A stretch of DNA of 64,000 nt, taken from assembly GCA_002839605.1 (NCBI GenBank), contig PGYK01000001.1, positions 310,001 to 374,000 of the forward strand. The letters are read 5' to 3'. Positions 1 to 64,000 of this stretch are shown one piece after another; the first letter of the stretch is position 1; each line of letters starts with the position of its first letter. The notes under the pieces are model-generated. The model searched no databases. It saw only the letters and a list, made by a program, of their open reading frames with translations, and was not told the DNA's origin. This stretch comes from Methanomicrobiales archaeon HGW-Methanomicrobiales-3 (GTDB taxonomy: Archaea > Halobacteriota > Methanomicrobia > Methanomicrobiales > Methanospirillaceae). Position numbers and translations under genes: made by a program.

Positions 1-1942
1 GGACCAGATGGCCCCGGTTATTGCGGAACTGTACCGCCATAACCTGTTCCACATCGAGGAGTATGTCGATGCCGGGGCAGAAGGCTACGAGGGCTTTAAG
101 ATAGGTTCGCCTCTTTCAGGTGCAAGCGAAAAGTCCGCCGATCTTATCAGGATCCGGGCTATGACCAACGCCGTCGCACTCAGTGCAGACGACGTAGATG
201 CAGCCCCGTCCTGTTCGCGGGACGAGCTGCAGACAAGAATCGAAAAAGAACTTCCGGTTCTTGCGCGGGAAGTCGAAGAGCTGACGGTCAGGCGCTCAAA
301 ACTCGACACCCGGGTAAAGGAACTCGAACAGAAGATTGTCGAGATCACCCCGTTTCTGGATGTACCGGCTGACCTGAATCTGTATCACGGTTACAAGAGA
401 TTCACCACCATTGCCGGCTACGTCTCCCGCGAAGTTATCATACCCGTCCCCTGCGAGATGCATTTCTCAAAAGGGAAGGAGAAGAATTTCCTTGTTGTTG
501 TGTACCCGACCGAGCAGAGGGCAGATGTTGAAAAGGCCCTTGCAGAAGCCGGGTTCCAGTCGGTTCCCGTTCCAAACGAGTCCGGGTCCCCGAAAGGCCG
601 CATCGAGTTTTATCAGGGCGAGATTGCGACCCTGAACAGGGAGATCGAAGAGATCAGCAGAACGCTCGACCAGGTCAAGGCAAAACACGCGAGTTTCCTT
701 GTTGCCTGTGAAGAGCTCCTAAAAGCAGAAGTTGACCAGACCGAAGCCCCGCTCCGGTTTGCAACAACGAAACAGACGTTCGTTGCAGAAGGGTGGGTCC
801 CGACAGATCAGGTCACCGCGGTAACAAACTCCCTTGTCCATGTTGCCGAGGGGAAGATCTTTGTAACGGTATTGCCAACAGACCTCGAGCATGATTCTGT
901 ACCGGTGGAATACAACAACCCGGACTTTGCCAAACCAACGCAGGTCTTAATGGATGTGTATTCCCGGCCCAGTTACACCGAGGTTGACCCGACCCTGATG
1001 ATCGCTGTCGTATTTCCCATCTTCTTTGGGTTGATCCTTGGCGATGTCGGGTACGGCCTGATACTCCTGATTATGTCCATGGCGCTTCGGAAGTATCTCA
1101 AGGGCGAAGCAGGCAACCAGTTGCTTGACGTTTTACGAAACGCCAGTCTGTCAAGTATCTTCTTTGGTATCATATTCAGCGAGTTTCTGGGCTTTGCAAT
1201 TCCCGGGTGGAACCCGGTGCTGTACTCCCGTCACCTCATGTCAGGTGAGCACGGCGGGCATGGCCCGAACATTCCGGAACTGATGGTCCTGTCCATCTGG
1301 ATCGGTATTGCACACATCACGCTTGGCAGGCTGCTTGGCATGTACAACCATGCAAAACAGGATCATGGTCACCACCGGACGCTTGCCGTTATGGCGAATT
1401 TCGGGTGGCTTGCCGTGATGTGGGGGATCATCCTTGCAATCTGGTCGGTAGCAGCAGTTCCGCTGATGCCCGACTTTACCGGTCTTCCGGCGCTTGCAAC
1501 CGTGCCGGGTCTCGGGCTTGGCCTGAATCTTACCATGTTCATCGGAGGAGCACTCATCCTTGTGGGTATCATCTTCATTGCACGGGAATCCGTTCTTGAA
1601 GTGATCGAGTTGCCCACGATCGTGTCCCACGTGCTCTCGTATGCCCGTATTGTTGCGGTCGGCCTCTCGTCGGTCGCCATTGCAATGGTCGTGAACTTCA
1701 TGACCTTTGATATGTTCATCAATCCGGCGCTTGAAAATTTCTCGATTATCAGTATCGTTCTGATCCTTATCGGTCTGGGGATATTCCTCTTCGGGCATAC
1801 CCTCAATATCGCTCTTGGGATCCTGGGTGGCGGGCTCCACTCGATTCGTTTACATTATGTTGAATTCTTCACCAAGTTCTACAAAGGTGGAGGCAGGAAA
1901 TACAATCCCTTTGGGATGAATCGCAGATTTACGGAGGAATAA
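1..1942 (+). CDS. atpI: A-type ATP synthase subunit I (5' partial)
   Basis: This is the membrane stator subunit a/I of the archaeal A1AO ATP synthase, which forms the ion half-channels against the K ring and links to the peripheral stalk. The soluble N-terminal part has two coiled-coil stretches (about residues 65-110 and 200-245, counted from the ATG at 8). From about residue 330 there are seven or eight membrane helices. The conserved arginine of the ion path lies in LSYARI near residue 547. The reading frame is open through base 2 and the usual family N-terminus is missing, so the gene probably starts upstream of the window and the ATG at 8 is internal. It is the first visible gene of the I-K-E-C-F-A-B-D operon. 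Confidence 0.95.
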   Translation, partial: DQMAPVIAELYRHNLFHIEEYVDAGAEGYEGFKIGSPLSGASEKSADLIRIRAMTNAVALSADDVDAAPSCSRDELQTRIEKELPVLAREVEELTVRRSKLDTRVKELEQKIVEITPFLDVPADLNLYHGYKRFTTIAGYVSREVIIPVPCEMHFSKGKEKNFLVVVYPTEQRADVEKALAEAGFQSVPVPNESGSPKGRIEFYQGEIATLNREIEEISRTLDQVKAKHASFLVACEELLKAEVDQTEAPLRFATTKQTFVAEGWVPTDQVTAVTNSLVHVAEGKIFVTVLPTDLEHDSVPVEYNNPDFAKPTQVLMDVYSRPSYTEVDPTLMIAVVFPIFFGLILGDVGYGLILLIMSMALRKYLKGEAGNQLLDVLRNASLSSIFFGIIFSEFLGFAIPGWNPVLYSRHLMSGEHGGHGPNIPELMVLSIWIGIAHITLGRLLGMYNHAKQDHGHHRTLAVMANFGWLAVMWGIILAIWSVAAVPLMPDFTGLPALATVPGLGLGLNLTMFIGGALILVGIIFIARESVLEVIELPTIVSHVLSYARIVAVGLSSVAIAMVVNFMTFDMFINPALENFSIISIVLILIGLGIFLFGHTLNIALGILGGGLHSIRLHYVEFFTKFYKGGGRKYNPFGMNRRFTEE

Positions 1943-1945
1943 ATT

Positions 1946-2221
1946 ATGGCAGCAGAAGCAGTTATCGCAGCAGTTGACGTTGGAATGAGTGTTGAACAGA
2001 TCGCAGCATCGCAGGTCGGCATGAAGGCTATCGGCGCCGGTCTTGCCGTTGGTCTCACCGGTATCGGTACCGGTGTCGCCGAGATGGGTATCGGAGCCGC
2101 AGCAGTCGGAGCAATCGCCGAGAACAAGGACTTCTTCGGTCTTGGCCTGCTCTTTACGGTTATTCCCGAAACCATCGTTATCTTCGGTCTTGTCGTCGGT
2201 CTCCTTCTGTTATTCTTATAA
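1946..2221 (+). CDS. atpK: A-type ATP synthase subunit K (proteolipid c ring)
   Basis: Rotor proteolipid of the AO sector. The 91 residues form two glycine/alanine-rich membrane helices (about 28-58 and 66-90). Helix 2 carries the ion-binding glutamate E75 in the motif IPETIVIF, so this is a standard single-hairpin c subunit and not one of the multiplied forms known in some methanogens. It starts 3 bp after atpI stops, with the GGAGG ribosome-binding site lying inside the end of atpI. Whether the coupling ion is H+ or Na+ cannot be settled by eye. Confidence 0.95.
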   Translation: MAAEAVIAAVDVGMSVEQIAASQVGMKAIGAGLAVGLTGIGTGVAEMGIGAAAVGAIAENKDFFGLGLLFTVIPETIVIFGLVVGLLLLFL

Positions 2222-2233
2222 CCGGAGCAGACA

Positions 2234-2878
2234 ATGGCGGATGTAAAAGAACAAGAAGTATGCCCCAATTGCGGCCATGTTCACACCCCCGGGGATGCGA
2301 ACATCGGCCTTGAGAAGCTCGTCAAGGACATACGGGAGAAGGCAAAAGCCGAGGCAGAGAAACTTCATGCCGAAGCAAAGGCCGATTCCGACCTGATCCT
2401 TGCAGCAGCAGGGAAGCGGTCCGACGCGATCAAGCTTACGGCGGAAGAGGAGGTCACCAAACAGGCCTCTCACATCGTAAGCCAGGAAGTCGCGGCAGCC
2501 AACCTGTTGGTCAAGCGCGAGCTCCTCAACACCCAGAAGGCGCTTCTCGACCTGGTGTACGAGAACACCAGAAAAGAGATCGCCGCACTTCCCGAGAGCT
2601 TCCACAAGGATGCAATCAGGAAACTCCTCTCCGAGGCCAAAAAGGAGATCCCCGCCGGGACGATCTTCTGCAATGCCCGCGATCTTGCGGCCGCAAAGGC
2701 CCTGGTTGCCGAGGCAGAGTTTGGCAAATTCAAGGTAGGGACGCCCGTTGATATCGATGGCGGGATCATCATTGAGGGTGAAGGGGCAGCATTGCAGATT
2801 GACTACAGCTACCGCACATTCCTTGCAAAGGTCTGGGAATCCGGGTTGAAAGATGCGTCGGACATCCTGTTTGGATAA
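2234..2878 (+). CDS. atpE: A-type ATP synthase subunit E with cysteine/histidine N-terminus
   Basis: Peripheral-stalk subunit E (214 residues). A long charged, alanine-rich helix at about 25-110 would pair with the stalk partner, and a globular C-terminal domain at about 115-210 binds the A/B head. Family members normally begin directly with the helix. Here an extra N-terminal stretch carries C10, C13, H15 and H17 (CPNCGHVH), which looks like half of a metal-binding knuckle. The gene lies 12 bp from both neighbours in the ATP synthase operon. Identity as subunit E is firm; the role of the extra N-terminus is unknown. Confidence 0.93.
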   Translation: MADVKEQEVCPNCGHVHTPGDANIGLEKLVKDIREKAKAEAEKLHAEAKADSDLILAAAGKRSDAIKLTAEEEVTKQASHIVSQEVAAANLLVKRELLNTQKALLDLVYENTRKEIAALPESFHKDAIRKLLSEAKKEIPAGTIFCNARDLAAAKALVAEAEFGKFKVGTPVDIDGGIIIEGEGAALQIDYSYRTFLAKVWESGLKDASDILFG

Positions 2879-2890
2879 GGGGGAGCACGT

Positions 2891-3943
2891 ATGGGTGTGA
2901 ATATTTCAGCACCGTACATCTACGTGTGTACCAGGATGCGGATGAGAAAGTCCAAACTCCTCCCAAAAGAGGAGTACCAGCGGATGCTTAACATGAGCGT
3001 CTCGGAGATCACCCGTATCGTTGGAGAATCTGAATACAAACAGGAGATTGACGAGCTCGGGACCACGTTCAAGGGTATCGACTTAATCGAAGTCGCCCTC
3101 AGCTGGAACCTTGCCAAGGAATACCAGAAGATCCAGGAGATCACGCCCGGGACCTTAAAACAGTTCACGCAGGTGTATCTCCGGCGCTGGGACATCCAGA
3201 ACGTCCTGACGATCCTCCGGGGTAAGATGCAGGGAGTTCCAAGCGGCAAGATCAAGGAGATCCTTGTTCCCGCAGGGAGTCTCGACAAGGTAGCTCTCGA
3301 CCGGATGCTCACCGAAGAGAGTCCTGACCGGATCATCGAGATGCTCAAGGACCACCGGATGTTTCCGGTGCTCACCCGCGAATACCCGCTGGCAAAGGAG
3401 AGCGGCTCGTTCTCCCACATGGAAAACGAGCTCTACAAGCACCTGTATGCCAACATCATCAATGATGCCAAAAGCGGGGTCAAGGGCGGCGCATCGTTCC
3501 TTGCCTATATCCAGCTCGAGATTGACATCAAGAATGTCAAGACGCTCTTCCGGCTCCGGGCCGACAAGGTCGACGAAGAAGCCCGGGAGATGTTCATTCC
3601 CGGAGGCAGCCTCTCGCTTGCCGACTTTGCAAGCTTAAACGCCATCAAGGATCTCAATGAGTTCATCGACATGATCCGGGCAAACATCAGCAATGATACC
3701 CTGCATGTCCTCCTTGACGAGGTCAAGACCAAGAAAGGCGGCGTCCAGTATATCGAGGCACGGCTCACCCGCGTGCAGCTGGAGCAGATGGAGAAGATGA
3801 GTAAACGAAACCCGTTCTCCATCCACCCAATCCTCGTCTATCTCGAGAAGAAGAAATACGAGGTCTTCAACCTGCGGGCGCTTGCACGGGGCAAGGAGTC
3901 ACAACTCCCCTCGGAAAAGATCGTGGATTACCTGGTGATGTAA
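2891..3943 (+). CDS. atpC: A-type ATP synthase subunit C
   Basis: Central-rotor adaptor (subunit C/d) that sits as a funnel on the K ring and receives the D-F shaft. The 350-residue length is normal for the family, and the protein is almost wholly helical and charged with no membrane segment. It starts at ATG 2891 after a GGGGGAG ribosome-binding site and ends one base before atpF, so the two are probably translationally coupled. Confidence 0.94.
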
Positions 3944-3944
3944 T

Positions 3945-4250
3945 ATGGATATCGCAGTAATCGGCAACAGTGAGTTCATCCTCGGCTTCCGGCTCGCAGG
4001 CATTCATAAGACCTACGCAGCAGAGAACGACGAGAGGCTCGTTGAACATATCACCAGCGTGCTGCAGGACAACGAGGTTGCAATCCTCGTCCTCAACTCT
4101 AGCGACATGGAAAAGGTACCGCGCAAGCTTCGCGTGACGCTGGAAAACTCCGTCAAACCAACCGTCATCGCTATCGGCGGCGACGTGGAAGGCGGACTCT
4201 CCATGCGGGAGAAAATCAAGAGATCGGTGGGTGTTGATCTGTGGAAGTAA
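3945..4250 (+). CDS. atpF: A-type ATP synthase subunit F
   Basis: Small central-stalk subunit (101 residues) that binds subunit D. It shows the family's N-terminal start [15 protein letters not shown], a Rossmann-like fold that continues into a flexible C-terminal helix. The ATG directly follows the atpC stop, and the gene end overlaps the GTG start of atpA by 10 bases. Length and position are canonical for archaeal operons. Confidence 0.94.
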
Positions 4251-6007
4251 AAGAGAAGAAAACCAAAGAAACAAAACAAGGGGTTCTCAAAAGAATCGCC
4301 GGCCCTGTCGTTACGGCAGTCAACCTTGACGCCCACATGTATGATGTGGTGAAGGTCGGCAAAGAAGAGCTGATGGGAGAAGTCATCAAGATCGAGGGCG
4401 CAAACGTCATCATCCAGGTGTACGAGGATACCTCGGGTATCCGTCCGGGCGAACCGGTCTCGAACACCGGCCTCTCGCTTGCCGTGGAACTGGGTCCGGG
4501 CCTCCTGACCAGTATCTACGACGGTATCCAGCGCCCGCTCGCGGTGCTCGTCGACAAGATGGGCAACTTCATCGAGCGTGGTGTATCGGCACCGGGACTT
4601 TCCCATGAAAAGAAGTGGACGTTCAAGCCGGTAGCAAAGGTCGGCCAGACCATTGAACCGGGCGCCATCCTTGGCGAGGTCCAGGAGACCAACATCGTCC
4701 ATAAGGTCATGCTGCCCCCGAACGCAAAGCCGGGGAAGGTCAAGGAGATCAAGACCGGGGACTTCACCGTTGACGAGACCATCTGTGTCCTCGAAGACGG
4801 CCGCGAGTACCCGATGATCCAGCGCTGGCCGGTCCGTATCCCCCGTCCCGTGAAAGAGAAACTGAACCCGACGATTCCCCTGATCACCGGTCAGCGGATC
4901 CTCGACGGTCTCTTCCCGATTGCAAAGGGCGGCACTGCCGCAATTCCCGGCCCGTTCGGGAGCGGCAAGACGGTTACCCAGCAGCAGCTGGCCAAGTGGT
5001 CGGATGCCGAGATCGTGGTCTACATCGGCTGCGGTGAACGCGGCAACGAGATGACGGAAGTTTTAACAGAATTCCCGCACCTCGAAGACCCGAAGAGCGG
5101 AAAGCCCTTAATGGAGCGGACGGTGCTCATCGCAAACACCTCCAACATGCCGGTGGCTGCCCGTGAGGCATCCGTGTACACCGGTATCACCATCGCGGAA
5201 TACTTCCGTGACATGGGCTACGATGTCTCCCTGATGGCAGACTCGACCTCCCGCTGGGCAGAAGCCATGCGTGAGATCTCCAGCCGTCTTGAAGAGATGC
5301 CCGGTGAAGAAGGATACCCGGCATACCTTGCAGCCCGGCTCTCGGAGTTCTACGAGCGTGCAGGTCTTGTCACCGCCCTCAACGGCGCCGGTGGTTCCGT
5401 CTCGGTTATCGGGGCCGTATCCCCGCCTGGCGGAGACTTCTCGGAGCCCGTCACCCAGAACACGCTTCGTATCGTCAAGGTCTTCTGGGCGCTGGATGCC
5501 AAACTCTCCCAGCGCCGGCACTTCCCGGCCATCAACTGGCTCAACTCCTACTCGCTCTATCTTGAGACTCTCCAGAGTTATTACGACAAGGAAGTCTCCC
5601 CCGATTGGAACAAGATCCGATCATGGGCAATGGAAGTCCTCCAGAAGGAAGCAGAACTCCAGGAGATCGTGCAGCTCGTCGGTTCCGACGCCCTGCCCGA
5701 GGCAGAACAGGTGACGATTGAAGTCGCCCGTATGATCCGTGAGATCTTCCTCCAGCAGAACGCATACGACGCAGTCGACACGTTCTGTGACATGACAAAA
5801 CAGTACGACATGATGAAAGCGATCAAGACATTCGCCGACCTTTCCTATGCTGCCCAGCTTGCCGGTGTCAGCCCCGCCCAGATCATCGCGGTCAAGGCCA
5901 AGGGCGAACTGCCCCAGATCAAGTTCATCAAAGACTACAAGCCCGAACTCGCCAAGATCGAGAAGCAGATGGATGATGAGTTCAACACCCTGAGGTCGGC
6001 AGCATGA
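4241..6007 (+). CDS. atpA: A-type ATP synthase catalytic subunit A
   Basis: Catalytic nucleotide-binding subunit of the A1 head (588 residues). The archaeal-type P-loop GPFGSGKT lies near residue 238, followed by the catalytic GERGNEM segment and the SRWAEAMRE motif. The extra non-homologous domain that separates A from B subunits is present between the N-terminal barrel and the P-loop. No intein is present; some archaeal atpA genes carry one. The GTG start at 4241 overlaps atpF by 10 bases and gives the expected short lysine-rich N-terminus. Confidence 0.97.
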
Positions 6008-7392
6008 AGGAATACAGAACGATTAGCAAGATTGCCGGCCCCCTCGTCTTCGTTGAGAAGACCGAGCCGGTTGCCTACCAGGAACTCGTGAACATTGTCC
6101 TGTACGACGGGACGATCAAGCGCGGCCAGGTGCTCGACACGAGCGATGATCTTGTCGTTGTCCAGGTCTTCGAGACCACGACCGGTATCGGTAAGGACAG
6201 CGGCATCCGGTTCACCGGCGAGACCATCAAGATGCCGGTGGGGAAAGACATGCTCGGCCGTATCCTGTCCGGTGGCGGTAAGCCCATCGACGGCGGCCCG
6301 GAGATTGTTCCGGAGAAGCGTCTTGACATCACCGGTGCGGCTATCAACCCGTACGCCCGTGGAATGCCGGCGGATTTCATCCAGACCGGTATCTCCACGA
6401 TTGACGGTACCAACACCCTTGTTCGTGGACAGAAGCTCCCGATCTTCTCGGGTGCAGGTCTTCCGCACAACAATGTTGCGCTCCAGATCGCCCGGCAGGC
6501 AAAGGTGCCCGGCTCGACCGAGAGTTTCGCCGTGGTCTTCGCCGCCATGGGTATCACCAAGGAAGAAGCGAACTACTTCATGCAGGACTTCGAGCGCACG
6601 GGTGCTCTCGAACATGCGGTCGTGTTCCTCAACCTTGCCGATGACCCGGCTGTCGAGCGTATCATCACCCCGCGTCTCGCCCTGACCACTGCAGAGTACC
6701 TCGCTTTCGAGCTCGGTATGCACGTGCTGGTCATCCTGACGGATATGACCAACTACTGTGAAGCGCTCCGCCAGATCGGTGCAGCCCGTGAAGAAGTGCC
6801 CGGCCGCCGTGGCTACCCGGGATACATGTACACGGATCTCGCCTGCATCTACGAGCGTGCCGGTATGATCAAGGGCCAGAAGGGTTCTGTTACGCAGATC
6901 CCGATCCTGACCATGCCCGGTGATGATATCACCCACCCGATCCCTGACCTGACCGGTTACATTACCGAAGGCCAGATCGTGGTCAACCGTGACCTTCACC
7001 GCAAAGGTATCTACCCGCCCATCAACGTCCTGCCCTCGCTCTCGCGGCTGATGAACCTCGGTATCGGACCGGGGAAGACCCGGGACGACCACAAGAAGGT
7101 CTCCGACCAGATGTACGCCGGGTACGCAGAAGGTAACGACCTCCGCGGCCTTGTGGCCATTGTCGGAAAGGACGCGCTCTCCGAGCGTGACCGCCTGCTC
7201 CTCGAATTTGCGGATCTCTTCGAGAACCGTTTCGTGCGGCAGGGCTATGATGAGGACCGCACCATCGAGGATACCTTAAACCTCGGCTGGGAACTCCTCT
7301 CAACGCTGCCGGTCGAGCAGCTGACCCGTATCGACCGTGAACTCATCAACAAGTACCACCCCAAGATCAAGGCCGGTGCAAAGAAGGAGTAA
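6004..7392 (+). CDS. atpB: A-type ATP synthase subunit B
   Basis: Non-catalytic head subunit that alternates with subunit A (462 residues). The degenerate nucleotide site typical of B subunits, [10 protein letters not shown], replaces a true P-loop near residue 150. Barrel, central and helical C-terminal domains are all present. The ATG overlaps the atpA TGA (ATGA, 4 bases), pointing to translational coupling that helps balance the A3B3 head. Confidence 0.97.
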
Positions 7393-7398
7393 GGATCC

Positions 7399-8028
7399 AT
7401 GGCGCTGCGCGATATCAAGCCAACCCGTTCGGAACTGATCAACCTCAAGCGGAAGATCCAGCTCTCCGAGCGCGGCTACAAGATCCTCAAGATGAAGCGC
7501 GATGGACTGATCTTAGAATTTTTTAAGATCCTGGCAAACGCAAAGGACAGCCGTGGCGAACTCCTCAGAAAGTACGAGCGGGCCGCCGAGATGATGGCCC
7601 TTGCCAACACGGTCGAGGGAGCCATCGGGGTGAAATCCGCGGCATTCTCCGTCAAGGAAGTGCCCGAGGTTCACCTCAAGAGCAAGAATATCATGGGGGT
7701 TGTCGTCCCCCAGATCGATTCAAACAAAGTCAGGAAGAGCGTTATCGACCGCGGGTACGGTGTGCTCGGCACATCGACCGTCATCGATGAGACCGCCTCG
7801 GCTTTCGAGGAACTGGTGGAAGCCATCATCGAGAGTGCCGAGATCGAGACCACGATGAAGCGCCTGCTCGACGAGATCGAGAAGACCAAGCGCCGGGTCA
7901 ACGCGCTTGAGTTCAAGGTCATCCCCGAGCTGACAGAGGCACGGGATTTCATCAAGATGCGCCTTGACGAGATGGAACGCGAAGAACTCTTCCGGATGAA
8001 GAAGATCAAGTCGAGGAATACCGCATAA
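7399..8028 (+). CDS. atpD: A-type ATP synthase subunit D
   Basis: Central shaft subunit (209 residues) made of long N- and C-terminal helices that form the coiled coil turning inside the A3B3 head. The N-terminal signature I-KPTRSEL-NLK and the C-terminal ALE motif (RVNALEFKVIPEL) are characteristic. It is 6 bp from atpB and completes the operon. No clear terminator follows before pgk 18 bp downstream, so the two may be cotranscribed. Confidence 0.95.
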   Translation: MALRDIKPTRSELINLKRKIQLSERGYKILKMKRDGLILEFFKILANAKDSRGELLRKYERAAEMMALANTVEGAIGVKSAAFSVKEVPEVHLKSKNIMGVVVPQIDSNKVRKSVIDRGYGVLGTSTVIDETASAFEELVEAIIESAEIETTMKRLLDEIEKTKRRVNALEFKVIPELTEARDFIKMRLDEMEREELFRMKKIKSRNTA

Positions 8029-8046
8029 CCGTAGTGGAGGGGACAG

Positions 8047-9261
8047 ATGACAATCGGGACGATCAGGGACTTAAACGCTGAGGGAAAAACCGTATTACTC
8101 CGGCTCGATCTCAACTCCCCGATCGATCCCACGTCCCACCTTATCCTCGACGACAAACGGTTCCGTGAGCACATCCCGACCATCCGGGAGCTTGCCGGGA
8201 GCCGGGTTGTTATCGTCACGCACCAGAGCCGGCCCGGCAAGAAGGACTTCACTCCTCTCGAAGCCCATGCCGAGAAACTGGAACAGCTCTTAAACAAGCC
8301 CGTCACGTACGTGGACAGCATCTTCGGGCGCCATGCGCGGGAAGCGGTTCACTCGATGAAGATCGGCGATGTGGTGATGCTCGAAAATGTCCGCTTCAAT
8401 GCCGAGGAGAACCTCACCTTAAAGCCCGAAGAGGCAAAGAAGACCCACCTGGTGAAGAAACTCTCATCGATGGCAGACGTTTTTGTCAACGATGCGTTCG
8501 GCACCGCCCACCGCTCGCAGCCGACCGTGGTCGGCCTCCCGATGGTCATGCGGTCTGCCGGCGGGCTCCTGATGGAAAAGGAGGTTTTCACCCTCTCGAA
8601 GGTCTTCTCGGGAGCCCCCCGCCCCGTCTGCATGGTCCTTGGCGGCACCAAGGTGGATGATTCCATCGATGTTGCAAGGAACGTGCTCGACAAGGGCATT
8701 GCGGATTCGGTCATCGTCATCGGTGTTGTTGCAAATGTCTTCCTCCTCGCTGCCGGGTACGATATCGGCAAACCCTCCACGCAGCTGATTGCCCAGCTCA
8801 AATACCAGCCCGAGATCGAGAAGGCAAAAGAGATCCTCTCCCGCTACAAAGACCGTGTCATCCTGCCGCAGACCGTTGCTGTCCGCGAGAATGACCGGCG
8901 GGCAGAGTATCCGGTAGCAAAGATCCCAAAAGAGACCCCGGTCCTCGATATCGGCATGGACGCGATCACGGAGTTTGCAGGTGTTCTGAAAAAATCCGGC
9001 ACCGTGGTTTTCAACGGTCCAGCCGGGCTCTTTGAAGAAGCGGATTTTGCCACCGGAACCCATGAGATGCTGAGAGCCGCATCAAAGGTGGAATTCTCGG
9101 TTGTCGGCGGCGGCCATACTGCCGTTGTGATCGAGAAGATGGGTCTTGACAAAGAATTTACCCATATCTCAACGGGAGGCGGGGCATGCATCGAATTCCT
9201 GACCGGAAAGGTCCTGCCTGCCGTTGATGCGTTAGAGCAGTCGAAGAAGATTTTTGGGTAA
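8047..9261 (+). CDS. pgk: Phosphoglycerate kinase
   Basis: Interconverts 1,3-bisphosphoglycerate + ADP and 3-phosphoglycerate + ATP, working mostly in gluconeogenesis in a methanogen. The 404-residue length is typical of archaeal PGK. Recognisable parts are the substrate loop DLNSP near residue 22, the arginine/histidine-rich N-domain loop around VTHQSRPGKKD, the GGTKVDDSIDV helix, and the C-terminal nucleotide motif GGGHTAVVIE followed by STGGGACIEFL. It follows atpD by 18 bp with a strong GTGGAGGGG ribosome-binding site, linking an ATP-handling glycolytic gene to the ATP synthase operon. Confidence 0.96.
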   Translation: MTIGTIRDLNAEGKTVLLRLDLNSPIDPTSHLILDDKRFREHIPTIRELAGSRVVIVTHQSRPGKKDFTPLEAHAEKLEQLLNKPVTYVDSIFGRHAREAVHSMKIGDVVMLENVRFNAEENLTLKPEEAKKTHLVKKLSSMADVFVNDAFGTAHRSQPTVVGLPMVMRSAGGLLMEKEVFTLSKVFSGAPRPVCMVLGGTKVDDSIDVARNVLDKGIADSVIVIGVVANVFLLAAGYDIGKPSTQLIAQLKYQPEIEKAKEILSRYKDRVILPQTVAVRENDRRAEYPVAKIPKETPVLDIGMDAITEFAGVLKKSGTVVFNGPAGLFEEADFATGTHEMLRAASKVEFSVVGGGHTAVVIEKMGLDKEFTHISTGGGACIEFLTGKVLPAVDALEQSKKIFG

Positions 9262-9279
9262 AACCCTCCCTCAACACTC

Positions 9280-9287
9280 TTTTTTTT
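9280..9287 (+). terminator. T-tract terminator after pgk
   Basis: A run of eight T follows pgk by 18 bases. Archaeal transcription commonly ends at such U-tracts without needing a stem. It would end the atp-pgk transcript before the oppositely oriented gene at 9446. Confidence 0.5.
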
Positions 9288-9445
9288 GGTATTGGTGGTC
9301 CGGTTCTCTCCCTCTTGTGCCCCCCGGTCTTTGACGGGGACGGGGCGCAGGGAGATGCCATCAGCGTGATGGGGCGAAGCCCGCGACAAAGCTTTACAGA
9401 AATGTCTGCCAATTCAAAGAATTGAAAAAAAGGAGAAAAAAGGAT

Positions 9446-9952
9446 TCAGTCCTTCTTCAGCAATGCATTGAGCATAAAATCGGTGACGGGATTGTTGTAC
9501 CGCTTCCGGAGCACCGGCGCAGGAGGAGCAGGCTCAGCCTGAAAGGCAGGAACCGGTGCCGGAGCTGACGGGGTGAGCTGAAGTACCGGGTTCTCGATCC
9601 CCAGTTTATTGCCCCGCATGGTCTTGAGCACGGCAAAGGAGAAGATCAACGCCGTCAGCATGAAGAGGCAGATGGCAAAGAACGTGGTGATGCCGGCAAT
9701 CAGCATGATGCGGCTCTCCTGGAAGACCGCCCAGGTCCCGACAATAAAAAGACCCCAGAAGAGGGCAACCGAGAGCCGGGTAGTCTCAATCGGGCTCGTG
9801 ATGCTCCGGGTGCGATTCGCTTCATCACCCGTGGGGAACTGGTCGATCATTCTGCCAAGCGCGAGGAGGGCGATGCTGCAGCCGACAGCAAAGACGCCCA
9901 CAATTCCAAGGAGTAACAAAAGTATTTCATTCATCTCGTTCACCTTCGACAT
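9446..9952 (-). CDS. Small membrane protein, unknown function
   Basis: 168 residues. There are three or four hydrophobic helices: one at the N-terminus (about 8-30), then a pair or triplet at about 58-115. A proline/alanine-rich cytoplasmic linker (about 125-148) and a short basic tail follow. I recognise no catalytic motif or named family. The start may be M1 or M7. A TATA-like TTTTTATAG in the minus direction (about 9974-9983) lies about 25 bases upstream of the start. It is divergent from the ribbon-helix-helix gene at 10092. Confidence 0.7.
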   Translation of the reverse strand: MSKVNEMNEILLLLLGIVGVFAVGCSIALLALGRMIDQFPTGDEANRTRSITSPIETTRLSVALFWGLFIVGTWAVFQESRIMLIAGITTFFAICLFMLTALIFSFAVLKTMRGNKLGIENPVLQLTPSAPAPVPAFQAEPAPPAPVLRKRYNNPVTDFMLNALLKKD

Positions 9953-10014
9953 TTTCCTTGTAGCACGCCGCGCTATAAAAAGTACTCCATAAGGATTGCT
10001 TATGGGTTACGCAT

Positions 10015-10046
10015 GAAAATTTTGTAATACTTATGAAATTTTACAA
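10015..10046. promoter_or_regulatory. Repeated motif upstream of ribbon-helix-helix gene (candidate operator)
   Basis: Two tandem near-copies, ATGAAAATTTTGTAA and ATGAAATTTTACAAG, lie about 20 bases apart. Their outer ends TTGTAA and TTACAA also form a dyad. The block sits 45-77 bases upstream of the RHH regulator ATG at 10092 and just upstream of a TATA-like TTTATAGTA (10062-10070). This position suits an autoregulatory operator. No binding evidence is visible beyond symmetry. Confidence 0.4.
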
Positions 10047-10091
10047 GCGTTTAACAGCCTATTTATAGTAATTTAGCCTATTTTTTAGGGA

Positions 10092-10406
10092 ATGGCAGAA
10101 AAAATACCGGCGACCCGCGGGGAACGCGTTGCGATCTCGTATAAAATGCCCCCCAATATCTACGAGAAGGTCAATAAACTCGTGTACGAGGAAAAGAAGT
10201 TCTCCACGGTCTCGGACTGCATTACACAAGCTTTATTATCCTTCGTCGATAATCACCACGATATGGGACAGTTCAAAGAGCTGTTCAAGGACTACATGTC
10301 ATCGGATGAGGGCCGGGAACTCATGAAAGATATGATGAAAGAAGTCCTGCTGGATGTGTTATCGCACCAGAAGATCGATGCAAAAGATGCTAAGGGTAAT
10401 TCATAG
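10092..10406 (+). CDS. Ribbon-helix-helix DNA-binding protein
   Basis: 104 residues. The N-terminal half reads as a CopG/Arc-type ribbon-helix-helix: the beta strand ERVAISYKMP, helix 1 PNIYEKVNKLVYE, then a turn and helix 2 TVSDCITQALLSF. The C-terminal half is an acidic helical region (about 60-95), perhaps for oligomerisation or a partner. There is no toxin gene alongside, so a stand-alone transcription factor is more likely than an antitoxin. The tandem/dyad motif upstream suggests autoregulation. The regulon is unknown. Confidence 0.75.
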   Translation: MAEKIPATRGERVAISYKMPPNIYEKVNKLVYEEKKFSTVSDCITQALLSFVDNHHDMGQFKELFKDYMSSDEGRELMKDMMKEVLLDVLSHQKIDAKDAKGNS

Positions 10407-10479
10407 GTAACCTACTTCCACCTCTTCTTTTCCCGCCAGTATAGCCTGCGTTATTGAATACTCCTCAGTGCTGTGCACT

Positions 10480-10959
10480 ATGCAGATTCGTATCATTGCT
10501 GTTGGAAAGATCAAGGAACGGTTCCTGCAGGAAGGAATCGCCGAGTACCTCATGCGCCTCCGTCCCTACGCAAACGTGCAGGTAATCGAGATAGCCGATG
10601 AGAAACGGCCGGCATCTGCCTCGCCCGCAATCGAATCGGCAGCAATGGAGAAGGAAGGGGACCGGATTCTTGCCGCAATCCCTGAAGGCTCCCACATCAT
10701 CGCGCTCGACGTTTTGGGAAAGAGCTGGTCGAGCAGGGATCTTGCGGGCTCGTTTGGCGAATGGGAACTCTCGGCAAAGAACCAGCTTGCCTTTGTGATC
10801 GGGGGCGATCTCGGTCTCTCGCCGGCGGTTCTGGCACGGAGCAATTTGCGCCTCTCCCTCTCGAAGATGACGTTCACTCACCCGATGGCCCGGCTCCTCC
10901 TGCTGGAACAGGTGTACCGGGCATTCCGGATCCTCCGCGGCGAACCGTATCATAAATAA
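10480..10959 (+). CDS. rlmH: 23S rRNA (pseudouridine-1915-N3)-methyltransferase RlmH
   Basis: SPOUT-class methyltransferase that modifies helix 69 of 23S rRNA. The protein starts MQIRIIAVGKIK. It shows the AdoMet trefoil-knot motifs LDVLGKSWSS, FVIGGDLGLSP and the C-terminal LSKMTFTHPMARLLLLEQVYRA. The 159-residue length fits the family (about 155). I chose the ATG at 10480 over the in-frame GTG at 10468 because it matches the family N-terminus. RlmH is mainly bacterial but is also present in some archaea. Confidence 0.92.
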   Translation: MQIRIIAVGKIKERFLQEGIAEYLMRLRPYANVQVIEIADEKRPASASPAIESAAMEKEGDRILAAIPEGSHIIALDVLGKSWSSRDLAGSFGEWELSAKNQLAFVIGGDLGLSPAVLARSNLRLSLSKMTFTHPMARLLLLEQVYRAFRILRGEPYHK

Positions 10960-10972
10960 TCCGGTTCCTGTC

Positions 10973-10980
10973 TTTTTTTT
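10973..10980 (+). terminator. T-tract terminator after rlmH
   Basis: Eight T residues begin 13 bases after the rlmH stop and precede about 165 bases without a gene. This is a plausible U-tract terminator. Confidence 0.45.
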
Positions 10981-11145
10981 GGATACTCTGGGGATTCATC
11001 GACATGCCGATCCTGTGCCCGGCATCCCCACTCCTGATACCATGACTGCCTGGGAATGCCTGCGGGATCTTCTTCCCTGCAGAGTTGGCATACCCCCTCC
11101 CTTGTTTCCTCAACGTTTTTCTTCCTTTCCGGTACACGGATCAGT

Positions 11146-11493
11146 ATGAACTCCTCCCAACCCGTTGGGGATACCGGCACGTGCAGCCGGTGCGGCGAGT
11201 GCTGCCGCTGGCTCCCCCTCGTCCCCATCAAACAGTGCAAACCCCACCAGCTCCACTACCTCCGGGAGCGGGGGCTCAAAGAATCGGGAGGGTACTTTCT
11301 TGTAAATTCTCCCTGCCGGCACCTGCGGGAGGAGCCACCGGACGGCACTGGTGTTCCGAAGTGGATCTGCGCCATCTATGATTCCCGTCCCGAGACCTGT
11401 CGTGACTTCTGCGGGAAGACCTTGAGCGGCGGGAAGCGGTTCTTTGTGCCCGATGGGTGCACCATGGCGGGAGGAAAGGACCGGCAAAAATAG
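11146..11493 (+). CDS. YkgJ-type cysteine-cluster protein
   Basis: 116 residues. The spacing C-x2-C-x2-CC near the N-terminus (TCSRCGECC), then SPCRHL, CAIYDSRPETC and a late cysteine match the zinc/iron-chelating cysteine-cluster family (YkgJ/CxxCxxCC). Members are thought to bind Zn or an Fe-S cluster; the substrate is unknown. I chose the start MNSSQPV because homologous sequence begins just before the first cysteines; an upstream in-frame ATG at 11056 would add a low-complexity tail. Confidence 0.8.
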   Translation: MNSSQPVGDTGTCSRCGECCRWLPLVPIKQCKPHQLHYLRERGLKESGGYFLVNSPCRHLREEPPDGTGVPKWICAIYDSRPETCRDFCGKTLSGGKRFFVPDGCTMAGGKDRQK

Positions 11494-11541
11494 CCCGCAT
11501 CCGGATCCCGGATGAAGCGGGAAGATACAAACGAGGCCGGT

Positions 11542-13059
11542 TCAGGGCTTTTCGGATGGGATCGTTCCCTCCTTCTCCGGATCGACCCCCGGCTCCGTTG
11601 TTTTGGGTTCAGGGCTGTAATCTATCGGGTACCGGAGCATATACCGCAGCCCCCCGGCTGTCGAGAGGTTACGCATCTCCCGGCTCACCTGCGCGATCAG
11701 TTCCCGGACAACCAGCCGTTCCTCGACCTCCCCGGACTCTTTGACAAAGGCGAGCCGGTGGATCGAATAGATCCCAATCAGGAATGCAAAGACAAAAAAG
11801 AAGTCCCAGTACTGGAAGTCCAGCGTGTGGATCGCAAACTCCGCCTGCGGGCTCTTCCAGTTCAGCGTGAGCGAGAGCTCGGTTGCCTTGAACGAGTCCA
11901 CAAACATCCCCCCAATGATCGGAGCGATGCCCGCGGCAAGGGAGTTGGTGATGCTGATACTTGCAAGGTACGCGGTGGCACTCCCTGCTGGAGCGAGCTT
12001 GAGGCCGATGTTCGCCGCCCCGAGCGTGACACCGGCTGTCGATATGCCCATAAGGATGTGGAGGACGATCAGGAGCGGGATGGTCAGCAGGTGCCGGTCC
12101 GGGAGCGTGGTGAAGGTCCAGCCGAGGATGCAGACCATGAAGAGCGGACCGGCCACCCGGAGCACGGACTTGTTGCTGTACCGGTCAGCGATCCCGCCCC
12201 ACATGGGGTAGGAGAAGACGCTTGATGCCTGGCTGATGACCGCAAGGATGATGACTATCGTGATGTCGAACCCGAGCATGACCAGCAGGTAGACCGTGAA
12301 GAATGGTGCCGCCAGGTTGACCGCGAAGTTCCAGGAGCCGAGGAACGCGATGAGGCGGGTGAAGTTGTCGTCCCGGAACGCGGACCGGATCTGGCTCAGT
12401 AACGGGACGCCCGGGGCAGATCGCATCAGTGGCTCGGGGATCCGCGATATGTAGTATATCCCGAAAAGTCCGGCAATGAACCCGCCAAGGAAGATGATTG
12501 AGTATGCGGTCCCGGCTGGTAATCCGGGATTCTTCTGGATGAGATCAATGAGGAGACCCGCGGCGAGGGAGAGGGCGCTCCCGAGGGCAAGGGAGAGTGC
12601 CATCCTTCGGGAGAAGAAGGAGCCGAGGATATTCTGCGGAACAAGATCGCGCATCCACGAGTTCCAGCTGCAATGGGAGAAGGAGGAGATGCTCCCGTAC
12701 ATGGCCAGCGAGATGATAAGGACGGGCACGGCTGCTGCCGGGCCGAAAAGGAACGGTATCAGGGCGATGACAACCCAGAAGAGCCGGGCAATGATCGAGG
12801 CGCCAACGCAGACGAGCCGGCGGTTGCGGACGCGTTCAACAACCGAGATGGCCGGAACCTGGATCAGCTCGGCAAGCGGGGGGATTGCTGCAAGCAGCCC
12901 GATGACGGTGTTGGAGGCGCCCAGCTGAAGACCGAACGCGACAAGGAAGATCCCGCTTGTTAAGGTGACCATCGCCTGCGTGGCAAGCCCGTCCCTGATG
13001 ATGTACGAGAGCCCCCGTTTCAGGTCATCCTCAGAGATCGTCTCCTGCGGGTTCATCAT
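11542..13059 (-). CDS. MFS transporter
   Basis: 505-residue integral membrane protein with about twelve hydrophobic helices and a charged central loop around residue 220. It is of the major-facilitator type. Typical elements are GLLAAIPPLAELIQVPA in helices 1-2, followed by a basic loop VERVRNRRL, and MGISTAGVTLGAANIG in the second half. The C-terminal about 60 residues are cytoplasmic and charged. The substrate cannot be predicted. It is transcribed toward the convergent cysteine-cluster gene. Confidence 0.85.
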   Translation of the reverse strand: MMNPQETISEDDLKRGLSYIIRDGLATQAMVTLTSGIFLVAFGLQLGASNTVIGLLAAIPPLAELIQVPAISVVERVRNRRLVCVGASIIARLFWVVIALIPFLFGPAAAVPVLIISLAMYGSISSFSHCSWNSWMRDLVPQNILGSFFSRRMALSLALGSALSLAAGLLIDLIQKNPGLPAGTAYSIIFLGGFIAGLFGIYYISRIPEPLMRSAPGVPLLSQIRSAFRDDNFTRLIAFLGSWNFAVNLAAPFFTVYLLVMLGFDITIVIILAVISQASSVFSYPMWGGIADRYSNKSVLRVAGPLFMVCILGWTFTTLPDRHLLTIPLLIVLHILMGISTAGVTLGAANIGLKLAPAGSATAYLASISITNSLAAGIAPIIGGMFVDSFKATELSLTLNWKSPQAEFAIHTLDFQYWDFFFVFAFLIGIYSIHRLAFVKESGEVEERLVVRELIAQVSREMRNLSTAGGLRYMLRYPIDYSPEPKTTEPGVDPEKEGTIPSEKP

Positions 13060-13114
13060 GGTATACCACGTTCAAGCAGCCCGGGCACGAAAACCATTTG
13101 CCTGCGGTACGGTA

Positions 13115-14284
13115 TCAGTTTTGTCCTTGGGAGGTGGTCTCTTTCTCCGCGCTTTCTGTTTTCTGGATCCATTCCAGCATCACGTCAAGCGCAAGCCCGA
13201 TGTTTCCTACCTGGCAGTGGTTCTGTGCCTGCTCCTCCCGCGTGAAGATCCGTGCCGTCACGGACCGGGCATTCTGGAGGGCCTGTACCTGCCGGGCGTG
13301 CATCTTGAGCGGGATGAAATGGTCTTCGGCTCCGGTCAGGATGAGGACGTCCTGCAAAACAAGTTCCGGGTGCTGGTTTTCGGCATTAAACCGGATGAGG
13401 AAATCGGTTGCATCCATCGCTGTCGTGGTCTTTGTGATGTACATCAGGTTGTTGATCCCCCACCGCTCCTGGAAACTGGCGTTCATCTTCATTGCGGCGA
13501 TGCGGTTCATCAGGCCCCGGAACCGGAACAGGTACGAGAAGAAGACCCGGGCCGGTTCGGGAAGGAACTGCATATAATCGTAGGCGATGCTGGACGCGAT
13601 CACACGCGTGATCCGGGGCTCGAAAGCGGCGGCACGGAAGCACATCCAGCCCCCCATCGAGATCCCAAGAAGGGTGACGTTATCCAGATGGAAATGATCG
13701 AGTACGGCCCCGACCGGCTTCTCCCACTCGTGGGTCAGCGGCAGCCCCGCCTTCTTGAGTGCGGCGCCCTGCCCCGGTCCCTCGAACAGGACCACGTCAT
13801 ACCCGTGTGCTGCAAAGAACGTGGCGCACGAGTACCATTCCTCGATAAAGGAGTCGAACCCGCCATGGATGACGAGCGTGCCGAGGGCCTGTTCCTGCTC
13901 TGCGGGAAGGCGGAGTGCGGGAAGGTATGCCCCCTCGTACGGGACCCGGTGCCGCTCGAACGGCTCGTCCGCTGCCGCGTGGGTATAGAAAGCATCGGCG
14001 AACCGGTCATAGAGCATCTCCTTGTCGGGATCGGACGGGAGGACGAAGAATTCCGCGGCCCGGTACAGGAACGCTGCTGTCATCCATTCGCCTTCGGAAG
14101 CAGCCTTTTTTGCCAGTCCGGTCATCACGTTCTTCCAGTCATCGAAGTCGTGGATCTTTTCTGCTGCATCCTTTACCGTCCCGAGGGGAACATATCCCAG
14201 CGAGTGCCAGCGGTTGAGCTGGTAGTTGATGATCTTCACGGGATGGAGGGCATGGTAGCCCACCGGAAATACAAACTGCTTCAC
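13115..14284 (-). CDS. Alpha/beta hydrolase
   Basis: 389 residues. A helical cap-like N-terminal region (about 1-115) precedes an alpha/beta hydrolase core. The oxyanion strand is VIHGGFDS near residue 138, the nucleophile elbow is GISMGG with S209, the acid is in LTGAEDHF, and the histidine is in the late NHCQVGN. The architecture recalls the FrsA/DUF1100-like branch of large hydrolases. No signal peptide is present, so it is cytoplasmic. The substrate is unknown. It lies 55 bp upstream of the MFS gene on the same strand and may share its transcript. Confidence 0.85.
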   Translation of the reverse strand: MKQFVFPVGYHALHPVKIINYQLNRWHSLGYVPLGTVKDAAEKIHDFDDWKNVMTGLAKKAASEGEWMTAAFLYRAAEFFVLPSDPDKEMLYDRFADAFYTHAAADEPFERHRVPYEGAYLPALRLPAEQEQALGTLVIHGGFDSFIEEWYSCATFFAAHGYDVVLFEGPGQGAALKKAGLPLTHEWEKPVGAVLDHFHLDNVTLLGISMGGWMCFRAAAFEPRITRVIASSIAYDYMQFLPEPARVFFSYLFRFRGLMNRIAAMKMNASFQERWGINNLMYITKTTTAMDATDFLIRFNAENQHPELVLQDVLILTGAEDHFIPLKMHARQVQALQNARSVTARIFTREEQAQNHCQVGNIGLALDVMLEWIQKTESAEKETTSQGQN

Positions 14285-14336
14285 GGATCTCTCCTCACTA
14301 TCAGCATGGGTGCGGTCGGTTTACAGTCTTTGTTCC

Positions 14337-14855
14337 AAACCTGTCCGAAACCTCATGAAGCGATCGGGATCGCGTTGAAATGCCGGGCGGGATCAATCGA
14401 AGATCGATTTTTCTGATCCAAACGCGATCATGATCGCGATTGAAATGCTCTGCCGGATCGATCAGGGTTTGATTTTTTATTTTCAACCGGATCGTGATTT
14501 TTTCAGATCAATCAGGATCCGATTGAAAATTTTTCAGCAGACTTTGATTAAAAAACCGATGAATATCTGGGGGTTACGACGGAACGCGGTGTTGCATATC
14601 TGGTTAACTTTTCGCAACCAGACTTTGATTGATTTTTTTTGGGCAGACTTTGATTGTAATTTTTTCAGCACGATCCGATTATCCAAATTCAATCGCGATC
14701 ATGATCGCGATTGAAATGCTCAGCCGGATCAATCAGGGATCGATTTTTCATTGCAAAACGGATCGTAGTTTTTTCGTCAATCACGATCCGGTTGAATTTT
14801 TTCCATCCACCTTTTCTTTTCATGCGATCATGATTCAAAAAAACTGTATCAATCG
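14337..14855. repeat. AT-rich intergenic repeat block A (GATC-dyad repeats)
   Basis: This is the main content of a roughly 600-base gap with no convincing gene. It holds three copies of a unit beginning with a GATC-containing dyad followed by TTGAAATGC, then CGGGATCAATC/CGGATC and GATCGATTTTT (starts about 14361, 14423 and 14694). The second and third share an exact 28-base match 271 bases apart. GCAGACTTTGATT recurs about 14538, 14619 and 14643, and TTAACTTTTCGCAACCA lies at 14604-14620. The same elements recur on the opposite strand at 60.05-60.5 kb. Short open frames inside are low-complexity by-products of the repeats. Confidence 0.85.
14688..14715. repeat. 28-bp perfect palindrome inside repeat block A
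   Basis: TTCAATCGCGATCA is followed at once by its exact reverse complement. The whole is a 28-base palindrome with no spacer, holding nested GATC sites and a central ATGAT. It is the longest exact palindrome I noticed in the window. Confidence 0.95.
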
Positions 14856-14901
14856 CATTTTCGGGGATGATCTGAGGTCTTTTACCGAAAGAGAGCCCCC
14901 T

Positions 14902-15489
14902 TCACACCCGCTCGAAAACCGCCGCCCGGTTCACAAAGTACCATGACCGGCTCACGAGCCGGAACCCGCAGGACTCCGCAAGAGCAATCTTGCCGGAGAA
15001 CTCCCTGCCCGAAACAAGGATCGGAGGTTCGGAGAAGAAGAAGGTCCCGCCCTTCTTCAGGAGCGTGGCGAATTCCGAAAAGAGCCGCTCCGGGTCCGGG
15101 ACCTCGTGGACAACGAAGATGGCAGTCGCAAGGTCGAACGTCCCGTTCAGTTCCGCCGGAAGGCCGATCGTGTCGGGCCGGCACCGGTGGGTCGTGACCC
15201 GATGCATGAGCCCTTCCCGCGCCATCTTCTCCCGCACGATGGCGAGCATCTCCTCCTGGAGGTCGGCGGAGAAGACCTGCCCGGTCTCCCCCACCCGCTG
15301 TGCAAACGCCCGGGTGAAGAACCCCGGCCCGCAGCCAAAGTCGAGGACCCGGCCGCCCGGCGCAACCAGCCGCTCCGCAAGCCGGTCGGGGCGGTAGAGG
15401 AAACGGCGCAGCGGGGTGTCGAGGTGGTCTGCATGCTTCGGGTCGAAGACCTCGTGCTGACGGTGGCTGGTCTTTTCCATCACACTCAT
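14902..15489 (-). CDS. Class I SAM-dependent methyltransferase
   Basis: About 195 residues from the chosen start MSVMEKTS at 15489; M at 15480 is equally possible. The AdoMet motif I VLDFGCGPGFF is followed by acidic motif II (SADLQ), a post-II DLATAIFVVHEV, and LLKKGGTFFFSEP as motif III. This fits the UbiE/Methyltransf_11 family. The substrate is unknown. The AEC carrier stop at 15533 rules out the longest upstream extension if the genes are cotranscribed in order. The N-terminal HEVFDPKHADHLDTPLRR resembles small-molecule methyltransferases seen in anaerobes. Confidence 0.85.
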   Translation of the reverse strand: MSVMEKTSHRQHEVFDPKHADHLDTPLRRFLYRPDRLAERLVAPGGRVLDFGCGPGFFTRAFAQRVGETGQVFSADLQEEMLAIVREKMAREGLMHRVTTHRCRPDTIGLPAELNGTFDLATAIFVVHEVPDPERLFSEFATLLKKGGTFFFSEPPILVSGREFSGKIALAESCGFRLVSRSWYFVNRAAVFERV

Positions 15490-15532
15490 ACGAAACCTGT
15501 TCGCTGAACGGAACGATAACCGTTCGGCTCCC

Positions 15533-16501
15533 TTACAGTCCAATGGCAAGGGTGAGGGGAAGGGTTGCGAGACCGATGAGGTACGTGCCGATGACAAGGG
15601 CGGCGGCCAGTTTCCCGTCACACCCGTACCGGTCAGCGATCACTGCTGCAATGGCGCCTGAGGGCATAGCCGCAAGGATCACTGAAACCTGCCGCTCCAT
15701 CAGGGACAGGCCTGTTACGGATCCCCCCACAAACACGAGCGCCGGGAGGAGGAAGAGGTGGACGATGGCGACAAGGGCAAGGAGCGGGACGAAGGTACGG
15801 GCCTGTACCGGGCGGAGCAGGAGACCGAGGGAGATCCAGACCAGCAGGTTCAGGGCGTGCTGGATGACGAAAAAGAACTCAACAAAGACATCGTCGTAAA
15901 TGTCCGCCCCCGGCAGGTGGAAGACCGTAAAGAGAAGGGAGACGATGAGGCCCAGCCAGAACGCAAGGAAGACCGGGGAGCAGAAGAAATCCTTTAAGAA
16001 TGCAGGGAGGGAGATGTGCTTCCCTTGTGCAGCAAGGCCGAAGGAGCCGGCAACGAGGATGCCGATGGTGAAGAACGGGAGGGCGAACCCGAATGTTCCG
16101 AGGGCATGACCGAATGCCAGTTCTTCGCTTGCAGTGCCAAAGACGGTAGCAAGGACCGGTGCACCAACCGTGTAGGTGCTCCCCCATGCAGAGAGGATGA
16201 CGACCGTCCCCGTTGCTGCAGGCGGGAGTGAAAGGGCCCGGCACGCTGCCCATGCAATGAGCATCGCTGCAATGACCGCGATGTTCACGATCAGGATCGG
16301 CAGCACCCAGTCGGTACGGATAATGGTTGTCGTGAGCATCCCGAAGACGATCGCCGGCAGGGCAAACTCGGTGACAAGGCGATCGAAGACCGGCTGGTGG
16401 GAATCATCAAAAACGCCCCGCCGTTTCAGGAGCTGGACAACTACCACGATCAGGAGGAACATCACGATATACTGGAGCATGGCGAAGGTGACGGTCAGCA
16501 C
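15533..16501 (-). CDS. AEC-family transporter (first of tandem pair)
   Basis: 322 residues with about ten membrane helices, of the auxin-efflux-carrier (AEC/MdcF-like) family of putative organic-anion carriers. The cytoplasmic N-terminal turn QLLKRRGVFDDSHQP is followed by a helix ending ALPAIVF, and the C-terminal half holds the MPSGAIAAVIADRYGCDG motif. M1 aligns exactly with the start of the paralogue at 16610-17563, so the longest start is kept. The two genes form a tandem on the minus strand. Confidence 0.88.
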   Translation of the reverse strand: MLTVTFAMLQYIVMFLLIVVVVQLLKRRGVFDDSHQPVFDRLVTEFALPAIVFGMLTTTIIRTDWVLPILIVNIAVIAAMLIAWAACRALSLPPAATGTVVILSAWGSTYTVGAPVLATVFGTASEELAFGHALGTFGFALPFFTIGILVAGSFGLAAQGKHISLPAFLKDFFCSPVFLAFWLGLIVSLLFTVFHLPGADIYDDVFVEFFFVIQHALNLLVWISLGLLLRPVQARTFVPLLALVAIVHLFLLPALVFVGGSVTGLSLMERQVSVILAAMPSGAIAAVIADRYGCDGKLAAALVIGTYLIGLATLPLTLAIGL

Positions 16502-16609
16502 GGGCAGTCACCCCCGCACCCCGTCCGATGCCCTGATACTGAACCTGTCCTTGTCGTGCAGGGCCTGTTTTTCCGTGGTGTTCGATCGTGCAGGGTCATG
16601 GCAAATCTC

Positions 16610-17563
16610 TCATAGCAGCAGGAAGATCACAAGCGGGATGGTCGCAAGGCTGACAATATAGGTCGCAATCACCATGGCTGAGGCAAGCGCCCCGTCGCAC
16701 CCGTACCGGCCTGCCACAACTGCGGCAATGGCGCCGGAAGGCATGGCTGCTTCGATGACCAGGATCTCGGTAGCAAGAAGGGAGAGGCCAAGGGTTGTTG
16801 CCCCGGCAAGGACAAAGACCGGTTTGAAGAAAAGTTTTAAACAGACCACGAGCAGGAATGCCACAAAAATCGGACGGATGTCGATGGGCCGGAGCATAAG
16901 GCCAAGCGAGACCGCAACGAGAATTTCTAATCCGTTGGCGAAGTACCCGAAGAATGTTGTGAAGAACCCGCCGCTCATCAGTGCGGAGGCCACGGGTATC
17001 TGCGAGACGATGAGGCCGAGGAGAAACGCGATGAAGATGGGCGAGACAAAGAAGCTCTTCATGACCGGCCATACTTCGGAGCTCTGGCTGGTCTCACGGC
17101 TGCCGAACCATGCGGTGATCGGGACCCCGATCAGGAAATACGGGATGCAGGCCCCGAACTCCCCGATGATCAGGCCGAGCGCCAGCGCCTCGCTGTTGGC
17201 GCCGAAGGTCTGCCGGATCAGGGGGTAGGCCATGGTCGATGTACTGCCGATACCGGCAAGCATGATGAGCGCCCCTGTCTTGCCATACGAGAGCTTCATG
17301 GCCCGGCAGGCGATATACGCGAGGAAGCAGCAGGCGGCAATTGAGAGGAACATCACGAAGGCTGCAAGGATCTGGTCGGCATGGACCCTGCTCGCCGCGA
17401 GGGTGGAGAATATCACCACCGGCAGGGCGAGTTCAGTGACGAGGCGGTTGAAGACCGGCTGGTGGGAGTCATTGAAGATGCCCTGCCGTTTCAGGAGCTG
17501 GATGAAGAGGACGAGCAGGAAGAAGATGGCAACCGATTTTAACAAGGGATAGAGGTGCTCCAT
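16610..17563 (-). CDS. AEC-family transporter (second of tandem pair)
   Basis: 317-residue paralogue of the neighbouring carrier. It shares QLLKRQGIFNDSHQPVFNR near the N-terminus and MPSGAIAAVVAGRYGCDG near residue 280. About ten helices are visible. The transport substrate is unknown. Having two full-length and clearly diverged copies side by side suggests an old duplication with different specificities or a heteromer. Confidence 0.88.
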   Translation of the reverse strand: MEHLYPLLKSVAIFFLLVLFIQLLKRQGIFNDSHQPVFNRLVTELALPVVIFSTLAASRVHADQILAAFVMFLSIAACCFLAYIACRAMKLSYGKTGALIMLAGIGSTSTMAYPLIRQTFGANSEALALGLIIGEFGACIPYFLIGVPITAWFGSRETSQSSEVWPVMKSFFVSPIFIAFLLGLIVSQIPVASALMSGGFFTTFFGYFANGLEILVAVSLGLMLRPIDIRPIFVAFLLVVCLKLFFKPVFVLAGATTLGLSLLATEILVIEAAMPSGAIAAVVAGRYGCDGALASAMVIATYIVSLATIPLVIFLLL

Positions 17564-17776
17564 TCTTCGCTTCCCTTTTATTTTCCTGTATCGTCTCCCG
17601 ACCAGATAAATACGGTGGGATTCGCCCGGCTTTAGGGAAGCTCAAATAATGAAAAAGCACCGGCATTTCTGCACCGTTGCGTCACCCCTGCTGCCTGGTG
17701 AGATGAACCCTTCACAAGCCATTCCGAAGGTTAATACCCTATCATTACCGTCAATTATTTCATACAAAGGTGTGCC

Positions 17777-19297
17777 ATGAAACGATTCGTCCTCATCATT
17801 GTGCTTGCCGCCATCCTTGCGGCAGGCTGTACTTCCCCGGAGCAGACACCTGCGCCCGCAACGCAGGTTTCTGATCCTGCAACTCCGGCCGACAACCTCT
17901 TCTCGCAGGCAGAGAAGGCGTTTGCCTCCGATAATTACCATACGGCCGCAGATCTTTACGTCCAGGCGTACGAGCAGTACAAGGCCGATGGCAATGCAGA
18001 GAGGGCACGGGATGCCCTGAAGAAGACCTCGATCTCGGTGCGGATGTATGCCGAATCCCCGTATAACCGGTCGGTCATGATCGCCATGATCGATGAGGAG
18101 TTCCCGGCGGTTCCTGAAGACCGGAAGGCCAGCTGGCTCCCCTGCGATGCGAGCCAGTGCATCGAGAGCGATGGCGAGACGTGGTACTTCGCGAACACCA
18201 TCAACAATATCCGGTCCCACAACATGGACCTGATGCGGGAGGCCCTTGCAGAGAAAGGCGAGACGCCGTTTTACGACCAGGTGAAGGGGATCGCCCTTGC
18301 CCCGTATGACGGGAGCGCCGGCACCTATGTCAACCCCGTCCGGTGGGAAGGCACGGAGACTCTGACCATTCCGGCCGCGATGCTCCCGAAGACCGGCACC
18401 CTCCGCCTCTGGATGCCCCTGCCGGTCGAGACCCCTTCCCAGCGTAACGTCACCATCATCGCGGTCGAGCCGGCCCAGTACGTGAAGTCACAGTCCGGCA
18501 CGGACGCGGAGATGGGCCTTGCATATCTTGAGATCCCGCTGGATTCAGTAACCGGTGATGTCATAACCGTGACCGCCCGGTTCCGGTACACCCAGTACGA
18601 GGTCCGGTACATCATCGACCCGGCAAAGGTCGGAACGTATGACACGGCCGATCCTGAATACAAAAAGTACACAGCGTCCGGAAAGAACATCATCGTCACC
18701 CCCGAAATGAAGGCAAAGGCACAGGAGATCGTGGGGGACGAGACCAACCCGTACCTGCAGGCGGAGAAGCTCTACTGGCACGTGGTGTCGCACCCCTACA
18801 GCAATGTCCCCCATGTCCGCCTCAGTGCCAGCGGCAGACCGGAATCGGTCTATATGCTGGAGACCGGCTTTGGCGACTGTGGCACGCAGAGCATGTACTT
18901 TGCTGCCCTCTGCCGTTCGCTGGGCATTCCCGCCCGGGCCATCGGCGGCTACCAGCTCGTGCCGGGCCATGAGGGCACCCATTTCTGGTCCGAGTATTAC
19001 CTGCCGGGCTATGGCTGGATCCCGAACGACGTGACCATCGCCGAGGGTGCAGAATGGTCGTATGAAGCCTCGGACGAGGACCGTCACCAGTACAAGGACT
19101 TCTATGCCCGCAACCTCGACCCGTACCGCTACATCATCCAGAAGGACGTGGATGTCCCGCTCACCCCGCCCGCGGGCGATGTGGTGATGTTCGATATGGT
19201 TGTCCAGTCGCCAAAAGCCGTCTGCGACACCTGCGATACCGACCCGGAGTTCGAGATGCTCGAAGACTGGAAGGTAGTTGTGAAAAAAGTAAAATGA
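17777..19297 (+). CDS. Transglutaminase-like lipoprotein
   Basis: 506 residues with a lipoprotein signal peptide: basic start, hydrophobic core, and lipobox AAGC with the modified Cys at residue 22. A tetratricopeptide-like helical stretch (about 40-85) follows. The C-terminal half holds a transglutaminase-like fold with C368 in GFGDCGTQS, H402 in GTHFWSEYY and D418 in WIPNDVT, the full Cys-His-Asp triad. Such archaeal surface proteins may act as proteases or crosslinkers; the substrate is unknown. The start is supported by AGGTG 6 bases upstream of the ATG. Confidence 0.88.
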   Translation: MKRFVLIIVLAAILAAGCTSPEQTPAPATQVSDPATPADNLFSQAEKAFASDNYHTAADLYVQAYEQYKADGNAERARDALKKTSISVRMYAESPYNRSVMIAMIDEEFPAVPEDRKASWLPCDASQCIESDGETWYFANTINNIRSHNMDLMREALAEKGETPFYDQVKGIALAPYDGSAGTYVNPVRWEGTETLTIPAAMLPKTGTLRLWMPLPVETPSQRNVTIIAVEPAQYVKSQSGTDAEMGLAYLEIPLDSVTGDVITVTARFRYTQYEVRYIIDPAKVGTYDTADPEYKKYTASGKNIIVTPEMKAKAQEIVGDETNPYLQAEKLYWHVVSHPYSNVPHVRLSASGRPESVYMLETGFGDCGTQSMYFAALCRSLGIPARAIGGYQLVPGHEGTHFWSEYYLPGYGWIPNDVTIAEGAEWSYEASDEDRHQYKDFYARNLDPYRYIIQKDVDVPLTPPAGDVVMFDMVVQSPKAVCDTCDTDPEFEMLEDWKVVVKKVK

Positions 19298-19310
19298 TCC
19301 GCAATGGGGA

Positions 19311-20858
19311 TTATTCAGTCCCCTCTTTTTTTGGTGAAGGGTCTTCTGCTTCTTCCTCATCGTCCCCTTCGCCCGCTTTGAGGGTCTTCATCGAGGGGAA
19401 GAGGATGACCTCCTTGATGGAGTTGTTGTTGGTCAGCAGCATCACGAGCCGGTCGATGCCGATCCCGACCCCGCCGGTCGGGGGCATGCCGTACCCGATG
19501 GCGTTGATGAAGTCGTAGTCGATCATCTGGGCCTCGACATCGCCAAGGCGCCGTTTCTCGTCCTGCGCCTCGAACCGCTCCTTCTGGTCAACGGGATCGT
19601 TGAGCTCCGAGAACCCGTTGCCCACTTCCATGCCGGCGATGAAGAGCTCGAACCGCTCGGTAAAGCCCTCTTTTGTGCGGTGGCGCTTCGCCAGCGGCGA
19701 GTTCTCGACCGGGTAGTCGTAGATGAAGGTCGGCTGGATGAGTTTTTCCTCGACCAGTGCCTCGAAGAAGGCGATGAGGTACTCGCGCTGGTTCCGCGTC
19801 TTGTCCGGGTCCTCGATCTTATGCTCGTGGGCGAGCTTTTTGAGTACTTCCACGGGGTGGGCGAAGATGTCGATTCCCGCCATCTCCTTCACGGCATCTT
19901 CCATGGAGAGTTTCTTCCAGGGTGCGGTGAAGTTGAGCGTTGTCTCTCCGAATGGCAGTTCGTACTTCCCGTGAACCTGGTCGATGATGGAGCAGACAAT
20001 GTTCTCGCAAAGTGCCATCATGTCGGAAAAGTCGCGGTACACCCAGTAGATCTCCACCATCGTGAACTCGGGGTTGTGGTCCGCGTCCACGCCCTCGTTC
20101 CGGAAGTTGCGCGAGATCTCAAAGACCTTCTCGAACCCCCCGACAACGAGACGCTTGAGGTAGAGCTCGGGAGCGATCCGGAGGAAGAGTTTCTGGTCAA
20201 GGAAGTTGTGGTACGTGGTGAATGGGCGGGCGTTTGCGCCGCCGTACACCGGCTGGAGGATGGGGGTCTCGAATTCAAGGAACCCGTTGTCATCGAGATA
20301 GCGGCGCAGCAGCGAGATGATCCGGCTCCGGTTCCGGAAGGTCTGCCGGTTCTCGTCGTTCACGATAAGGTCCACGTACCGCTGCCGGTAGCGCTTCTCC
20401 ACATCCTTGAGCCCGTGGAACTTCTCGGGCAGGGAGCAGACTGCCTTGGTAAGCAGGACAAACGAGTCCACCCAGATGGTGATCTCGCCCAGCTTGGTGC
20501 GGAAGACATGCCCCGTTACCCCGATGATGTCGCCCCGCTCGATATACTGGTTGAAGAGATCGAACTGTTCGTCCCCAAGGTCGTTCTTGCGGATGTAGAG
20601 CTGGATCCGGCCCGACTCATCCCCGAGATCGGCAAAGATGGTTTTGCCGTGTTTCCGGACGATGTAGATCCGGCCGGCAACCGTGACGCTCTCCTCGCTC
20701 TTGTCGTGGGTGATCTCCGCGTACTTTGTCCTGACCTCACTAATGGTATCCTTCCGCTCGTAGACGGGGGGAAACATGGCTACCCCCTTCTCGCGGAGGG
20801 CTGTTATCTTATCAATGCGTGTCTGGTCAAAGACGGTGTTTTCGGTGGGGTCGGTCAT
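19311..20858 (-). CDS. lysS: Lysyl-tRNA synthetase, class II
   Basis: Charges tRNA-Lys. The N-terminal OB-fold anticodon domain (about 55-150, with VTVAGRIY and GDIIGVTGHVF) is followed by the class II core: motif 2 FRNEGVDADHNPEFTMVE and motif 3 GVGIGIDRLVM near the C-terminus. The protein is 515 residues from the preferred start MTDPTENT; M at 20873 would add five. Many euryarchaea use the unrelated class I LysRS, so this is the less usual form. It is divergent from the large surface protein. Confidence 0.95.
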   Translation of the reverse strand: MTDPTENTVFDQTRIDKITALREKGVAMFPPVYERKDTISEVRTKYAEITHDKSEESVTVAGRIYIVRKHGKTIFADLGDESGRIQLYIRKNDLGDEQFDLFNQYIERGDIIGVTGHVFRTKLGEITIWVDSFVLLTKAVCSLPEKFHGLKDVEKRYRQRYVDLIVNDENRQTFRNRSRIISLLRRYLDDNGFLEFETPILQPVYGGANARPFTTYHNFLDQKLFLRIAPELYLKRLVVGGFEKVFEISRNFRNEGVDADHNPEFTMVEIYWVYRDFSDMMALCENIVCSIIDQVHGKYELPFGETTLNFTAPWKKLSMEDAVKEMAGIDIFAHPVEVLKKLAHEHKIEDPDKTRNQREYLIAFFEALVEEKLIQPTFIYDYPVENSPLAKRHRTKEGFTERFELFIAGMEVGNGFSELNDPVDQKERFEAQDEKRRLGDVEAQMIDYDFINAIGYGMPPTGGVGIGIDRLVMLLTNNNSIKEVILFPSMKTLKAGEGDDEEEAEDPSPKKEGTE

Positions 20859-20993
20859 CGTTGTATGCACCACGGGGATGGTTTTGTATCCTAACTATGG
20901 GCTTTCCGGCGTAATAATACCATCAGCAGATGGATGCACGGGGGCTCTCATTCCCGATTCAGGAACGACGCGGGGATCTATCCCGCAAATTAT

Positions 20994-23906
20994 ATGAACC
21001 GTTCTGATAAACCAAAAATCATGGTTTTTTGGAAAAATGCGACCGCATTTTTAATTCTCATCCTGCTGCTTCTCTGCTGCACTGCTCCTGTGGTCGCCGA
21101 TGATACGGTCCGGTCGGTCATTGTCGTCCGTACCACCCTTCCGCAGGTACAGCCCGTGGTTACCTTGCTTCCGCCACTACAACCCATCACCACTACACCC
21201 ACGCAGGTGATGTATGGTGCTCTTTCTGTAACAAGCACCCCGTCCGGTGCCACGATCCTGCTCGACGGATCATCCCTCGGGACGACTCCCATCACCAATA
21301 CGCGGGTGACAACTGGCGCGCACATGATTGTCATACAAAAAGCCGGCTACCATGAGATCACGGAATCCATAACAATCCTTCCCGATACCCCGGCACGGCT
21401 GACGTACACCCTTCGGCCGACAACGACGACAACGACCCCGCAGGCAACTGCCCTGCCTGTGATCCCGCAGACAACTGCGCCATTGGCCGGGACGCCCGTG
21501 CCCACAACCGACAGGACTCCTGCCGCGACGGCAACGACATCCCTGCCGCAAATCACTCAGACCCCCGGCCCCGGCATCCAGATCGTCGAGAAGGAGAATG
21601 TCTATGCCAGGATCGGGATCTCGCGCCCGTGGTCGTTCAAAACGTTCAGTGTCACGGCAGGGGGCACCAGCCGGCAACCGGTCCTGACCACCGACTCGCC
21701 CTATTTCCGGTACCAGATCGCGGATCTCGGTATGACTGAGGGTTCAATCGGGCCCACCGATGTCCTCCTCCCCCCGAACACCATCATCGAAGTTGATAAA
21801 AAAACGCTTGTCGATCGGAACTATGTCATTTATGGCAATGGGGGAAATCATCTTTTTCCAGAGCCCGAATGGTCGGATGAGGCTGAGTTCTTCATCCAGC
21901 GGACTGACACGGACTATACCCGCGCCCATTTCCGGTGGATCTCGGACGACGACGATGTGACTGCGTTCTACCAGGTCTCCCGGAAACCGTTCCCGGCGGA
22001 CAGCAAACGCTGGCAGAACCAGTACATCCCCGGCCTTGTCGCATCCGGCCCGACAGAGGATTACCATGTTTACGATGGGGGAATTAATGACGGGTACCAT
22101 CTGTTCGATCTCAACTTTGCCCAAATTGCCAACCACCCTCCCGGCGCACCTCCGCTCTACACCGGTCCGGTATTCATTGACAATACACCGTTCATGCATC
22201 AGGTGGACATCTCCGGGTATGTTGAAGGCAGGTCCCAGGAGACGATACGGATCCCCGGTACCTCCGGTGTTGTCCTGATGAACACGTACGACGTAGCAGG
22301 CCTGGTTTTCCCGTTCCCGGGCGGCCTTTCCTGGAGCCCCGAAGACCTGAAATTCGAATCGGATCTCGGGAACCCGAATGCCGGGCTGGTCGTCAGCGCG
22401 TCAAGCGCAAGTGAAGCTCTTCGCACATCGATGGTTGAGGATTATATCCTTTCGATGGACCAGACCTTTTACGTCCGCGTCGTCCCGATCAGGGCAAACG
22501 GCGAAGCCGGTATCCCGTCCTACCCGGTCAAAGCGAAGGTGATACGCCCCCAGCTCTGCCCGCCTGAGGCCCCGCCGGATACGGTGACGACGGTCCAGGT
22601 CAATCCCCCGTCCGTGAACGTTGCGTCGTTCTACCTGCAGGCATTTGTGCCCAACGACTGGATCCACAAGGACCAGAACGGCAAGCTTGTTTCCCGCGGC
22701 CACTATCTCTCGGTGACCGCCCCGGAAGGCTGCGATCCTGCGGTTGAATCCCAGAAACCCACGCTCCAGCAGAATCCAATCTGCATGCAGTACATCACCC
22801 GGACCGGTGGCGGCCAGCCCAACTACCACTTCTTCATAGATCCCCCGGAAGGGCACTGGTATGAAACCTTCTTTGAGATTGTCAAGGGGCTCTTTGGGGC
22901 GTTCTCCAGCGTCATCAACGCGGCGTCGGCTGCATGGTCAAACATCCAGGCGCTTGCCCTGAAGATAGCCGCCTCGGTTGTCACGGTGATCTCTTTTGGG
23001 AGCATCAACTGCGGACAGTCGCCCGCGTGTATGGGGGTGTTGCAGGCAGGCCTCTCGGTTGCCATGACCACGTTCGGCGTGCCGCCAACCATCCCGAACT
23101 TTGCCGAGCTCCAGCACATGGGGACCGGGTACCTGGTAAAGATCGCTGCCGAAGAGATGGGGGCCGGGGTGGTGTACGAGAGCCTGCCCGAGGACACGAA
23201 GAACGAGATCGTCGGGAAGTCCAACGAGATCGCAAACGAGATGGGAAAATCCCTGACCAGTACCACGGCAGGGGTGACCGCCAGCGCTGCCGGCAGCTGG
23301 TATATCCCGGACCCGCTCTATTACGAGCCGCACCCGGCCTTTGTCATCGTGAGGGTCTACAACTCCAATACCCAGCGCACGGATGCCGTAACGTTGAGAG
23401 TCAGGGATACCCAGGGAATGTACGAGGTCTCCGAACCGCAGTACATCCCCCCGCTGAACCCCGGCGATTCCATAGCGGTTCCCGTCATCCTGACCGAACG
23501 ATTCACGGACATATATACCCCGCAATGCAACAAGGAGAATGTGGTCACCGAGTGCGGCGGGGATGGTTACTGCATCCCGTGTTACTGGAACCTCTGGTAC
23601 TACAGGGTAATCCAGAACCAGGATACCCTCGGGCCGGATACGTTCGAGATCTCCCTCACCGCAAACAAGGAGGGCTACACGATCCCGCTCACCCCCTCGG
23701 CGTCGGGTACCCTGATCGGATCGAGCTGGAAGATCAGCCATGATGATCTCGGCAATAGTTGCCCGAGTTCTTCTGCGAAGACCTACCTCCAGTACCCGCA
23801 GGGCTGGGTCATGACCAACGAGCCGCTGAGCAGGAATCTCGAGAGCCTCATCTGGGGCAAGTACACGTTCACCGAGGGGAACAAGGGTCTCCTGATCGGG
23901 TCGTAA
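20994..23906 (+). CDS. Large secreted protein with PEGA domain
   Basis: 970 residues from the chosen ATG at 20994 (MNRSDKPKIMVFW). The N-terminal signal segment is hydrophobic at about 15-30 and ends before ADDT. A PEGA domain follows (about 70-135, with VTSTPSGATILLDG and GTTPITNTRVTTG), then a Thr/Pro-rich linker to about 195. A large beta-rich region follows with no family I recognise. Cysteine-rich spots at about 840-865 (CNKENVVTECGGDGYCIPCYW) suggest disulfides. I see no C-terminal membrane anchor, so it is probably released or held by other surface proteins. Confidence 0.8.
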   Translation: MNRSDKPKIMVFWKNATAFLILILLLLCCTAPVVADDTVRSVIVVRTTLPQVQPVVTLLPPLQPITTTPTQVMYGALSVTSTPSGATILLDGSSLGTTPITNTRVTTGAHMIVIQKAGYHEITESITILPDTPARLTYTLRPTTTTTTPQATALPVIPQTTAPLAGTPVPTTDRTPAATATTSLPQITQTPGPGIQIVEKENVYARIGISRPWSFKTFSVTAGGTSRQPVLTTDSPYFRYQIADLGMTEGSIGPTDVLLPPNTIIEVDKKTLVDRNYVIYGNGGNHLFPEPEWSDEAEFFIQRTDTDYTRAHFRWISDDDDVTAFYQVSRKPFPADSKRWQNQYIPGLVASGPTEDYHVYDGGINDGYHLFDLNFAQIANHPPGAPPLYTGPVFIDNTPFMHQVDISGYVEGRSQETIRIPGTSGVVLMNTYDVAGLVFPFPGGLSWSPEDLKFESDLGNPNAGLVVSASSASEALRTSMVEDYILSMDQTFYVRVVPIRANGEAGIPSYPVKAKVIRPQLCPPEAPPDTVTTVQVNPPSVNVASFYLQAFVPNDWIHKDQNGKLVSRGHYLSVTAPEGCDPAVESQKPTLQQNPICMQYITRTGGGQPNYHFFIDPPEGHWYETFFEIVKGLFGAFSSVINAASAAWSNIQALALKIAASVVTVISFGSINCGQSPACMGVLQAGLSVAMTTFGVPPTIPNFAELQHMGTGYLVKIAAEEMGAGVVYESLPEDTKNEIVGKSNEIANEMGKSLTSTTAGVTASAAGSWYIPDPLYYEPHPAFVIVRVYNSNTQRTDAVTLRVRDTQGMYEVSEPQYIPPLNPGDSIAVPVILTERFTDIYTPQCNKENVVTECGGDGYCIPCYWNLWYYRVIQNQDTLGPDTFEISLTANKEGYTIPLTPSASGTLIGSSWKISHDDLGNSCPSSSAKTYLQYPQGWVMTNEPLSRNLESLIWGKYTFTEGNKGLLIGS

Positions 23907-23977
23907 GCCCCACCCCCTCAAAAAACCCCGCTTTTTCTCCTTGTAAAAAAAACGGAATGGCAGATCAGGATTGGATC
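23907..23977. terminator. Convergent terminator region
   Basis: The gap between two converging genes holds a T5 tract for the plus-strand surface protein (around 23931). It also holds an A8 tract (around 23944-23952) that reads as T8 on the minus strand for the oxidoreductase gene. Confidence 0.4.
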
Positions 23978-25309
23978 TTAACCGTCCCCGCGTCTCTTCA
24001 GGACCTCAGACGCGTACTTCGCCAGCCCGTACACCCCGTCTGTCGAGGGATGGACTTCGATAAAGTCCGCAAAATCGTGGACAGAGAAGTGTTTTCTCAT
24101 CAGGAGGGCCATATAGCCCGCGATCAGCCCCCCGCCGGGCGAGGCGGAGCACATGCCGCTGATGGAACCGTCCGGCGCAACCATCAGTTTGGCAAGGCCG
24201 GTGTCGGATGACGGCACGCCCCAGAAGGTATCCGGCCCGGCCGGGCCCGGGATGACGAGGGGTTTTGCTGCCGGATTGCCATCCGAGCAGAACGCCAGCT
24301 CGTACCCGAGCGAGAGCGACTGGGGGATACAGGAATAATCCATCTTCCGGTGCATCCCGAGGATATTGTCAGCCGCAACGATTCCCTGCTGGCGGGCAAC
24401 CGGGGTCTGGAAGGGCGGGCCGACAAGATCCCCCCCTGCATAGACACATGGGATGCTCGTGCGCATGTACTCGTCAACGATGACTTCGCCGTTTTGGCGC
24501 TTTGCGACACCACGAAGGTTTTCAGAATTCGGGACAAGTCCGGCTGCTATCAGGACGGCGTCGCAGTCGAGCATATCGGAAGCCTTTGCGGTCTTCAGGC
24601 TGAGCCTGATGGAGCCGCCCGCCGGCTCGGCCGAGAGGATGTGTGTGCCCTGCCGGATTTCGGTGCCGGCAAGTTCCCGGAGCGCCCGTTTCCGGAGGTG
24701 CTCATCGAGTTTTTTTAAGAATTCGCTGCGGGAGAGGATCGTGACCCTGCTCCCGAACCGGGAGAAGATGTAGGCAAACTCCGCAGCCATGATCCCCCCG
24801 CCGATGATGACAAGGTGATCCGGCAGGCGTTCCATTTTCCTGATGGTGTGGGGAGTGTAGATCCCCGGCATCGGCATTCCCGGAATATCGGGGATATTGG
24901 GCCGGGAACCGGTAGCAAGGATGACGGCATCGGCGTTGAGTTTTTCTCCGCCACAGACAACCTTCTCCCCGTCAAACCCGCCTTCCGTTCCATACACGAT
25001 CTCCACCCCGGCGTCCCGGGTCTCCTTTTCAAGAATGGTGGCAATGGTGGTCTGGACCTTCTGCATCTCCCTTAAGACGGCGGGGAAATTCACGGTCGGG
25101 ACCGGGTCAATGATCCCGAGATCATGAAACGTCCGGGTTTTCTGAATGACCCGGGCAACATCGTTGAGGGCGCAGACCGGCATGCAGCCAAAATGGAGGC
25201 ACTGGCCGCCGATACCGCCTTTCTCGATAAGAGTAACTTCCTTTCCGGCATGTGCCAGACGCATCGATGCGAGCCGCCCTGCCGGCCCCCCGCCAAGGAT
25301 GACGATCAT
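23978..25309 (-). CDS. FAD-dependent pyridine nucleotide-disulfide oxidoreductase (dihydrolipoamide-dehydrogenase-like)
   Basis: 443 residues. Motifs in order: N-terminal FAD dinucleotide site GGGPAG (6-11), redox-active pair C37/C42 in GGQCLHFGCMP, NAD(P)-binding VIIGGGIMAAEFA near residue 170, and FAD motif TSIPCVYAGGDL. The C-terminal dimerisation domain has EVHPSTDG in place of the usual HxHPT. The C-x4-C spacing is that of dihydrolipoamide dehydrogenase and mercuric reductase, but no lipoyl enzyme genes are nearby. The physiological disulfide substrate is unknown. Confidence 0.88.
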   Translation of the reverse strand: MIVILGGGPAGRLASMRLAHAGKEVTLIEKGGIGGQCLHFGCMPVCALNDVARVIQKTRTFHDLGIIDPVPTVNFPAVLREMQKVQTTIATILEKETRDAGVEIVYGTEGGFDGEKVVCGGEKLNADAVILATGSRPNIPDIPGMPMPGIYTPHTIRKMERLPDHLVIIGGGIMAAEFAYIFSRFGSRVTILSRSEFLKKLDEHLRKRALRELAGTEIRQGTHILSAEPAGGSIRLSLKTAKASDMLDCDAVLIAAGLVPNSENLRGVAKRQNGEVIVDEYMRTSIPCVYAGGDLVGPPFQTPVARQQGIVAADNILGMHRKMDYSCIPQSLSLGYELAFCSDGNPAAKPLVIPGPAGPDTFWGVPSSDTGLAKLMVAPDGSISGMCSASPGGGLIAGYMALLMRKHFSVHDFADFIEVHPSTDGVYGLAKYASEVLKRRGDG

Positions 25310-25440
25310 AGGGGCCGCCCCCGAAACCGGGGATCCGGCCCACGGGCTGCTCCCGCGTCAATCCCCTTCAGCCTGAAAAAAAAAGATAGCGGAATGTTCT
25401 CTTTCCCGCCCGGGCACGGCAAATGAACAATCATCGGGAC

Positions 25441-26397
25441 TTAGAATACTTCAACGCCTTCATCCATCGGCTCTGAAAGCAGTTCACCGGTGAATGCGTT
25501 CACTTCCACGATCTTCCTGCCCCGGATCTGCCAGACCGGGATGTAGACCTGCCTGGTGTCGACCGCGATGTTCTTCCGGTCGGGTTTTAAGACCTTCTCC
25601 TCGTAAAAGATGGCATCGCCCTTCTCCTGTTTGATCCTTACTTTCTGGGTGAGCCGGTCGATCAGTTCGCTTGTGATACGCTCGGTGGCTTCGTCTTTCC
25701 TGATATGCGGGTCACATACTTCAGCGCCACCGGGGATCTCCGTGTCTTCCACCTCCTTCCCGTCGAGTTCGATCCGGATGCCGTTGATGGCATTGATGGC
25801 TCCCCAGCCTTCGGCATCAAAGGGAATCCGGCGGTCCTTGTACACCTGCTCACCGGAACTTGTATAATGGAAGAGGAAATAGGGCATGAACCGGAGCCGG
25901 GCGGTACCCTGCACACCCCCGGTTCGGATGGCAACCTGCTCGGAAATTTTTACCGGGAAGTGGGGGAGGGAGATGCCGGAGGGCTCCTCAATCTTCCGCT
26001 CGGGAGCAGCAGTAACCGTTGCCTTCCGGCTCTTTGCCTGATTGAGGTCGAGGGCAAGCTCGCGACTGACGATGTCGGCAAGCACCGCCTCTCCGGTATA
26101 CTGTACAAACTCATCGACACCCCACTGGATGCAGTTCTCCGTTGCAATATCCTTATCGAGGGTGAATAAGAGTTTCTTGCAGTTCATTTCCTGGTCGTCA
26201 ATCATGAGACTGTAATTGGTCTTGTCGAACTGACCTATCAGGGCCCGGTCGTTTGAGCAGAGCACAAGAAGGCATACGCCGTCGCGTACTGCTGAAAGGT
26301 CGAGAGGTTCGTCAACCTCTTCAACCTCAAAACGAGCCGCTTCAAGAATGAGTCTCATTGCATTCTTGGCTTTTTCCCGCATATCTTGTTCCATCAT
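25441..26397 (-). CDS. Conserved unknown protein, two-domain
   Basis: 318 residues, soluble. The N-terminal about 120 residues, with helix AKNAMRLILEAARFEVEEVD and strands VCLLVLCSND and LLFTLDKD, look like an alpha/beta domain somewhat like a nuclease fold, though I see no clear PD-(D/E)xK set. A basic linker (about 120-145) leads to a C-terminal beta-rich domain ending IPVWQIRGRKIVEVNAFTGEL, which resembles PepSY-like or binding domains. I cannot assign a function. It is divergent from the DUF128 gene, with about 60 bases between. Confidence 0.7.
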   Translation of the reverse strand: MMEQDMREKAKNAMRLILEAARFEVEEVDEPLDLSAVRDGVCLLVLCSNDRALIGQFDKTNYSLMIDDQEMNCKKLLFTLDKDIATENCIQWGVDEFVQYTGEAVLADIVSRELALDLNQAKSRKATVTAAPERKIEEPSGISLPHFPVKISEQVAIRTGGVQGTARLRFMPYFLFHYTSSGEQVYKDRRIPFDAEGWGAINAINGIRIELDGKEVEDTEIPGGAEVCDPHIRKDEATERITSELIDRLTQKVRIKQEKGDAIFYEEKVLKPDRKNIAVDTRQVYIPVWQIRGRKIVEVNAFTGELLSEPMDEGVEVF

Positions 26398-26459
26398 AAA
26401 TACATTGCCTTGGTCTTATAGAACAATTTTTCTATTGCGCTGTCAGAGAATTATCTATA

Positions 26460-27206
26460 ATGGCGCTCCCGCTCAAGTTCTTCAACCACGTTATCGAAGA
26501 TTACGCCATGCGGGTTACGTTCGATCCGTCTGCCGGCGAGGGTACCATCGTTTTCAACCTGTCCTTAGTAAAAAATGAGGATCTGGAATATGCCATCTCC
26601 ATTTTAAAAGACGCGTTCCGGAGCGGGGTTTCCGTCAGCGGACTCGTCCGTTTCATCCCGTCTGGAGTGAAGCTTGATGACTTCGTGATCCCTGCCGGCT
26701 GCACCGGGATCTGCACGATGTGCAGCATCACGTTTGACAGCCTCCTGATCCGGCGGGGAATTCCGATCAACCCGATTGGAGGCGGGATTGTGGAGATCGA
26801 GGACCGGGCACCGGTCAGGTTCACCCACATGATCCTCTATGAACACACCACCGTTGATCCTCTCGAGGTGCTCATGAGCCAGAAGACCACCTCGGTGATG
26901 CGTGTCATGCGAAAAGGGAGTGGAAACATCCTTGCGAATATCCGGGAGTTTCACATGGAAGCCGAACCGCTTGTTGAAATGGTTCTCGATGAACTGACCA
27001 GCAGCAGTTATTCCGGGATCCTCGAAGTGGGGATGCCCAACACCCCCCTTCTGGGTGTCCCGGTCAGCCCGCAATATATTTCAATCGCTGCAATCGGTGG
27101 GACAAACCCGATGGCGGCGATACGGGAATCCGGCCGCTTTGTGCAGGCACGGGCCATGAAAGGGCTCATGGATATCCGGGAAATGGTCGATATTCGCACG
27201 TTCTGA
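26460..27206 (+). CDS. DUF128/NrpR-type effector-domain protein without DNA-binding domain
   Basis: 248 residues matching one DUF128 unit, the ligand-sensing domain of NrpR, the 2-oxoglutarate-responsive nitrogen repressor of methanogens. Characteristic stretches are VIPAGCTGICTMCSITFDS, GIPINPIGGGIVEIED and VDPLEVLMSQKTTSV. NrpR proteins usually have an N-terminal winged helix ahead of one or two such units; here the protein starts almost directly in the DUF128 region with only about 20 preceding residues. It may pair with a separate DNA-binding NrpR polypeptide, as in split NrpR systems. Confidence 0.85.
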   Translation: MALPLKFFNHVIEDYAMRVTFDPSAGEGTIVFNLSLVKNEDLEYAISILKDAFRSGVSVSGLVRFIPSGVKLDDFVIPAGCTGICTMCSITFDSLLIRRGIPINPIGGGIVEIEDRAPVRFTHMILYEHTTVDPLEVLMSQKTTSVMRVMRKGSGNILANIREFHMEAEPLVEMVLDELTSSSYSGILEVGMPNTPLLGVPVSPQYISIAAIGGTNPMAAIRESGRFVQARAMKGLMDIREMVDIRTF

Positions 27207-27210
27207 TCCG

Positions 27211-27987
27211 TTAAGCCTTTCTTACCCAATCGACTATCAGGCCATAATAGCGCATAAAAAAGCGGACGAAGCCTTCGGATTCCGAGAAGAGGGCGACGGC
27301 ATCCTCTTCTGCTGAACCTACGATGACCATGACTTTTTTATTGTCGATGATACAGACTCCTCCGGCCAGCATATCCCCGCACCCCTCGAGTTCTTTTGGT
27401 AAAACTGAGGGTTTTTTCAGGTACAGGTTCATGGTCGCGGGCACCGGTCCCTCCCATGAAGGTGTAATGATCTCGACACTGACCTGGTCTGCGCATTGTT
27501 TCAGGAGGTCTTTGATCTCCTCTGAAAATACCCGTGAATGGGCGATGATCCGGATATCGGTTGTCGCATGGGTGATGAGTTCTGCCAGCCGCTTGCGGAT
27601 GCCCGCGATGCCGTAGATATTCCAGATCAGTTCCCCGCTTCCCTCTTCTGCTGCAATCCTTTCCCGGTGTATCAGCGTGAGGCTTTCAAGTGCCTGCTGG
27701 GCATTCTTACCGATCCGTGCGGTCAGTTTATCGATCGCGTCGGCGGGAGGGATGGCAGCAAACCGCTTTGGTGCTGACTGGGACACTGATACAAGGTCCT
27801 TATCCCGGAGCTGGTCCAGGACCGGGTATACCGATGCGCGCGGGACGCCCGATAACTCGTGGATCTCGCTTGCCGTGGCACTGGTCACTTTCAGGAGTGC
27901 AATATATACCAGCGCCTCGTATTTGGTCATACCCAGTGATTTGAGCCATCCGACAAGCTGGGGTGGATTATCCGAAGGCCTTGTCAT
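27211..27987 (-). CDS. TrmB-family transcriptional regulator
   Basis: 258 residues. The N-terminal winged helix (about 12-80) has the TrmB pattern LGMTKYEALVYIALLK, then ASEIHELSGVPRASVYPVLDQL and a wing. A short coiled coil (about 85-115) and the C-terminal TrmB sensor domain follow. TrmB proteins bind sugars or other small molecules; the ligand here is not evident. It is divergent from the surface-protein gene at 28053, with an inverted repeat between them, and so probably controls itself and/or that gene. Confidence 0.88.
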   Translation of the reverse strand: MTRPSDNPPQLVGWLKSLGMTKYEALVYIALLKVTSATASEIHELSGVPRASVYPVLDQLRDKDLVSVSQSAPKRFAAIPPADAIDKLTARIGKNAQQALESLTLIHRERIAAEEGSGELIWNIYGIAGIRKRLAELITHATTDIRIIAHSRVFSEEIKDLLKQCADQVSVEIITPSWEGPVPATMNLYLKKPSVLPKELEGCGDMLAGGVCIIDNKKVMVIVGSAEEDAVALFSESEGFVRFFMRYYGLIVDWVRKA

Positions 27988-28019
27988 TGATACATCCCTT
28001 TATATCCCGCAATATTAAA

Positions 28020-28038
28020 TGTTGTTATAGCAACAACA
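28020..28038. promoter_or_regulatory. Inverted repeat, candidate TrmB operator
   Basis: TGTTGTT-ATAGC-AACAACA is a perfect 7-base inverted repeat with a 5-base centre, lying in the 65-base divergent gap. It is just downstream of the A/T-rich TATA-like AATATTAAAT (28011-28020) for the plus-strand gene and 15 bases before its ATG. A GATATAAAG box for the TrmB gene lies on the other strand near 27998-28006. Binding here would block the surface-protein promoter. Confidence 0.6.
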
Positions 28039-28052
28039 ACAGGTGATCACTG

Positions 28053-29426
28053 ATGAATTATCGCAGAATATCTCTTGTGCTCCTGGTATGCCTGCTGGGC
28101 TGCACCCTGCCGGTCATGGGCGTGACCACGTATTTTGGCGGGAGTCCGCAGATGTCGGCAGTTATATCCGGGACCAATGAGTTCACCCCGGGGGAGGACG
28201 CGGTCATCACCGTTGTCATTCAGAACCGCGGGGTTAATAGCATGAAAACAGACTGGGTTGGCGGAAACACCGCAACACCCGTTACAACCCGCCCGGATCT
28301 CTCTCGGGATAATTACGATAATAATTACGCGGCCTGGCAGGGCAGCGGGACGATTGCACGGGATGATGTTCCGACAACCGCAAAGATGGTGACGGTGAGC
28401 TTAGCGTCCGGTAATGCCCCGGTCATCGTGAAATCCGATCCCCAGAATATCGGGGACATCGCCTCAGCGGGTTCAAAGACGGTTACGATCGTCACCAAGA
28501 TAACGAACGAGGCCCGGGTGGGTGAATACCAGCTCCCCCTTACCATCGGGTACACGTACCTCAAGGATGCTGACCAGGTGGCAGCAGATGTACTCCAGAG
28601 CAATTTCGTTACCACCACAGAGATGGTCCCGCTCACCGTGCGGATCAAACCTGAAGTGCAGATTGAGGTAGTCGACGTTTCTGCAGAGAACCTGAGTGTC
28701 GGTACCGGGGGTTTTGTCACCCTGACCATCAAGAACCTCGGGTTCGAGGACGGGAAGAAGGCGACGGTCCAGCTCCTGCGGAACGCAAACAGCCCCATTA
28801 TCCCCACCGACAGCAGCGTCTTTATCGGGGACTTCCCGCAAAACGGGGTTGTCACCTGCCGGTATAAGGTGGGGATCTCCACAGAAGCCGGCAAACAGAC
28901 TTACCCGGTCGATGTTGCTGTCACCTATGAGAACCGGCAAGGGGAGGTAGTAACCTCAGGGCTTGAGACAATTGGTATTCCCGTAGGGGGAAAGGTCATC
29001 TTTGCCGTGGTCTCGGGACCCGCGGAAATATCTCCGGGGTCTGATGCGACGATCACTGTTCAGTACCAGAACACCGGCGAGATCCCCGTTTATGCTGCAC
29101 AGTCCCGGATCTCGGCAGTCAGCCCCTTCTCGAGCACCGATAATACCGCCTATCTCGGGGATTTACAACCAGGCGAGACTGCGACTGCCCGCTACATGAT
29201 GGCAGCTGCGGGAGATGCAGCGGTTAAGGAGTATACTCTTGATACCGAGGTCCGGTACCGCGATGCGCTGGATAACAGCCAGGTTTCCGACTCCTTTAAG
29301 GTGCCGGTCACGGTTGTGGAGACACCCGCAGCGGGGATCTCGGGCCTCCTGCCGGTTCTTCTCGTTGTGGTCCTGGTTGCATTCGTCGCCGGGTATTATT
29401 TACTTGTAATGCGAAAGAAGAAGTGA
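28053..29426 (+). CDS. Membrane-anchored surface protein with CARDB-like repeats
   Basis: 457 residues. A signal peptide spans about 1-24, with the hydrophobic core LVLLVCLLGCTLPVMG. Three or four beta-sandwich segments follow, each with the pattern 'GxxAxIxVxVxNxG' (for example PGEDAVITVVIQNRG, VGTGGFVTLTIKNLG and PGSDATITVQYQNTG), similar to the COG1361/CARDB S-layer-like family. The C-terminus has a single membrane helix (about 430-452) and a basic KKK stop. It should sit outside the cell anchored by its tail. Its divergent TrmB regulator suggests nutrient-dependent expression. Confidence 0.85.
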   Translation: MNYRRISLVLLVCLLGCTLPVMGVTTYFGGSPQMSAVISGTNEFTPGEDAVITVVIQNRGVNSMKTDWVGGNTATPVTTRPDLSRDNYDNNYAAWQGSGTIARDDVPTTAKMVTVSLASGNAPVIVKSDPQNIGDIASAGSKTVTIVTKITNEARVGEYQLPLTIGYTYLKDADQVAADVLQSNFVTTTEMVPLTVRIKPEVQIEVVDVSAENLSVGTGGFVTLTIKNLGFEDGKKATVQLLRNANSPIIPTDSSVFIGDFPQNGVVTCRYKVGISTEAGKQTYPVDVAVTYENRQGEVVTSGLETIGIPVGGKVIFAVVSGPAEISPGSDATITVQYQNTGEIPVYAAQSRISAVSPFSSTDNTAYLGDLQPGETATARYMMAAAGDAAVKEYTLDTEVRYRDALDNSQVSDSFKVPVTVVETPAAGISGLLPVLLVVVLVAFVAGYYLLVMRKKK

Positions 29427-30133
29427 TGTTAGGGTGGGACGGGGAGCTGCCTCCCCCTGCGGTACGGACCTTTGCCGATATGCGGCCGGTCCTTGCCAAT
29501 ACTTCGTGTGCCGGTGACGGCACCCTCTATTTTATGTATCGCGACCTGGCAAAGTCCGACGCGGACTGGCGCTGGCTGCATGCCCACAAGCTCCGGTATG
29601 ACCTGACGGTTATTCCTCCCCGCAACCTTTGCGGGGAATGGGTCAAGACCAAGGGCCATTACCACCCGGACACTACCAAAGGCACGGGATACCCGGAGAT
29701 CTACGAGGTGCTTGAGGGCAGGGCACATTACCTCCTCCAGACCCGGGCGCTCGATGATATCGTGCTGATCGCGGCACAGGCCGGCGATCTGGTCATCATC
29801 CCTCCGGGATACGGGCATATCACCATCAATCCTTCACCCGACCGGACGCTCACGATGGCCAATATCGTCTCGACCGCGTTCGAGAGTGAATATGCTGAAT
29901 ACGAGCGGCTTCACGGGGCGGCATATTACGAATTGACCTCAGGGGAGTTTGTCAGGAACCGGCATTACCCGGTCATGCCCCCCGTCCGTCATGTAACGCC
30001 ACGGTCCGGGCGGGGCGATCGCCGGATTGTCCGGGGTCCCCTGTACAGCCTGATCGGCAACGAGAAGGCGCTCTCGTTCCTTAACCGCCCCGAAGAGTAC
30101 TCTGAGATCTTCAGAGTACTCCTAAAAGACTAG
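29426..30133 (+). CDS. pgiA: Glucose-6-phosphate isomerase, archaeal cupin type
   Basis: Interconverts glucose-6-P and fructose-6-P using a metal-binding cupin fold unrelated to the common PGI. The cupin motif WVKTKGHYHP followed by YPEIYEVLEGRAHYLLQ gives the metal ligands (two His, Glu, and a later His in GYGHITINPS). The start MLGWDGE overlaps the stop of the upstream gene; M at 29423 is possible. At 235 residues it is a little longer than the usual about 190. It overlaps nadE tail-to-tail. Confidence 0.92.
   Translation: MLGWDGELPPPAVRTFADMRPVLANTSCAGDGTLYFMYRDLAKSDADWRWLHAHKLRYDLTVIPPRNLCGEWVKTKGHYHPDTTKGTGYPEIYEVLEGRAHYLLQTRALDDIVLIAAQAGDLVIIPPGYGHITINPSPDRTLTMANIVSTAFESEYAEYERLHGAAYYELTSGEFVRNRHYPVMPPVRHVTPRSGRGDRRIVRGPLYSLIGNEKALSFLNRPEEYSEIFRVLLKD
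30095..30121. terminator. Perfect hairpin in overlapping 3' ends of pgiA and nadE
   Basis: GAGTACTCTGA-GATCT-TCAGAGTACTC is an 11-bp perfect stem with a 5-base loop. It straddles the point where the two converging reading frames overlap by 23 bases, so it is coding for the isomerase and partly for nadE while also serving either transcript as a 3' structure. Confidence 0.7.
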
Positions 30134-30857
30134 GGGCCGCCTGCCGCTTGTGCCCGCTCTTTTTTACATGCGCGAGCACCTTTGTTTCAGCAGGAGTCCG
30201 GGCCTCCCACCCCTGCCCTTCAAGAGCCCTGAGTGACGCATCGATCTCGGGATAGGTGAGGCCGATCTCTGCTTCGTCGCTCTGCCCTTCCCAGAGCCCG
30301 GCAGATGGTGTTTTCTTGAGTATCTGTTCGGGGATCCCGAGTTCCCGTGCAACCACGTAAACGTCGGTCTTGTACAGGTGGAGAATGGGCTGGAGATCGG
30401 CGGCGTTGTCCCCGTACTTTGTGCAGTACCCGAGCAGGTACTCGCTTTTGTTTGAAGTGCCGCAAACGAGCCGGTTTTCCCGGTTGGCATAATAGTAGAG
30501 CACCGCCATGCGGGTGCGGGCCATCAGGTTGCCGAGCAGGTACGGCGTCTCGACAAAACCGGGCATCGAACGGTAGCCTTCAAGAACCGGACTGATGCTG
30601 ACGACCTCGTGGTTCATACCCAGCTGGCGGCAGAGCGCTGCGACGTCCTCCCCGTCTGCCGGGTTGCTGACCGTGGTGGGGAGGAAGAGGCCAACGACAT
30701 TGGCCGGCCCGACCGCCCGGCAGCAGAACGCTGCGGCAACTGCCGAGTCAATCCCCCCGCTTAATCCAATAACGATCCCTTTGCTGCCCATGTTCCAGTA
30801 CGCGTACCGGATCATCTGTTCCACCCGGCCCATCCTGCACCCGAGTTCGTCGTCCAT
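30111..30857 (-). CDS. nadE: NAD+ synthetase, ammonia-dependent
   Basis: Amidates deamido-NAD+ with ammonia and ATP, the last step of NAD biosynthesis. The adenylation PP-loop GLSGGIDSAVAAAF lies at about residues 33-46. GTSNKSEYLLGYCTKYGD is the conserved deamido-NAD/ATP binding segment, and TPSAGLWEGQSDEAEIG is the family's late motif. The 248-residue length and lack of a glutaminase domain indicate the ammonia-dependent form. Confidence 0.95.
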   Translation of the reverse strand: MDDELGCRMGRVEQMIRYAYWNMGSKGIVIGLSGGIDSAVAAAFCCRAVGPANVVGLFLPTTVSNPADGEDVAALCRQLGMNHEVVSISPVLEGYRSMPGFVETPYLLGNLMARTRMAVLYYYANRENRLVCGTSNKSEYLLGYCTKYGDNAADLQPILHLYKTDVYVVARELGIPEQILKKTPSAGLWEGQSDEAEIGLTYPEIDASLRALEGQGWEARTPAETKVLAHVKKSGHKRQAAPSLLGVL

Positions 30858-30890
30858 AGTTGTCTCTGCTTTAGTGTTGATGGATGAACT

Positions 30891-30904
30891 TTTTTATATT
30901 GTTC
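30891..30904 (-). promoter_or_regulatory. TATA box of nadE
   Basis: On the minus strand CAATATAAAAAAG lies about 35-45 bases upstream of the nadE ATG, the expected place for an archaeal TATA box with a short leader. Confidence 0.5.
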
Positions 30905-30951
30905 GGTATCCCCGGTTCCGCGTACTCCTCGTCCGTATTGTCCCCATGTTT

Positions 30952-31608
30952 TTACTTGGGGGATCTCTTGTCGTCTGCCCGGTGTAGTGCGGCAAGCGCT
31001 TCACAGAGGTTCAGGACAGCGTAGGGTGCTGCGGGGTGGCGCCGGGAATAATCGGTCAGCATGGCTTTCACATCCGTAGACAGGGGGTCGGTCTCCTGCG
31101 GGAGAACCCCCGTATCGCCACCAAGCCCAAAAATTTGGGAATACTGGTCAATCTCCCTGGCCGGGATGTGGGAGAAGGGGGTGATCTCCTGAATGCGGTC
31201 CTGGATGTGGGATGCATCGGGAAAACATGCCTCAGCTTCCCCCCGGAGAATGCCGGTCAGGGCCGATGCTGCCGCATCTTCAAGCGGGGTGGCACGAGCG
31301 AGTCGGGTAACGCCGGCTTCGTGTGCCCGCTTGCTGAGCCCGGGCAGATCTTCTGTTAAGGGTATTTCCGACACCCGGATATCCTTCCGGTTGCCGGTCA
31401 GTTTTCTCAAAAAGAAGAGCAGGGCATTTCCTGCGGGATCCCCCCGGGCTACAACCCCGATGTGGTCATATGGGCGCATCCACTGGTTGATCCGGATTGC
31501 CCTTCTCGCCTTTGCTTCAACATCGGCAATAAAGTGATCGCGGCAGAGGTGCTGGCCGGAGTACGGCTGGAAGACGATCGCTTCGTTTTTGCACTTGCTG
31601 CACTGCAT
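30952..31608 (-). CDS. TtuA/Ncs6-like protein lacking the PP-loop motif
   Basis: 218 residues. The N-terminal zinc knuckle C3/C6/C22/H25 (CSKCKN...LCRDHF) and the following helix KARRAIRINQWMRPYDHIGVVARGD line up with tRNA 2-thiolation enzymes of the TtuA/Ncs6 family. Where the family has the adenylating SGGKDS loop, this protein reads ARGDPAGN. The catalytic cysteines and C-terminal zinc finger of the about 310-residue family are also absent. It is probably a non-catalytic paralogue or partner, and retention suggests it is not a decaying gene, but function is unknown. Confidence 0.7.
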   Translation of the reverse strand: MQCSKCKNEAIVFQPYSGQHLCRDHFIADVEAKARRAIRINQWMRPYDHIGVVARGDPAGNALLFFLRKLTGNRKDIRVSEIPLTEDLPGLSKRAHEAGVTRLARATPLEDAAASALTGILRGEAEACFPDASHIQDRIQEITPFSHIPAREIDQYSQIFGLGGDTGVLPQETDPLSTDVKAMLTDYSRRHPAAPYAVLNLCEALAALHRADDKRSPK

Positions 31609-31711
31609 ATGCCTGATCGATCAATTCTGGATGATGAGAGATGTTTAAGGTTCTGTCCGTATGCAGCGAAGATGCGATTTTATAGTCTGCCACATAACAA
31701 CTCTAACGAGT

Positions 31712-32569
31712 ATGGGCGTTGCAGCGGAGCAGATTCGTTCCCTTCACAAGTATGAAAAGACGATCCTCCTTGCTCTTGAACGGGGGATGAAGCGGTACGC
31801 GTGGGTGCCGCTTGAACAGCTCAGGACCACGACAAACCTTGCGGAATCCGAGATCACCTACCGGCTCTCCCGGCTCATTGCGTGGGGAATGGTCCGCTTT
31901 AACCCGGTTCCCTATGACGGGTACGCGCTCGTCTTCGGTGGCTATGACGCGCTTGCCCTTGCAACGCTTACCCACAAAGGAACAATCTCTGCCCTTGGCT
32001 CCCAGATCGGGGAAGGCAAGGAGTCGGTGGTTCATGATGCCCTCGGTCTTGGGCCGGTTGCCATCAAGTTCCACCGTGTCGGGGGGCGATCGTTCTCTTC
32101 AGCCCGGCTCAACCGCGATTACATGCCTGAGGAAGGGCACTGCCCGTGGCTCATCGCGTCCCGGAAATCCGCAGAGCGGGAGTACGAAGCCCTGAAAGCC
32201 CTCCATCCGAAGGTGAGTGTCCCCCTCCCCATCGACCAGAACCGGCATACGGTCGTGATGGCGCTCATCAACGGCCAGAACCTGAACCGCTGCCGTCTTG
32301 AGGCACCAAAGGAGATCCTTGAAGAGGTCCTTGAAAACACCCGCCTGGCATACAAGGCGGGGGTCATCCATGCCGATCTCTCCGAATACAATATTCTTGT
32401 CGAGGATGGCAGGGTTGTCCTCATCGACTGGCCGCAGTGGATCGCAACCGACCACCCCAATGCCGGGGCCATCGTCGGGCGGGATGTTGACAATATCCTC
32501 GCCTACTTTTTGCGGAAATACCAGCTGGACTTTCCCCGCGAGGATGCGGTGCAATGGGTGATAGGCTGA
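31712..32569 (+). CDS. rio2: RIO2-type serine/threonine kinase
   Basis: 285 residues from ATG 31712 (MGVAAEQIRSLHKYE), chosen to match the family N-terminus. The winged-helix domain (about 1-85) characteristic of RIO2 is followed by the ATP loop GEGKESVVHDA (the family usually has GEGKESDVY), catalytic loop HADLSEYNIL and metal-binding VLIDWPQW. RIO2 acts in small-subunit ribosome maturation. It overlaps the next gene by 16 bases, indicating one operon with DUF460 and thiL. Confidence 0.93.
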   Translation: MGVAAEQIRSLHKYEKTILLALERGMKRYAWVPLEQLRTTTNLAESEITYRLSRLIAWGMVRFNPVPYDGYALVFGGYDALALATLTHKGTISALGSQIGEGKESVVHDALGLGPVAIKFHRVGGRSFSSARLNRDYMPEEGHCPWLIASRKSAEREYEALKALHPKVSVPLPIDQNRHTVVMALINGQNLNRCRLEAPKEILEEVLENTRLAYKAGVIHADLSEYNILVEDGRVVLIDWPQWIATDHPNAGAIVGRDVDNILAYFLRKYQLDFPREDAVQWVIG

Positions 32570-34521
32570 AGGTTTTTGGCATCGACATCATCAAAGGCTC
32601 GGTCCGGTCCCGCTCCCGAAGGCCGATGTATGCGCTCGTCCGCATGGAAGGTCCGCAAATAACGAGCGAGACCGATGTCTCGTTCTTCCGCCTCTTCCGC
32701 CTGCTCCGGGATGAGCAGCCGGATATCCTTGCCGTGGACAGCCTGCAGGAGATAGCCTGCGACCAGCACGAACTCTTCTTTTTTTTACAGGGTCTTCCCC
32801 CGAAAACCCGGCTCGTTCAGGTGACCGGCGGGGAGAAGAAAGAGACGCTTGGCAAGGTTGCCGCCCGCTTCAATATCCGCTTCAACCGCTTTGACCCGTT
32901 TGCGGAAGCCCGGACCACGGCGCAGGTTGCAACGCTGGGTGCCGGGGCCGAGGTCATTGCGTTCGAGAACGAGAGCGAGATCGTGGTCAGCCGTCACCGT
33001 TCCCCGGGCAAGGGGGGGTGGAGCCAGAACCGGTACGTGCGGAAGATGCACGGGGCAGTCCAGCTCAAAGGCCGGGAGATTGAGATGGCGCTCGTTGCGG
33101 CAGGGCTGCGGTACGAGAAGAAGGAGACAAAAGCGTTTGGCGGGTGCAGCCGGGTCGCGTTCCGGGTCTTTGCCACCCGGGACCAGGTACCGGTCTCAAC
33201 CTATCGCGGGGCTGATGTGCAGGTCCGGATCAATGGCAAACGGCTGGAACGGATCCGGTTCCGCCCGCTCTCGGGGAAACCCCGCTACCTGATTGTCGGC
33301 ATTGACCCGGGAACAACGACCGCCTTTGCCGCGCTCGATCTCGATGGCAACCTCCTCTACCTTAAGAGTTCCCGGCAGATGACCATGTCCGACGTGATCG
33401 AGGCGCTCTACAAGGTTGGAAAACCCTTAGTCATCGCGTCCGATGTGCAGGAGATGCCGTTCTCGGTCGAGAAGATCCGGCGGTCGTTCTCGGCCATTGC
33501 CTATACGCCAAAACAGGACGTGAGCGTTGAGACGAAAGTGGAACTGACCAGCCCGTTCGAATATGCAAATGACCATGAGCGCGACGCCCTCTCGGCAGCG
33601 CTCGATGCCTTCCGCCATTACCGGCACAGGTTCCAGAACCTAATGAAACGGATCCCGGCCGGGCTCGATCTCGACGAGGTGCGGGCCCGGGTAATCCGGG
33701 GCCAGAGCCTCGAGCAGGTGATCGGGGATATGCGGGTGCCGGTACACGCGCCCGAGTCTCCGGAATCGACACCCGTCATCACTGACAGGAAAACGGACGA
33801 GCGGGTTCGCCTGCTGGACGGTATGGTCAAACGCCTGCGCACCTATGTTGCGGAACTCGAAGAAGAGGTGAAAGCAAGGGACTATGAGATCCGCCGCCTC
33901 CAGTCCCGCATCCGGAAGTTCGGTACCAGCCGCGATGCAGAGCTTGCAAAGGATACCGAGATCGCCAAGCGGGATGCAATCATCGACGGGCAGAAGAAAC
34001 GGCTCCGGAAAGAGGAGCGGCACAACAGGAATCTCGTGAAGCGGATCGCCCGGATCAAGAAATTTGCCGAGCTCTCGATGGATGGCGAGGTCATCCCGCT
34101 CAAGGTGATGGAATCGTTGACCCGGGACGGGCTCCGGAATCTTGATGAGGATACCGGGATTGAAGAGGGAGATATCGTCTTTGTCTCCCGCACAGACGGG
34201 TGGGGGAGGAGTATTATCCGCGACCTCTCTGATATCAGGGTGCGGGCGGTGATCGTCGGAGAAGGAAAACTTCGCGAGGGCGATGAGCAGCTCATCCCCG
34301 CGTTTGCGGAGGCAAACATCCCGCTTCTCTCTTCAGCGGAGACTGGATCGCAGGTCAGGGGAAAACAGGGGTTGTGTGCAAAAGACCTGCTGGATGCCGC
34401 GCTCTCGCGCTGGCAGCAGGGGCAGGATCAGCGGGAGCGGGAGAAGAAGAGCAAGATGATCGAGCACATATTCAAGGAGTACAAGAGCGAACGCGGTAAG
34501 GTGGTGAAGAAGGGTGGATGA
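32554..34521 (+). CDS. DUF460 protein (RNase H-like fold plus coiled coil)
   Basis: 655 residues. The N-terminal DUF460 half has LAVDSLQEIACDQHE and a central RuvC/RNase H-like IVGIDPGTTTAFAALDLDG near residue 250, with a later acidic NDHERDALSAALDAF. A long charged coiled coil runs from about 425 to 520. The C-terminus (about 520-640) carries a small globular domain. DUF460 proteins are archaeal and unstudied; the RNase H-like signatures suggest nucleic-acid binding or cleavage. Its position directly after rio2 suggests a role in ribosome or RNA metabolism (inference). Confidence 0.82.
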   Translation: MGDRLKVFGIDIIKGSVRSRSRRPMYALVRMEGPQITSETDVSFFRLFRLLRDEQPDILAVDSLQEIACDQHELFFFLQGLPPKTRLVQVTGGEKKETLGKVAARFNIRFNRFDPFAEARTTAQVATLGAGAEVIAFENESEIVVSRHRSPGKGGWSQNRYVRKMHGAVQLKGREIEMALVAAGLRYEKKETKAFGGCSRVAFRVFATRDQVPVSTYRGADVQVRINGKRLERIRFRPLSGKPRYLIVGIDPGTTTAFAALDLDGNLLYLKSSRQMTMSDVIEALYKVGKPLVIASDVQEMPFSVEKIRRSFSAIAYTPKQDVSVETKVELTSPFEYANDHERDALSAALDAFRHYRHRFQNLMKRIPAGLDLDEVRARVIRGQSLEQVIGDMRVPVHAPESPESTPVITDRKTDERVRLLDGMVKRLRTYVAELEEEVKARDYEIRRLQSRIRKFGTSRDAELAKDTEIAKRDAIIDGQKKRLRKEERHNRNLVKRIARIKKFAELSMDGEVIPLKVMESLTRDGLRNLDEDTGIEEGDIVFVSRTDGWGRSIIRDLSDIRVRAVIVGEGKLREGDEQLIPAFAEANIPLLSSAETGSQVRGKQGLCAKDLLDAALSRWQQGQDQREREKKSKMIEHIFKEYKSERGKVVKKGG

Positions 34522-35377
34522 CCGTGAGCTCTTGAAAAAAGTGATGGGAATCGTTGGTAAGGAAAAGTGCCTTGACGACTGTGCAGAATTTTCCTGCGGT
34601 GCGCAGGTTATGGTTGCAACCACCGATATGCTCCACCGCTCCACGGATTTCGTCCCCGGTATGACTGACTGGCAGGCCGGCTGGATGAGCGCCGCAGTCA
34701 CGCTCTCCGATATCGCGAGCATGGGGGCGGCTCCGAAGTTTCTGCTCATTGCTGTCGGGCTCGATGACTGGAAGAGCCTTGAAGGGGTGATGCAGGGAGC
34801 AAAAGACTGCTGCACGCAGTTCGGGGCGGAGATCATTGGCGGGGATATCGACCATCACGCGGAACTCACGGTCGTGACGACCGGTCTCGGGCTGGTAGAC
34901 CGGCGGGATATCATCAGAAGGGCCGGTGTCTGGCCCGGCGATCTGGTCTGTGTCACCGGGATCCCCGGCCAGGCACAGGCATGGCTTGACGGGTATCCCC
35001 AGTTCGAGAAGTTCCTTTTTGAGCCTCAGCCCCGGGTGACGGAGGGGATAGCTCTTGGAAAAGCCGGTGTGAGTGCGATGATGGATGACAGTGACGGGAT
35101 TGCCCTCTCCCTGTACGATCTGATGAGCGTTAACGACTGGGGCTTTGCGATCGATTCGGCAAAACTCCCGCTTCCGGCCGGTATTCCGGCAGAGCACGCC
35201 CGCGAGCTTGCCCTGTACGGCGGCGGGGATTATGAGCTGATATTCACCATTGCACCCGACCGGTTCCCGGTTGAGGGTGTTGAGGCGACTGTCATCGGCA
35301 CGGTCATCGAGAAGAAGGTTGTGACCGTGGATGGCGTGCCCTTAGAGAAGCGGGGCTACCAGCACCGATGGGAATAA
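34514..35377 (+). CDS. thiL: Thiamine-monophosphate kinase
   Basis: Phosphorylates TMP to thiamine diphosphate. The 287-residue protein belongs to the PurM/HypE-like ATP-binding superfamily. Shown are TTDMLHRSTDFVPGM, the strongly conserved AVTLSDIASMGAAPKF, GGDIDHHAELTV, the mid-domain MMDDSDGIALSL and late GGGDYELIFT. The GTG start at 34514 overlaps the DUF460 stop by 8 bases. The N-terminus is slightly short compared with bacterial ThiL, but the core motifs are intact. Confidence 0.93.
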   Translation: MDDRELLKKVMGIVGKEKCLDDCAEFSCGAQVMVATTDMLHRSTDFVPGMTDWQAGWMSAAVTLSDIASMGAAPKFLLIAVGLDDWKSLEGVMQGAKDCCTQFGAEIIGGDIDHHAELTVVTTGLGLVDRRDIIRRAGVWPGDLVCVTGIPGQAQAWLDGYPQFEKFLFEPQPRVTEGIALGKAGVSAMMDDSDGIALSLYDLMSVNDWGFAIDSAKLPLPAGIPAEHARELALYGGGDYELIFTIAPDRFPVEGVEATVIGTVIEKKVVTVDGVPLEKRGYQHRWE

Positions 35378-35462
35378 CCGAATCCATCCTCCCTTAACCC
35401 CGCTCTCTTAAATGGGAGGAATGAAAGACATTTTTATCACGAGCAGCCTGGAAGGGACAATC

Positions 35463-35903
35463 ATGGAGCCACTTGAGAACCGGATCGCGCGACTGACAAC
35501 GGAGCAGCAGAAGGAAGTTATGGACTTTGTCGATTTTCTTTTGGTGAAGAACACGTTAAAGCAGGGCCCGGCAAATCCCATCCCCGCTCCAATACGGGGA
35601 ACTTCTCCTCCTGTGCTGGTTTCGGACATCCCCTGTACTCAATCGAGGGACTGCCCTGTGGAACCCGACTCGTGGTCCCTTAACAATCCTCACTCTTGTG
35701 CTCCGCACGGGGAACCAACACCTCCCGTCATCCACGAGATCGGGGGTGGAAGCGATGATACCATCACCCGCGAGTATCTGGATTACGGCTCGTTTACCAT
35801 GGTGGCCCCTCCAGAAAAAGAAATGCAAAGAAAAGGCAGACCGCAGGTTATTGCACGGGAAGGGAAGGAGAATACCCGGCATATCCTTGAGTGGGTTGAG
35901 TAA
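35463..35903 (+). CDS. DUF2281-like small protein
   Basis: 146 residues from ATG 35463, preceded by GAAGGGA; ATGs at 35412 and 35421 are in frame. The N-terminus MEPLENRIARLTTEQQKEVMDFVDFLL is the helical DUF2281/VapB-like pattern often seen in small antitoxin-like proteins. The remaining 110 residues are proline-rich and disordered-looking with two cysteines, and no partner toxin is adjacent. Function is unknown. Confidence 0.6.
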   Translation: MEPLENRIARLTTEQQKEVMDFVDFLLVKNTLKQGPANPIPAPIRGTSPPVLVSDIPCTQSRDCPVEPDSWSLNNPHSCAPHGEPTPPVIHEIGGGSDDTITREYLDYGSFTMVAPPEKEMQRKGRPQVIAREGKENTRHILEWVE

Positions 35904-35932
35904 AAAAAAATCCACACGTTTTCGTACGTTTC

Positions 35933-37222
35933 CTAGTACTGCCGGTACGGGAGCAGTTTATCCACGACACTCCTCTCTTCCCCTGAGTGGAGGATGACAA
36001 TTACCTGGATGCGATCCGTTCCCCGCGTTCCCTGCAGCTGCACCGTTGACAACCGCTGGTTGAGGTTGAGCCGCCCCTCAGTAACTGTGCCGTCGGAACG
36101 GGTCAGAACCACCCGGTTGTCCCTGACGAGCCCGGTCCCCGGGCCGCCATTGAACTGGATGTTGACCAGAGCTTTTGAGGAGTCCTTGCTCACATCGAAA
36201 TACAATTCGGTGTTCTTTTCCATTGTCCGGGTTGGTACAATGGTCAGAATCACGGTATCCACACGTGCCTCGGAACTACGGTAATAGTCCGTTTCTGACA
36301 TGCCGCCATAATCCGGCCGCACGGGTAAGGGGTTACTGGTATTGGGCAGCAGTTCCTGTTGCGGCGGGAATACCAGAACCGCGATGATCAGCAGGGCAAC
36401 AACAATGCCTGCACCGATGAGCATCCAGGACGAAAATCCTGCAACACGGGCAGGAACCGGATTGGATTTTTTGGGCGTTTTTTCCGGCACGGTTTCCGAA
36501 ACCTCTTTCTTTTTGGGGGCTGAAGGGGGCAAAACCGGCACCGGTTGAGTCGGCGCGGGAGTATTGGTTGCGCGGGTGTCTTCTGGTGGCGGGGGCGTTT
36601 CTTCAGTTGCAGGCATGCGGTTAAAAACCGGTGCACCACAGGTTTCGCAGAATTTTATCCCGGGGGAAAGGGGTGCCTGGCATGCGGGACAACTGGCAGT
36701 ACGGAGATCCGGCCCCCCCACCATATGCCCATCCCCCCCTGCCTTTCGTTCAGCTGTGGCATGGGCCAGACATGCTACCGGCGATGTGTCCGTACCGATG
36801 ATACAGTCAATCGTCTTTACCAGGAGTTCGATATGACTCTCGATCGGGGGTGTAACAGCATCGAGCCAGTGCGGGACGCTGATGAGGTACTCCATGGATT
36901 TGGATGGCTCCACGTCCTCGATGCGGAAGGGAATGATGATCCGGCTCTTGTTCACCGCATTGGTCAGTTCCCGCATGACATGCGGTGATTTGTTTGCATA
37001 AGAGGAGAAGATGACAACAACAACTTTTCCCCCCTCAATGCCTTCGATGATTGCTTCAGGAAAATTTTTGCCGGGAGGGATATCCCGGGGCGCAATCCAG
37101 CAGCGAATCGCGTGCGCCTCAAGTTTTGCGCAGACCGCATCGGCAATAGGTTTGTCTTCCTGGGCGTAGCTTATGAAGACATCGTGGTGGTCCTGTTTTC
37201 TCTCCGGCTGCCCTTCTGACAT
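35933..37222 (-). CDS. Membrane-anchored TIR-domain protein
   Basis: 429 residues. A TIR domain occupies about 11-135: DVFISYAQEDKPIADAV, then RCWIAPRDIPPG, and MRELTNAV with E85 at the position of the NADase glutamate in catalytic TIRs. A zinc ribbon follows (C178, C181, C192, C195), then a proline-rich linker and one membrane helix (about 266-285). The C-terminal about 105 residues form a domain also found in the lipoprotein at 54567. This gives a cytoplasmic TIR and an outside sensor domain. The gene lies 68 bases downstream of the RyR-domain gene on the same strand. Predicted activity: NAD+ cleavage or NAD-derived signal production (inference). Confidence 0.85.
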   Translation of the reverse strand: MSEGQPERKQDHHDVFISYAQEDKPIADAVCAKLEAHAIRCWIAPRDIPPGKNFPEAIIEGIEGGKVVVVIFSSYANKSPHVMRELTNAVNKSRIIIPFRIEDVEPSKSMEYLISVPHWLDAVTPPIESHIELLVKTIDCIIGTDTSPVACLAHATAERKAGGDGHMVGGPDLRTASCPACQAPLSPGIKFCETCGAPVFNRMPATEETPPPPEDTRATNTPAPTQPVPVLPPSAPKKKEVSETVPEKTPKKSNPVPARVAGFSSWMLIGAGIVVALLIIAVLVFPPQQELLPNTSNPLPVRPDYGGMSETDYYRSSEARVDTVILTIVPTRTMEKNTELYFDVSKDSSKALVNIQFNGGPGTGLVRDNRVVLTRSDGTVTEGRLNLNQRLSTVQLQGTRGTDRIQVIVILHSGEERSVVDKLLPYRQY

Positions 37223-37290
37223 ATCTCTGTCCCGGCCGATGACGTTGTATTGCCGTCAGCTATCGGTTGGTAGTGTGGGTTATGAGATTA

Positions 37291-38412
37291 TTAGTATTTG
37301 CCCTGTTCCAGACGGATGATCTTCAGGTACACCTTTGCGAGGATAGCAGGAAGGGCACGGACCGCATTCCGGTCCTTCTCACGCTCCACTTCGGGAAGTT
37401 GATCCCACGGGATAATGCAGTTGTGGATCTTCTGCTGGTCATCGCGGACCCTTCCGTAGACCCATCCTTTTTTCAATCGTTCCGCCATCCATTGCTCGTG
37501 CTCCCGCTCCGACAAGAATTCAACCTCGCTTTCAGTGAATGCAAAGAGTGGCTCCCGGCTGTCTGTCGAGAGGGCAATCGAGCAGTTGATCGTATGGAAG
37601 GCTCTCCAGATATCCTCAACCTGCCGGAGATTAGACTCTTTGAGCCTCCGGGGAAGTTCGTCCCAAGGGCGCATTGAAAGATTCGTTTCCGGTGTTTCAC
37701 CCGCCTTTTTCTGCAACGCGATATATTCTTCATGGATTGCCCGGGCAACCAGTTCATGGGTCCCGGCAGCACCGATGTCGTAATATTTCCGGATGATATT
37801 CCGGACTTTCTCTGAATCGATCCACCCCCGGTCGATCTGGGTGATGAGGTCGTCTATCTCCCGCGCCCGTGCCTGGATCTTTTCTGCGATCTCTCTCTCC
37901 TCAAGAAGATCACACAGCCCGACGATGGCAGTGAGCGGGTTGCGCAGGTGGTCGCCCAAAATGGCGAACTGTTCGATGTTCTTCTCGATCTGGGAAAATG
38001 CAGTTTTTTTGAGCTCTTCCATCTCGATCGTATCGGTAATATCAAGGCCGTACAGGTAGATAACGCAGGTATCCAGAGCGGGATCCTTATGCCGGAGCAC
38101 GGTGTACCGGATCACTTTTCTCTCGCCATCGATCCCCTGCACCGGGTGGATGATGCCGGATCGCAATTGCCCGGTCCCGATCACATCGCGGATGTCATCC
38201 ATCACCCTTTCGGAATCCGCGGGAAAGAGATGCCGGATATTCCATTGTGTGCCCCCGGGAGCCTGCCCTCCCATGAATTCATTGAATGCCCGGTTCGACC
38301 ACTCAACGATCCCTTCAGGTTTCAGGATAAGTACCCATTCGGATACTCCGTCAAGGGCATCGGTGGATGGTCCGGTAGTGCCGGTTGGCTGTTTTATCAT
38401 TTTCTCCCCCAT
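37291..38412 (-). CDS. PAS - dimerisation helix - RyR domain signalling protein
   Basis: 373 residues. A PAS domain (about 18-130) is followed by a HisKA-like dimerisation segment with a conserved-type His (GDHLRNPLTAIVGL, H155). There is no histidine-kinase ATPase domain. The C-terminal about 140 residues match the prokaryotic RyR (ryanodine-receptor) repeat: VARAIHEEYIALQKK, PWDELPRRLKESN, EREHEQWMAERLKKGW, then IIPWDQLP and EKDRNAVRALPAIL. The protein could sense a cytoplasmic cue through PAS and bind a nucleotide-like ligand through RyR. It lies just upstream of the TIR gene. Confidence 0.85.
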   Translation of the reverse strand: MGEKMIKQPTGTTGPSTDALDGVSEWVLILKPEGIVEWSNRAFNEFMGGQAPGGTQWNIRHLFPADSERVMDDIRDVIGTGQLRSGIIHPVQGIDGERKVIRYTVLRHKDPALDTCVIYLYGLDITDTIEMEELKKTAFSQIEKNIEQFAILGDHLRNPLTAIVGLCDLLEEREIAEKIQARAREIDDLITQIDRGWIDSEKVRNIIRKYYDIGAAGTHELVARAIHEEYIALQKKAGETPETNLSMRPWDELPRRLKESNLRQVEDIWRAFHTINCSIALSTDSREPLFAFTESEVEFLSEREHEQWMAERLKKGWVYGRVRDDQQKIHNCIIPWDQLPEVEREKDRNAVRALPAILAKVYLKIIRLEQGKY

Positions 38413-38547
38413 GCTTCGTTGTGGATAGTATCCGCAAGCTATTATCTAATAATATCTGTTGCCGTAGGGGGTGTGCAACACTACCACGATTTCGATAAAA
38501 CCCTTCGGGCCCAAAAAAAAGGATGCCGGGAAAGGAAGAAGATACGC

Positions 38548-38584
38548 GAAAAGGAAATGGACAAAGGCGTGGATTTGAACCCGT
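38548..38584 (-). pseudogene. tRNA-Ala 3'-end remnant
   Basis: On the minus strand ACGGGTTCAAATCC is followed after 8 bases by GTCCATTTCCTTTTC. Both pieces occur in the same order at the 3' end and trailer of the intact tRNA-Ala about 95 bases away, but the T-stem and acceptor no longer pair. It is a degenerate partial copy, or a leftover attachment-like duplication. Just upstream on the same strand is a GCGAGGGC-GGA-GCCTTCGC hairpin. Confidence 0.55.
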
Positions 38585-38656
38585 CAAATCGCGAAGGCTC
38601 CGCCCTCGCACCCGTCACGACCTCACGGTCCTGGAAGAAGGTAACAGAAAAGGAAA

Positions 38657-38728
38657 TGGACTCGACGGGATTTGAACCCGTGGCCTTCACGTTGCAAACG
38701 TGACGATCTACCCCTGATCTACGAGCCC
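38657..38728 (-). tRNA. tRNA-Ala (anticodon TGC)
   Basis: 72 bases fold as a full cloverleaf on the minus strand. The acceptor is GGGCTCG/CGAGTCC with one G-T pair. The anticodon stem TCACG/CGTGA has loop TTTGCAA. The T arm is ACGGG-TTCAAAT-CCCGT. The discriminator is A, CCA is not encoded, and there is no intron. Confidence 0.96.
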
Positions 38729-38771
38729 TTGTGCCAATGCACTTGCGGCATACTATTTTTCAGCGGATTCC

Positions 38772-38783
38772 ATATAGTTGTTG
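38772..38783 (-). promoter_or_regulatory. TATA box of tRNA-Ala(TGC)
   Basis: CAACAACTATAT (minus strand) lies 44-55 bases upstream of the tRNA. It sits in a stretch nearly identical to that before the second tRNA-Ala. Confidence 0.55.
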
Positions 38784-38850
38784 CTGTCCGGCTGGAGAAA
38801 AATTCGTGATCCTGGATCGATCCTGCTCTAAAAAACCCGGCAGGAAGGGA

Positions 38851-40035
38851 TCATTCCTTTCCGTCTTTTACCTCTTTTTTGACCTTGTTGAGCTGGGTAA
38901 AGATGGTGGTGACCGCTGCAATGGATGCCGTGATAACGCCAATGATGGCAACAATGACCCCCGGGTTTTCCAGGGGCCCTGTTGTCGCGGCAGGAGTGGT
39001 TGCTGCCACCGTGACCACCGGGACGATAACAGGGGCTGCGGTTGATGGAGTAGAGATCTGGTTCAGCGGCTGGAGGGTTCCAAAGGCGTGATTGCTCTGG
39101 CCCGGGACAACATAGATGGTCCCTTCATAATCATAGTACCCGCTCTGGGTCAGTCGCAGGATGTGATTTCCCTGCGAAATGCCGGTCAGATTCCCCGGTG
39201 TGGTTCCGTGGTAGATACCATCGATGAGGATGTTTGCACCCGTAGGAGACGAGTAGATCATCATGCTGCCAGTGTCTGCGAGGGGGGCAGGAGTGGTTGC
39301 TGTGATTATTGGGGTGGGAGTCACCGGAACCGTAGTGATGGCAGGGGACTGGGTTGCCGGACTTGCCAGGAGGGTTCGGATGAGCCGTGCGTTGATGATG
39401 TCTGCTTCAGTGGCGTTGAGATACGGCTGGTTGGTGGTCATCGCCCACTCAACGACATACCCGCTGCCATACGGGGCGTAGACCAGCGCCGGGTCCCCGG
39501 TGTCGTAGGAAAGCAGGGTGACCGACCCGGCTTTTGCTATCGTGTTGAGCCGTTCTGAGAGCGGGTTGGTATTGGAATACTGCGTTCGGAGCCCGGCGAA
39601 AAGGTACCCTGACAATGCCGCGTCAGGGTCGGTAATATTCAGGAACTGCCCGTCAGGTACCGGACCGGCATTCTCTGCCGGGAGGCTGGCATTGAACTTC
39701 CGGTACTGCTTGTTGGTCACAATCAGGATCTTTCCGGCAGCGACCCCGGCCTCGATCTGCGATGCTGTATCGGCACTAAAGGAGTCATCGCCTCCCATGA
39801 ATATGACGTTGACCGAAGGATCGGTATATCGTGCAATGTCCCGGTCAAGATCTGTTCCGGAGGATCCGTCAAGGGACCATGCCACAAAAAAATCATCGCG
39901 GTGAAGCTCCGGATCAAATCCTGCAGTATCGCCATAAATGGCAATGGTGATGGCAGAAACCGGCAGGGTAATGATGAGGGCGGCAATGAGAATAATAAAA
40001 ATGATACGGCAGGTTTTTGGGTATTCCGGCATCAT
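38851..40035 (-). CDS. Membrane-anchored PEGA-domain surface protein
   Basis: 394 residues with a signal peptide (about 1-29, core IIFIILIAALIITLPVSA). A flavodoxin/GATase-like alpha/beta region spans about 30-215 (ITIAIYGDTAGFD, NVIFMGGDDSF, ILIVTNKQYRKF, YVVEWAMTTN). A Thr/Pro linker follows, then a PEGA domain (about 258-325, YSSPTGANILIDG and GTTPGNLTGI), a second Thr/Pro linker, and a C-terminal membrane helix (about 357-378) with a basic tail. It is bracketed by two tRNA-Ala genes. Function is unknown; the N-terminal region may bind a ligand or peptide. Confidence 0.82.
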   Translation of the reverse strand: MMPEYPKTCRIIFIILIAALIITLPVSAITIAIYGDTAGFDPELHRDDFFVAWSLDGSSGTDLDRDIARYTDPSVNVIFMGGDDSFSADTASQIEAGVAAGKILIVTNKQYRKFNASLPAENAGPVPDGQFLNITDPDAALSGYLFAGLRTQYSNTNPLSERLNTIAKAGSVTLLSYDTGDPALVYAPYGSGYVVEWAMTTNQPYLNATEADIINARLIRTLLASPATQSPAITTVPVTPTPIITATTPAPLADTGSMMIYSSPTGANILIDGIYHGTTPGNLTGISQGNHILRLTQSGYYDYEGTIYVVPGQSNHAFGTLQPLNQISTPSTAAPVIVPVVTVAATTPAATTGPLENPGVIVAIIGVITASIAAVTTIFTQLNKVKKEVKDGKE

Positions 40036-40043
40036 TGAACGAA

Positions 40044-40115
40044 TGGACCCGGCGGGATTTGAACCCGCGGCCTCTACGTTGCGAACGTAGCGATCTACCC
40101 CTGATCTACGAGCCC
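40044..40115 (-). tRNA. tRNA-Ala (anticodon CGC)
   Basis: 72-base cloverleaf on the minus strand. The acceptor is GGGCTCG/CGGGTCC, anticodon stem CTACG/CGTAG, loop TTCGCAA, T arm GCGGG-TTCAAAT-CCCGC, discriminator A. It is almost identical to the tRNA-Ala(TGC) 1.4 kb away except in the anticodon arm and a few paired positions. Confidence 0.96.
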
Positions 40116-40151
40116 GCTACTGGTCTGGATTATACGTTTTGAGCGGATTGA

Positions 40152-40163
40152 ATATAGTTGTTG
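40152..40163 (-). promoter_or_regulatory. TATA box of tRNA-Ala(CGC)
   Basis: CAACAACTATAT on the minus strand lies 37-48 bases upstream of the tRNA. Its flank GAGCGGAT matches the first tRNA-Ala promoter, showing that promoter and tRNA were duplicated together. Confidence 0.55.
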
Positions 40164-40189
40164 GTGTCCGCAACCGTCGCAAAAAAGGG

Positions 40190-41194
40190 TTAAAGAATAA
40201 TTTCGATATCGAGCTTCTCTGCAAGTTCCTTGTACCGGTTCCGGATGGTTACTTCTGTAACCCCGGCAACTTCTGCAACTTCACGCTGGGTGCGCCGCTC
40301 GCCACCGAGAATGGAAGAGATGTAGATAGCTGCTGCCGCGACACCGGTGGGACCCCGCCCGCTTGTCAGTTCGCGCTCGCCGGCCTGACGGAGGATCTCG
40401 ACTGCACGGCTCTGGACTTCTCCTTTGAGGGTGAGGCCGGAGCAGAACCGGGGCACGTAGTCGATCGGGGAGGTAGGGAGGAGCTTTAACCCGAGTTCGC
40501 GGGAGATGAACCGGTAGGTCCTGCCGATCTCTTTTCTGGAGACCCGGGAGACTTCTGCGATCTCATCGAGCGTCCGGGGCACGCTGCACTGGCGGCAGGC
40601 TGCATAGAGGGCTGCTGCCGCAACTCCTTCAATACTCCGGCCACGGATCAGGTTCTTGTCAACCGCATCACGGTATACGACTGCCGCGGTCTCACGCACG
40701 TTCCGCGGGAGACCCAGTGCCGAGGCCATCCGGTCCAGTTCCGAGAGTGCGAATGCAAGGTTGCGTTCGGTGGCGTTGCTGACACGGATCCGGCGCTGCC
40801 ACTTGCGGAGGCGATAGAGCTGGGCACGGTTCTTTGAAGAGATTGCCCTGCCGTACGAGTCCCGGTTGCGCCAGTCGATCATGGTCGAGAGACCCTTATC
40901 ATGGATCGTGAACGTCATCGGGGCTCCGACTCTTGACCGCTTCATCCGCTGGTCGTGGTCGAAAGCACGCCATTCGGGGCCGCGGTCGATGAAATCATCA
41001 TCGATGACAAGCCCGCAGCTCTGGCAGACGAGTTCTGCCCGCTCGTAGTCATGGACAAGTTGCCGTCCACCACACTCGGGACAGACCGTCTCGGTGTGGT
41101 TCTCGGCTTTCTTCTCCTGCTCTTTTTGTTTTGTCCGGGTCTTGAGCGCTTCCCGCTCGGACTGGAGGACTTTTAATCTCTCTACTTCCTGCAT
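40190..41194 (-). CDS. tfb: Transcription initiation factor IIB (TFB)
   Basis: 334 residues from ATG 41194, supported by AGGTGA six bases upstream. An N-terminal charged helix of about 35 residues precedes the zinc ribbon (CPECGG...CQSCGLV). The B-finger/linker [11 protein letters not shown] and two cyclin repeats follow, each with the pattern AAALYAACR / AAAIYISS and a recognition helix ([19 protein letters not shown]). It bridges TBP-bound DNA and RNA polymerase. It follows gar1 by 40 bases, the common euryarchaeal gar1-tfb arrangement. Confidence 0.97.
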
Positions 41195-41240
41195 CCACAA
41201 TCACCTGGTAGCTGAAAAATTTTTACATCCCGCGCTTTTT

Positions 41241-41465
41241 TTATCTGGCAAAGAGTTTCTCGTTGGGCTGGACAGTGCATTTTTCCCGGCAAAGGACAGC
41301 GGCATAGGGCGCTTTCACATTTCCAAAGAGGTCAAGTATCTTTCCGACCGGTTTCATCCTCCGGTCTGTAACCTCGCTGTACAATGCAGGAAGCTGGGCG
41401 GCATCGCACTGGATGATGAGCATCCGGTCGCCAACGGTGCTCATCGCTCGACCAACAACTTTCAC
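41241..41465 (-). CDS. gar1: H/ACA ribonucleoprotein subunit Gar1
   Basis: 75 residues. It starts at GTG 41465 (VKVVGRAMSTVGDR), with GAGGT six bases upstream; an ATG at 41576 would add a non-homologous 37-residue tail that overlaps the upstream gene. The core KPVGKILDLFGNVKAPYAAV is the Gar1 beta-barrel signature (RPVGKIxDVFGPVKxPY). It binds Cbf5 in the pseudouridylation RNP. Length and N-terminus match archaeal Gar1. Confidence 0.92.
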   Translation of the reverse strand: MKVVGRAMSTVGDRMLIIQCDAAQLPALYSEVTDRRMKPVGKILDLFGNVKAPYAAVLCREKCTVQPNEKLFAR

Positions 41466-41491
41466 ACAGAACCTCGGGTCTCCAATGATGG

Positions 41492-41509
41492 TACTAAAAT
41501 TTTTTAGTA
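41492..41509. promoter_or_regulatory. 18-bp dyad next to the gar1-tfb TATA box
   Basis: TACTAAAA-TT-TTTTAGTA is a perfect inverted repeat. It lies directly downstream of a minus-strand ACATATATAGA TATA box (about 41512-41522) and 27 bases before the gar1 GTG. It therefore covers the predicted start-site region and could act as an operator or leader hairpin. Confidence 0.55.
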
Positions 41510-41568
41510 ATCTATATATGTGTGCGGTTTCGCTATTTAAACGTTGCGTGAAAGTATAAATAGAATTT

Positions 41569-42222
41569 TTATGCACTGAGGAAACGGTCGATATTTAAAG
41601 ATAGAACCTCTTTACACTCCGCATCGGTCAATCCGGCCCCTTTGGCTACGATAAATTTCGCGCGTTTGTCCGGAATATCGTGAGGTGCGTGCGCGTCTGA
41701 ATCCACAACAAGCCGGCAGCCGGCTTCGCGGGCAGTGCGGGCAACATGGCCGTTGGTGCGGTTATGCCCGCTGCGGGAGGTTATCTCAAGGGCGATCCCG
41801 TTCTCTGCGGCGAGCTTTGCATCCTTGAGCGTGATGAGCCCCGGGTGGGCGAGCACGTTCACGTACTTGCAGGAACAGGCTGCATGGTTTGTTCCTGCCG
41901 CGACAGGCTCAACCGGTGTCTCACCATGGACAACCACGATATCCGCACCCTGTTTTTTTACCATTTTTGCCACGGCTTCGATCTGCGTTGGCGGAACATG
42001 GGTGATTTCGACACCGCAGAGAAGCCGCACCCCATACAATTCTGCTGATTCCCGGACGAGTCTGAGAGATGCGAGGATGGATCCTGCATTGGAGAGATCC
42101 ACATGATCGGTGACTCCAACGGTAGTATACCCGGCGACAGCCATCCGCCGGATCAGTTCTGTGGGGAGCATCTCCCCATCGGAAAGAATAGAATGGGTGT
42201 GGAGATCGTACATGCCACTCAC
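41569..42222 (-). CDS. PHP-domain phosphoesterase (histidinol phosphatase-like)
   Basis: 217 residues of the PHP fold. Metal-binding motif I is YDLHTHSILSDG, followed by GVTDHVDLSN, CGVEITHVPP, VVHGE, NVLAHPGLI and the late DSDAHAPHD. All canonical His/Asp ligands are present, so it should be an active metallophosphoesterase. The substrate may be histidinol phosphate or another small phosphate ester. Its ATG overlaps the srp19 stop by 4 bases; M at 42213 is an alternative start. Confidence 0.88.
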   Translation of the reverse strand: MSGMYDLHTHSILSDGEMLPTELIRRMAVAGYTTVGVTDHVDLSNAGSILASLRLVRESAELYGVRLLCGVEITHVPPTQIEAVAKMVKKQGADIVVVHGETPVEPVAAGTNHAACSCKYVNVLAHPGLITLKDAKLAAENGIALEITSRSGHNRTNGHVARTAREAGCRLVVDSDAHAPHDIPDKRAKFIVAKGAGLTDAECKEVLSLNIDRFLSA

Positions 42223-42494
42223 TTCCTCACCTCCAGTTTCTGGGCTACCTTCTTCATAAGGGCTGATTTACTCTCGTGCCATTCGGCAACCACGCGACCT
42301 TCGCGGCGTGCCCAGTGGGCCGGGTGGTGATGTTCTTCCACCCGGAAGGCAACCCCGGCCTTTTTTAAGGCGCGCTCAAGATCCGTGAGCACCGGCCCTT
42401 TCGTGCCGAGGCTGCGCGGGACCTTCCTCCCCTCAGCCCTTGTATATGCTGCGTTGAAGTAGCAGGGATACAGGATGCACTCGCCTTTTTCCAT
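42219..42494 (-). CDS. srp19: Signal recognition particle protein SRP19
   Basis: 91 residues. SRP19 binds the tips of helices 6 and 8 of archaeal 7S RNA and helps load SRP54. The N-terminal ILYPCYFNAAYTRAEGRKVP and the following AEGRKVPRSL...P-L-DLERALKKAG are typical. It overlaps the PHP gene by 4 bases and is divergent from hypB. Confidence 0.93.
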   Translation of the reverse strand: MEKGECILYPCYFNAAYTRAEGRKVPRSLGTKGPVLTDLERALKKAGVAFRVEEHHHPAHWARREGRVVAEWHESKSALMKKVAQKLEVRK

Positions 42495-42549
42495 TGCAGG
42501 ATCGTTTGTGGGTCAAGGTATAAACAGTGTACGCTCCTACTTTCTGAGC

Positions 42550-43197
42550 ATGCATCACATCGACGTCCGGCTTGAGAAAGATATCTACGACGTCAACAAT
42601 ACTCTTGCTGACGAGAACGCGAAGCACCTGAAAGCGCACGGTGTGCGGGCTTTCGATCTGCTGGGTGCGATTGGTTCGGGTAAGACCGCGCTCATCGAGC
42701 GGCTCGTCCCGCTCCTTTTACAGAAAGGACTGAAAGCCGGTGCTATTGCCGGTGATGTGTACGGGGACGACGATTTCCGGCGGATTGTAGCCACGGGTAT
42801 CCCCGCTTTCAACGCGAATACCGGAAAAGAGTGTCACCTTGATGCCCACCTGGTCGAACACGCGATCGACCACCTCCCGCTGGACGATATTGATGTTCTC
42901 TTCATCGAGAATGTCGGGAACATGGTCTGCCCGACAGACTTCCGGCTCGGTGCCGAAAAACGGATTGTTGTTGTCAGTTCCACCGAGGGTGACGATGTGG
43001 TCAACAAGCACCCGATGATGTTCCGGGACTGTACGATCGGGGTCATCAACAAGGTCGACCTTGCGCCGCTTGTTGGATCCGATCTGGATCGCATGGAAAA
43101 GGACATAGCCCGGTATAACCCGGGCATGCCGGTCTTCCGGACAAATCTTAAAACCGGCGATGGAGTTGCGGCGCTGCTCGATGCGATCCTTGCATAA
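42550..43197 (+). CDS. hypB: Hydrogenase/urease nickel-insertion GTPase HypB
   Basis: 215 residues from ATG 42550 (MHHIDVRLEKDIYDVNN), chosen to match the family start; the longer frame runs into srp19. The G1 loop GAIGSGKT is at about 43-50, followed by GDVYGDDD, ECHLDAH (His/Cys metal site), FIENVGNMVCP and NKVDL (G4). HypB inserts nickel into hydrogenase precursors. No histidine-rich N-terminal nickel store is present. Confidence 0.95.
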   Translation: MHHIDVRLEKDIYDVNNTLADENAKHLKAHGVRAFDLLGAIGSGKTALIERLVPLLLQKGLKAGAIAGDVYGDDDFRRIVATGIPAFNANTGKECHLDAHLVEHAIDHLPLDDIDVLFIENVGNMVCPTDFRLGAEKRIVVVSSTEGDDVVNKHPMMFRDCTIGVINKVDLAPLVGSDLDRMEKDIARYNPGMPVFRTNLKTGDGVAALLDAILA

Positions 43198-43229
43198 AAA
43201 ATTCCCTTTTTTCTCAGGAACAGGTAGTA

Positions 43230-43258
43230 CTATAAATAACGCAGAAGTCAATATATAG
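43230..43258 (+). promoter_or_regulatory. TATA-like sequences upstream of rps8e
   Basis: CTATAAATAA (43230-43239) and AATATATAG (43250-43258) lie 55-83 bases before the rps8e ATG. Either could be the TATA box with a modest leader. Confidence 0.35.
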
Positions 43259-43312
43259 AGCACCATCTTCGGGGCAAACGTTCCCGCAGAAATACCAAGT
43301 GAGAGTGACACC

Positions 43313-43690
43313 ATGCAGTGGCAGGGAGAATCCGTACGGAAAGTAACCGGTGGCAGGCGCCGCCCGGCAGCAATGAAGCGCAGAACAGAGATCGGTCTCG
43401 CACCGGCAGACACCCATATCGGTGAGGACCGGTCGCGGATCATCCGCACGACCGGCGGTAACGAGAAGATTCGTGCGCTCCGCGCCAGCTTCGCGAACGT
43501 GACCAACCCCGCAAACGGCGAGACGAAAAAGGTCAGGATCGAGACCGTTGAGAAGAACACCGCAAACCCGAACTTTGTCCGGCGGAACCTGCTCACCAAG
43601 GGAGCAGTCATCAAGACCGAGCTCGGGCACGCAAAGATCACCAGCCGCCCCGGCCAGGACGGCATCATCAACGCGCTCTTACTCGAATAA
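43313..43690 (+). CDS. rps8e: 30S ribosomal protein S8e
   Basis: 125 residues, basic. The N-terminal MQWQGESVRKVTGGRRRP and internal NPANFV-like NTANPNFVRRNLLTKGAVIKTE are diagnostic of archaeal S8e. It is the first gene of a short plus-strand cluster with two downstream unknowns. Confidence 0.96.
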   Translation: MQWQGESVRKVTGGRRRPAAMKRRTEIGLAPADTHIGEDRSRIIRTTGGNEKIRALRASFANVTNPANGETKKVRIETVEKNTANPNFVRRNLLTKGAVIKTELGHAKITSRPGQDGIINALLLE

Positions 43691-43742
43691 TCGCATCATA
43701 CCCCCCAATCTTTTTTCATCAAAGAACTGCAAATGCAGATCT

Positions 43743-44165
43743 ATGCGAAAGATCTATTACCGGTTTCCCCAGCGAGTGGATCTCTCGTTTGCGATGGGCA
43801 TGCCGTTCAACGAGACAATAAAATATGTTGCGGGCCTGAATAACGAGGAATCAACCAAGACGACCGGAAAGGAGCTTGTCAAGGTAAAGACCCGGGTTGA
43901 AATTGCGCACGACCGCGCGACTTTTGGGGAGATTACACCCGAGGTTCTGCGCCCCGGTGTCATCTCTGAAGCGGTCGACTTCAGAATATCGGTTCTCGCC
44001 CTTGCCCTCCGCGGCGGGGGAAGGGTTCCGATTGCCAATGACATCTTCTACCTGCGTCTCACCGATCAGGTCTCGCGGACGGATATCGATATCGCCAAGG
44101 AAGGCCGCGGGGACGGTCTCGATGCGCTCGATATGAAAAATATCCTGTTGGGTGCCGGAACGTGA
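43743..44165 (+). CDS. Unknown 140-residue protein
   Basis: It starts at ATG 43743 (MRKIYYRFPQRVDLSF) and is soluble and mixed alpha/beta, with a conserved-looking FGEITPEVLRPGVISEAVDFRI. I recognise no family. It lies 52 bases after rps8e and overlaps the DUF2240 gene by 4 bases (GTGA), so it is probably cotranscribed with translation genes. Confidence 0.7.
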   Translation: MRKIYYRFPQRVDLSFAMGMPFNETIKYVAGLNNEESTKTTGKELVKVKTRVEIAHDRATFGEITPEVLRPGVISEAVDFRISVLALALRGGGRVPIANDIFYLRLTDQVSRTDIDIAKEGRGDGLDALDMKNILLGAGT

Positions 44166-44623
44166 CGTTCCGGATCACGGTTGCCGCACCGTTCAGGCAC
44201 ACCCGGAAGACCGGGATGCGCAAGAACGAGCTGGTCTATTATTATGCGCTTGACCGGAAATGGATGAGCACCGAGCAGGCAAATATGCTCCTGCGCCGGG
44301 CAGAAGAGGAGAAACTGATCCGGCAGGAGAACGGGATTTTTTCCCCGCTGTTTGATATCTCCGGAATTACTATTCCTATCGGCTTCAAACCAACGTCGGC
44401 TGTCTTCGAACAGCACGATCCCTCCGCGGAACTTATCGCCCGCATAGCAAAGGCAAAGAACCAGGACGAAACTGAGGTCGTGGCCGAGATGAACCGGATT
44501 ATCCGTGACCGGTTTGACGGAAACCTCCTCCCTGTCGCGGCGCTGGTCCTGCTGGCAAAAAAAGAAGAGGTCTCTTTCGAAGACCTGCAGGACGGTCTCA
44601 CAAGGTCTCTTGAGAAACCATAA
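44162..44623 (+). CDS. DUF2240 family protein
   Basis: 153 residues with GTG start overlapping the previous stop. The sequence matches the archaeal DUF2240 pattern: KNELVYYYALDRKWMSTEQAN, then LLRRAEEEKLIRQENG, and the late EVVAEMNRIIRDRFDGNLLPVAALVLLAKKEEV. The N-terminal half looks winged-helix-like. Function is unknown; no enzyme motif is visible. Confidence 0.75.
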   Translation: MTFRITVAAPFRHTRKTGMRKNELVYYYALDRKWMSTEQANMLLRRAEEEKLIRQENGIFSPLFDISGITIPIGFKPTSAVFEQHDPSAELIARIAKAKNQDETEVVAEMNRIIRDRFDGNLLPVAALVLLAKKEEVSFEDLQDGLTRSLEKP

Positions 44624-44749
44624 GTGCCGTATTGTGCGGGAGCTTCGGCTTTTCGTGCAAATCATGCTGCCGAATGCCAAAACAGGCAGAAAGTATTTTT
44701 GGTCTATTATTTCAATATCTATCAGCGAAAAATTTAGGATGTGGATCAG

Positions 44750-45265
44750 ATGAGACACGGACGAAGACGAAACGATCCATGGGATCAACCCTGGGTAATC
44801 ATCGCGGCAGTTGTCGGTGTGATCGCGGTGATTGGGATTGCGGTATTTTTCTTTTTAGGCAGCGGAGATGCAACCGGAGCTCCTGCCGCAGGCAGCCCAT
44901 CAGGAACGAATGGTGCAGGCAGTGGATCTTCAACCGTAGTCAGCGGGACCATCGATCCGTCTGCGATTAAAGAACTGCCGACCGTTACCGTGCCAATGGA
45001 AGGGGTATTTGTCAAGGTGAGTTACCTTGGCAGTTTCTCGGGACAGTACGGGATGGAAGGCGAACTCCTGAATGCCCGTGATTCGGGGGAACGCGTATAC
45101 GAGATCGAGAACGCGAACGGGACGGTCTCTGCAATGTTCAAAAAGACTGACAGTTCCACAAAACCTCATGAACTGATGGTTGAGATCTGGAAGGATGGCA
45201 AAGTCCTCAAGTTCGATAAGAATACCTCTCCGAACGGTGAAGTCAGGGTCGACTACACACTCTGA
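44750..45265 (+). CDS. Membrane-anchored small protein
   Basis: 171 residues from ATG 44750 (MRHGRRRNDPWDQ); a GTG at 44741 is in frame. A short basic N-terminus precedes one membrane helix (about 15-38), a Gly/Ser-rich linker, and an outside beta-rich domain (about 75-170) with VKVSYLGSFSGQYGMEGE and the ending GEVRVDYTL. The signal-anchor layout resembles other single-pass surface proteins of this genome. I recognise no family. Confidence 0.75.
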   Translation: MRHGRRRNDPWDQPWVIIAAVVGVIAVIGIAVFFFLGSGDATGAPAAGSPSGTNGAGSGSSTVVSGTIDPSAIKELPTVTVPMEGVFVKVSYLGSFSGQYGMEGELLNARDSGERVYEIENANGTVSAMFKKTDSSTKPHELMVEIWKDGKVLKFDKNTSPNGEVRVDYTL

Positions 45266-45273
45266 TCTTTTTC

Positions 45274-45281
45274 TTTTTTTT
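45274..45281 (+). terminator. T-tract terminator
   Basis: A T8 run, preceded by T5-C, lies 9 bases after the stop of the small membrane protein, in the gap before the convergent S6e gene. Confidence 0.45.
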
Positions 45282-45341
45282 CTGATTGCCGCAGGCGCGA
45301 AAATCAGGTAATGAACGAATAAAAAAAGTATCGGATAATTA

Positions 45342-45761
45342 TTACCGGGTCTTCTTCTTGGCTTCTTTCTTCTCACCCTCGACCTTCGGGAAGAGCTCAT
45401 CGAGCGTCTTCTCTCCGTAGGCCGTCACCTGTGCATTGATCTGCACAAAGTCCTGGGTGATCTCGCTTGCGCGGACCGTCTTTCTCCGGCGCTCGCCGTC
45501 CATGACCGGGTTGAACCCGATTCCTCCGGCAAGGAGAAGTTTCCTTTTGCCCGCACCGGGGATGCCCTTCTTTGCCGTGGTTCCGGTCCGGTCAGAGGCC
45601 CCGGTAATCTTTAATTTGTAGCCGGAAAGCCCGAGGCTCCCTGCATCAACTTCATCTCCGATACTCTTGCCTACGATCGCCCCTGCTGCACCGCCACTGG
45701 CGTCAACATTGTAAGCGCGACCGGTCTTGGGGTCTGATACAACAACTTTAAACTCGACCAT
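45342..45761 (-). CDS. rps6e: 30S ribosomal protein S6e
   Basis: 139 residues. The start VEFKVVVSDPKTGRAYNV, then GAIVGKSIGDEVDA, GYKLKITGASDRTGTTAKKG, and RRRKTVRASEI are diagnostic of archaeal S6e. A lysine-rich tail ends the protein. The gene sits downstream of the IF-2 gene in the region but is transcribed ahead of it only if a shared promoter exists; no overlap is present. Confidence 0.96.
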   Translation of the reverse strand: MVEFKVVVSDPKTGRAYNVDASGGAAGAIVGKSIGDEVDAGSLGLSGYKLKITGASDRTGTTAKKGIPGAGKRKLLLAGGIGFNPVMDGERRRKTVRASEITQDFVQINAQVTAYGEKTLDELFPKVEGEKKEAKKKTR

Positions 45762-45918
45762 GCTGGTTGCTCCGTATTTTTTTTATCCAAGAAACCCGTA
45801 CCCGGAATTTCTTTTCACGTCTCCGGCTGCCGGCAGATACGCCTACACATGAGAAGTACCCATTTTATTATACCGGTACGCTATTAAACCCTCGCGTCCG
45901 CGTGCGGGCGCCTTTTGA

Positions 45919-47697
45919 CTACTTGCCCCAGAAGGGATCGGCTTTACGCCGCATCGTCGTGTACTCTTCGAGGATCTCCTTTGTGGAGGTATTGAGCGTC
46001 TTTATCATCTCGCGCTCGAGCACCTTCACGTGCCGCTCGGGAACGTCCACGTACATGTCATCCCCCACGCTCACCTGCCGCCCGACCGTTGCGCCCTCGA
46101 TCGAGATCGCCACCTCCAGCCCGGCATCTGCCTCGCGGATCGTCTCCTGCCGGAGCTGCATGGTCTTTAAGTGCCCGACTTTCTTTCCGTCAAGGTGGAT
46201 CAGGTTCACATCGCTGCGCAGTTTGCCGCCCAGCACCCGGACCCCGACAACCGCTGGGTTGCTCTGGCGGAAGACGCAGTCCGGCAGCAGCCGGATCTTT
46301 GCCGGCATCACGACGTGCTCAAACCGCTGCTTCTCCTGGAGGCGTTTCTGCTCGTCCCGCCATTCGACATACTGGTCGATGAGCTGGTAAATGACCCGGC
46401 CCTCGAAGACTTTCACCTGTTTGTACAGCGGATTTTTAATAATCTCGGCAGCATCCGGAAGGATGCCGGTGTTGAAGGAGAGGAGCACCCGGAACTGCGG
46501 GTTTTTTATCGTTTCAGTCTCGATAAGGTCGAGCCTGCTTACCGGGCCAACTTCTGCCCGCATCACCCCGATCTCTTTTCCCTCAAGTTCTTTGCAGAGA
46601 GCCTCAAGGGCACCAATGGTGTCGGCCTTGATCACGATACCCTCTTCTGCAAGGTTCACGTGGATCTCGGTCATCTCCTTTTTGATCCGCTCTTCAATCT
46701 CATCCCGGTTTCCACGAATGACAAAGAATGGAGAGCCGGCAATGACTCCTTCCAGGTTCGGGGCTGTCACCTTGATACCTGAAGCAGCCGCGACCGATTT
46801 AACCCGTTCGAACCGGTCCTCGATAAGGATCTCCTTCATGGGCCGGGGTTTTAAGAGTGACCGGACCTTTGTCACGATCACATCGCCCTGCGTTGCCACC
46901 GCGATCTCGTCGCCGATGGCGAGTGTGCCGTCGTACAGGATCACGTCAAGCGTTGTTCCAAGGCCCCGCTCCTCCTTCACCTCAAGGACGGTTCCTGCCC
47001 CGGGACCTTCGACTGCAAGCCGGAGTGCATCGCCCATATAGCGCTGGGCAAGCCCGATCATCACAAGAAGGAGGTCCGGGATTCCCTCCCCGGTGTGGGC
47101 GCTGATCGGCACGATGGCGAGGTTGCGCTGGAAGTCAGAGACCCGGTCGAAGCGGTCTGCCGAGAAGTCGAGCTCGGAGAGTCTTCCCACAATTTCGTAG
47201 GTTTTGTTCTCGATATCGCCTTTCACCCGCTCGTTCTGTTTTGCAAACGTTGAGAGAAACGACTCGTTCTCATTCACCCTCCAGCCATGGATGCGATCCA
47301 TCTTGGTTGCCGCGATGACAAAGGGTGTCTTGCAGTTCCTTAAGATCTGGAGCGCTTCGATGGTCTGGGGCTGGAATCCCTGGTTGATATCAACGACAAG
47401 GATTGCCATATCGGCAAGCGCCCCGCCGCGTGCCCGCAGCGTGGTGAACGCGTGGTGTCCCGGTGTGTCGATGAAGAGGAGACCGGGGATATTGATCGAT
47501 GCCTTGCCCATCGTGCCGCTCATGGTGCGGATGGCATCGATGGGGACAATGGTTGCACCGATATGCTGCGTGATGGCGCCCACCTCGGAGCTCACCACAG
47601 ACGACCCGCGGATCCGGTCAAGGAGCGAAGTCTTGCCGTGGTCAACATGCCCCATGACACACACAATCGGCGTCCTGATTGTCGGGTTCTCCGCCAT
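45919..47697 (-). CDS. infB: Translation initiation factor IF-2 (aIF5B)
   Basis: 592 residues. The GTPase core starts almost at the N-terminus: G1 GHVDHGKT, G3 DTPGHHAF, G4 TKMD (family NKMD/TKMD), and G5 ISAHTG. Beta-barrel domains II, III and the C-terminal domain IV follow. The short N-terminus without the long extension marks the archaeal/eukaryal aIF5B type, which promotes subunit joining. Confidence 0.97.
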   Translation of the reverse strand: MAENPTIRTPIVCVMGHVDHGKTSLLDRIRGSSVVSSEVGAITQHIGATIVPIDAIRTMSGTMGKASINIPGLLFIDTPGHHAFTTLRARGGALADMAILVVDINQGFQPQTIEALQILRNCKTPFVIAATKMDRIHGWRVNENESFLSTFAKQNERVKGDIENKTYEIVGRLSELDFSADRFDRVSDFQRNLAIVPISAHTGEGIPDLLLVMIGLAQRYMGDALRLAVEGPGAGTVLEVKEERGLGTTLDVILYDGTLAIGDEIAVATQGDVIVTKVRSLLKPRPMKEILIEDRFERVKSVAAASGIKVTAPNLEGVIAGSPFFVIRGNRDEIEERIKKEMTEIHVNLAEEGIVIKADTIGALEALCKELEGKEIGVMRAEVGPVSRLDLIETETIKNPQFRVLLSFNTGILPDAAEIIKNPLYKQVKVFEGRVIYQLIDQYVEWRDEQKRLQEKQRFEHVVMPAKIRLLPDCVFRQSNPAVVGVRVLGGKLRSDVNLIHLDGKKVGHLKTMQLRQETIREADAGLEVAISIEGATVGRQVSVGDDMYVDVPERHVKVLEREMIKTLNTSTKEILEEYTTMRRKADPFWGK

Positions 47698-47952
47698 TTC
47701 TCATCCCCTCGTAACGCTCACTGCTCTGATCGACCGGGCAAATAACCCCTGCCTGTTCCTGCGCACAACCCGGCGGCGCGCCGGGTTCTCATTTCAGGAC
47801 GAAGTCTTCAGAGCCACCTGATATGTAATAGACGTCAGATCCTATTAATTATCACCCTCCCCGGCCGGGCGGGGACGCTCCACCAGTATTCCAGTTTGAG
47901 AAAAAGAAGGTAACATTAATCACGGAAAAGTGCCAATATAAGCGGGCAATTT

Positions 47953-48025
47953 GCCGGGGTGGGGTAGTTGGTCATCCTAGAGGATTGTGGATCCTCCGAC
48001 CCGGGTTCGAATCTCGGCCCCGGCC
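47953..48025 (+). tRNA. tRNA-His (anticodon GTG)
   Basis: 73-base cloverleaf. The acceptor is GCCGGGG/CCCCGGC with discriminator C as expected for histidine. The anticodon stem AGGA/TCCT holds loop TTGTGGA. The T arm is CCGGG-TTCGAAT-CTCGG. No G-1 is encoded (T precedes), so it would have to be added after transcription. CCA is not encoded. Confidence 0.95.
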
Positions 48026-48033
48026 TATTCTTT

Positions 48034-48744
48034 TCATGAACGATCTTCATCGTCTTTCCTGTGGTGCTGTCGTCTCTCGTCAGCCTCGATCTGCCCATCT
48101 TTGAGGTAAATAATCCGGTGGAAGTACTCCTTGTGCCACTCCTCGTGCGAGACCATAACGATGGTCTGGCCGAGCTCTTCATTGATGGTGTGGAACTGGT
48201 CAAGCACTGCCCGTGAGTTTGCGGTATCGAGGTTCGCACACGGCTCATCGGCAAAGAGGATGATGGGCCGGTTCACCATGCTCCGCGCAATCGCTACGCG
48301 CTGCTGTTCGCCACCAGAGAGCTCTTTTGGCAGGTGGTCAAGCCGGTTTGAGAGTCCGACGATAGAAAGAACATTCGTGCTTGCCACGCGGCACTCCGCG
48401 TCTGTTTTTCCCTGGGCCAGTGCCGTGAGCATCACGTTTTCAAGAACGGTCAGTTCGGCCACCAGTGCATAGTCCTGGAAGATATACCCCATCTTCCGGA
48501 GCCGGTAATCGGTCCGCTCGTCATCATCCAGATCGGATACATCGATCCCATCAATCTCTATCGTGCCGGCGGTGGGATAATCGAGGAGCCCGAGCAGATG
48601 GAGCATGGTTGACTTACCGCTGCCGGAAGGTCCCATCAGCCCAAGGAAATCCCCGCGATGGATCTCGAAGCTGACCCCCTGCAGGGCAGGGACTTTCACA
48701 ACCCCGAGGTGGTAGATCTTTTCCAGTCCAAAAACCCGGATCAT
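48034..48744 (-). CDS. ABC transporter ATP-binding protein (MacB/LolD type)
   Basis: 236 residues. Walker A is GPSGSGKST, the Q-loop is YIFQDYAL, the signature is LSGGEQQRVAIARS, Walker B is IILFADEPCANLD, and the H-loop is VSHEEWHK. The sequence fits the LolD/MacB subfamily that pairs with FtsX-like permeases. It sits 2 bases downstream of the permease gene. Substrate: probably a surface-layer or lipoprotein-like cargo or a peptide, not determinable here. Confidence 0.94.
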   Translation of the reverse strand: MIRVFGLEKIYHLGVVKVPALQGVSFEIHRGDFLGLMGPSGSGKSTMLHLLGLLDYPTAGTIEIDGIDVSDLDDDERTDYRLRKMGYIFQDYALVAELTVLENVMLTALAQGKTDAECRVASTNVLSIVGLSNRLDHLPKELSGGEQQRVAIARSMVNRPIILFADEPCANLDTANSRAVLDQFHTINEELGQTIVMVSHEEWHKEYFHRIIYLKDGQIEADERRQHHRKDDEDRS

Positions 48745-48745
48745 G

Positions 48746-49960
48746 TTATCCCCTCATTGCGGTAAGGATCTCTTCCCGTGCAATCTGCCATGCCGGGATA
48801 AAGCCGGCTATTGCAGATGCAATAAAGAGGAGCACCGCGTTTGTTACGATATCTGCGAGGGTGAACGCCGGACGTATGTCTCCATCGGGAAATACGATCG
48901 GAAAGATGGAGAAATACCGGTCGAGAGCAAAGAGGATGAACAGGCCAAAGATGATACCCATGACGGCAAGGATGATCACCTGGAAGACATAGCTGAAGGT
49001 GATGGTGGTCCGGTGGATCCCAATCGCTTTTAAGATCCCGATCTGCCGGCGGTTGTTCAGGGTCTTGATCATGATAACGATGAAGATGACCACGATGGCA
49101 ATCACGATGCTGACAATCGTCGAAATGCTATTGATAACCCCGTAGCTCTGGACAACCTCCGCAAACGCCTTTCCCAAAAGGTCATGCCAGGTCTTGATCT
49201 GCTCCTGGATGCCCATCCCGATGAGCGCGAGCTTGACCTCCTCCTCGTCCTCGCCCGGTACGGTTTTAATCAGGACTTCCGTTGCCTGATCGACCTGCTG
49301 CCCTTTAATGCTCTCGAGTTCCTCCCACGTGATAAAGGCGACCTGGTCCGCCATGTATGACTTCGTCTCGAAGATGCCCTTCACCCGGTAGGTGCGGGTC
49401 ACCCCGTTGGTATATTCCACGTCAATGGAATCCCCGGTCCTGACCCCCCCAAGCGAGGGCATCAGGTCCTCGGACTTGTCCTTGTGCCCTGCCACGTAAT
49501 TGCCGATGATGATGACTCCGGTGTCGCCCTCGCCTAAGTATTGGCCGTCCCTAATCATCTTTGAAACGCCGGTAACCAGGGCTTCGTCCCGCGGGCGGAC
49601 GGCAATGACGCTTCCGGCAAGACGGCTTCCCTTGAACTTCATCACCCCCCCGATATTGTTATGGGGTGCAGCCCGGAGGACACCCGGTGCCCGGTTCACC
49701 CGGGCGAGGAGGTCCTCGAGGTCTTCGATGACTTCGGCGTCCTCTTTGGGTTCGATAAGGACATTTCCCGAGGAGTACTCGATGGTCTGGTCGACAAAGA
49801 GGTTAATCGCGCCGGTAATAACGGAGGGTAAAAAGATCATGTTCGTGAAGACCATGCCGATGATCACAACGGTCATTACGAGGCTGCCGATGTTGCCCCG
49901 CCGGAGGGATCGCAGGCCCAAAAAGAAAGAGAGTTTCAGCCGGGTGACCGTCTCATTCAT
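48746..49960 (-). CDS. FtsX/MacB-type ABC permease
   Basis: 404 residues from MNETVTRLKL at 49960; a longer start at 50020 would overlap more of the upstream gene. There is an N-terminal helix (about 24-50), a large outside MacB-periplasmic-core-like domain (about 60-260), and three C-terminal helices including the FtsX core VIVIFIVIMIKTLNNRRQIGILKAIG. It overlaps the upstream CARDB protein by 8 bases. MacB systems often act as mechanotransducers and not classical transporters. Confidence 0.93.
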   Translation of the reverse strand: MNETVTRLKLSFFLGLRSLRRGNIGSLVMTVVIIGMVFTNMIFLPSVITGAINLFVDQTIEYSSGNVLIEPKEDAEVIEDLEDLLARVNRAPGVLRAAPHNNIGGVMKFKGSRLAGSVIAVRPRDEALVTGVSKMIRDGQYLGEGDTGVIIIGNYVAGHKDKSEDLMPSLGGVRTGDSIDVEYTNGVTRTYRVKGIFETKSYMADQVAFITWEELESIKGQQVDQATEVLIKTVPGEDEEEVKLALIGMGIQEQIKTWHDLLGKAFAEVVQSYGVINSISTIVSIVIAIVVIFIVIMIKTLNNRRQIGILKAIGIHRTTITFSYVFQVIILAVMGIIFGLFILFALDRYFSIFPIVFPDGDIRPAFTLADIVTNAVLLFIASAIAGFIPAWQIAREEILTAMRG

Positions 49961-51194
49961 GATCTCTGCCCGGTTTTTTCTTAATGAAAACCCACCATGC
50001 CCCGAAGGCAAGGACCGCAAGGATAATGATGCCGATCACCATCCCGCTGTAATCAGCCGGCGCAACCGGAAGCGAGAGCGGGAATGTCACCGTTTCATCG
50101 CCCCACTCATCATTGTAGGAGACGGTCACGGTATAGGGCAGGTTCCCGTCCGGGGCGCCACCCAGCCGGAAGAGGGCAGGGGCATCGTTGCCCGGCTTGA
50201 TCTTGCCCAGGAATGCCTCACGGGTGCCGGAGAGGGGGAGGTCGATGGTTGCCCTGACCGATTTTGCATCACCGGTGCCGGCATTCTCGACCCGGATGAT
50301 CAGGTTGAACGACTCACCCGCGGCGAACCGCTCCGGGCTGGTCTCGACTGACGCAATGCCGATCTCGGCCTTCCCCCGTACGTTAAGGTTGATGGCCGCG
50401 TTCTCCGTGTGCGGCTCACCGTCAATGGTGTAATACCGGATGCTGACCGGTATGACCGCGATCCCGTTTGTTGCCTTGCGGTCCGTGATCAGGGTGATAT
50501 TGACGGACTCGCTCTCCCCTGCCGGGATACTGCTGATGTGGTACAGCTCCGCATCCCGTGGCCTGACCGATGTGCTGGCATTCCCGATACGGAGGATGAT
50601 ACGTTCTGCGGCACTCTCTCCGCTGTTGGTGAGATCGAGCCGGACGGCCACGGCATCACCGGGCTTCACGGCATCCGGCATGGTCACGCCCATGCTAAGC
50701 ACCGCAAGTTTGGCAACCGCTATCTGCGTGTTCACGTTGACCGGCACCGGGTATCGTGTGCTCCTCCCGCCCTTGGTATCGACCGAGACCTCCGGGAAAT
50801 AGAGGCCGGTCCGTGATGGTGCCCGGATGAGGAACGTTATGGGGATCGTCTGGCCCGGCCCGAGATCCCCGATCCGCTGGTAGTTATCCCCGATGACTTC
50901 AATGCCGTTGCCCTCGAGCCCCGCCTTCTCGATAAAGACACTGATATCGGTGGTCTTTGAGGATTCAAACCCGCTGGTCTGCGGTCCAACGTTCTCACTG
51001 ATGGTGGCACTTGATGCGGTATTGGTCAGCATCACCGTGATGGTACCCAGATCCCCGGGCATGAGCACCTGCGGCGTTACTTCATAACTGCTGACCGATA
51101 CGGTAGGTTCCGCACTGACCGGAGTAAATGCGGACAGCAGGAGTAAAAGTGCGAAAAGGACCGGGATGAATAAAATTGGGCGCATACTTTTCAA
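49953..51194 (-). CDS. Membrane-anchored CARDB-like protein of the ABC operon
   Basis: 413 residues with a signal peptide (about 1-28). Three or four beta-sandwich repeats carry the same 'GxxAxIxVxLTNxG' pattern as the protein at 28053 (for example PGDAVAVRLDLTNSGES and AGESFNLIIRVENAGTG). A C-terminal membrane helix spans about 385-403. It is the first gene of a three-gene operon with the FtsX permease and its ATPase, so it is likely the outside binding or partner subunit (inference). Start may be M4 (51185). Confidence 0.85.
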   Translation of the reverse strand: MKSMRPILFIPVLFALLLLLSAFTPVSAEPTVSVSSYEVTPQVLMPGDLGTITVMLTNTASSATISENVGPQTSGFESSKTTDISVFIEKAGLEGNGIEVIGDNYQRIGDLGPGQTIPITFLIRAPSRTGLYFPEVSVDTKGGRSTRYPVPVNVNTQIAVAKLAVLSMGVTMPDAVKPGDAVAVRLDLTNSGESAAERIILRIGNASTSVRPRDAELYHISSIPAGESESVNITLITDRKATNGIAVIPVSIRYYTIDGEPHTENAAINLNVRGKAEIGIASVETSPERFAAGESFNLIIRVENAGTGDAKSVRATIDLPLSGTREAFLGKIKPGNDAPALFRLGGAPDGNLPYTVTVSYNDEWGDETVTFPLSLPVAPADYSGMVIGIIILAVLAFGAWWVFIKKKPGRDHE

Positions 51195-51413
51195 AACAAT
51201 TGTTCTTTCTCTTGCCCCTAATCAACCTTTGCGCGGTTTTTTCCCAATGAAACCTGGCCGGATGCCGGTCTCGGATGGGATCAACACTCCCTGCGTCTCG
51301 TGCGGGCATGCCCCGCCGGACCCGGATAAGGTACATTTTTGTGCATTGAATGCCAAATTTGTACAAATTCTCCCGGGAACTGTATTTTGGAACCCGGGGC
51401 AGATGAGGACCCC

Positions 51414-52220
51414 ATGCCAGAAAACCAGTATGTCCACGGCTATTCAGCCCGCGAATCAGAGCGGCTTCGTGACCAGGCAGAAACCCTGACAGAACTTTTG
51501 CATAATGACACCCGCTATCCAGACGGATCCCGTGTTCTTGAAGCCGGTTGCGGGATCGGCGCCCAGACCATCATCCTTGCAAAGAACAACCCCAATGCAG
51601 ATATCACCTCACTTGATATTTCAGCAGACTCCTTGCAACAGGCTGAGGAGAAGATCCGATCTCTGGGAATCACCAATGTGACGTTCCGGCATGGCGATAT
51701 CTTCAATCTCCCGTTCGGGCCGGAGACTTTTGATCATATCTTTGTCTGTTTCGTGCTGGAGCACCTCAAAGAGCCGGAACGGGCGCTGGCGATGCTCCGC
51801 CCGCTCTTGAAAGACGGTGGAACCCTCACGGTGATCGAAGGCGACCACGGTTCAACGTTCTTTTACCCGGACGATCCGGATGCCCGCAGGGCTATCGACT
51901 GCCTTGTGGAACTCCAGCAACGGGCGGGTGGCAATGCCCTGATCGGGCGGCAGCTCTATCCGCTCATCACGGGTGCAGGGTACGCGGATGTCCATGTATC
52001 CCCGCGGATGGTGTACGTGGATTCATCCCGCCCCCGCTTTGTCGAGGGGTTCACAAAACTCACCTTTACTGCCATGGTTAAGGGAGTGGCAGATGCTGTT
52101 CAGAATGAGGGGCTGATGAGCCGTGAAGCGTGGGAGCGGGGGATCGCTGCGCTCTACCGCACTGCTGAAAAGGACGGGGTCTTCTGTTACACGTTCTTCA
52201 AGGCAACCGCCAGGAAGTGA
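51414..52220 (+). CDS. Class I SAM-dependent methyltransferase
   Basis: 268 residues from MPENQYVHGYSARESER, chosen because the upstream in-frame part is Cys-rich and unlike the family. Motif I is VLEAGCGIGAQTI, motif II SLDISADSL, and DHIFVCFVLEHL and LLKDGGTLTVIEGD follow. The UbiE/Methyltransf_11-like core is followed by a C-terminal helical cap. The substrate is unknown. The next gene (flavodoxin-fold reductase) starts 8 bases after the stop. Confidence 0.88.
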   Translation: MPENQYVHGYSARESERLRDQAETLTELLHNDTRYPDGSRVLEAGCGIGAQTIILAKNNPNADITSLDISADSLQQAEEKIRSLGITNVTFRHGDIFNLPFGPETFDHIFVCFVLEHLKEPERALAMLRPLLKDGGTLTVIEGDHGSTFFYPDDPDARRAIDCLVELQQRAGGNALIGRQLYPLITGAGYADVHVSPRMVYVDSSRPRFVEGFTKLTFTAMVKGVADAVQNEGLMSREAWERGIAALYRTAEKDGVFCYTFFKATARK

Positions 52221-52227
52221 GTGGAAC

Positions 52228-52818
52228 ATGAGGATCTCCGTCATTGTTGCCCACCCCGGTGAAGGGAGCTTCAACCATGCTGTTGCGGACATGGCAGCCG
52301 ATACCCTCAAGATTGCCGGACATGAGGTTATCTTCCACGATCTGTACGCCGAACGCTTTGATCCACTCCTCCCGTATGAGGAGATTGCACGCAACGCTTT
52401 CCTCCCCCCTATGATAACAGATCACTGCCGGGAGATAAGGGAAGCGGACGGGATCATCATCGTCCACCCCAACTGGTGGGGGATGCCACCCGCGATCCTG
52501 AAAGGATGGATTGACCGCGTGCTGCGCCCGGGTATTGCCTACCAGTTTTCCGGGAATGACAGTGGTGAAGGTGTGCCGGACGGTCTCCTGAATGCACGCG
52601 CGGCCGTGATATTTAATACCTCCAATACCCCCACAGCCCGTGAGAATGAGATATTCGGGGACCCGCTCGAACGGCTCTGGAAGGACTGCGTCTTCTCGTT
52701 CTGCGGTGTGCCTGTTTTCCGGCGGAGGATGTTTGGTGTCATCGTCACGAGTACAGAAGAGCAGCGGATAGCATGGCTTGCTGAGGTGCGGGATCTCATT
52801 AAAAAGACCTTCCCCTGA
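52228..52818 (+). CDS. NAD(P)H-dependent oxidoreductase, flavodoxin-like fold
   Basis: 196 residues starting MRISVIVAHP. It has the flavodoxin_2/NQO-like pattern: VIVAHPGEGSFNHAVAD, GIIIVHPNWWGMPPAILKGWIDRVLRPG, and NTSNTPTARENE. It probably uses FMN or FAD to reduce quinones or other small acceptors. It is tightly linked to the preceding methyltransferase and may be cotranscribed. Confidence 0.9.
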   Translation: MRISVIVAHPGEGSFNHAVADMAADTLKIAGHEVIFHDLYAERFDPLLPYEEIARNAFLPPMITDHCREIREADGIIIVHPNWWGMPPAILKGWIDRVLRPGIAYQFSGNDSGEGVPDGLLNARAAVIFNTSNTPTARENEIFGDPLERLWKDCVFSFCGVPVFRRRMFGVIVTSTEEQRIAWLAEVRDLIKKTFP

Positions 52819-52944
52819 AAGCCGGGCCTGAATGATTTTAAAATCTCATTACAACAATCTGCCGCCTCCTCTTTTCGCATCACTTTCGCCCTGCCCGGAG
52901 ATCCCCTTTTACTCCCGGGTTCGCATTGGTATACTGGAGCACGT

Positions 52945-53352
52945 ATGGACACTACCGCATTATCCAACACGCTTATCGATACTATCAAAGCAATGAACCG
53001 TTGCTGGACAGAGGGCTGGCATGAAGAAAAGTTCCGGCAGCACATCCACCCGGATGCTGTAGCCATCGTCCCGGGCACTCCCGGCCGGCTCGAGGGGCAG
53101 GATGCCTATGTGGCCGGATGGCGGGGTTTCTGTGAAGCGGCAGTCATCCATGAATGGCGGGAGACCGATCACAAGGTACGGATCTATTCCGGTGGAAAAA
53201 GTGCCGTGGTCACGTACTTCTTCACCATCACGTTTGCCATGGGCGGGCAGAAGATGAACCTGGCGGGGAGGGATATGTTCTTCCTCGTAAAAGAGGGACG
53301 GAAATGGCTGGTTGCCGCTGACCAGTATTCCCCGGAACCGCAAAGTGCCTGA
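52945..53352 (+). CDS. NTF2/SnoaL-like protein (DUF4440 type)
   Basis: 135 residues of the NTF2-like cone fold: helical N-terminus with MNRCWTEGWHEEKFRQHIHPDAVAI, a middle GWRGFCEAAVIHEWRE, and strands VRIYSGGKSAVVTYFFTI and MNLAGRDMFFLVKEGRKWLVAADQYS. Such proteins bind small ligands or act as isomerases; no partner is evident. Confidence 0.8.
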   Translation: MDTTALSNTLIDTIKAMNRCWTEGWHEEKFRQHIHPDAVAIVPGTPGRLEGQDAYVAGWRGFCEAAVIHEWRETDHKVRIYSGGKSAVVTYFFTITFAMGGQKMNLAGRDMFFLVKEGRKWLVAADQYSPEPQSA

Positions 53353-53435
53353 ACCTCGTGAGGATCGATCTGGACAGATATACGGGAACAACCGGTATTA
53401 ATTGCAAAGCGGTGCAGTATTTCAGGAGTAGTATC

Positions 53436-53690
53436 ATGGACTCAATTGTTCTGGTCGGTTATATCGCAGGAACCCTCACCACGATATCGTTTGTTCCGCA
53501 GGTTCTGCGGGCATGGAAACTCAAAGAAACCCGCGACCTCTCGCTTGCGATGCTCCTCCTCTTTGCCGCGGGCATCCTCCTCTGGACGCTCTATGGGTTC
53601 TGGACGGCATCGCTCCCCATCATCGCGGCAAACGTGATGACCTTCCTCCTTCTTCTGATCCTGCTCGGGCTCAAGATCAGGTATCACTGA
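53436..53690 (+). CDS. SemiSWEET-type PQ-loop sugar transporter
   Basis: 84 residues, three helices, with the PQ-loop FVPQVLRAWKLKETRDLS and a Trp-containing third helix (LLWTLYGFW). SemiSWEETs dimerise to transport sugars. The ATG at 53436 is preceded by CAGGAG; an upstream in-frame ATG at 53358 lacks this. Confidence 0.88.
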   Translation: MDSIVLVGYIAGTLTTISFVPQVLRAWKLKETRDLSLAMLLLFAAGILLWTLYGFWTASLPIIAANVMTFLLLLILLGLKIRYH

Positions 53691-53759
53691 TCCCGGGATC
53701 AGATCTTTTTTATCAGAAGGATTGTGAAAAAAAGGATCCAGAAAATGGAATAAAAAAGG

Positions 53760-54374
53760 TTATTCGTCCTGGAGGAGCACAAGGCAGCCGGCGATCTTGT
53801 CGTGGAGACCCTGGTGGTTCCTGGTAAACCCGATCATCAAGAAGCCGATGAAGACGATCAGGACCGAGATGAATTTTGCGAAGAACCGGAGCGTTGTCCG
53901 GGCAAAGGTGGGCTTCTGTCCATCCATGTCGGTAACCACGAGGCGCATGAGCACTTTACCCGGGGTGGCCTGGCTGCGGGCAGACTCAAAACCGGCAAAG
54001 TAGAGCCATGGCACGATGACGAGCATGATACCATATGCGGCAATGATGGAGCCGGCCAGAGCACCGGTTGAGCCTTCAACGGTCAGCTGGTCGGCCGGGA
54101 TATGCTGGACCACGTAGAAATACAGGTTCTGGAGCCCCCTGAAGAGACCAAATCCTGCAACGGTGACAAGGCCGAGAATGATTACGAAGATCACATCAAC
54201 GATGCATGCGATGAAGCGCCGCCCGAGCCCGGCATAGATGCCGACTTCGTGGCCTTCATCCTCTTCATGGGCTGCAACTGGCGCCGGGGCTGCAACCGTA
54301 TCAATATCAGCCCCGCACCACTGACAGAATTTACCGGAGGCATCAGTCTCTTTTCCACATTTCGGACAGAACAT
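53760..54374 (-). CDS. Zinc-ribbon RDD-domain membrane protein
   Basis: 204 residues. The N-terminal zinc ribbon CPKCGK...CQWCGAD is followed by an acidic linker and three or four helices of the RDD family (first helix RRFIACIVDVIFVIILGL with Arg-Asp near its start; late VLMRLVVTDMDGQKPTF). RDD proteins may be ion or small-molecule transporters; function is unknown. Confidence 0.85.
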   Translation of the reverse strand: MFCPKCGKETDASGKFCQWCGADIDTVAAPAPVAAHEEDEGHEVGIYAGLGRRFIACIVDVIFVIILGLVTVAGFGLFRGLQNLYFYVVQHIPADQLTVEGSTGALAGSIIAAYGIMLVIVPWLYFAGFESARSQATPGKVLMRLVVTDMDGQKPTFARTTLRFFAKFISVLIVFIGFLMIGFTRNHQGLHDKIAGCLVLLQDE

Positions 54375-54566
54375 TCCTTTTACTCCTGATACGTTAAGTT
54401 AAACCGGGTGTCCTTTTTAATTTAACTGTTCTTTTCTATATTTTCCCTGCTGTGCCGGCTGCATCAGGCGGCAGAGAAAAACCGCCCGCCCCTCTCTCTG
54501 CAATCACTCTCTGTCGCCCTTGCGGGAGCATAAGCCAGAAATACCCGGCAGGGCAAGTTTTCCTGT

Positions 54567-55049
54567 ATGAAAGATACCATAAAAATCTCCGCTGTCGTCC
54601 TGCTGGTTGTCTGTGCGCTTCTGGCAGGCTGCACGAGCCCGACAGCATCCGAGCTGAAGCCCGCGGAGACGCCGGTCCCAACCCCGGTCCCGACACCCGT
54701 CTCAACCTCCGTTGCTACCGTTGTTGCAACACCTGACGCAGTCGAGACCCTTCCGGCAGAGCAGTATGTGGACCTCACGCTCCAGAAGCAGCGGCCGGAC
54801 TCGTCTATCCACCTGCTTTACAATGGCGGCAAAGGGGAGATCTATGTCCAGAACATCTTCATGAAGGTCACCCTTTCGAACGGCAAGGTTATCGAGCAGT
54901 ACATGAACGACGGCAACCGGAGACCCCGGCGCGGGGACGAGCTGGTCATCGAGGGGACCCGGGGCACGGACCAGGTGCAGGTTTTTGTGACCTCGGCCGG
55001 CCGGACCTACAAGGTCCGGGATGAACCCCTTATCCTCTCCTACCTCTGA
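54567..55049 (+). CDS. Lipoprotein with the C-terminal domain of the TIR protein
   Basis: 160 residues. The signal peptide carries lipobox LLAGC with Cys22; a Pro/Thr linker (PTPVPTPVSTSV) follows. The about 95-residue C-terminal domain resembles residues 323-426 of the TIR protein at 35933: VxL/VxLTI, NGGKGEIYV vs NGGPGTGLV, VTLSNGKV vs VLTRSDGTV, then GTRGTDQVQVFV vs GTRGTDRIQVIV. The domain is therefore extracytoplasmic and shared. No known family is recognised. Confidence 0.8.
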   Translation: MKDTIKISAVVLLVVCALLAGCTSPTASELKPAETPVPTPVPTPVSTSVATVVATPDAVETLPAEQYVDLTLQKQRPDSSIHLLYNGGKGEIYVQNIFMKVTLSNGKVIEQYMNDGNRRPRRGDELVIEGTRGTDQVQVFVTSAGRTYKVRDEPLILSYL

Positions 55050-55057
55050 TTTTTTTT
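55050..55057 (+). terminator. T-tract at convergent gene ends
   Basis: T8 begins at the last base of the lipoprotein's ending and runs into the stop of the oppositely transcribed ABC permease. It ends the plus-strand transcript. Confidence 0.4.
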
Positions 55058-56144
55058 AACCGGACTGGTGCGTCCGCCCGACCTTTTCTGCATAGACGTG
55101 CATCAGGAGACCAAGCCCGATGATGATGGCGACCGTCACACCCAGCACGATCCATTGTTCCATTCCCGCGGTTCCGACAGCAAGGCGGGTTAAGAGGTTG
55201 AGCGGGTTGTCGGGAAGGGCAAGGGCAAAGAGCATCACGACTACGAGTGCCGTCGAGAAGATGAACTGCGCTGCCGTCCGTTCGCGGTAGTGGAGGGCAA
55301 CGAGGGCTCCAAGAAGGATCAGGATGAAGGAGGTGACCGAGACCTGCACGAGGATCAGGCCGGCATTCTGGATCGCGATACCGTTGATCATAAGAAGGGC
55401 GATCCACACTCCTGCCTGTACCGGTACCAGCACCTCGCAGGCAAGCACCTTGCCCCAGACCATCTCGGTGAACGTGACCGGTGTGGAGATGAGGGTCTCG
55501 AGCGTGTCGTGCTGGTACTCCTCGGTTATGAGATCGATGATGAGAGCCGAGGCGATGATCGCCGGCATGAAGACGAGGAGCGGGATCAAAAGCCCGTACA
55601 CGAACTCGTAGAAGTCTCCGCCACCCGCGGCTTTGGGGATGGCAAGCGGGACTGGTTTTTCCGTGATCCGATCTGCCCGGATCGCCCGCAGATCCGTCTC
55701 GTACTTCAGGTAGACGTCCTTGAGTTTTACATCAACAATGGCGCTCTGCAGATCGTTCGTCAGCGTGTACATCGTAATCTTGACCGGATCCGCAGAATCC
55801 GGCGCAGTGTCCGGCACATAGACGACTGCCGAGAGTTTCCGCTGTTCGAGCGCAGCAACCCCCGTTGAGAGGTCCATCCTGTACACCCGGAAATCCCCGC
55901 TGTCCTCAAGATACCCGTACAGTGCGGAATCATTGCCGGCATAGGCGATATTGTACTTGAACCGGGAATATTTCGAGAGCGATGACGGGTCATACATGGA
56001 GGTGAGCCCGACCATCAAAAAGGACGAGAAGAGCGCTATGAAGAGCTGGAGGAGGATGGCAAGCAGGATCGTCCTCTCGCTGATGAGCCCCCGGAACTCC
56101 TTCTTTGCAATGATCGAGAGGTTCTTTGCCTTCATGAAAGCCAC
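55056..56144 (-). CDS. ABC-2 type permease (NatB/NosY-like)
   Basis: 362 residues. An N-terminal helix follows a KEFRGLISERTILLAI start, then a large outside domain (about 55-170), then five or six helices with the ABC-2 EEYQHDTLETLISTPVTFTEMVWGKVLA motif. It probably forms the membrane channel with the fusion protein directly upstream, whose end it overlaps by 13 bases, and with the ATPase at 59029. Confidence 0.9.
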   Translation of the reverse strand: MAFMKAKNLSIIAKKEFRGLISERTILLAILLQLFIALFSSFLMVGLTSMYDPSSLSKYSRFKYNIAYAGNDSALYGYLEDSGDFRVYRMDLSTGVAALEQRKLSAVVYVPDTAPDSADPVKITMYTLTNDLQSAIVDVKLKDVYLKYETDLRAIRADRITEKPVPLAIPKAAGGGDFYEFVYGLLIPLLVFMPAIIASALIIDLITEEYQHDTLETLISTPVTFTEMVWGKVLACEVLVPVQAGVWIALLMINGIAIQNAGLILVQVSVTSFILILLGALVALHYRERTAAQFIFSTALVVVMLFALALPDNPLNLLTRLAVGTAGMEQWIVLGVTVAIIIGLGLLMHVYAEKVGRTHQSG

Positions 56145-57943
56145 CCCAGGATGAAATACAGGTTATAGAGACAGTGGACAACCATGGCGATTGCAAGCCC
56201 CGGTACAAACCAGCCCCTGCCGCCATACTTTAAGCAGGCTGCAACGATCAGCACGCAGACAAAGTGAAGGAGAAGCGGAAGCCAGAGGGCACCTATTGAG
56301 AGGAAGAGGATGCTCCCGAAGACCGACTCGGTAATCTGGGCGAGCGTAACAAAAAGGAGGAGTTTCTCTCCGATGAGGAACCCGAGCGCGGTTGCGGCGC
56401 AGGCGAGGAGCAGGTTCCGCGTTGAGAAGAATGCCGGCTCCCGCACGTAGATCGTATAGATCCCAATCGCCTTGGCGATCTCCTCAACGAGCGCCGCGAA
56501 CATCAAAAGCAGGATGAGCGAGTACGGCATGGGGAGGTTGAAGAAGAGGACCAGGCACATGAGCTGGACCATGAAGATGAAGGGGATCGTAAACCCCGTG
56601 ATGAGGAAGAGCGAGAGGAACGGCCGTTTTTCTGAAATAATCTCGGAGAGGAACTCCCGCATCCGTGATGTGAGACTCTTCTCCGAGAAGAGGCGCTCCT
56701 CTTTGAAATTTTTCGCCCCGATGTAGAAGAGTACCGATGCGGTGAGCCAGAAGAGCGAGGTGGAGTACAGGTAGTCAGTGAGCGTCCACGCGGTACCCTG
56801 CAGGGTGAGGACGATGAGGGTCAGCGGGGAAACAAGGCTGATGACATGCACGTTGGCAAAGATGCTCGGGAAGAAGAGGTACGAGGTGGCAACGGTCGAG
56901 AAGAAGATCGAGATGAACGAGAGCTCCTTGAAACTCCGGGAGACCATCCCGATGATGAGCGCGTTGGCAAGGAAGAAGATGATGACCGGGATTAAGGGGA
57001 GCATGATGATGGGTGGAGCCCCGATCCATGCCGTGATGCCGGCACAGATCACCACCATCCCGATGAAGTAGGGGAGCATCTTGCCGATGATGATGGACGA
57101 GGTCTTCACGGGAGCCGAGAGAAGGATCTCGCCCCTGCGTTCGATCCGCTCGTTCATGATGCTCATCATAAAAAACTGGCTCGTGAAATAGAGCGGGAAG
57201 ACAAAGACGAAGATGAGGATGATCGAGTCAAAAGGCAGCGGCGGGGAGAGCTGGGCAGGAGTCTTAAAGCTGCCCATGGTGCTGGTGCCTGAAGAGAGCA
57301 CCTCGGTATAACGGGAGATCTGGGTGTTCTGGCTGCCCGACTGGACGAGCTCGGCCCGGATCTCCTCCATGGTGACCCCCAGATCGGGCGAGGGGGTCGG
57401 GATCACTGCGATCTGCCCCTCCGGTACCGGCGCCCCGCCCCGGGCAGGCGCGGCGCTCACGTACTGCCCGCTCTGGGTTGCGAGGAAGTCGAGCTCGCTT
57501 TTGACACTCTGCGTGTCGATCCAGAGCGGGTATGCGGCAAAGAGATCGTCTGCCGTGTTGTAGACGCTGTTCACGTACTTGCCGTAGTTACGTTCCAGGG
57601 TCTTGAGCGCCGCCCTCCCCTTGTCGGTATCGCGGTAATAGACCTGGCCCCGGATGATGATGAGGTCATACGAGTTCCCTTCCCAGGAAAGCACCCGCCC
57701 GGGATAGGTGTAAACCGTAAACCGGGCATCGCCTGCAATGAGCCGCCCCAGATCCGGATCACTGGTGGCAACGCGGTACATGCCGTCCTGCAGGTGCATC
57801 CCGCTCTGCGCGGCAAACCCGGTGACGAGGATTAAGAGGACAAAGAGTACGATTGCGAGCGGCAGCACGTTCTTACCCATCATCGTGAAGGTCTTTTTTA
57901 TCTCCCACTTCGCGATGGTGGCGATGTCCCTGATTGCACTCAT
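56132..57943 (-). CDS. ABC-2 permease fused to PrsW-like intramembrane protease
   Basis: 603 residues. The N-terminal about 400 residues are an ABC-2 permease: KWEIKKTF, a large outside loop, then NERIERRGEILLSAPVKTSSIIIGKMLPYFIG and six helices. The C-terminal about 190 residues are a separate helical domain with ALVEEIAK (about 484-489), then GFLIGEKL, and two late histidines (LLHFVC, VHCLYN). These match PrsW/CPBP-type glutamic metalloproteases (EExxK plus His). The fusion couples export with membrane proteolysis. It overlaps the next permease by 13 bases. Confidence 0.85.
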   Translation of the reverse strand: MSAIRDIATIAKWEIKKTFTMMGKNVLPLAIVLFVLLILVTGFAAQSGMHLQDGMYRVATSDPDLGRLIAGDARFTVYTYPGRVLSWEGNSYDLIIIRGQVYYRDTDKGRAALKTLERNYGKYVNSVYNTADDLFAAYPLWIDTQSVKSELDFLATQSGQYVSAAPARGGAPVPEGQIAVIPTPSPDLGVTMEEIRAELVQSGSQNTQISRYTEVLSSGTSTMGSFKTPAQLSPPLPFDSIILIFVFVFPLYFTSQFFMMSIMNERIERRGEILLSAPVKTSSIIIGKMLPYFIGMVVICAGITAWIGAPPIIMLPLIPVIIFFLANALIIGMVSRSFKELSFISIFFSTVATSYLFFPSIFANVHVISLVSPLTLIVLTLQGTAWTLTDYLYSTSLFWLTASVLFYIGAKNFKEERLFSEKSLTSRMREFLSEIISEKRPFLSLFLITGFTIPFIFMVQLMCLVLFFNLPMPYSLILLLMFAALVEEIAKAIGIYTIYVREPAFFSTRNLLLACAATALGFLIGEKLLLFVTLAQITESVFGSILFLSIGALWLPLLLHFVCVLIVAACLKYGGRGWFVPGLAIAMVVHCLYNLYFILGWLS

Positions 57944-58066
57944 GATCCTTCCTCATCCGGAGTTATTGCAACTCCATTAAACCCGTTCTGATTCTGGCGC
58001 GATAGTCAATGTAATGCCAAAGTCCTATAATTATCTCTCTGTTATGGCAGGTGCAGAGGCCCCATA

Positions 58067-58900
58067 TCAGGCCATCACCTGCCCGTTTGCCGTGTAGGAA
58101 TACCCGAGTTCCTTTGCCAGGAGCGGCATCAGGCTGTCCACTTCATGGTAGTGCCGGTCCATGACGGTGTCGTAGTAGGTGAAGGGCGTCTCGTACCGGT
58201 TCTCGATACGCCGGATTGCCTCACGGATCTCTGCAGCGGACTTCCAGTCCCCCTCAACCTTCGGCCAGATACGGTACTCCTTGTCAGCGAGGGCGATGAG
58301 GTATTTGATCCGGTATCCTTTCTGTGCAAGGGCAGCGGTTGCATCGAGATCGCCGATGGAGAACGTGTACAGGCTCACGATGCCCGAACCCCCGCAGGTT
58401 GCCCACATCCTCGGGTGGGTGTGGATGATGACGTACTCGTGCTCCCGGTTCATCGGAGTGGTGAAGAGGTCGGCGCTGATGCTCCCGTAGTCCCCTTTGA
58501 TAAAGGTCGATTCGCCCGTTGTTGCGTCGATCAGGTACCCGAGCTCGCGGGACTGCTTCACGCTGCACCCTTCCTGCGGTTCGATGACGATGGTGTCGGC
58601 CATATCAGTCTCGATCAGGTTGTTGAGCTTGTTCCGTGCATCAACGATCCGGGCATTGAGCGCGGCCTCCGAAAGCAGCGTCGGTGTTGGAACGGGCGTG
58701 GGTGTCCGGATGGTTGTGGGTATGGTCGTGGGTGCCGGGGTGGGCATGGGGGATGACGTTGCGGGAACGGTTGCCGGGGCCGGTAGCGGGACCGTGGTGA
58801 GCAGGGAAACGGGGGTCTGGACCGGTGACTCAGATGGCGGGGCAGCGAGACACCCACACGTTGCCAGCATGAGGATAACGAGCAATACCGTCCGGCACAT
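58067..58900 (-). CDS. Lipoprotein with JAMM-like metalloprotease motif
   Basis: 277 residues. The signal peptide ends at CGC (Cys17), then a Thr/Pro-rich linker (about 30-75). The globular part has HTHP at 160-163 and, after a long loop, FSIGDLDAT with S181 and D184, the H-x-H...S-x-x-D pattern of JAMM/MPN isopeptidases; a preceding E130 could be the base. The loop between HTHP and the Ser/Asp is longer than in classical JAMM. It lies between two divergent parts of an ABC system, 123 bases upstream of the permease-protease fusion. Confidence 0.75.
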   Translation of the reverse strand: MCRTVLLVILMLATCGCLAAPPSESPVQTPVSLLTTVPLPAPATVPATSSPMPTPAPTTIPTTIRTPTPVPTPTLLSEAALNARIVDARNKLNNLIETDMADTIVIEPQEGCSVKQSRELGYLIDATTGESTFIKGDYGSISADLFTTPMNREHEYVIIHTHPRMWATCGGSGIVSLYTFSIGDLDATAALAQKGYRIKYLIALADKEYRIWPKVEGDWKSAAEIREAIRRIENRYETPFTYYDTVMDRHYHEVDSLMPLLAKELGYSYTANGQVMA

Positions 58901-59028
58901 GGTAAATTTTCTTTTGGGGCGTTGTGCTTAATACATCCTGCCATCCCGGCACCTGCACCGATGATATCCTCCATCCCAATCTATATCTTTGATACCACAC
59001 AAGTCTTGTAAAAAACGGGAGCCCTCAC

Positions 59029-59919
59029 ATGATCACCGCCCGGAACCTCACCAAGAAGTATGACGGCTTTGTCGCACTTGACGGGGTCAGTTTCAGCTTC
59101 GAGGATGGCGAGATCTTCGGCATCATCGGCCACAACGGGGCGGGCAAGACCACGCTCCTCAAGATCGTGTCCGGGCTGGTCACTCCCACCACGGGCGAAC
59201 TCTTCATCAACGATATCGATGTGGTGAAAAACCCGGTCGCCCTCAAGGAGAACCTCGGGTACCTGCCCGAGGAGTCCCGGCTCTACGAGACGATGACGGT
59301 CGAGAACTACCTCGCGTTCTTTGGCGAGATCTACGGGCTTTCCCCGCAGGAGATCCGGGTCCGCTCCAACCAGCTCTTCGCGGCACTCTCCTTAGAGTCC
59401 GATGGCAAGAAGCTCGGGGAGTTCAGTAAGGGCATGAAGCGCAAGGCGGCGATCGCCCGCTCGCTCATCCATGACCCGAACTTCCTTGTCTATGACGAGG
59501 CAACGAGCGGGCTTGACCCGATGACCTCCCGCTTCATCGCCGACTATCTCCGCCGGCTCAAATCCGATGGCAAGACCATCGTTCTCTCGGCCCATAACCT
59601 GTACCAGGTGGAGGCGATCTGCGACAAGGTGATGATCCTCCGGCGGGGGAAGATGGTTGCATTCGGCTCCATGAAGGAGCTCCGCGAGCAGTTCGGCTCG
59701 ATGACGTACGCCATCTTCTTCACTATCGATAACCCCGGAAAACTGATCGGCCACTCCAAGACCTACCGGCAGGAGGAGGGACTCTATGTCTGCGATGCAG
59801 AGAGTATGACTGAGCTCAACGAGTGCACGGGCTTGATCCATGATGCGGGCGGCAAGGTGGAGAAGATCGAGAGCCGGTACCCGTCGCTTGAAGAGATGCT
59901 CCTCAAGATCGGGAAGTGA
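59029..59919 (+). CDS. ABC transporter ATP-binding protein (NatA-like)
   Basis: 296 residues. Walker A is GHNGAGKTTLLK, Q-loop LPEESRLYETM, signature FSKGMKRKAAIARS, Walker B FLVYDEATSGLDP and H-loop SAHNLYQV. A C-terminal regulatory extension of about 80 residues follows. It belongs to the ABC-2/NatA class and is divergent from the lipoprotein and two permease genes; together they would make a complete exporter. Confidence 0.93.
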   Translation: MITARNLTKKYDGFVALDGVSFSFEDGEIFGIIGHNGAGKTTLLKIVSGLVTPTTGELFINDIDVVKNPVALKENLGYLPEESRLYETMTVENYLAFFGEIYGLSPQEIRVRSNQLFAALSLESDGKKLGEFSKGMKRKAAIARSLIHDPNFLVYDEATSGLDPMTSRFIADYLRRLKSDGKTIVLSAHNLYQVEAICDKVMILRRGKMVAFGSMKELREQFGSMTYAIFFTIDNPGKLIGHSKTYRQEEGLYVCDAESMTELNECTGLIHDAGGKVEKIESRYPSLEEMLLKIGK

Positions 59920-60049
59920 GCGGCAACAGAAATCCATAATTTTCCAGCGTCCGGGAGGTCAGGTACCGGTGCAGGATGGCTCTGTGCTCTGCAACCGGCC
60001 CCTGTCAGTTTTTTTAAAAAGTACGATCACAACCAGAGATAGCAAAAGA

Positions 60050-60520
60050 TGATGCGGATCGTCCGGTGCCCAATTGAAAACGAAAAATCAATGTTTGATT
60101 GTTCCGGATCGCTTTTTCGATCGAGATCGTCATCGCGTTTGATTTTTCAAAATCAAAGTCTGCCAGAAATTTTTCAATCAAAGTCTGCTCAAAAAATTTC
60201 AATCAAGGTGTGGTTGCGAAAAGTTAAATGGATCTGTATGGGTTGGTTTTGCCGGTTAACGCCGGAAGCGATGCTCCGTACACAAGATTTCAATCAGGGT
60301 TCGTTCAGATTTTTTCAAAATTTTCAATCATGGTTTGATTGAAATTTGAAAACCGGATCGTGATTGATCCGGATCGGTTTTTCAATCGCGATCGTGATCG
60401 CGCTGAACTTTTTTCAATCAGGGTCTGCTGAAAAATTTTGCATCATGATCTGGTTGATCCCGATCAATCCAATTCTGGTTATCCGGCATGGATTGCGATC
60501 CGGATTTTGCATACGATCCC
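60050..60520. repeat. AT-rich intergenic repeat block B, inverted copy of block A
   Basis: It fills most of a 608-base gap between the ABC ATPase gene and the DUF98-MptG gene. On the minus strand it repeats elements of block A: TTAACTTTTCGCAACCA exactly (60211-60227), TCAATCACGATCCGGTT exactly (60351-60367), a 24-base AAAATTTTTCAGCAGAC... stretch (60416-60439) with two differences, and several GCAGACTTTGATT units (about 60155, 60179). A GCGATCGTGATCGC dyad is at about 60389. No gene is apparent inside. Confidence 0.85.
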
Positions 60521-60527
60521 GCACCCT

Positions 60528-62060
60528 TTACGCAACCCGCACCGTTGCCCCGCTGTTCCGTGCCGTGGTGATGAAGGTGGTGCCGCCGCCGTGCTCGTCC
60601 ATGAACGACCGGGCAGCCTGTTCAAGGGCGGTCATCCCCGTGTCCCCGATGGCATATATCGCGGGGCCGAACGAGCTGAGGCCTGCCCCGGCAGCGCCCG
60701 CGTCCCGCAGTACGGGCAGAAGGCCGGTCACCTGCGGGGGCTGGAGACCGAGCTCGACTTTCTTGAACCCGAGTCCCTGCACCGCATTGATGGAGGAGCC
60801 GAATAAGTCGAGGTCGCGGGAGGCGATGCCGGGCAGCATCCGCATCAGGATCTCATGCGAGAGCGCCTGCACCTCGTCGAGCGGCACCGGGCAGTGGGCC
60901 CGGAAGATACCTGTCTCGATCTTCCCGCTCGCCCCGGCCGGGACATCGGGGATGGCAACGAGGATCTTCCAGTCCGAAGGGAAGTCGTGCCGGGCAATGA
61001 TGGGCGGGGGACTGACCCCCCGCGAGGCTGCGGAGGGCCGGAAGTCCTGCTTCTCTCCATCGGCGCCGAACGTGTGACCGCCGTCCACGATGAACCCGCC
61101 GTACTCGAACGCCGCGGTCCCGATCCCGCTCGTCCCGCCCCGGCCCACCAGTTTTGCCAGTTCCTTTACCGGCAGGTGCCGGCCGTGGAGTTCGGCGATG
61201 GCCCGGGCAACCGCAAGGGCGAGCTGCGAACCGCTCCCGAGGCCGACGTGGGCCGGGTAACTGCTCCGGACCGTGATAGCAACGCTGCCGCCCGCCCCGA
61301 GTTTCTGGAGCACATCGGCAGCAATTCCCCCGACCCGCTCACGGATCGCCGCGTCTTCGCCGCTTACCGCAAGAGCCGGAGCGAGTTCCGCTTCGATGAG
61401 AACGCCCGGCTCATCGAGCGCGATCCCGATGCCCCCGTCAACCCGCCCCGATCCGCCGTGCAGGTCGATGAGGGTGACATGAACGCGGGACGGGGTCCGG
61501 ACAATGACCCGCCTTGTATCAAGGAAGCGGTTGTACGGGAACTGCTCCTCGATGAAGATGAGCGGTTTCTTGTCATGGATGATCCGGTACTGCCGGGAGA
61601 GGACCGGCTCATGCCGGCAGATCCCAAAGACGCGCTCCGCGTCTTCTGTTGCCGGAGAGACGCGGGCATTCAGAATTTCCCGACGGGCTTCGATATGGTG
61701 CTGTTTGATGATCCGGCCGATGGGGATGTCGGCCTTCATCAGGTCGTCCTGAAACGCGGGCGAGAGGCGGGCAAGGGGGGTGTCCGATATCGCGTAGATG
61801 AGCACCTCGCCATCTGCTTCGGTTTTGATCTCCACGATACGGTGGTTGACCGGATCTCCCGCAGCAATGGTCAGGTTGTCCGCGGTGGCCGGATCGGCCG
61901 GTACGATCTCCTGCACGAGCGTCCTGATGACCACTTTTTTGCCGGTCACCGATTCGAGGAGTTGCGTCACCGACCCGTCCGTCCCGAGCAAAAACTTCTG
62001 GACGGGCGAGATTCGGCCCACCTCCGCCTCGATCTTCCGGATAGCCTCTGCGATGTCCAT
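60528..62060 (-). CDS. mptG: Chorismate-lyase-like DUF98 fused to beta-RFAP synthase
   Basis: 510 residues. The N-terminal about 170 residues match the DUF98/Rv2949c-like chorismate pyruvate-lyase family: RISPVQKFLLGTDGSVTQLLE, then DLMKADIPIGRIIKQHHIEARREI. From about 185 follows a GHMP-kinase-fold beta-ribofuranosylaminobenzene 5'-phosphate synthase: TPSRVHVTLIDLHG, then AHVGLGSGSQLALAVARAI near 270, and GRGGTSGIGTAAFEYGGF. The second half condenses phosphoribosyl-PP with an aryl acid in methanopterin synthesis; the first would supply 4-hydroxybenzoate. Usual MptG lacks this N-terminal domain. Confidence 0.88.
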   Translation of the reverse strand: MDIAEAIRKIEAEVGRISPVQKFLLGTDGSVTQLLESVTGKKVVIRTLVQEIVPADPATADNLTIAAGDPVNHRIVEIKTEADGEVLIYAISDTPLARLSPAFQDDLMKADIPIGRIIKQHHIEARREILNARVSPATEDAERVFGICRHEPVLSRQYRIIHDKKPLIFIEEQFPYNRFLDTRRVIVRTPSRVHVTLIDLHGGSGRVDGGIGIALDEPGVLIEAELAPALAVSGEDAAIRERVGGIAADVLQKLGAGGSVAITVRSSYPAHVGLGSGSQLALAVARAIAELHGRHLPVKELAKLVGRGGTSGIGTAAFEYGGFIVDGGHTFGADGEKQDFRPSAASRGVSPPPIIARHDFPSDWKILVAIPDVPAGASGKIETGIFRAHCPVPLDEVQALSHEILMRMLPGIASRDLDLFGSSINAVQGLGFKKVELGLQPPQVTGLLPVLRDAGAAGAGLSSFGPAIYAIGDTGMTALEQAARSFMDEHGGGTTFITTARNSGATVRVA

Positions 62061-62141
62061 CCTTCGAGTGTCATCGCAGGAAATAATAAGGCTGCTGATG
62101 CAGGGTCCGGGATACAGGGATCCTGGTGCTGGCCGTAACCG

Positions 62142-62522
62142 TCAATGGCGGTTGCGCCCGGTCCTGTTTTGCGGTTGATGCCTGCCGGAGGAATGAGAGT
62201 GCCGCTTTATTGGGTTGAGCTCCTCCAGGTACTCCGCGGTAACCCGGCCTTTCTTCCCGATCACATCCCCGCTGCGCAGAGTGACGATCCGGGACGTCAT
62301 CACGTAACTTTCGCCAAAAAGATCGAGCCCGCCGGTTGCGAAATCATCGATGGAGAGCGGCAGGCAGGGCGCATCGGCCGGCGCTTTGCTGCTGACCGGG
62401 CAGACCTGAACCGTGCCGTCATCGGATGTCCCGATAACCACAACCGGCCGGATCTTTGCCAGTGTCCGGTTGTCAAGTGCCACGGGTGCAAGGAGGACAT
62501 CGCCTTTGCAGTACTGCCCCAT
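62142..62522 (-). CDS. PemK/MazF-like protein
   Basis: 126 residues. It starts MGQYCKGDVLLAPVALDN and has the family's RPVVVIGTSDDG (MazF toxins: KxRPVxVxS), with SSKAPADAPCLPLS and a C-terminal GKKGRVTAEYLEELN. The SH3-like fold of MazF endoribonucleases is suggested. No antitoxin-sized gene is directly upstream, so it is an orphan or a non-toxic family member. The extended basic C-terminus is unusual. Confidence 0.75.
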   Translation of the reverse strand: MGQYCKGDVLLAPVALDNRTLAKIRPVVVIGTSDDGTVQVCPVSSKAPADAPCLPLSIDDFATGGLDLFGESYVMTSRIVTLRSGDVIGKKGRVTAEYLEELNPIKRHSHSSGRHQPQNRTGRNRH

Positions 62523-62861
62523 GCCAACAATGTCCGGTGTGAAGGAACATAAGGAATTGGTTTTTTAAAAAAAACTGCTCTGTGGAAAACCTGCCAGAAA
62601 TAATAGATTGATCTGCGATGGGGCCACGGGCGCTCGGGGTCTCATCGACCCTCGCCCCGTGGAGCAGGAGGTAAATGGGCACTTGAAACTAAAATGATAG
62701 AACCGGCGGTCAAGGGGGCTTGCCCCCTTGAGGAGCCTCCCTCCTCTTTAGGTAGAGAGGGGGTCACCCTCGCAATTCCACAAAATGACACTGTGGGAAT
62801 GATTTCTACAGAGCAAAAAAAAACCAGACTCATAAATGCCGGAAACACCTACCACAAAATC
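62523..62861. other. Intergenic region with two strong hairpins
   Basis: 339 bases without a convincing gene. It holds a stem-loop at 62624-62662 (CCACGGGCG...CGCCCCGTGG with one bulge, inner GGGTC-TCATC-GACCC) and a second hairpin CAAGGGGGC-TT-GCCCCCTTG at 62711-62730, followed by CCTCCTCT...AGAGAGGGG. They could be terminators, an RNA gene or mobile repeats; no family is recognised. Confidence 0.5.
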
Positions 62862-63185
62862 ATGACGCGATGCGATCACTGTGGCAACGAGTGCACGCTC
62901 CCCTTCACCTGCCAGCACTGCGGGGGAAAGTTCTGTGCCGACTGCCGCCTCCCCCCCAACCACGACTGCACCGGTATCGGCAGCTGGAACGCCAAACCCC
63001 GGCCTGCCGTTGGGGCAAGCTACGGCAGCGGTGGCGGGGTGAGCGCGACAGGTGGGATTGTAACGGAACCCCGGCGCAGCGGTGCGAAGAAGGCGGCACC
63101 GGGCATCCCGTACCTGAAGATCATGGCAGTCATCATCGTTCTGGTCCTGCTCGGGCTCGCGTGGCTGGCACTCACCGGGTACTGA
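62862..63185 (+). CDS. AN1-type zinc finger membrane protein
   Basis: 107 residues from ATG 62862 (MTRCDHCGNEC). The AN1 finger spans about 4-36: C-x2-C, then C-x2-C, FCADCR and NHDC, with the usual His/Cys spacing; the classic HR pair is CR here. A Gly/Ser-rich linker and a C-terminal membrane helix (about 87-104) follow, giving a tail anchor. AN1 fingers are known in eukaryotic stress proteins and in various archaea; the cell role here is unknown. Confidence 0.85.
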   Translation: MTRCDHCGNECTLPFTCQHCGGKFCADCRLPPNHDCTGIGSWNAKPRPAVGASYGSGGGVSATGGIVTEPRRSGAKKAAPGIPYLKIMAVIIVLVLLGLAWLALTGY

Positions 63186-63234
63186 TCACCGGAACGGAAC
63201 GTGCCGTCCCTTTAAAAGAAAAAGAATAATTTCG

Positions 63235-63504
63235 TTAGTTCGCTTCTGCTTTCTGGAGCAGGATCCGGCCCTTGGACGTAAGCCGGAGAACAATCTCGCT
63301 TGAGGACTTCCCACCGTCAAGGGTTCTGTTGGACAGCATGACCCGGACAGCAGAGCGTATGCTGCTCTCTCCATGGTCCGGGAGGAGTTGCTGAACCACG
63401 TGACCGATATGGCAACCCTGCTTCTCGCTGACTGCCTGGAGAATATGGATATGGATGGGGTCGGGCACGAAGACCTCAGGGGTTTTAAAGGATATAGCTT
63501 CCAT
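63235..63504 (-). CDS. Small winged-helix protein
   Basis: 89 residues. The pattern IHIHILQAVSEKQGCHIGHVVQQLL, then GESSIRSAVRVMLSNRTL and LRLTSKGRILLQ, with the late 'LTxKG' turn, is typical of winged-helix DNA-binding proteins of PadR/ArsR-like size. It may be a local transcription factor; target unknown. It is divergent from the C39-like gene downstream (gap 191 bases). Confidence 0.7.
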   Translation of the reverse strand: MEAISFKTPEVFVPDPIHIHILQAVSEKQGCHIGHVVQQLLPDHGESSIRSAVRVMLSNRTLDGGKSSSEIVLRLTSKGRILLQKAEAN

Positions 63505-63695
63505 CTTAAGTTACCTCTTGGTGAATACCCGGTCTGCTGGTACCTGATGGGGGTACCAAAGACCGGCATTCCACATACGTATTGGATGTACGACATGAAG
63601 TAACCATTCCATATATACAAGGGGCAGATTGAACCGGCCCGGTCCGCAACAGGGTTCATCTGCTCCGGGTTCCAGAACTGATACAGGAATCATCG

Positions 63696-64000
63696 ATGCG
63701 CCGGTTGTATCTTCTCATCCTTGTCGCCAGTTTCGGCGTGATCATCGTCCTCGCAGCAGCGATTGTACTGACAAGCCCGGCCCTTAACGCTGCTGCCCTG
63801 CAGGCCGCTCCACCTGCAACGGTGCAGCCCGGGCCCGGCACCTCTCTCCCCCCATCTCCCTACTATACCGGCAGTGATTATTCCTCCCTGCAATCCAATG
63901 ATCACCTCACGGTTCTCCCGCTGAGCAGCTACCGGCAGCAGGTGACCAACTACAGCTGCGGGGCGGTCGCTGCCATGACCGTTCTGTCCTATTACAGGAT
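63696..64000 (+). CDS. Secreted C39-like cysteine peptidase (3' partial)
   Basis: The reading frame is open from ATG 63696 to the window edge (101 codons seen). A basic start and hydrophobic helix (about 4-28) act as a signal or signal anchor. A Pro-rich linker follows, then QQVTNYSCGAVAAMTVLSYY, in which NYSCG...A is the N-terminal catalytic-Cys motif of C39/papain-like peptidases. Archaeal homologues are often surface-attached. The rest lies outside the window, so the His/Asp residues cannot be seen. Confidence 0.75.
   Translation, partial: MRRLYLLILVASFGVIIVLAAAIVLTSPALNAAALQAAPPATVQPGPGTSLPPSPYYTGSDYSSLQSNDHLTVLPLSSYRQQVTNYSCGAVAAMTVLSYYR

Follow-up and report, generated by a model that had tools for sequence, protein, structure and literature searches.

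The window considered here, a stretch of 64,000 nucleotides of methanogen DNA, has on its minus strand two adjacent genes that form a putative transcription unit. The first of the unit (37291-38412, 373 amino acids; P0002) encodes a protein with a PAS_4 domain (residues 20-128), HisKA/DHp helices (147-201) and two RyR lobes (approximately 215-370). The product of the second (35933-37222, 429 amino acids; P0001) has a TIR domain (14-122) followed by a zinc ribbon (175-197), a proline-rich linker, a membrane span at about 267-285 and a C-terminal domain that is probably extracytosolic. The gap between them, 37223-37290, is of 68 bp, and the order, RyR gene and then TIR gene, is kept with gaps of 0-224 bp in orthologous loci, of which L152, L153 and L159 are from Methanoregula. 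A preliminary description of this DNA had the adjacency on one strand and the 68-base gap right, both ORFs being where it placed them, and also the membrane anchor of the TIR protein, for which a hydropathy scan gives the span just mentioned. The PAS-dimerisation-RyR layout that it proposed for the other protein is borne out by Pfam matches to PAS_4, HisKA and RyR, with the amendments that RyR comprises two tandem lobes and that HisKA comes without an ATPase domain; to its account of the TIR protein, which stands as regards the TIR and the span, the zinc ribbon and the outside domain have to be added. The 2.59-Mb assembly has just one RyR gene.

On one side the pair is bordered by a gene for tRNA-Ala(TGC) (38657-38728, minus strand; identified by ARAGORN, Rfam and synteny), and on the other by a DUF2281-like gene (35412-35903, plus strand), a core gene outside the system that is found in genomes both with and without the cassette. 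Near the tRNA gene, at 38534-38661, a 29-nt direct repeat (86%) surrounds a stretch resembling the 3' half of a tRNA, for which neither ARAGORN nor Rfam made a call, and this is a possible integration scar. The block that is conserved through the genus and its neighbours is DUF460-thiL-DUF2281-tRNA-Ala(TGC)-tRNA-Ala(CGC)-TFB-PHP-SRP19-HypB, where the names thiL, TFB, PHP, SRP19 and HypB come from a reading of the sequences. Between DUF2281 and tRNA-Ala(TGC) the TIR-RyR pair is present in seven genomes, and in another, G029, it adjoins DUF2281 with the contig end falling inside the RyR gene. Nine genomes have the site empty (95 bp in G031), as does G072, which carries the pair together elsewhere, while in G083 the TIR gene is at the site with the RyR gene on a different contig (the split RyR and TIR orthologues are at L114:9168-10292(+) and L191:4462-5625(+)). 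From these occupied, cleanly empty and relocated states it follows that gains, losses and moves have mostly affected the two genes together. Flanked by a tRNA gene, present in some genomes and absent from others, and set in a block of core genes, the cassette is not a recognised defence island, and the immune role that the preliminary description suggested is for this locus conjectural.

The RyR part matches PF02026 at 3e-18, with 66.3 bits against a curated cut-off of 27.4, and Pfam also gives HisKA at 1.3e-8 and PAS_4 at 2.3e-5. An AF2 model of the protein has a mean pLDDT of 88, mostly >90 in the RyR part, and with it Foldseek finds Bt-hRyR and human RyR3 Repeat12, a binder of ADP/AMP-PCP/ATP-type nucleotides that has been solved with ADP or ATP. 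Four residues of the second lobe, H305 (codon at 37498-37500, minus strand, counted from the start at 38412), W308, H330 and D347, correspond to H75, W78, H100 and D117 of the phage protein RyDEP with identical spacing (0, +3, +25, +42). All four are invariant in nine orthologues of the window type; in an alignment of 51 RyR domains H305 never changes, W308 and D347 hardly do, and the H330 position is variable. The first lobe retains the histidine, as H227, but has Asn261 at the place of the Asp347 of the second lobe, and because of that substitution it may be a non-catalytic lobe. Is the protein a histidine kinase? Pfam gives no match to HATPase_c, whose place is occupied by the RyR lobes, and His155, the H-box phospho-acceptor, is Gln in two orthologues (L106 and L102), so that phosphotransfer is unlikely to be essential and a functional histidine kinase was rejected. 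On these sequence grounds the HisKA/DHp helices are probably a dimer scaffold between PAS and RyR rather than a kinase. Viral contigs, scanned with P0002, yielded no relative, and a viral source of the window gene was set aside.

The TIR domain matches TIR_2 of Pfam at 3e-23. Its Glu85, in MRELTNAV (codon at 36968-36970, minus strand, counted from the start at 37222), had been placed where NADase TIRs have their catalytic glutamate, and this has held up well: a phmmer alignment to PdTIR (3h16) puts it on the glutamate of KEL, and it does not vary across an alignment of 34 TIR domains encoded near RyR genes, in which identity to the window's domain is as low as 20-28% for some. The AF2 model (pLDDT 90, pTM 0.85) has as its best PDB matches the NADase TIRs SARM1, SPARTA and AbTir, with plant TIRs also among the best. 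For the C-terminal domain Pfam and the PDB gave no match. Its relatives, in the same genome, are short ORFs with a lipobox-like N-terminus, for which reason the domain is probably extracellular. One lipoprotein-like ORF, at 54567-55049 on the plus strand of the window, has a C-terminal part related to it. An outside domain, a membrane span and a cytosolic TIR would make a Toll-like layout in reverse order.

How far does the association of RyR with TIR extend? PF02026 is uncommon, being found in 28 of 149 relatives and in 21 of 393 genomes of the phylum. Yet in those 149 relatives TIR_2 occurs within 4 kb of 25 of the 37 RyR sites, against an expectation of about 0.22 derived from TIR numbers and genome size. 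With that disparity, and with the recurrence of the pairing in other phyla, chance adjacency is rejected, and the conservation of the neighbourhood beyond the species, on which the preliminary description had proposed that its idea be judged, is thus strongly evident. TIR_2 is carried by 26 of the 28 genomes with RyR versus 27 of the 121 others (Fisher p = 2.9e-12, phylogeny ignored), and within the genus by 12/12 versus 6/27 (p = 4.7e-6, phylogeny again ignored). Over 31 pairs RyR distances correlate with TIR distances (Mantel r = 0.40, p = 1e-4), a relation that common descent could also cause. The taxa concerned are Methanomicrobiales, Chloroflexota (five loci), Bacteroidales and an alphaproteobacterium, and the pairing involves no fewer than three architectures of the RyR protein and several of the TIR protein: the PAS-HisKA-RyR with TIR-TM of the window, a membrane-anchored TrkA_N-RyR with TPR-TM-TIR, TrkA_N-RyR with a short TIR and an AAA protein, and AAA-RyR, its RyR protein having an N-terminus that by eye is PfkB-like, with TIR. 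Two further RyR genes, on an Arcobacter plasmid and in an acidobacterium, adjoin DUF4062, a TIR-like NADase family.

Several arrangements met on the way deserve a record of their own. A four-gene unit of a 192-amino acid protein, an AAA ATPase with a PADLOC match to IetA (3.7e-35), a short TIR and TrkA_N-RyR (L092:137-2610, L093:4815-9192, L094 and L095) recurs in several Methanoregula genomes. RyR proteins of 860-900 amino acids with an AAA region and an N-terminus that looks kinase-like by eye (L105:8204-10801(-), L147, L155, L158, L160, L169) often adjoin a TrkA-RyR gene, and L147, L155 and L169 have a TIR nearby too. On the Arcobacter plasmid (L179:4823-8546) an NAD-binding protein, a split RyR protein and the DUF4062 TIR-like NADase are encoded in a row, and on a Priestia plasmid (L180:590-8874) a gene for a 95-amino acid RyR protein comes directly after a nucleotide cyclase gene, with a Pycsar-type effector and a TIR protein nearby.

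What might the RyR lobes be for? A 2026 preprint on phage proteins is the key precedent. RyDEP, a single R12 domain that forms a homodimer, binds and cleaves 2'/3'cADPR via H75, W78, H100 and D117, with H75/D117 as the catalytic dyad; six of eight further phage RyR homologues bind the same compounds and none of the eight cleaves them, despite high sequence conservation; and phage RyR proteins counter Thoeris (PMC13232231). The link of RyR to an NAD-derived ligand had been put forward in the preliminary description as conjecture, and it is now backed by this separate biochemistry on phage RyR proteins, whose ligand residues are all kept in the window protein. The reading preferred here, with a probability of roughly 0.55, is of a two-gene signalling cassette in which TIR would be the maker and the RyR protein the receiver of an ADP-ribose-type messenger. 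The membrane-anchored TIR protein would take a cue, perhaps with the outside domain or else through clustering, and with Glu85 would produce from NAD+ a messenger of the ADP-ribose type, 2'- or 3'-cADPR for example. That messenger would be bound by the RyR lobes of the partner via H305, W308, H330 and D347, a step suggested by conservation of the pocket and by phage homologues, for which alone it has been demonstrated. Occupancy of those lobes, which take the position of the ATPase domain in a histidine kinase, would alter the PAS-DHp dimer, and the dimer may relay its state by protein contact and not by kinase chemistry. A sensory role for RyR is supported by sister systems in which it forms fusions with membrane proteins of TrkA/RCK type or with a SpoIIE phosphatase, which fits an input domain with varied outputs; one of them (L118:1547-3475(-)) joins sensor and output directly, in an RyR protein that ends in a phosphatase domain of SpoIIE type. 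Against the maker and receiver proposal, the phage proteins that bind cADPR have one domain each and counter TIR signalling, the H330 equivalent is kept in only 18 of 26 TIR-linked RyRs, G083 has its two genes on different contigs, and the window RyR protein is without an obvious effector domain.

That last point, no effector domain being recognisable by Pfam, also suits an opposite role. The RyR protein could be an off-switch that clears the TIR product, either as a RyDEP-like glycosidase or as a sponge, under the control of the PAS cue, and the pair would then be toxin/antidote-like or a couple that makes and breaks a signal. It is a serious rival, even if we put its chances at about one in four. 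RyDEP hydrolyses 2'/3'cADPR, its dyad is retained as H305/D347 and phage relatives work against Thoeris, but the failure of eight well conserved phage homologues to cleave means that residue conservation is no predictor of catalysis, and the RyR-SpoIIE and TrkA/RCK-RyR fusions beside TIRs resemble sensors with outputs. A signal flowing in the reverse direction, with the RyR-PAS protein acting as sensor, of an adenine nucleotide or an infection cue, and activating a NAD+-depleting TIR effector, is distinctly less probable than that. The nucleotide binding of human RyR3 Repeat12 would accord with it, as would the sensor-type PAS-DHp nature of the partner and the fact that in SAVED-TIR, which is the best PADLOC match, and in SPARTA systems TIR is the effector; but the TIR protein here is membrane-anchored with an outside domain of its own, a receptor-like layout, and RyR pairs with TIRs also where RyR has its own membrane/RCK output. 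That the two are functionally unconnected neighbours, or hitch-hikers at an insertion hot spot beside a tRNA gene, is very improbable, for though the site is downstream of such a gene and variably occupied, the linkage recurs at unrelated loci, in other phyla and with different architectures, and G072 keeps the pair together away from its empty site.

How new is this? PADLOC (2023) and NCBIfam (2026) have no match for a TIR-RyR system; for the RyR protein PADLOC gave none, and NCBIfam TIR models were far below their cut-offs. In the literature searched, a signalling link between RyR and TIR appears in one report only and there for phage proteins only (PMC13232231). Any novelty of the pairing is taken as provisional, with no claim to priority. 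A broader and more tentative generalisation, held at somewhat under even odds, is that of a widespread prokaryotic class in which TIR makes a cyclic ADP-ribose-type messenger, a cellular RyR is its receptor and the outputs are interchangeable, PAS-DHp here and TrkA/RCK membrane proteins or SpoIIE phosphatase elsewhere. The receptor classes for TIR messengers are few, SLOG and macro, and if the idea is true there would be another beside them, and the carriage of RyR decoys by phages would be explained. cADPR modulates animal ryanodine receptors, with its place and manner of action long disputed. If the idea is true, RyR Repeat12 modules would have been receptors of cADPR before there were animals, and archaeal and bacterial RyR domains would be small soluble models for how such modules read it.

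Comparison with what is known brings out both kinship and distance. RyDEP has the same RyR/R12 fold and the same H, W, H, D ligand residues, but it is phage-encoded and single-domain, and the window protein is cellular, chromosomal and beside a TIR, with two lobes fused to PAS-HisKA. The DUF4062 'Swarozyc' proteins (PMC13174449), a TIR-like NADase family, are likewise found beside RyR genes, whereas the window has a classical TIR_2. With PAS histidine kinases there is in common PAS plus HisKA, and many methanogen proteins match closely over residues 110-218, but the ATPase domain and a constant phospho-acceptor histidine set those kinases apart. In Thoeris the TIR protein ThsB makes cADPR or His-ADPR, to which ThsA responds, and the pair recalls it in having a TIR with the glutamate of NADases and, encoded beside it, a protein of nucleotide-binding fold. 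However, the partner here is PAS-HisKA-RyR and not the SIR2-SLOG (type I) or macro-domain (type II) ThsA; with no ThsA-type gene adjacent, membership of Thoeris through ThsA was rejected, and the Thoeris models of PADLOC and NCBIfam match the window proteins weakly or far below cut-offs. There is kinship also to Repeat12 of the animal ryanodine receptor, which matches in sequence, in fold and in nucleotide pocket residues; the animal protein is a calcium release channel, in contrast to the channel-free window protein, and it is the sister systems that have membrane/RCK parts.

Follow-up and report, generated by a model that had tools for sequence, protein, structure and literature searches.

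A dispersed family of non-coding palindromic repeat arrays with conserved spacing in Methanoregula genomes

Two related blocks and the plan of the repeat unit

We found two AT-rich, intergenic blocks, related to each other on opposite strands, in the 64,000-nucleotide stretch of DNA analysed here (the window). Block A (14360..14841, plus strand) is neighboured by an alpha/beta-hydrolase gene and a methyltransferase gene, and block B (60060..60505, minus strand) by convergent ABC-transporter and GHMP-kinase-like genes. The GC content of the blocks is 39.5%, compared with about 55–60% nearby. They contain 20 GATC in 471 bp and 13 in 441 bp, where 4.4 per 470 bp are expected from the window average, which amounts to a four- to fivefold excess in A and a threefold excess in B. 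Their inverted match extends over 158 bp (74%). A preliminary description had recognised two homologous, GATC-dense blocks in opposite orientation, as these values confirm, and had listed two exact 17-mers common to opposite strands; there are three (TTAACTTTTCGCAACCA, TCAATCACGATCCGGTT and AAAATTTTTCAGCAGAC). It had also placed the blocks in gene-free gaps with no ORF. Every copy that we looked at is indeed intergenic, and no conserved reading frame, gene or transposase was found in the element. Elsewhere in the window, a tandem pair of related membrane transport genes (PF03547; 15533-17563) is the source of DNA repeats spaced by 1065 bp.

An alignment of 27 copies from three species gave the plan of the unit: a repeat named R, three 25-bp units, a spacer, three further 25-bp units and a second R. 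R is a direct repeat of ~90 bp at both ends, centred on the palindrome CGCGATCATGATCGCG; it contains the palindrome CGCGATCNNGATCGCG, then GATYGAAAAA and usually GATCCGGATCAATC. The same alignment has no inverted pair spanning the element. Thus, the earlier statement that terminal repeats are lacking is right for inverted repeats and wrong for direct ones. The 25-bp unit, TTTTCAATCRAACCTTGATTGAAAA, is imperfectly palindromic, and the variable spacer is bounded by the conserved words CGTCGTG and TTAACTTTT. A half-site, TTTCAATC/GATTGAAA, underlies the palindromes of both the 25-bp units and R. Three dyad centres of the consensus are complementary at 10 or more of 12 positions, compared with 0.08 such centres in shuffles, and the R2 dyad is complementary at 12/12. 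In several loci, the units are arranged in tandem with R in common, at a period of 281 bp. A CRISPR array was rejected because the 25-bp units abut without spacers (starts at 240, 265 and 290 in one copy) and all parts are conserved between loci.

Block A contains one R-core-R element (profile match 14405-14746) of the 26-bp spacer class, with partial repeat units on both sides. All its features are given on the plus strand. The first R copy, R1, has the perfect palindrome CGCGATCATGATCGCG at 14423..14438. Within the 5' half, positions 14526..14549 hold the 25-bp unit AAAATTTTTCAGCAGACTTTGATT, whose first 17 bases are common to block B on the opposite strand. The spacer (14577..14603), between CGACGG and TTAAC, measures 26 bp when counting starts at the inner G; the more usual length is 36 bp, a difference of one helical turn. 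The 3' half starts with the conserved word TTAACTTTTCGCAACCA (14604..14620) and includes two 25-bp units, CAGACTTTGATT...GCAGACTTTGATT (14619..14655). R2 has the palindrome CGCGATCATGATCGCG again (14694..14709), as a direct repeat 271 bp downstream of R1 and 90 bp after TTAAC. A further partial unit with the 17-mer TCAATCACGATCCGGTT, common to block B, lies at 14777..14793.

Block B likewise contains a single R-core-R element (profile match 60408-60084), oriented opposite to that of block A, together with partial units, and one of its 5'-half 25-bp units is 16 bp shorter. On the minus strand, the R1 palindrome CGCGATCACGATCGCG lies at 60387..60402 and the conserved word TTAACTTTTCGCAACCA at 60213..60229, with a spacer of the 36-bp class. 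The 3'-half 25-bp units (60151..60200, minus strand) read AATCAAAGTCTGC...AATCAAAGTCTGC on the plus strand and are exactly 25 bp apart. R2 is a degenerate palindrome, CGCGATGACGATCTCG on the minus strand (60122..60137), 265 bp from R1.

Copies in the genus and conserved spacing

The preliminary description had suggested a non-coding repeat family whose copies could be counted in the genome and in relatives; it would have been refuted if these two blocks had proved the only copies, or fragments of a transposon, tRNA or rRNA. A search of the organism's own 2.59-Mb genome with block A DNA gave more than 100 matches in about 25 clusters, several with E below 1e-30, which rules out a chance likeness of two AT-rich gaps. 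Depending on the threshold, there are about 16 to 28 distinct loci, with dispersed, non-coding arrays of ~350 bases. Neither this genome search nor Rfam pointed to a known transposon or RNA gene: in the window and eight element loci, only tRNAs reached the gathering score, and a permissive Rfam search of block A gave only implausible sub-threshold microRNA matches.

We then searched 108 genomes of the taxonomic family with a profile model built from the 27 copies. The arrays are present in 27 of the 39 Methanoregula genomes, and none of the 69 genomes of other genera (16 genera) has a match. The array family has so far been found only in the genus Methanoregula. An R-specific word gave a similar picture: 37 of 39 matching stretches are in Methanoregula or Methanomicrobiales MAGs, and the remaining two, in Leptolyngbya and Bradyrhizobium, look like chance. 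Copy number and distribution differ between species. Genome G073, which we take to be M. formicica SMSP (2,820,858 bp), has one nearly full copy, at 2007453-2007809 of its sequence, and fragments. Genome G011, presumably M. boonei 6A8 (2,542,943 bp), has no match in the profile search and is one of the 12 of 39 Methanoregula genomes without one; members of the genus can therefore do without the arrays. The 2.8-Mb genome of M. formicica SMSP has been published (PMC4155587). A setting between convergent genes is seen for 16/35 copies, compared with 12/59 in the window. We found no paper on Methanoregula repeats or on this array family in the literature searched, which left most subscription journals outside.

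The distances inside the element are strongly kept. With a mean raw divergence of ~28% among copies, R1-to-R2 is 280–282 bp in 22/27 copies and TTAAC-to-R2 is 90 bp in 26/27. In nine further genomes, nearly all or most of the well-aligned copies keep R1-to-R2 at 279–282 or 270–271 bp. An alignment-free count placed R 90 bp from TTAAC in 40/42 copies. In its detectable range of 18 to 47 bp, the spacer was 26 bp (5 copies), 35 bp (3), 36 bp (25) or 37 bp (3), and took no other value. The sequence of the spacer is nearly free while its length is kept. A tree built without the spacer columns requires four changes of the 26/36 class, and well-supported branches force three of these, a number that exchange between copies could reduce. 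The most natural interpretation of the 10-bp step, which is roughly one turn of B-DNA, is that the two halves of the element must keep their rotational setting.

The elements have about 80 substitutions per gap in the multiple alignment and 14.6 when a permissive pairwise aligner is used; for ordinary intergenic DNA, compared between the sisters G018 and G021, the value is 7.4. The magnitude of the constraint is therefore method-dependent, and the fixed-distance counts are unaffected. These data show a length constraint on the elements, its exact size aside. By itself, such a constraint cannot separate a host function from the element's own needs.

Inherited and new positions, and the replication origin

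The positions of the arrays are partly inherited and partly new. By their flanking genes, G018 and G021 carry the same loci, with different numbers of tandem units. The element beside the methyltransferase gene of block A is also present in G018, G021 and G019, and hence in four species. A copy named C16:49k occupies the same place as the 803k copy of G018, and G021 has no element there. At 1210k, G021 has only a solo R-like stretch, where its G018 counterpart has two units. The locus of block B is different. Here, G018 and G021 have no element, only 50–60 bp between the same gene pair, and G005 and G019 have a gene instead (a GNAT-like gene was lost or gained in relatives, and the empty site is not clean). 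The lack of the element at this locus in relatives indicates that copies do reach new places. The closest relative of block B is the C16:49k copy, at 87% over the element and with 100/96 tree support; the likeness spans R-core-R and fades outside. We also observed a genome with two genes resembling V/A-type ATPase subunit I (window 8-1942; L035 955-2892), the second of which adjoins the copy closest to block B.

In G018, the segment between the elements at 967k and 1033k is inverted relative to G021, and both ends lie inside elements. The two G018 copies at the ends are nearly alike, and their two G021 counterparts are alike in another subtype. Inversion ends in arrays and this pairing of subtypes point to recombination between inverted copies, with exchange. 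The rearranged region, an origin-near inversion ending in inverted element copies, lies at 962-1039 kb in G018 and 912-991 kb in G021 (L136, L137, L146, L147). In the same two genomes, GC-rich stretches that contain long runs of C or G (CCCCCCACCCC, GGGGGGG) adjoin arrays or lost array sites (L139 5800-5900; L161 7120-7250; L174 2030-2330). They look like a second intergenic repeat family.

We then investigated the position of the loci relative to orc1-1, which is found at 938 kb in G018, 889 kb in G021, 883 kb in G086 and C16:154 kb in G000, and which is adjoined by ORB-like motifs (TTCCAGTGGAA). Within 150 kb of orc1-1, a limit picked after the data were seen, lie 5/11 loci in G018 (P 0.002), 4/10 in G021 (P 0.015), 4/13 in G086 (P 0.04; weak, with P 0.12 for mean distance) and 5/16 in G000 (P 0.03). 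On the G000 contig carrying orc1-1, which makes up 19% of the genome, lie 9/16 loci (P 0.001). The enrichment is thus significant in G018 and G000 and weaker in G021 and G086. Combining six species gives a P of 2e-5 (G017, G019 and G005 added as orc1-1 contig against the rest, G021 left out); these species are not independent and have some loci in common by descent. No origin enrichment was seen in M. formicica (G073). An enrichment of strong copies near orc1/oriC is likely in several species and weak in others, with loci shared by descent, the post hoc limit and the lack of the pattern in G073 tempering the case. Stabler gene order near the origin could also preserve old copies there.

The preliminary description had also proposed plotting orientation relative to replication. 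Within 350 kb of the origin, 27/35 copies point away from it (P about 0.001). We do not claim this as a rule, since loci are shared by descent and G018 and G086 show no unusual orientation runs. In G018 and G021 a copy lies near the second orc1 gene, but a connection between the two was rejected: the intervening gene is mch, and nearness elsewhere was not shown to exceed chance. In both genomes, this second orc1/cdc6 gene directly adjoins mch (methenyltetrahydromethanopterin cyclohydrolase), with an element remnant downstream of mch (L132 5954-8092). Both also have weak, degenerate element-like units ~2 kb from the origin (L162 10108-10334; L173 10653-10877). The element itself was rejected as an ORB or replication origin motif because its consensus differs and it lies tens to hundreds of kb from orc1-1.

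Alternative explanations and a possible chromosomal role

Tentatively, we regard the blocks as arrays of dyad-symmetric, putative protein-binding sites rather than genes, perhaps with a chromosome-organising role. The preliminary description had offered chromosome organisation, protein binding and an origin in a small mobile element. The first two agree best with the palindromic units, the base-exact or one-turn spacing and the origin enrichment; a mobile origin keeps the new site of block B in its favour. We suggest that a putative dimeric DNA-binding protein of Methanoregula would occupy the half-sites in R and in the 25-bp units that flank the spacer. Both halves would have to face the same side of the helix, so that one nucleoprotein complex could form per unit, across the spacer. 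Several such complexes around the origin may contribute to the folding, anchoring or partitioning of this chromosomal region. Of these proposals, we hold binding to be more secure than a role in organising the chromosome.

The main rival, which seems to us rather unlikely, is a selfish, non-coding element that is MITE-like or depends on mobilisation in trans, and whose R-core-R would move through a host or element enzyme acting at the R palindromes. Tandem units and solo R would then be products of recombination at R, and the spacing would serve the element's own need, because a trans-mobilised element is also under pressure to keep its spacing. This would account for a block B whose close match to C16:49k covers R-core-R and fades outside, and which is absent between the same genes in G018 and G021. 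It would also suit the variation in copy number and distribution between species, and the solo R-like stretch of G021. However, no inverted terminal repeats or target duplication were seen, and the block B locus, with its GNAT-like gene lost or gained, is not a clean empty site. The R word has no relative in viral contigs and nothing matches in phage and plasmid records, which makes a virus or plasmid origin seem unlikely. Moreover, several loci are inherited in place, as block A is in four species, and the copies are diverged, unlike those of a recent burst. The arrays share with MITEs a short, non-coding, dispersed and AT-rich nature and some species-specific insertions, but differ in their direct R repeats and inherited positions, and neither inverted terminal repeats nor a target duplication was seen.

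A neutral tandem or dispersed repeat that has no binding partner and is maintained by gene conversion and unequal exchange would explain why the number of tandem units differs between orthologous loci and why the inversion-end copies resemble each other within G018 and, in a different subtype, within G021. Neutral exchange, however, predicts no rule by which the spacer loses its sequence but keeps its length or shifts by exactly 10 bp, and we consider this explanation improbable. Quite improbable, in our view, is a transcribed structured RNA or transcript-end element forming hairpins at the 3' ends of neighbouring genes. Placement between convergent genes is frequent, and the folds of individual copies are better than those of shuffled sequences, whichever strand is taken (z -2.4 to -6.3); but folding of both strands is expected of any palindrome array, half of the loci are non-convergent and no Rfam family was found. 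Nor is there a common fold: the consensus energy is -13.7 kcal/mol over 377 columns with a covariation term of -0.9, so weak that a consensus RNA fold was not adopted.

Known systems offer partial parallels to putative binding arrays. The parS sites of bacteria are clustered around the replication origin (PMC12284271). ParB and parS (ParABS) resemble the arrays in having several palindromic sites of 16-bp scale per chromosome and, in part, in their clustering at the origin. However, parS sites are single and of other sequence, whereas Methanoregula arrays are at least 350 bp long and their origin enrichment is incomplete; moreover, ParB (PF02195) was found in none of six Methanoregula genomes, with positive controls. 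Archaeal SegB sites (SegAB) are palindromes scattered over the chromosome, with a proposed link between folding and segregation (PMC12284271, PMC5120986). They are alike in this scattering, but the 13-bp SegB motif TCTAGA-S-TCTAGA (PMC12284271) is absent from the window and its core AGASTCT from blocks A and B. On plasmid pNOB8, the winged-helix dimer AspA nucleates on a 23-bp palindrome and spreads over 200 bp (PMC5120986). Compared by description only, unit and array sizes are similar, whereas AspA has a single site on a Sulfolobus plasmid. Bacterial REP/BIME sequences are many dispersed intergenic palindromes that form composite blocks, serve as sites for host proteins and are kin to mobile elements (PMC2817692). 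The arrays are likewise dispersed, intergenic, palindromic and composite. They differ in direct rather than alternating units, a longer conserved unit, about 10–30 copies instead of hundreds and a fixed or one-turn spacing; as the units are direct, the resemblance is one of kind and not of family.

A more specific proposal, which we put forward as doubtful, is that the arrays are centromere-like or origin-domain-organising sites with a partner other than a PF02195 ParB. On this view, higher-order repeats with helical phasing would make up an archaeal counterpart of origin-proximal parS. Against the literature searched, the novel features are that the units are arranged directly and at a higher order, that the spacing follows a rule of one helical turn and that the arrays of a methanogen genus are enriched in the origin region.

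To our knowledge, the chromosome-organising or partitioning sites of methanogenic euryarchaea are hardly known. The family offers a sequence bait and a spacing rule of one helical turn that can be tested at the bench, with a cultured host, M. formicica (one nearly full copy), to set against a cultured relative, M. boonei (no match). It also provides an example of repeat-mediated inversion near an archaeal replication origin.
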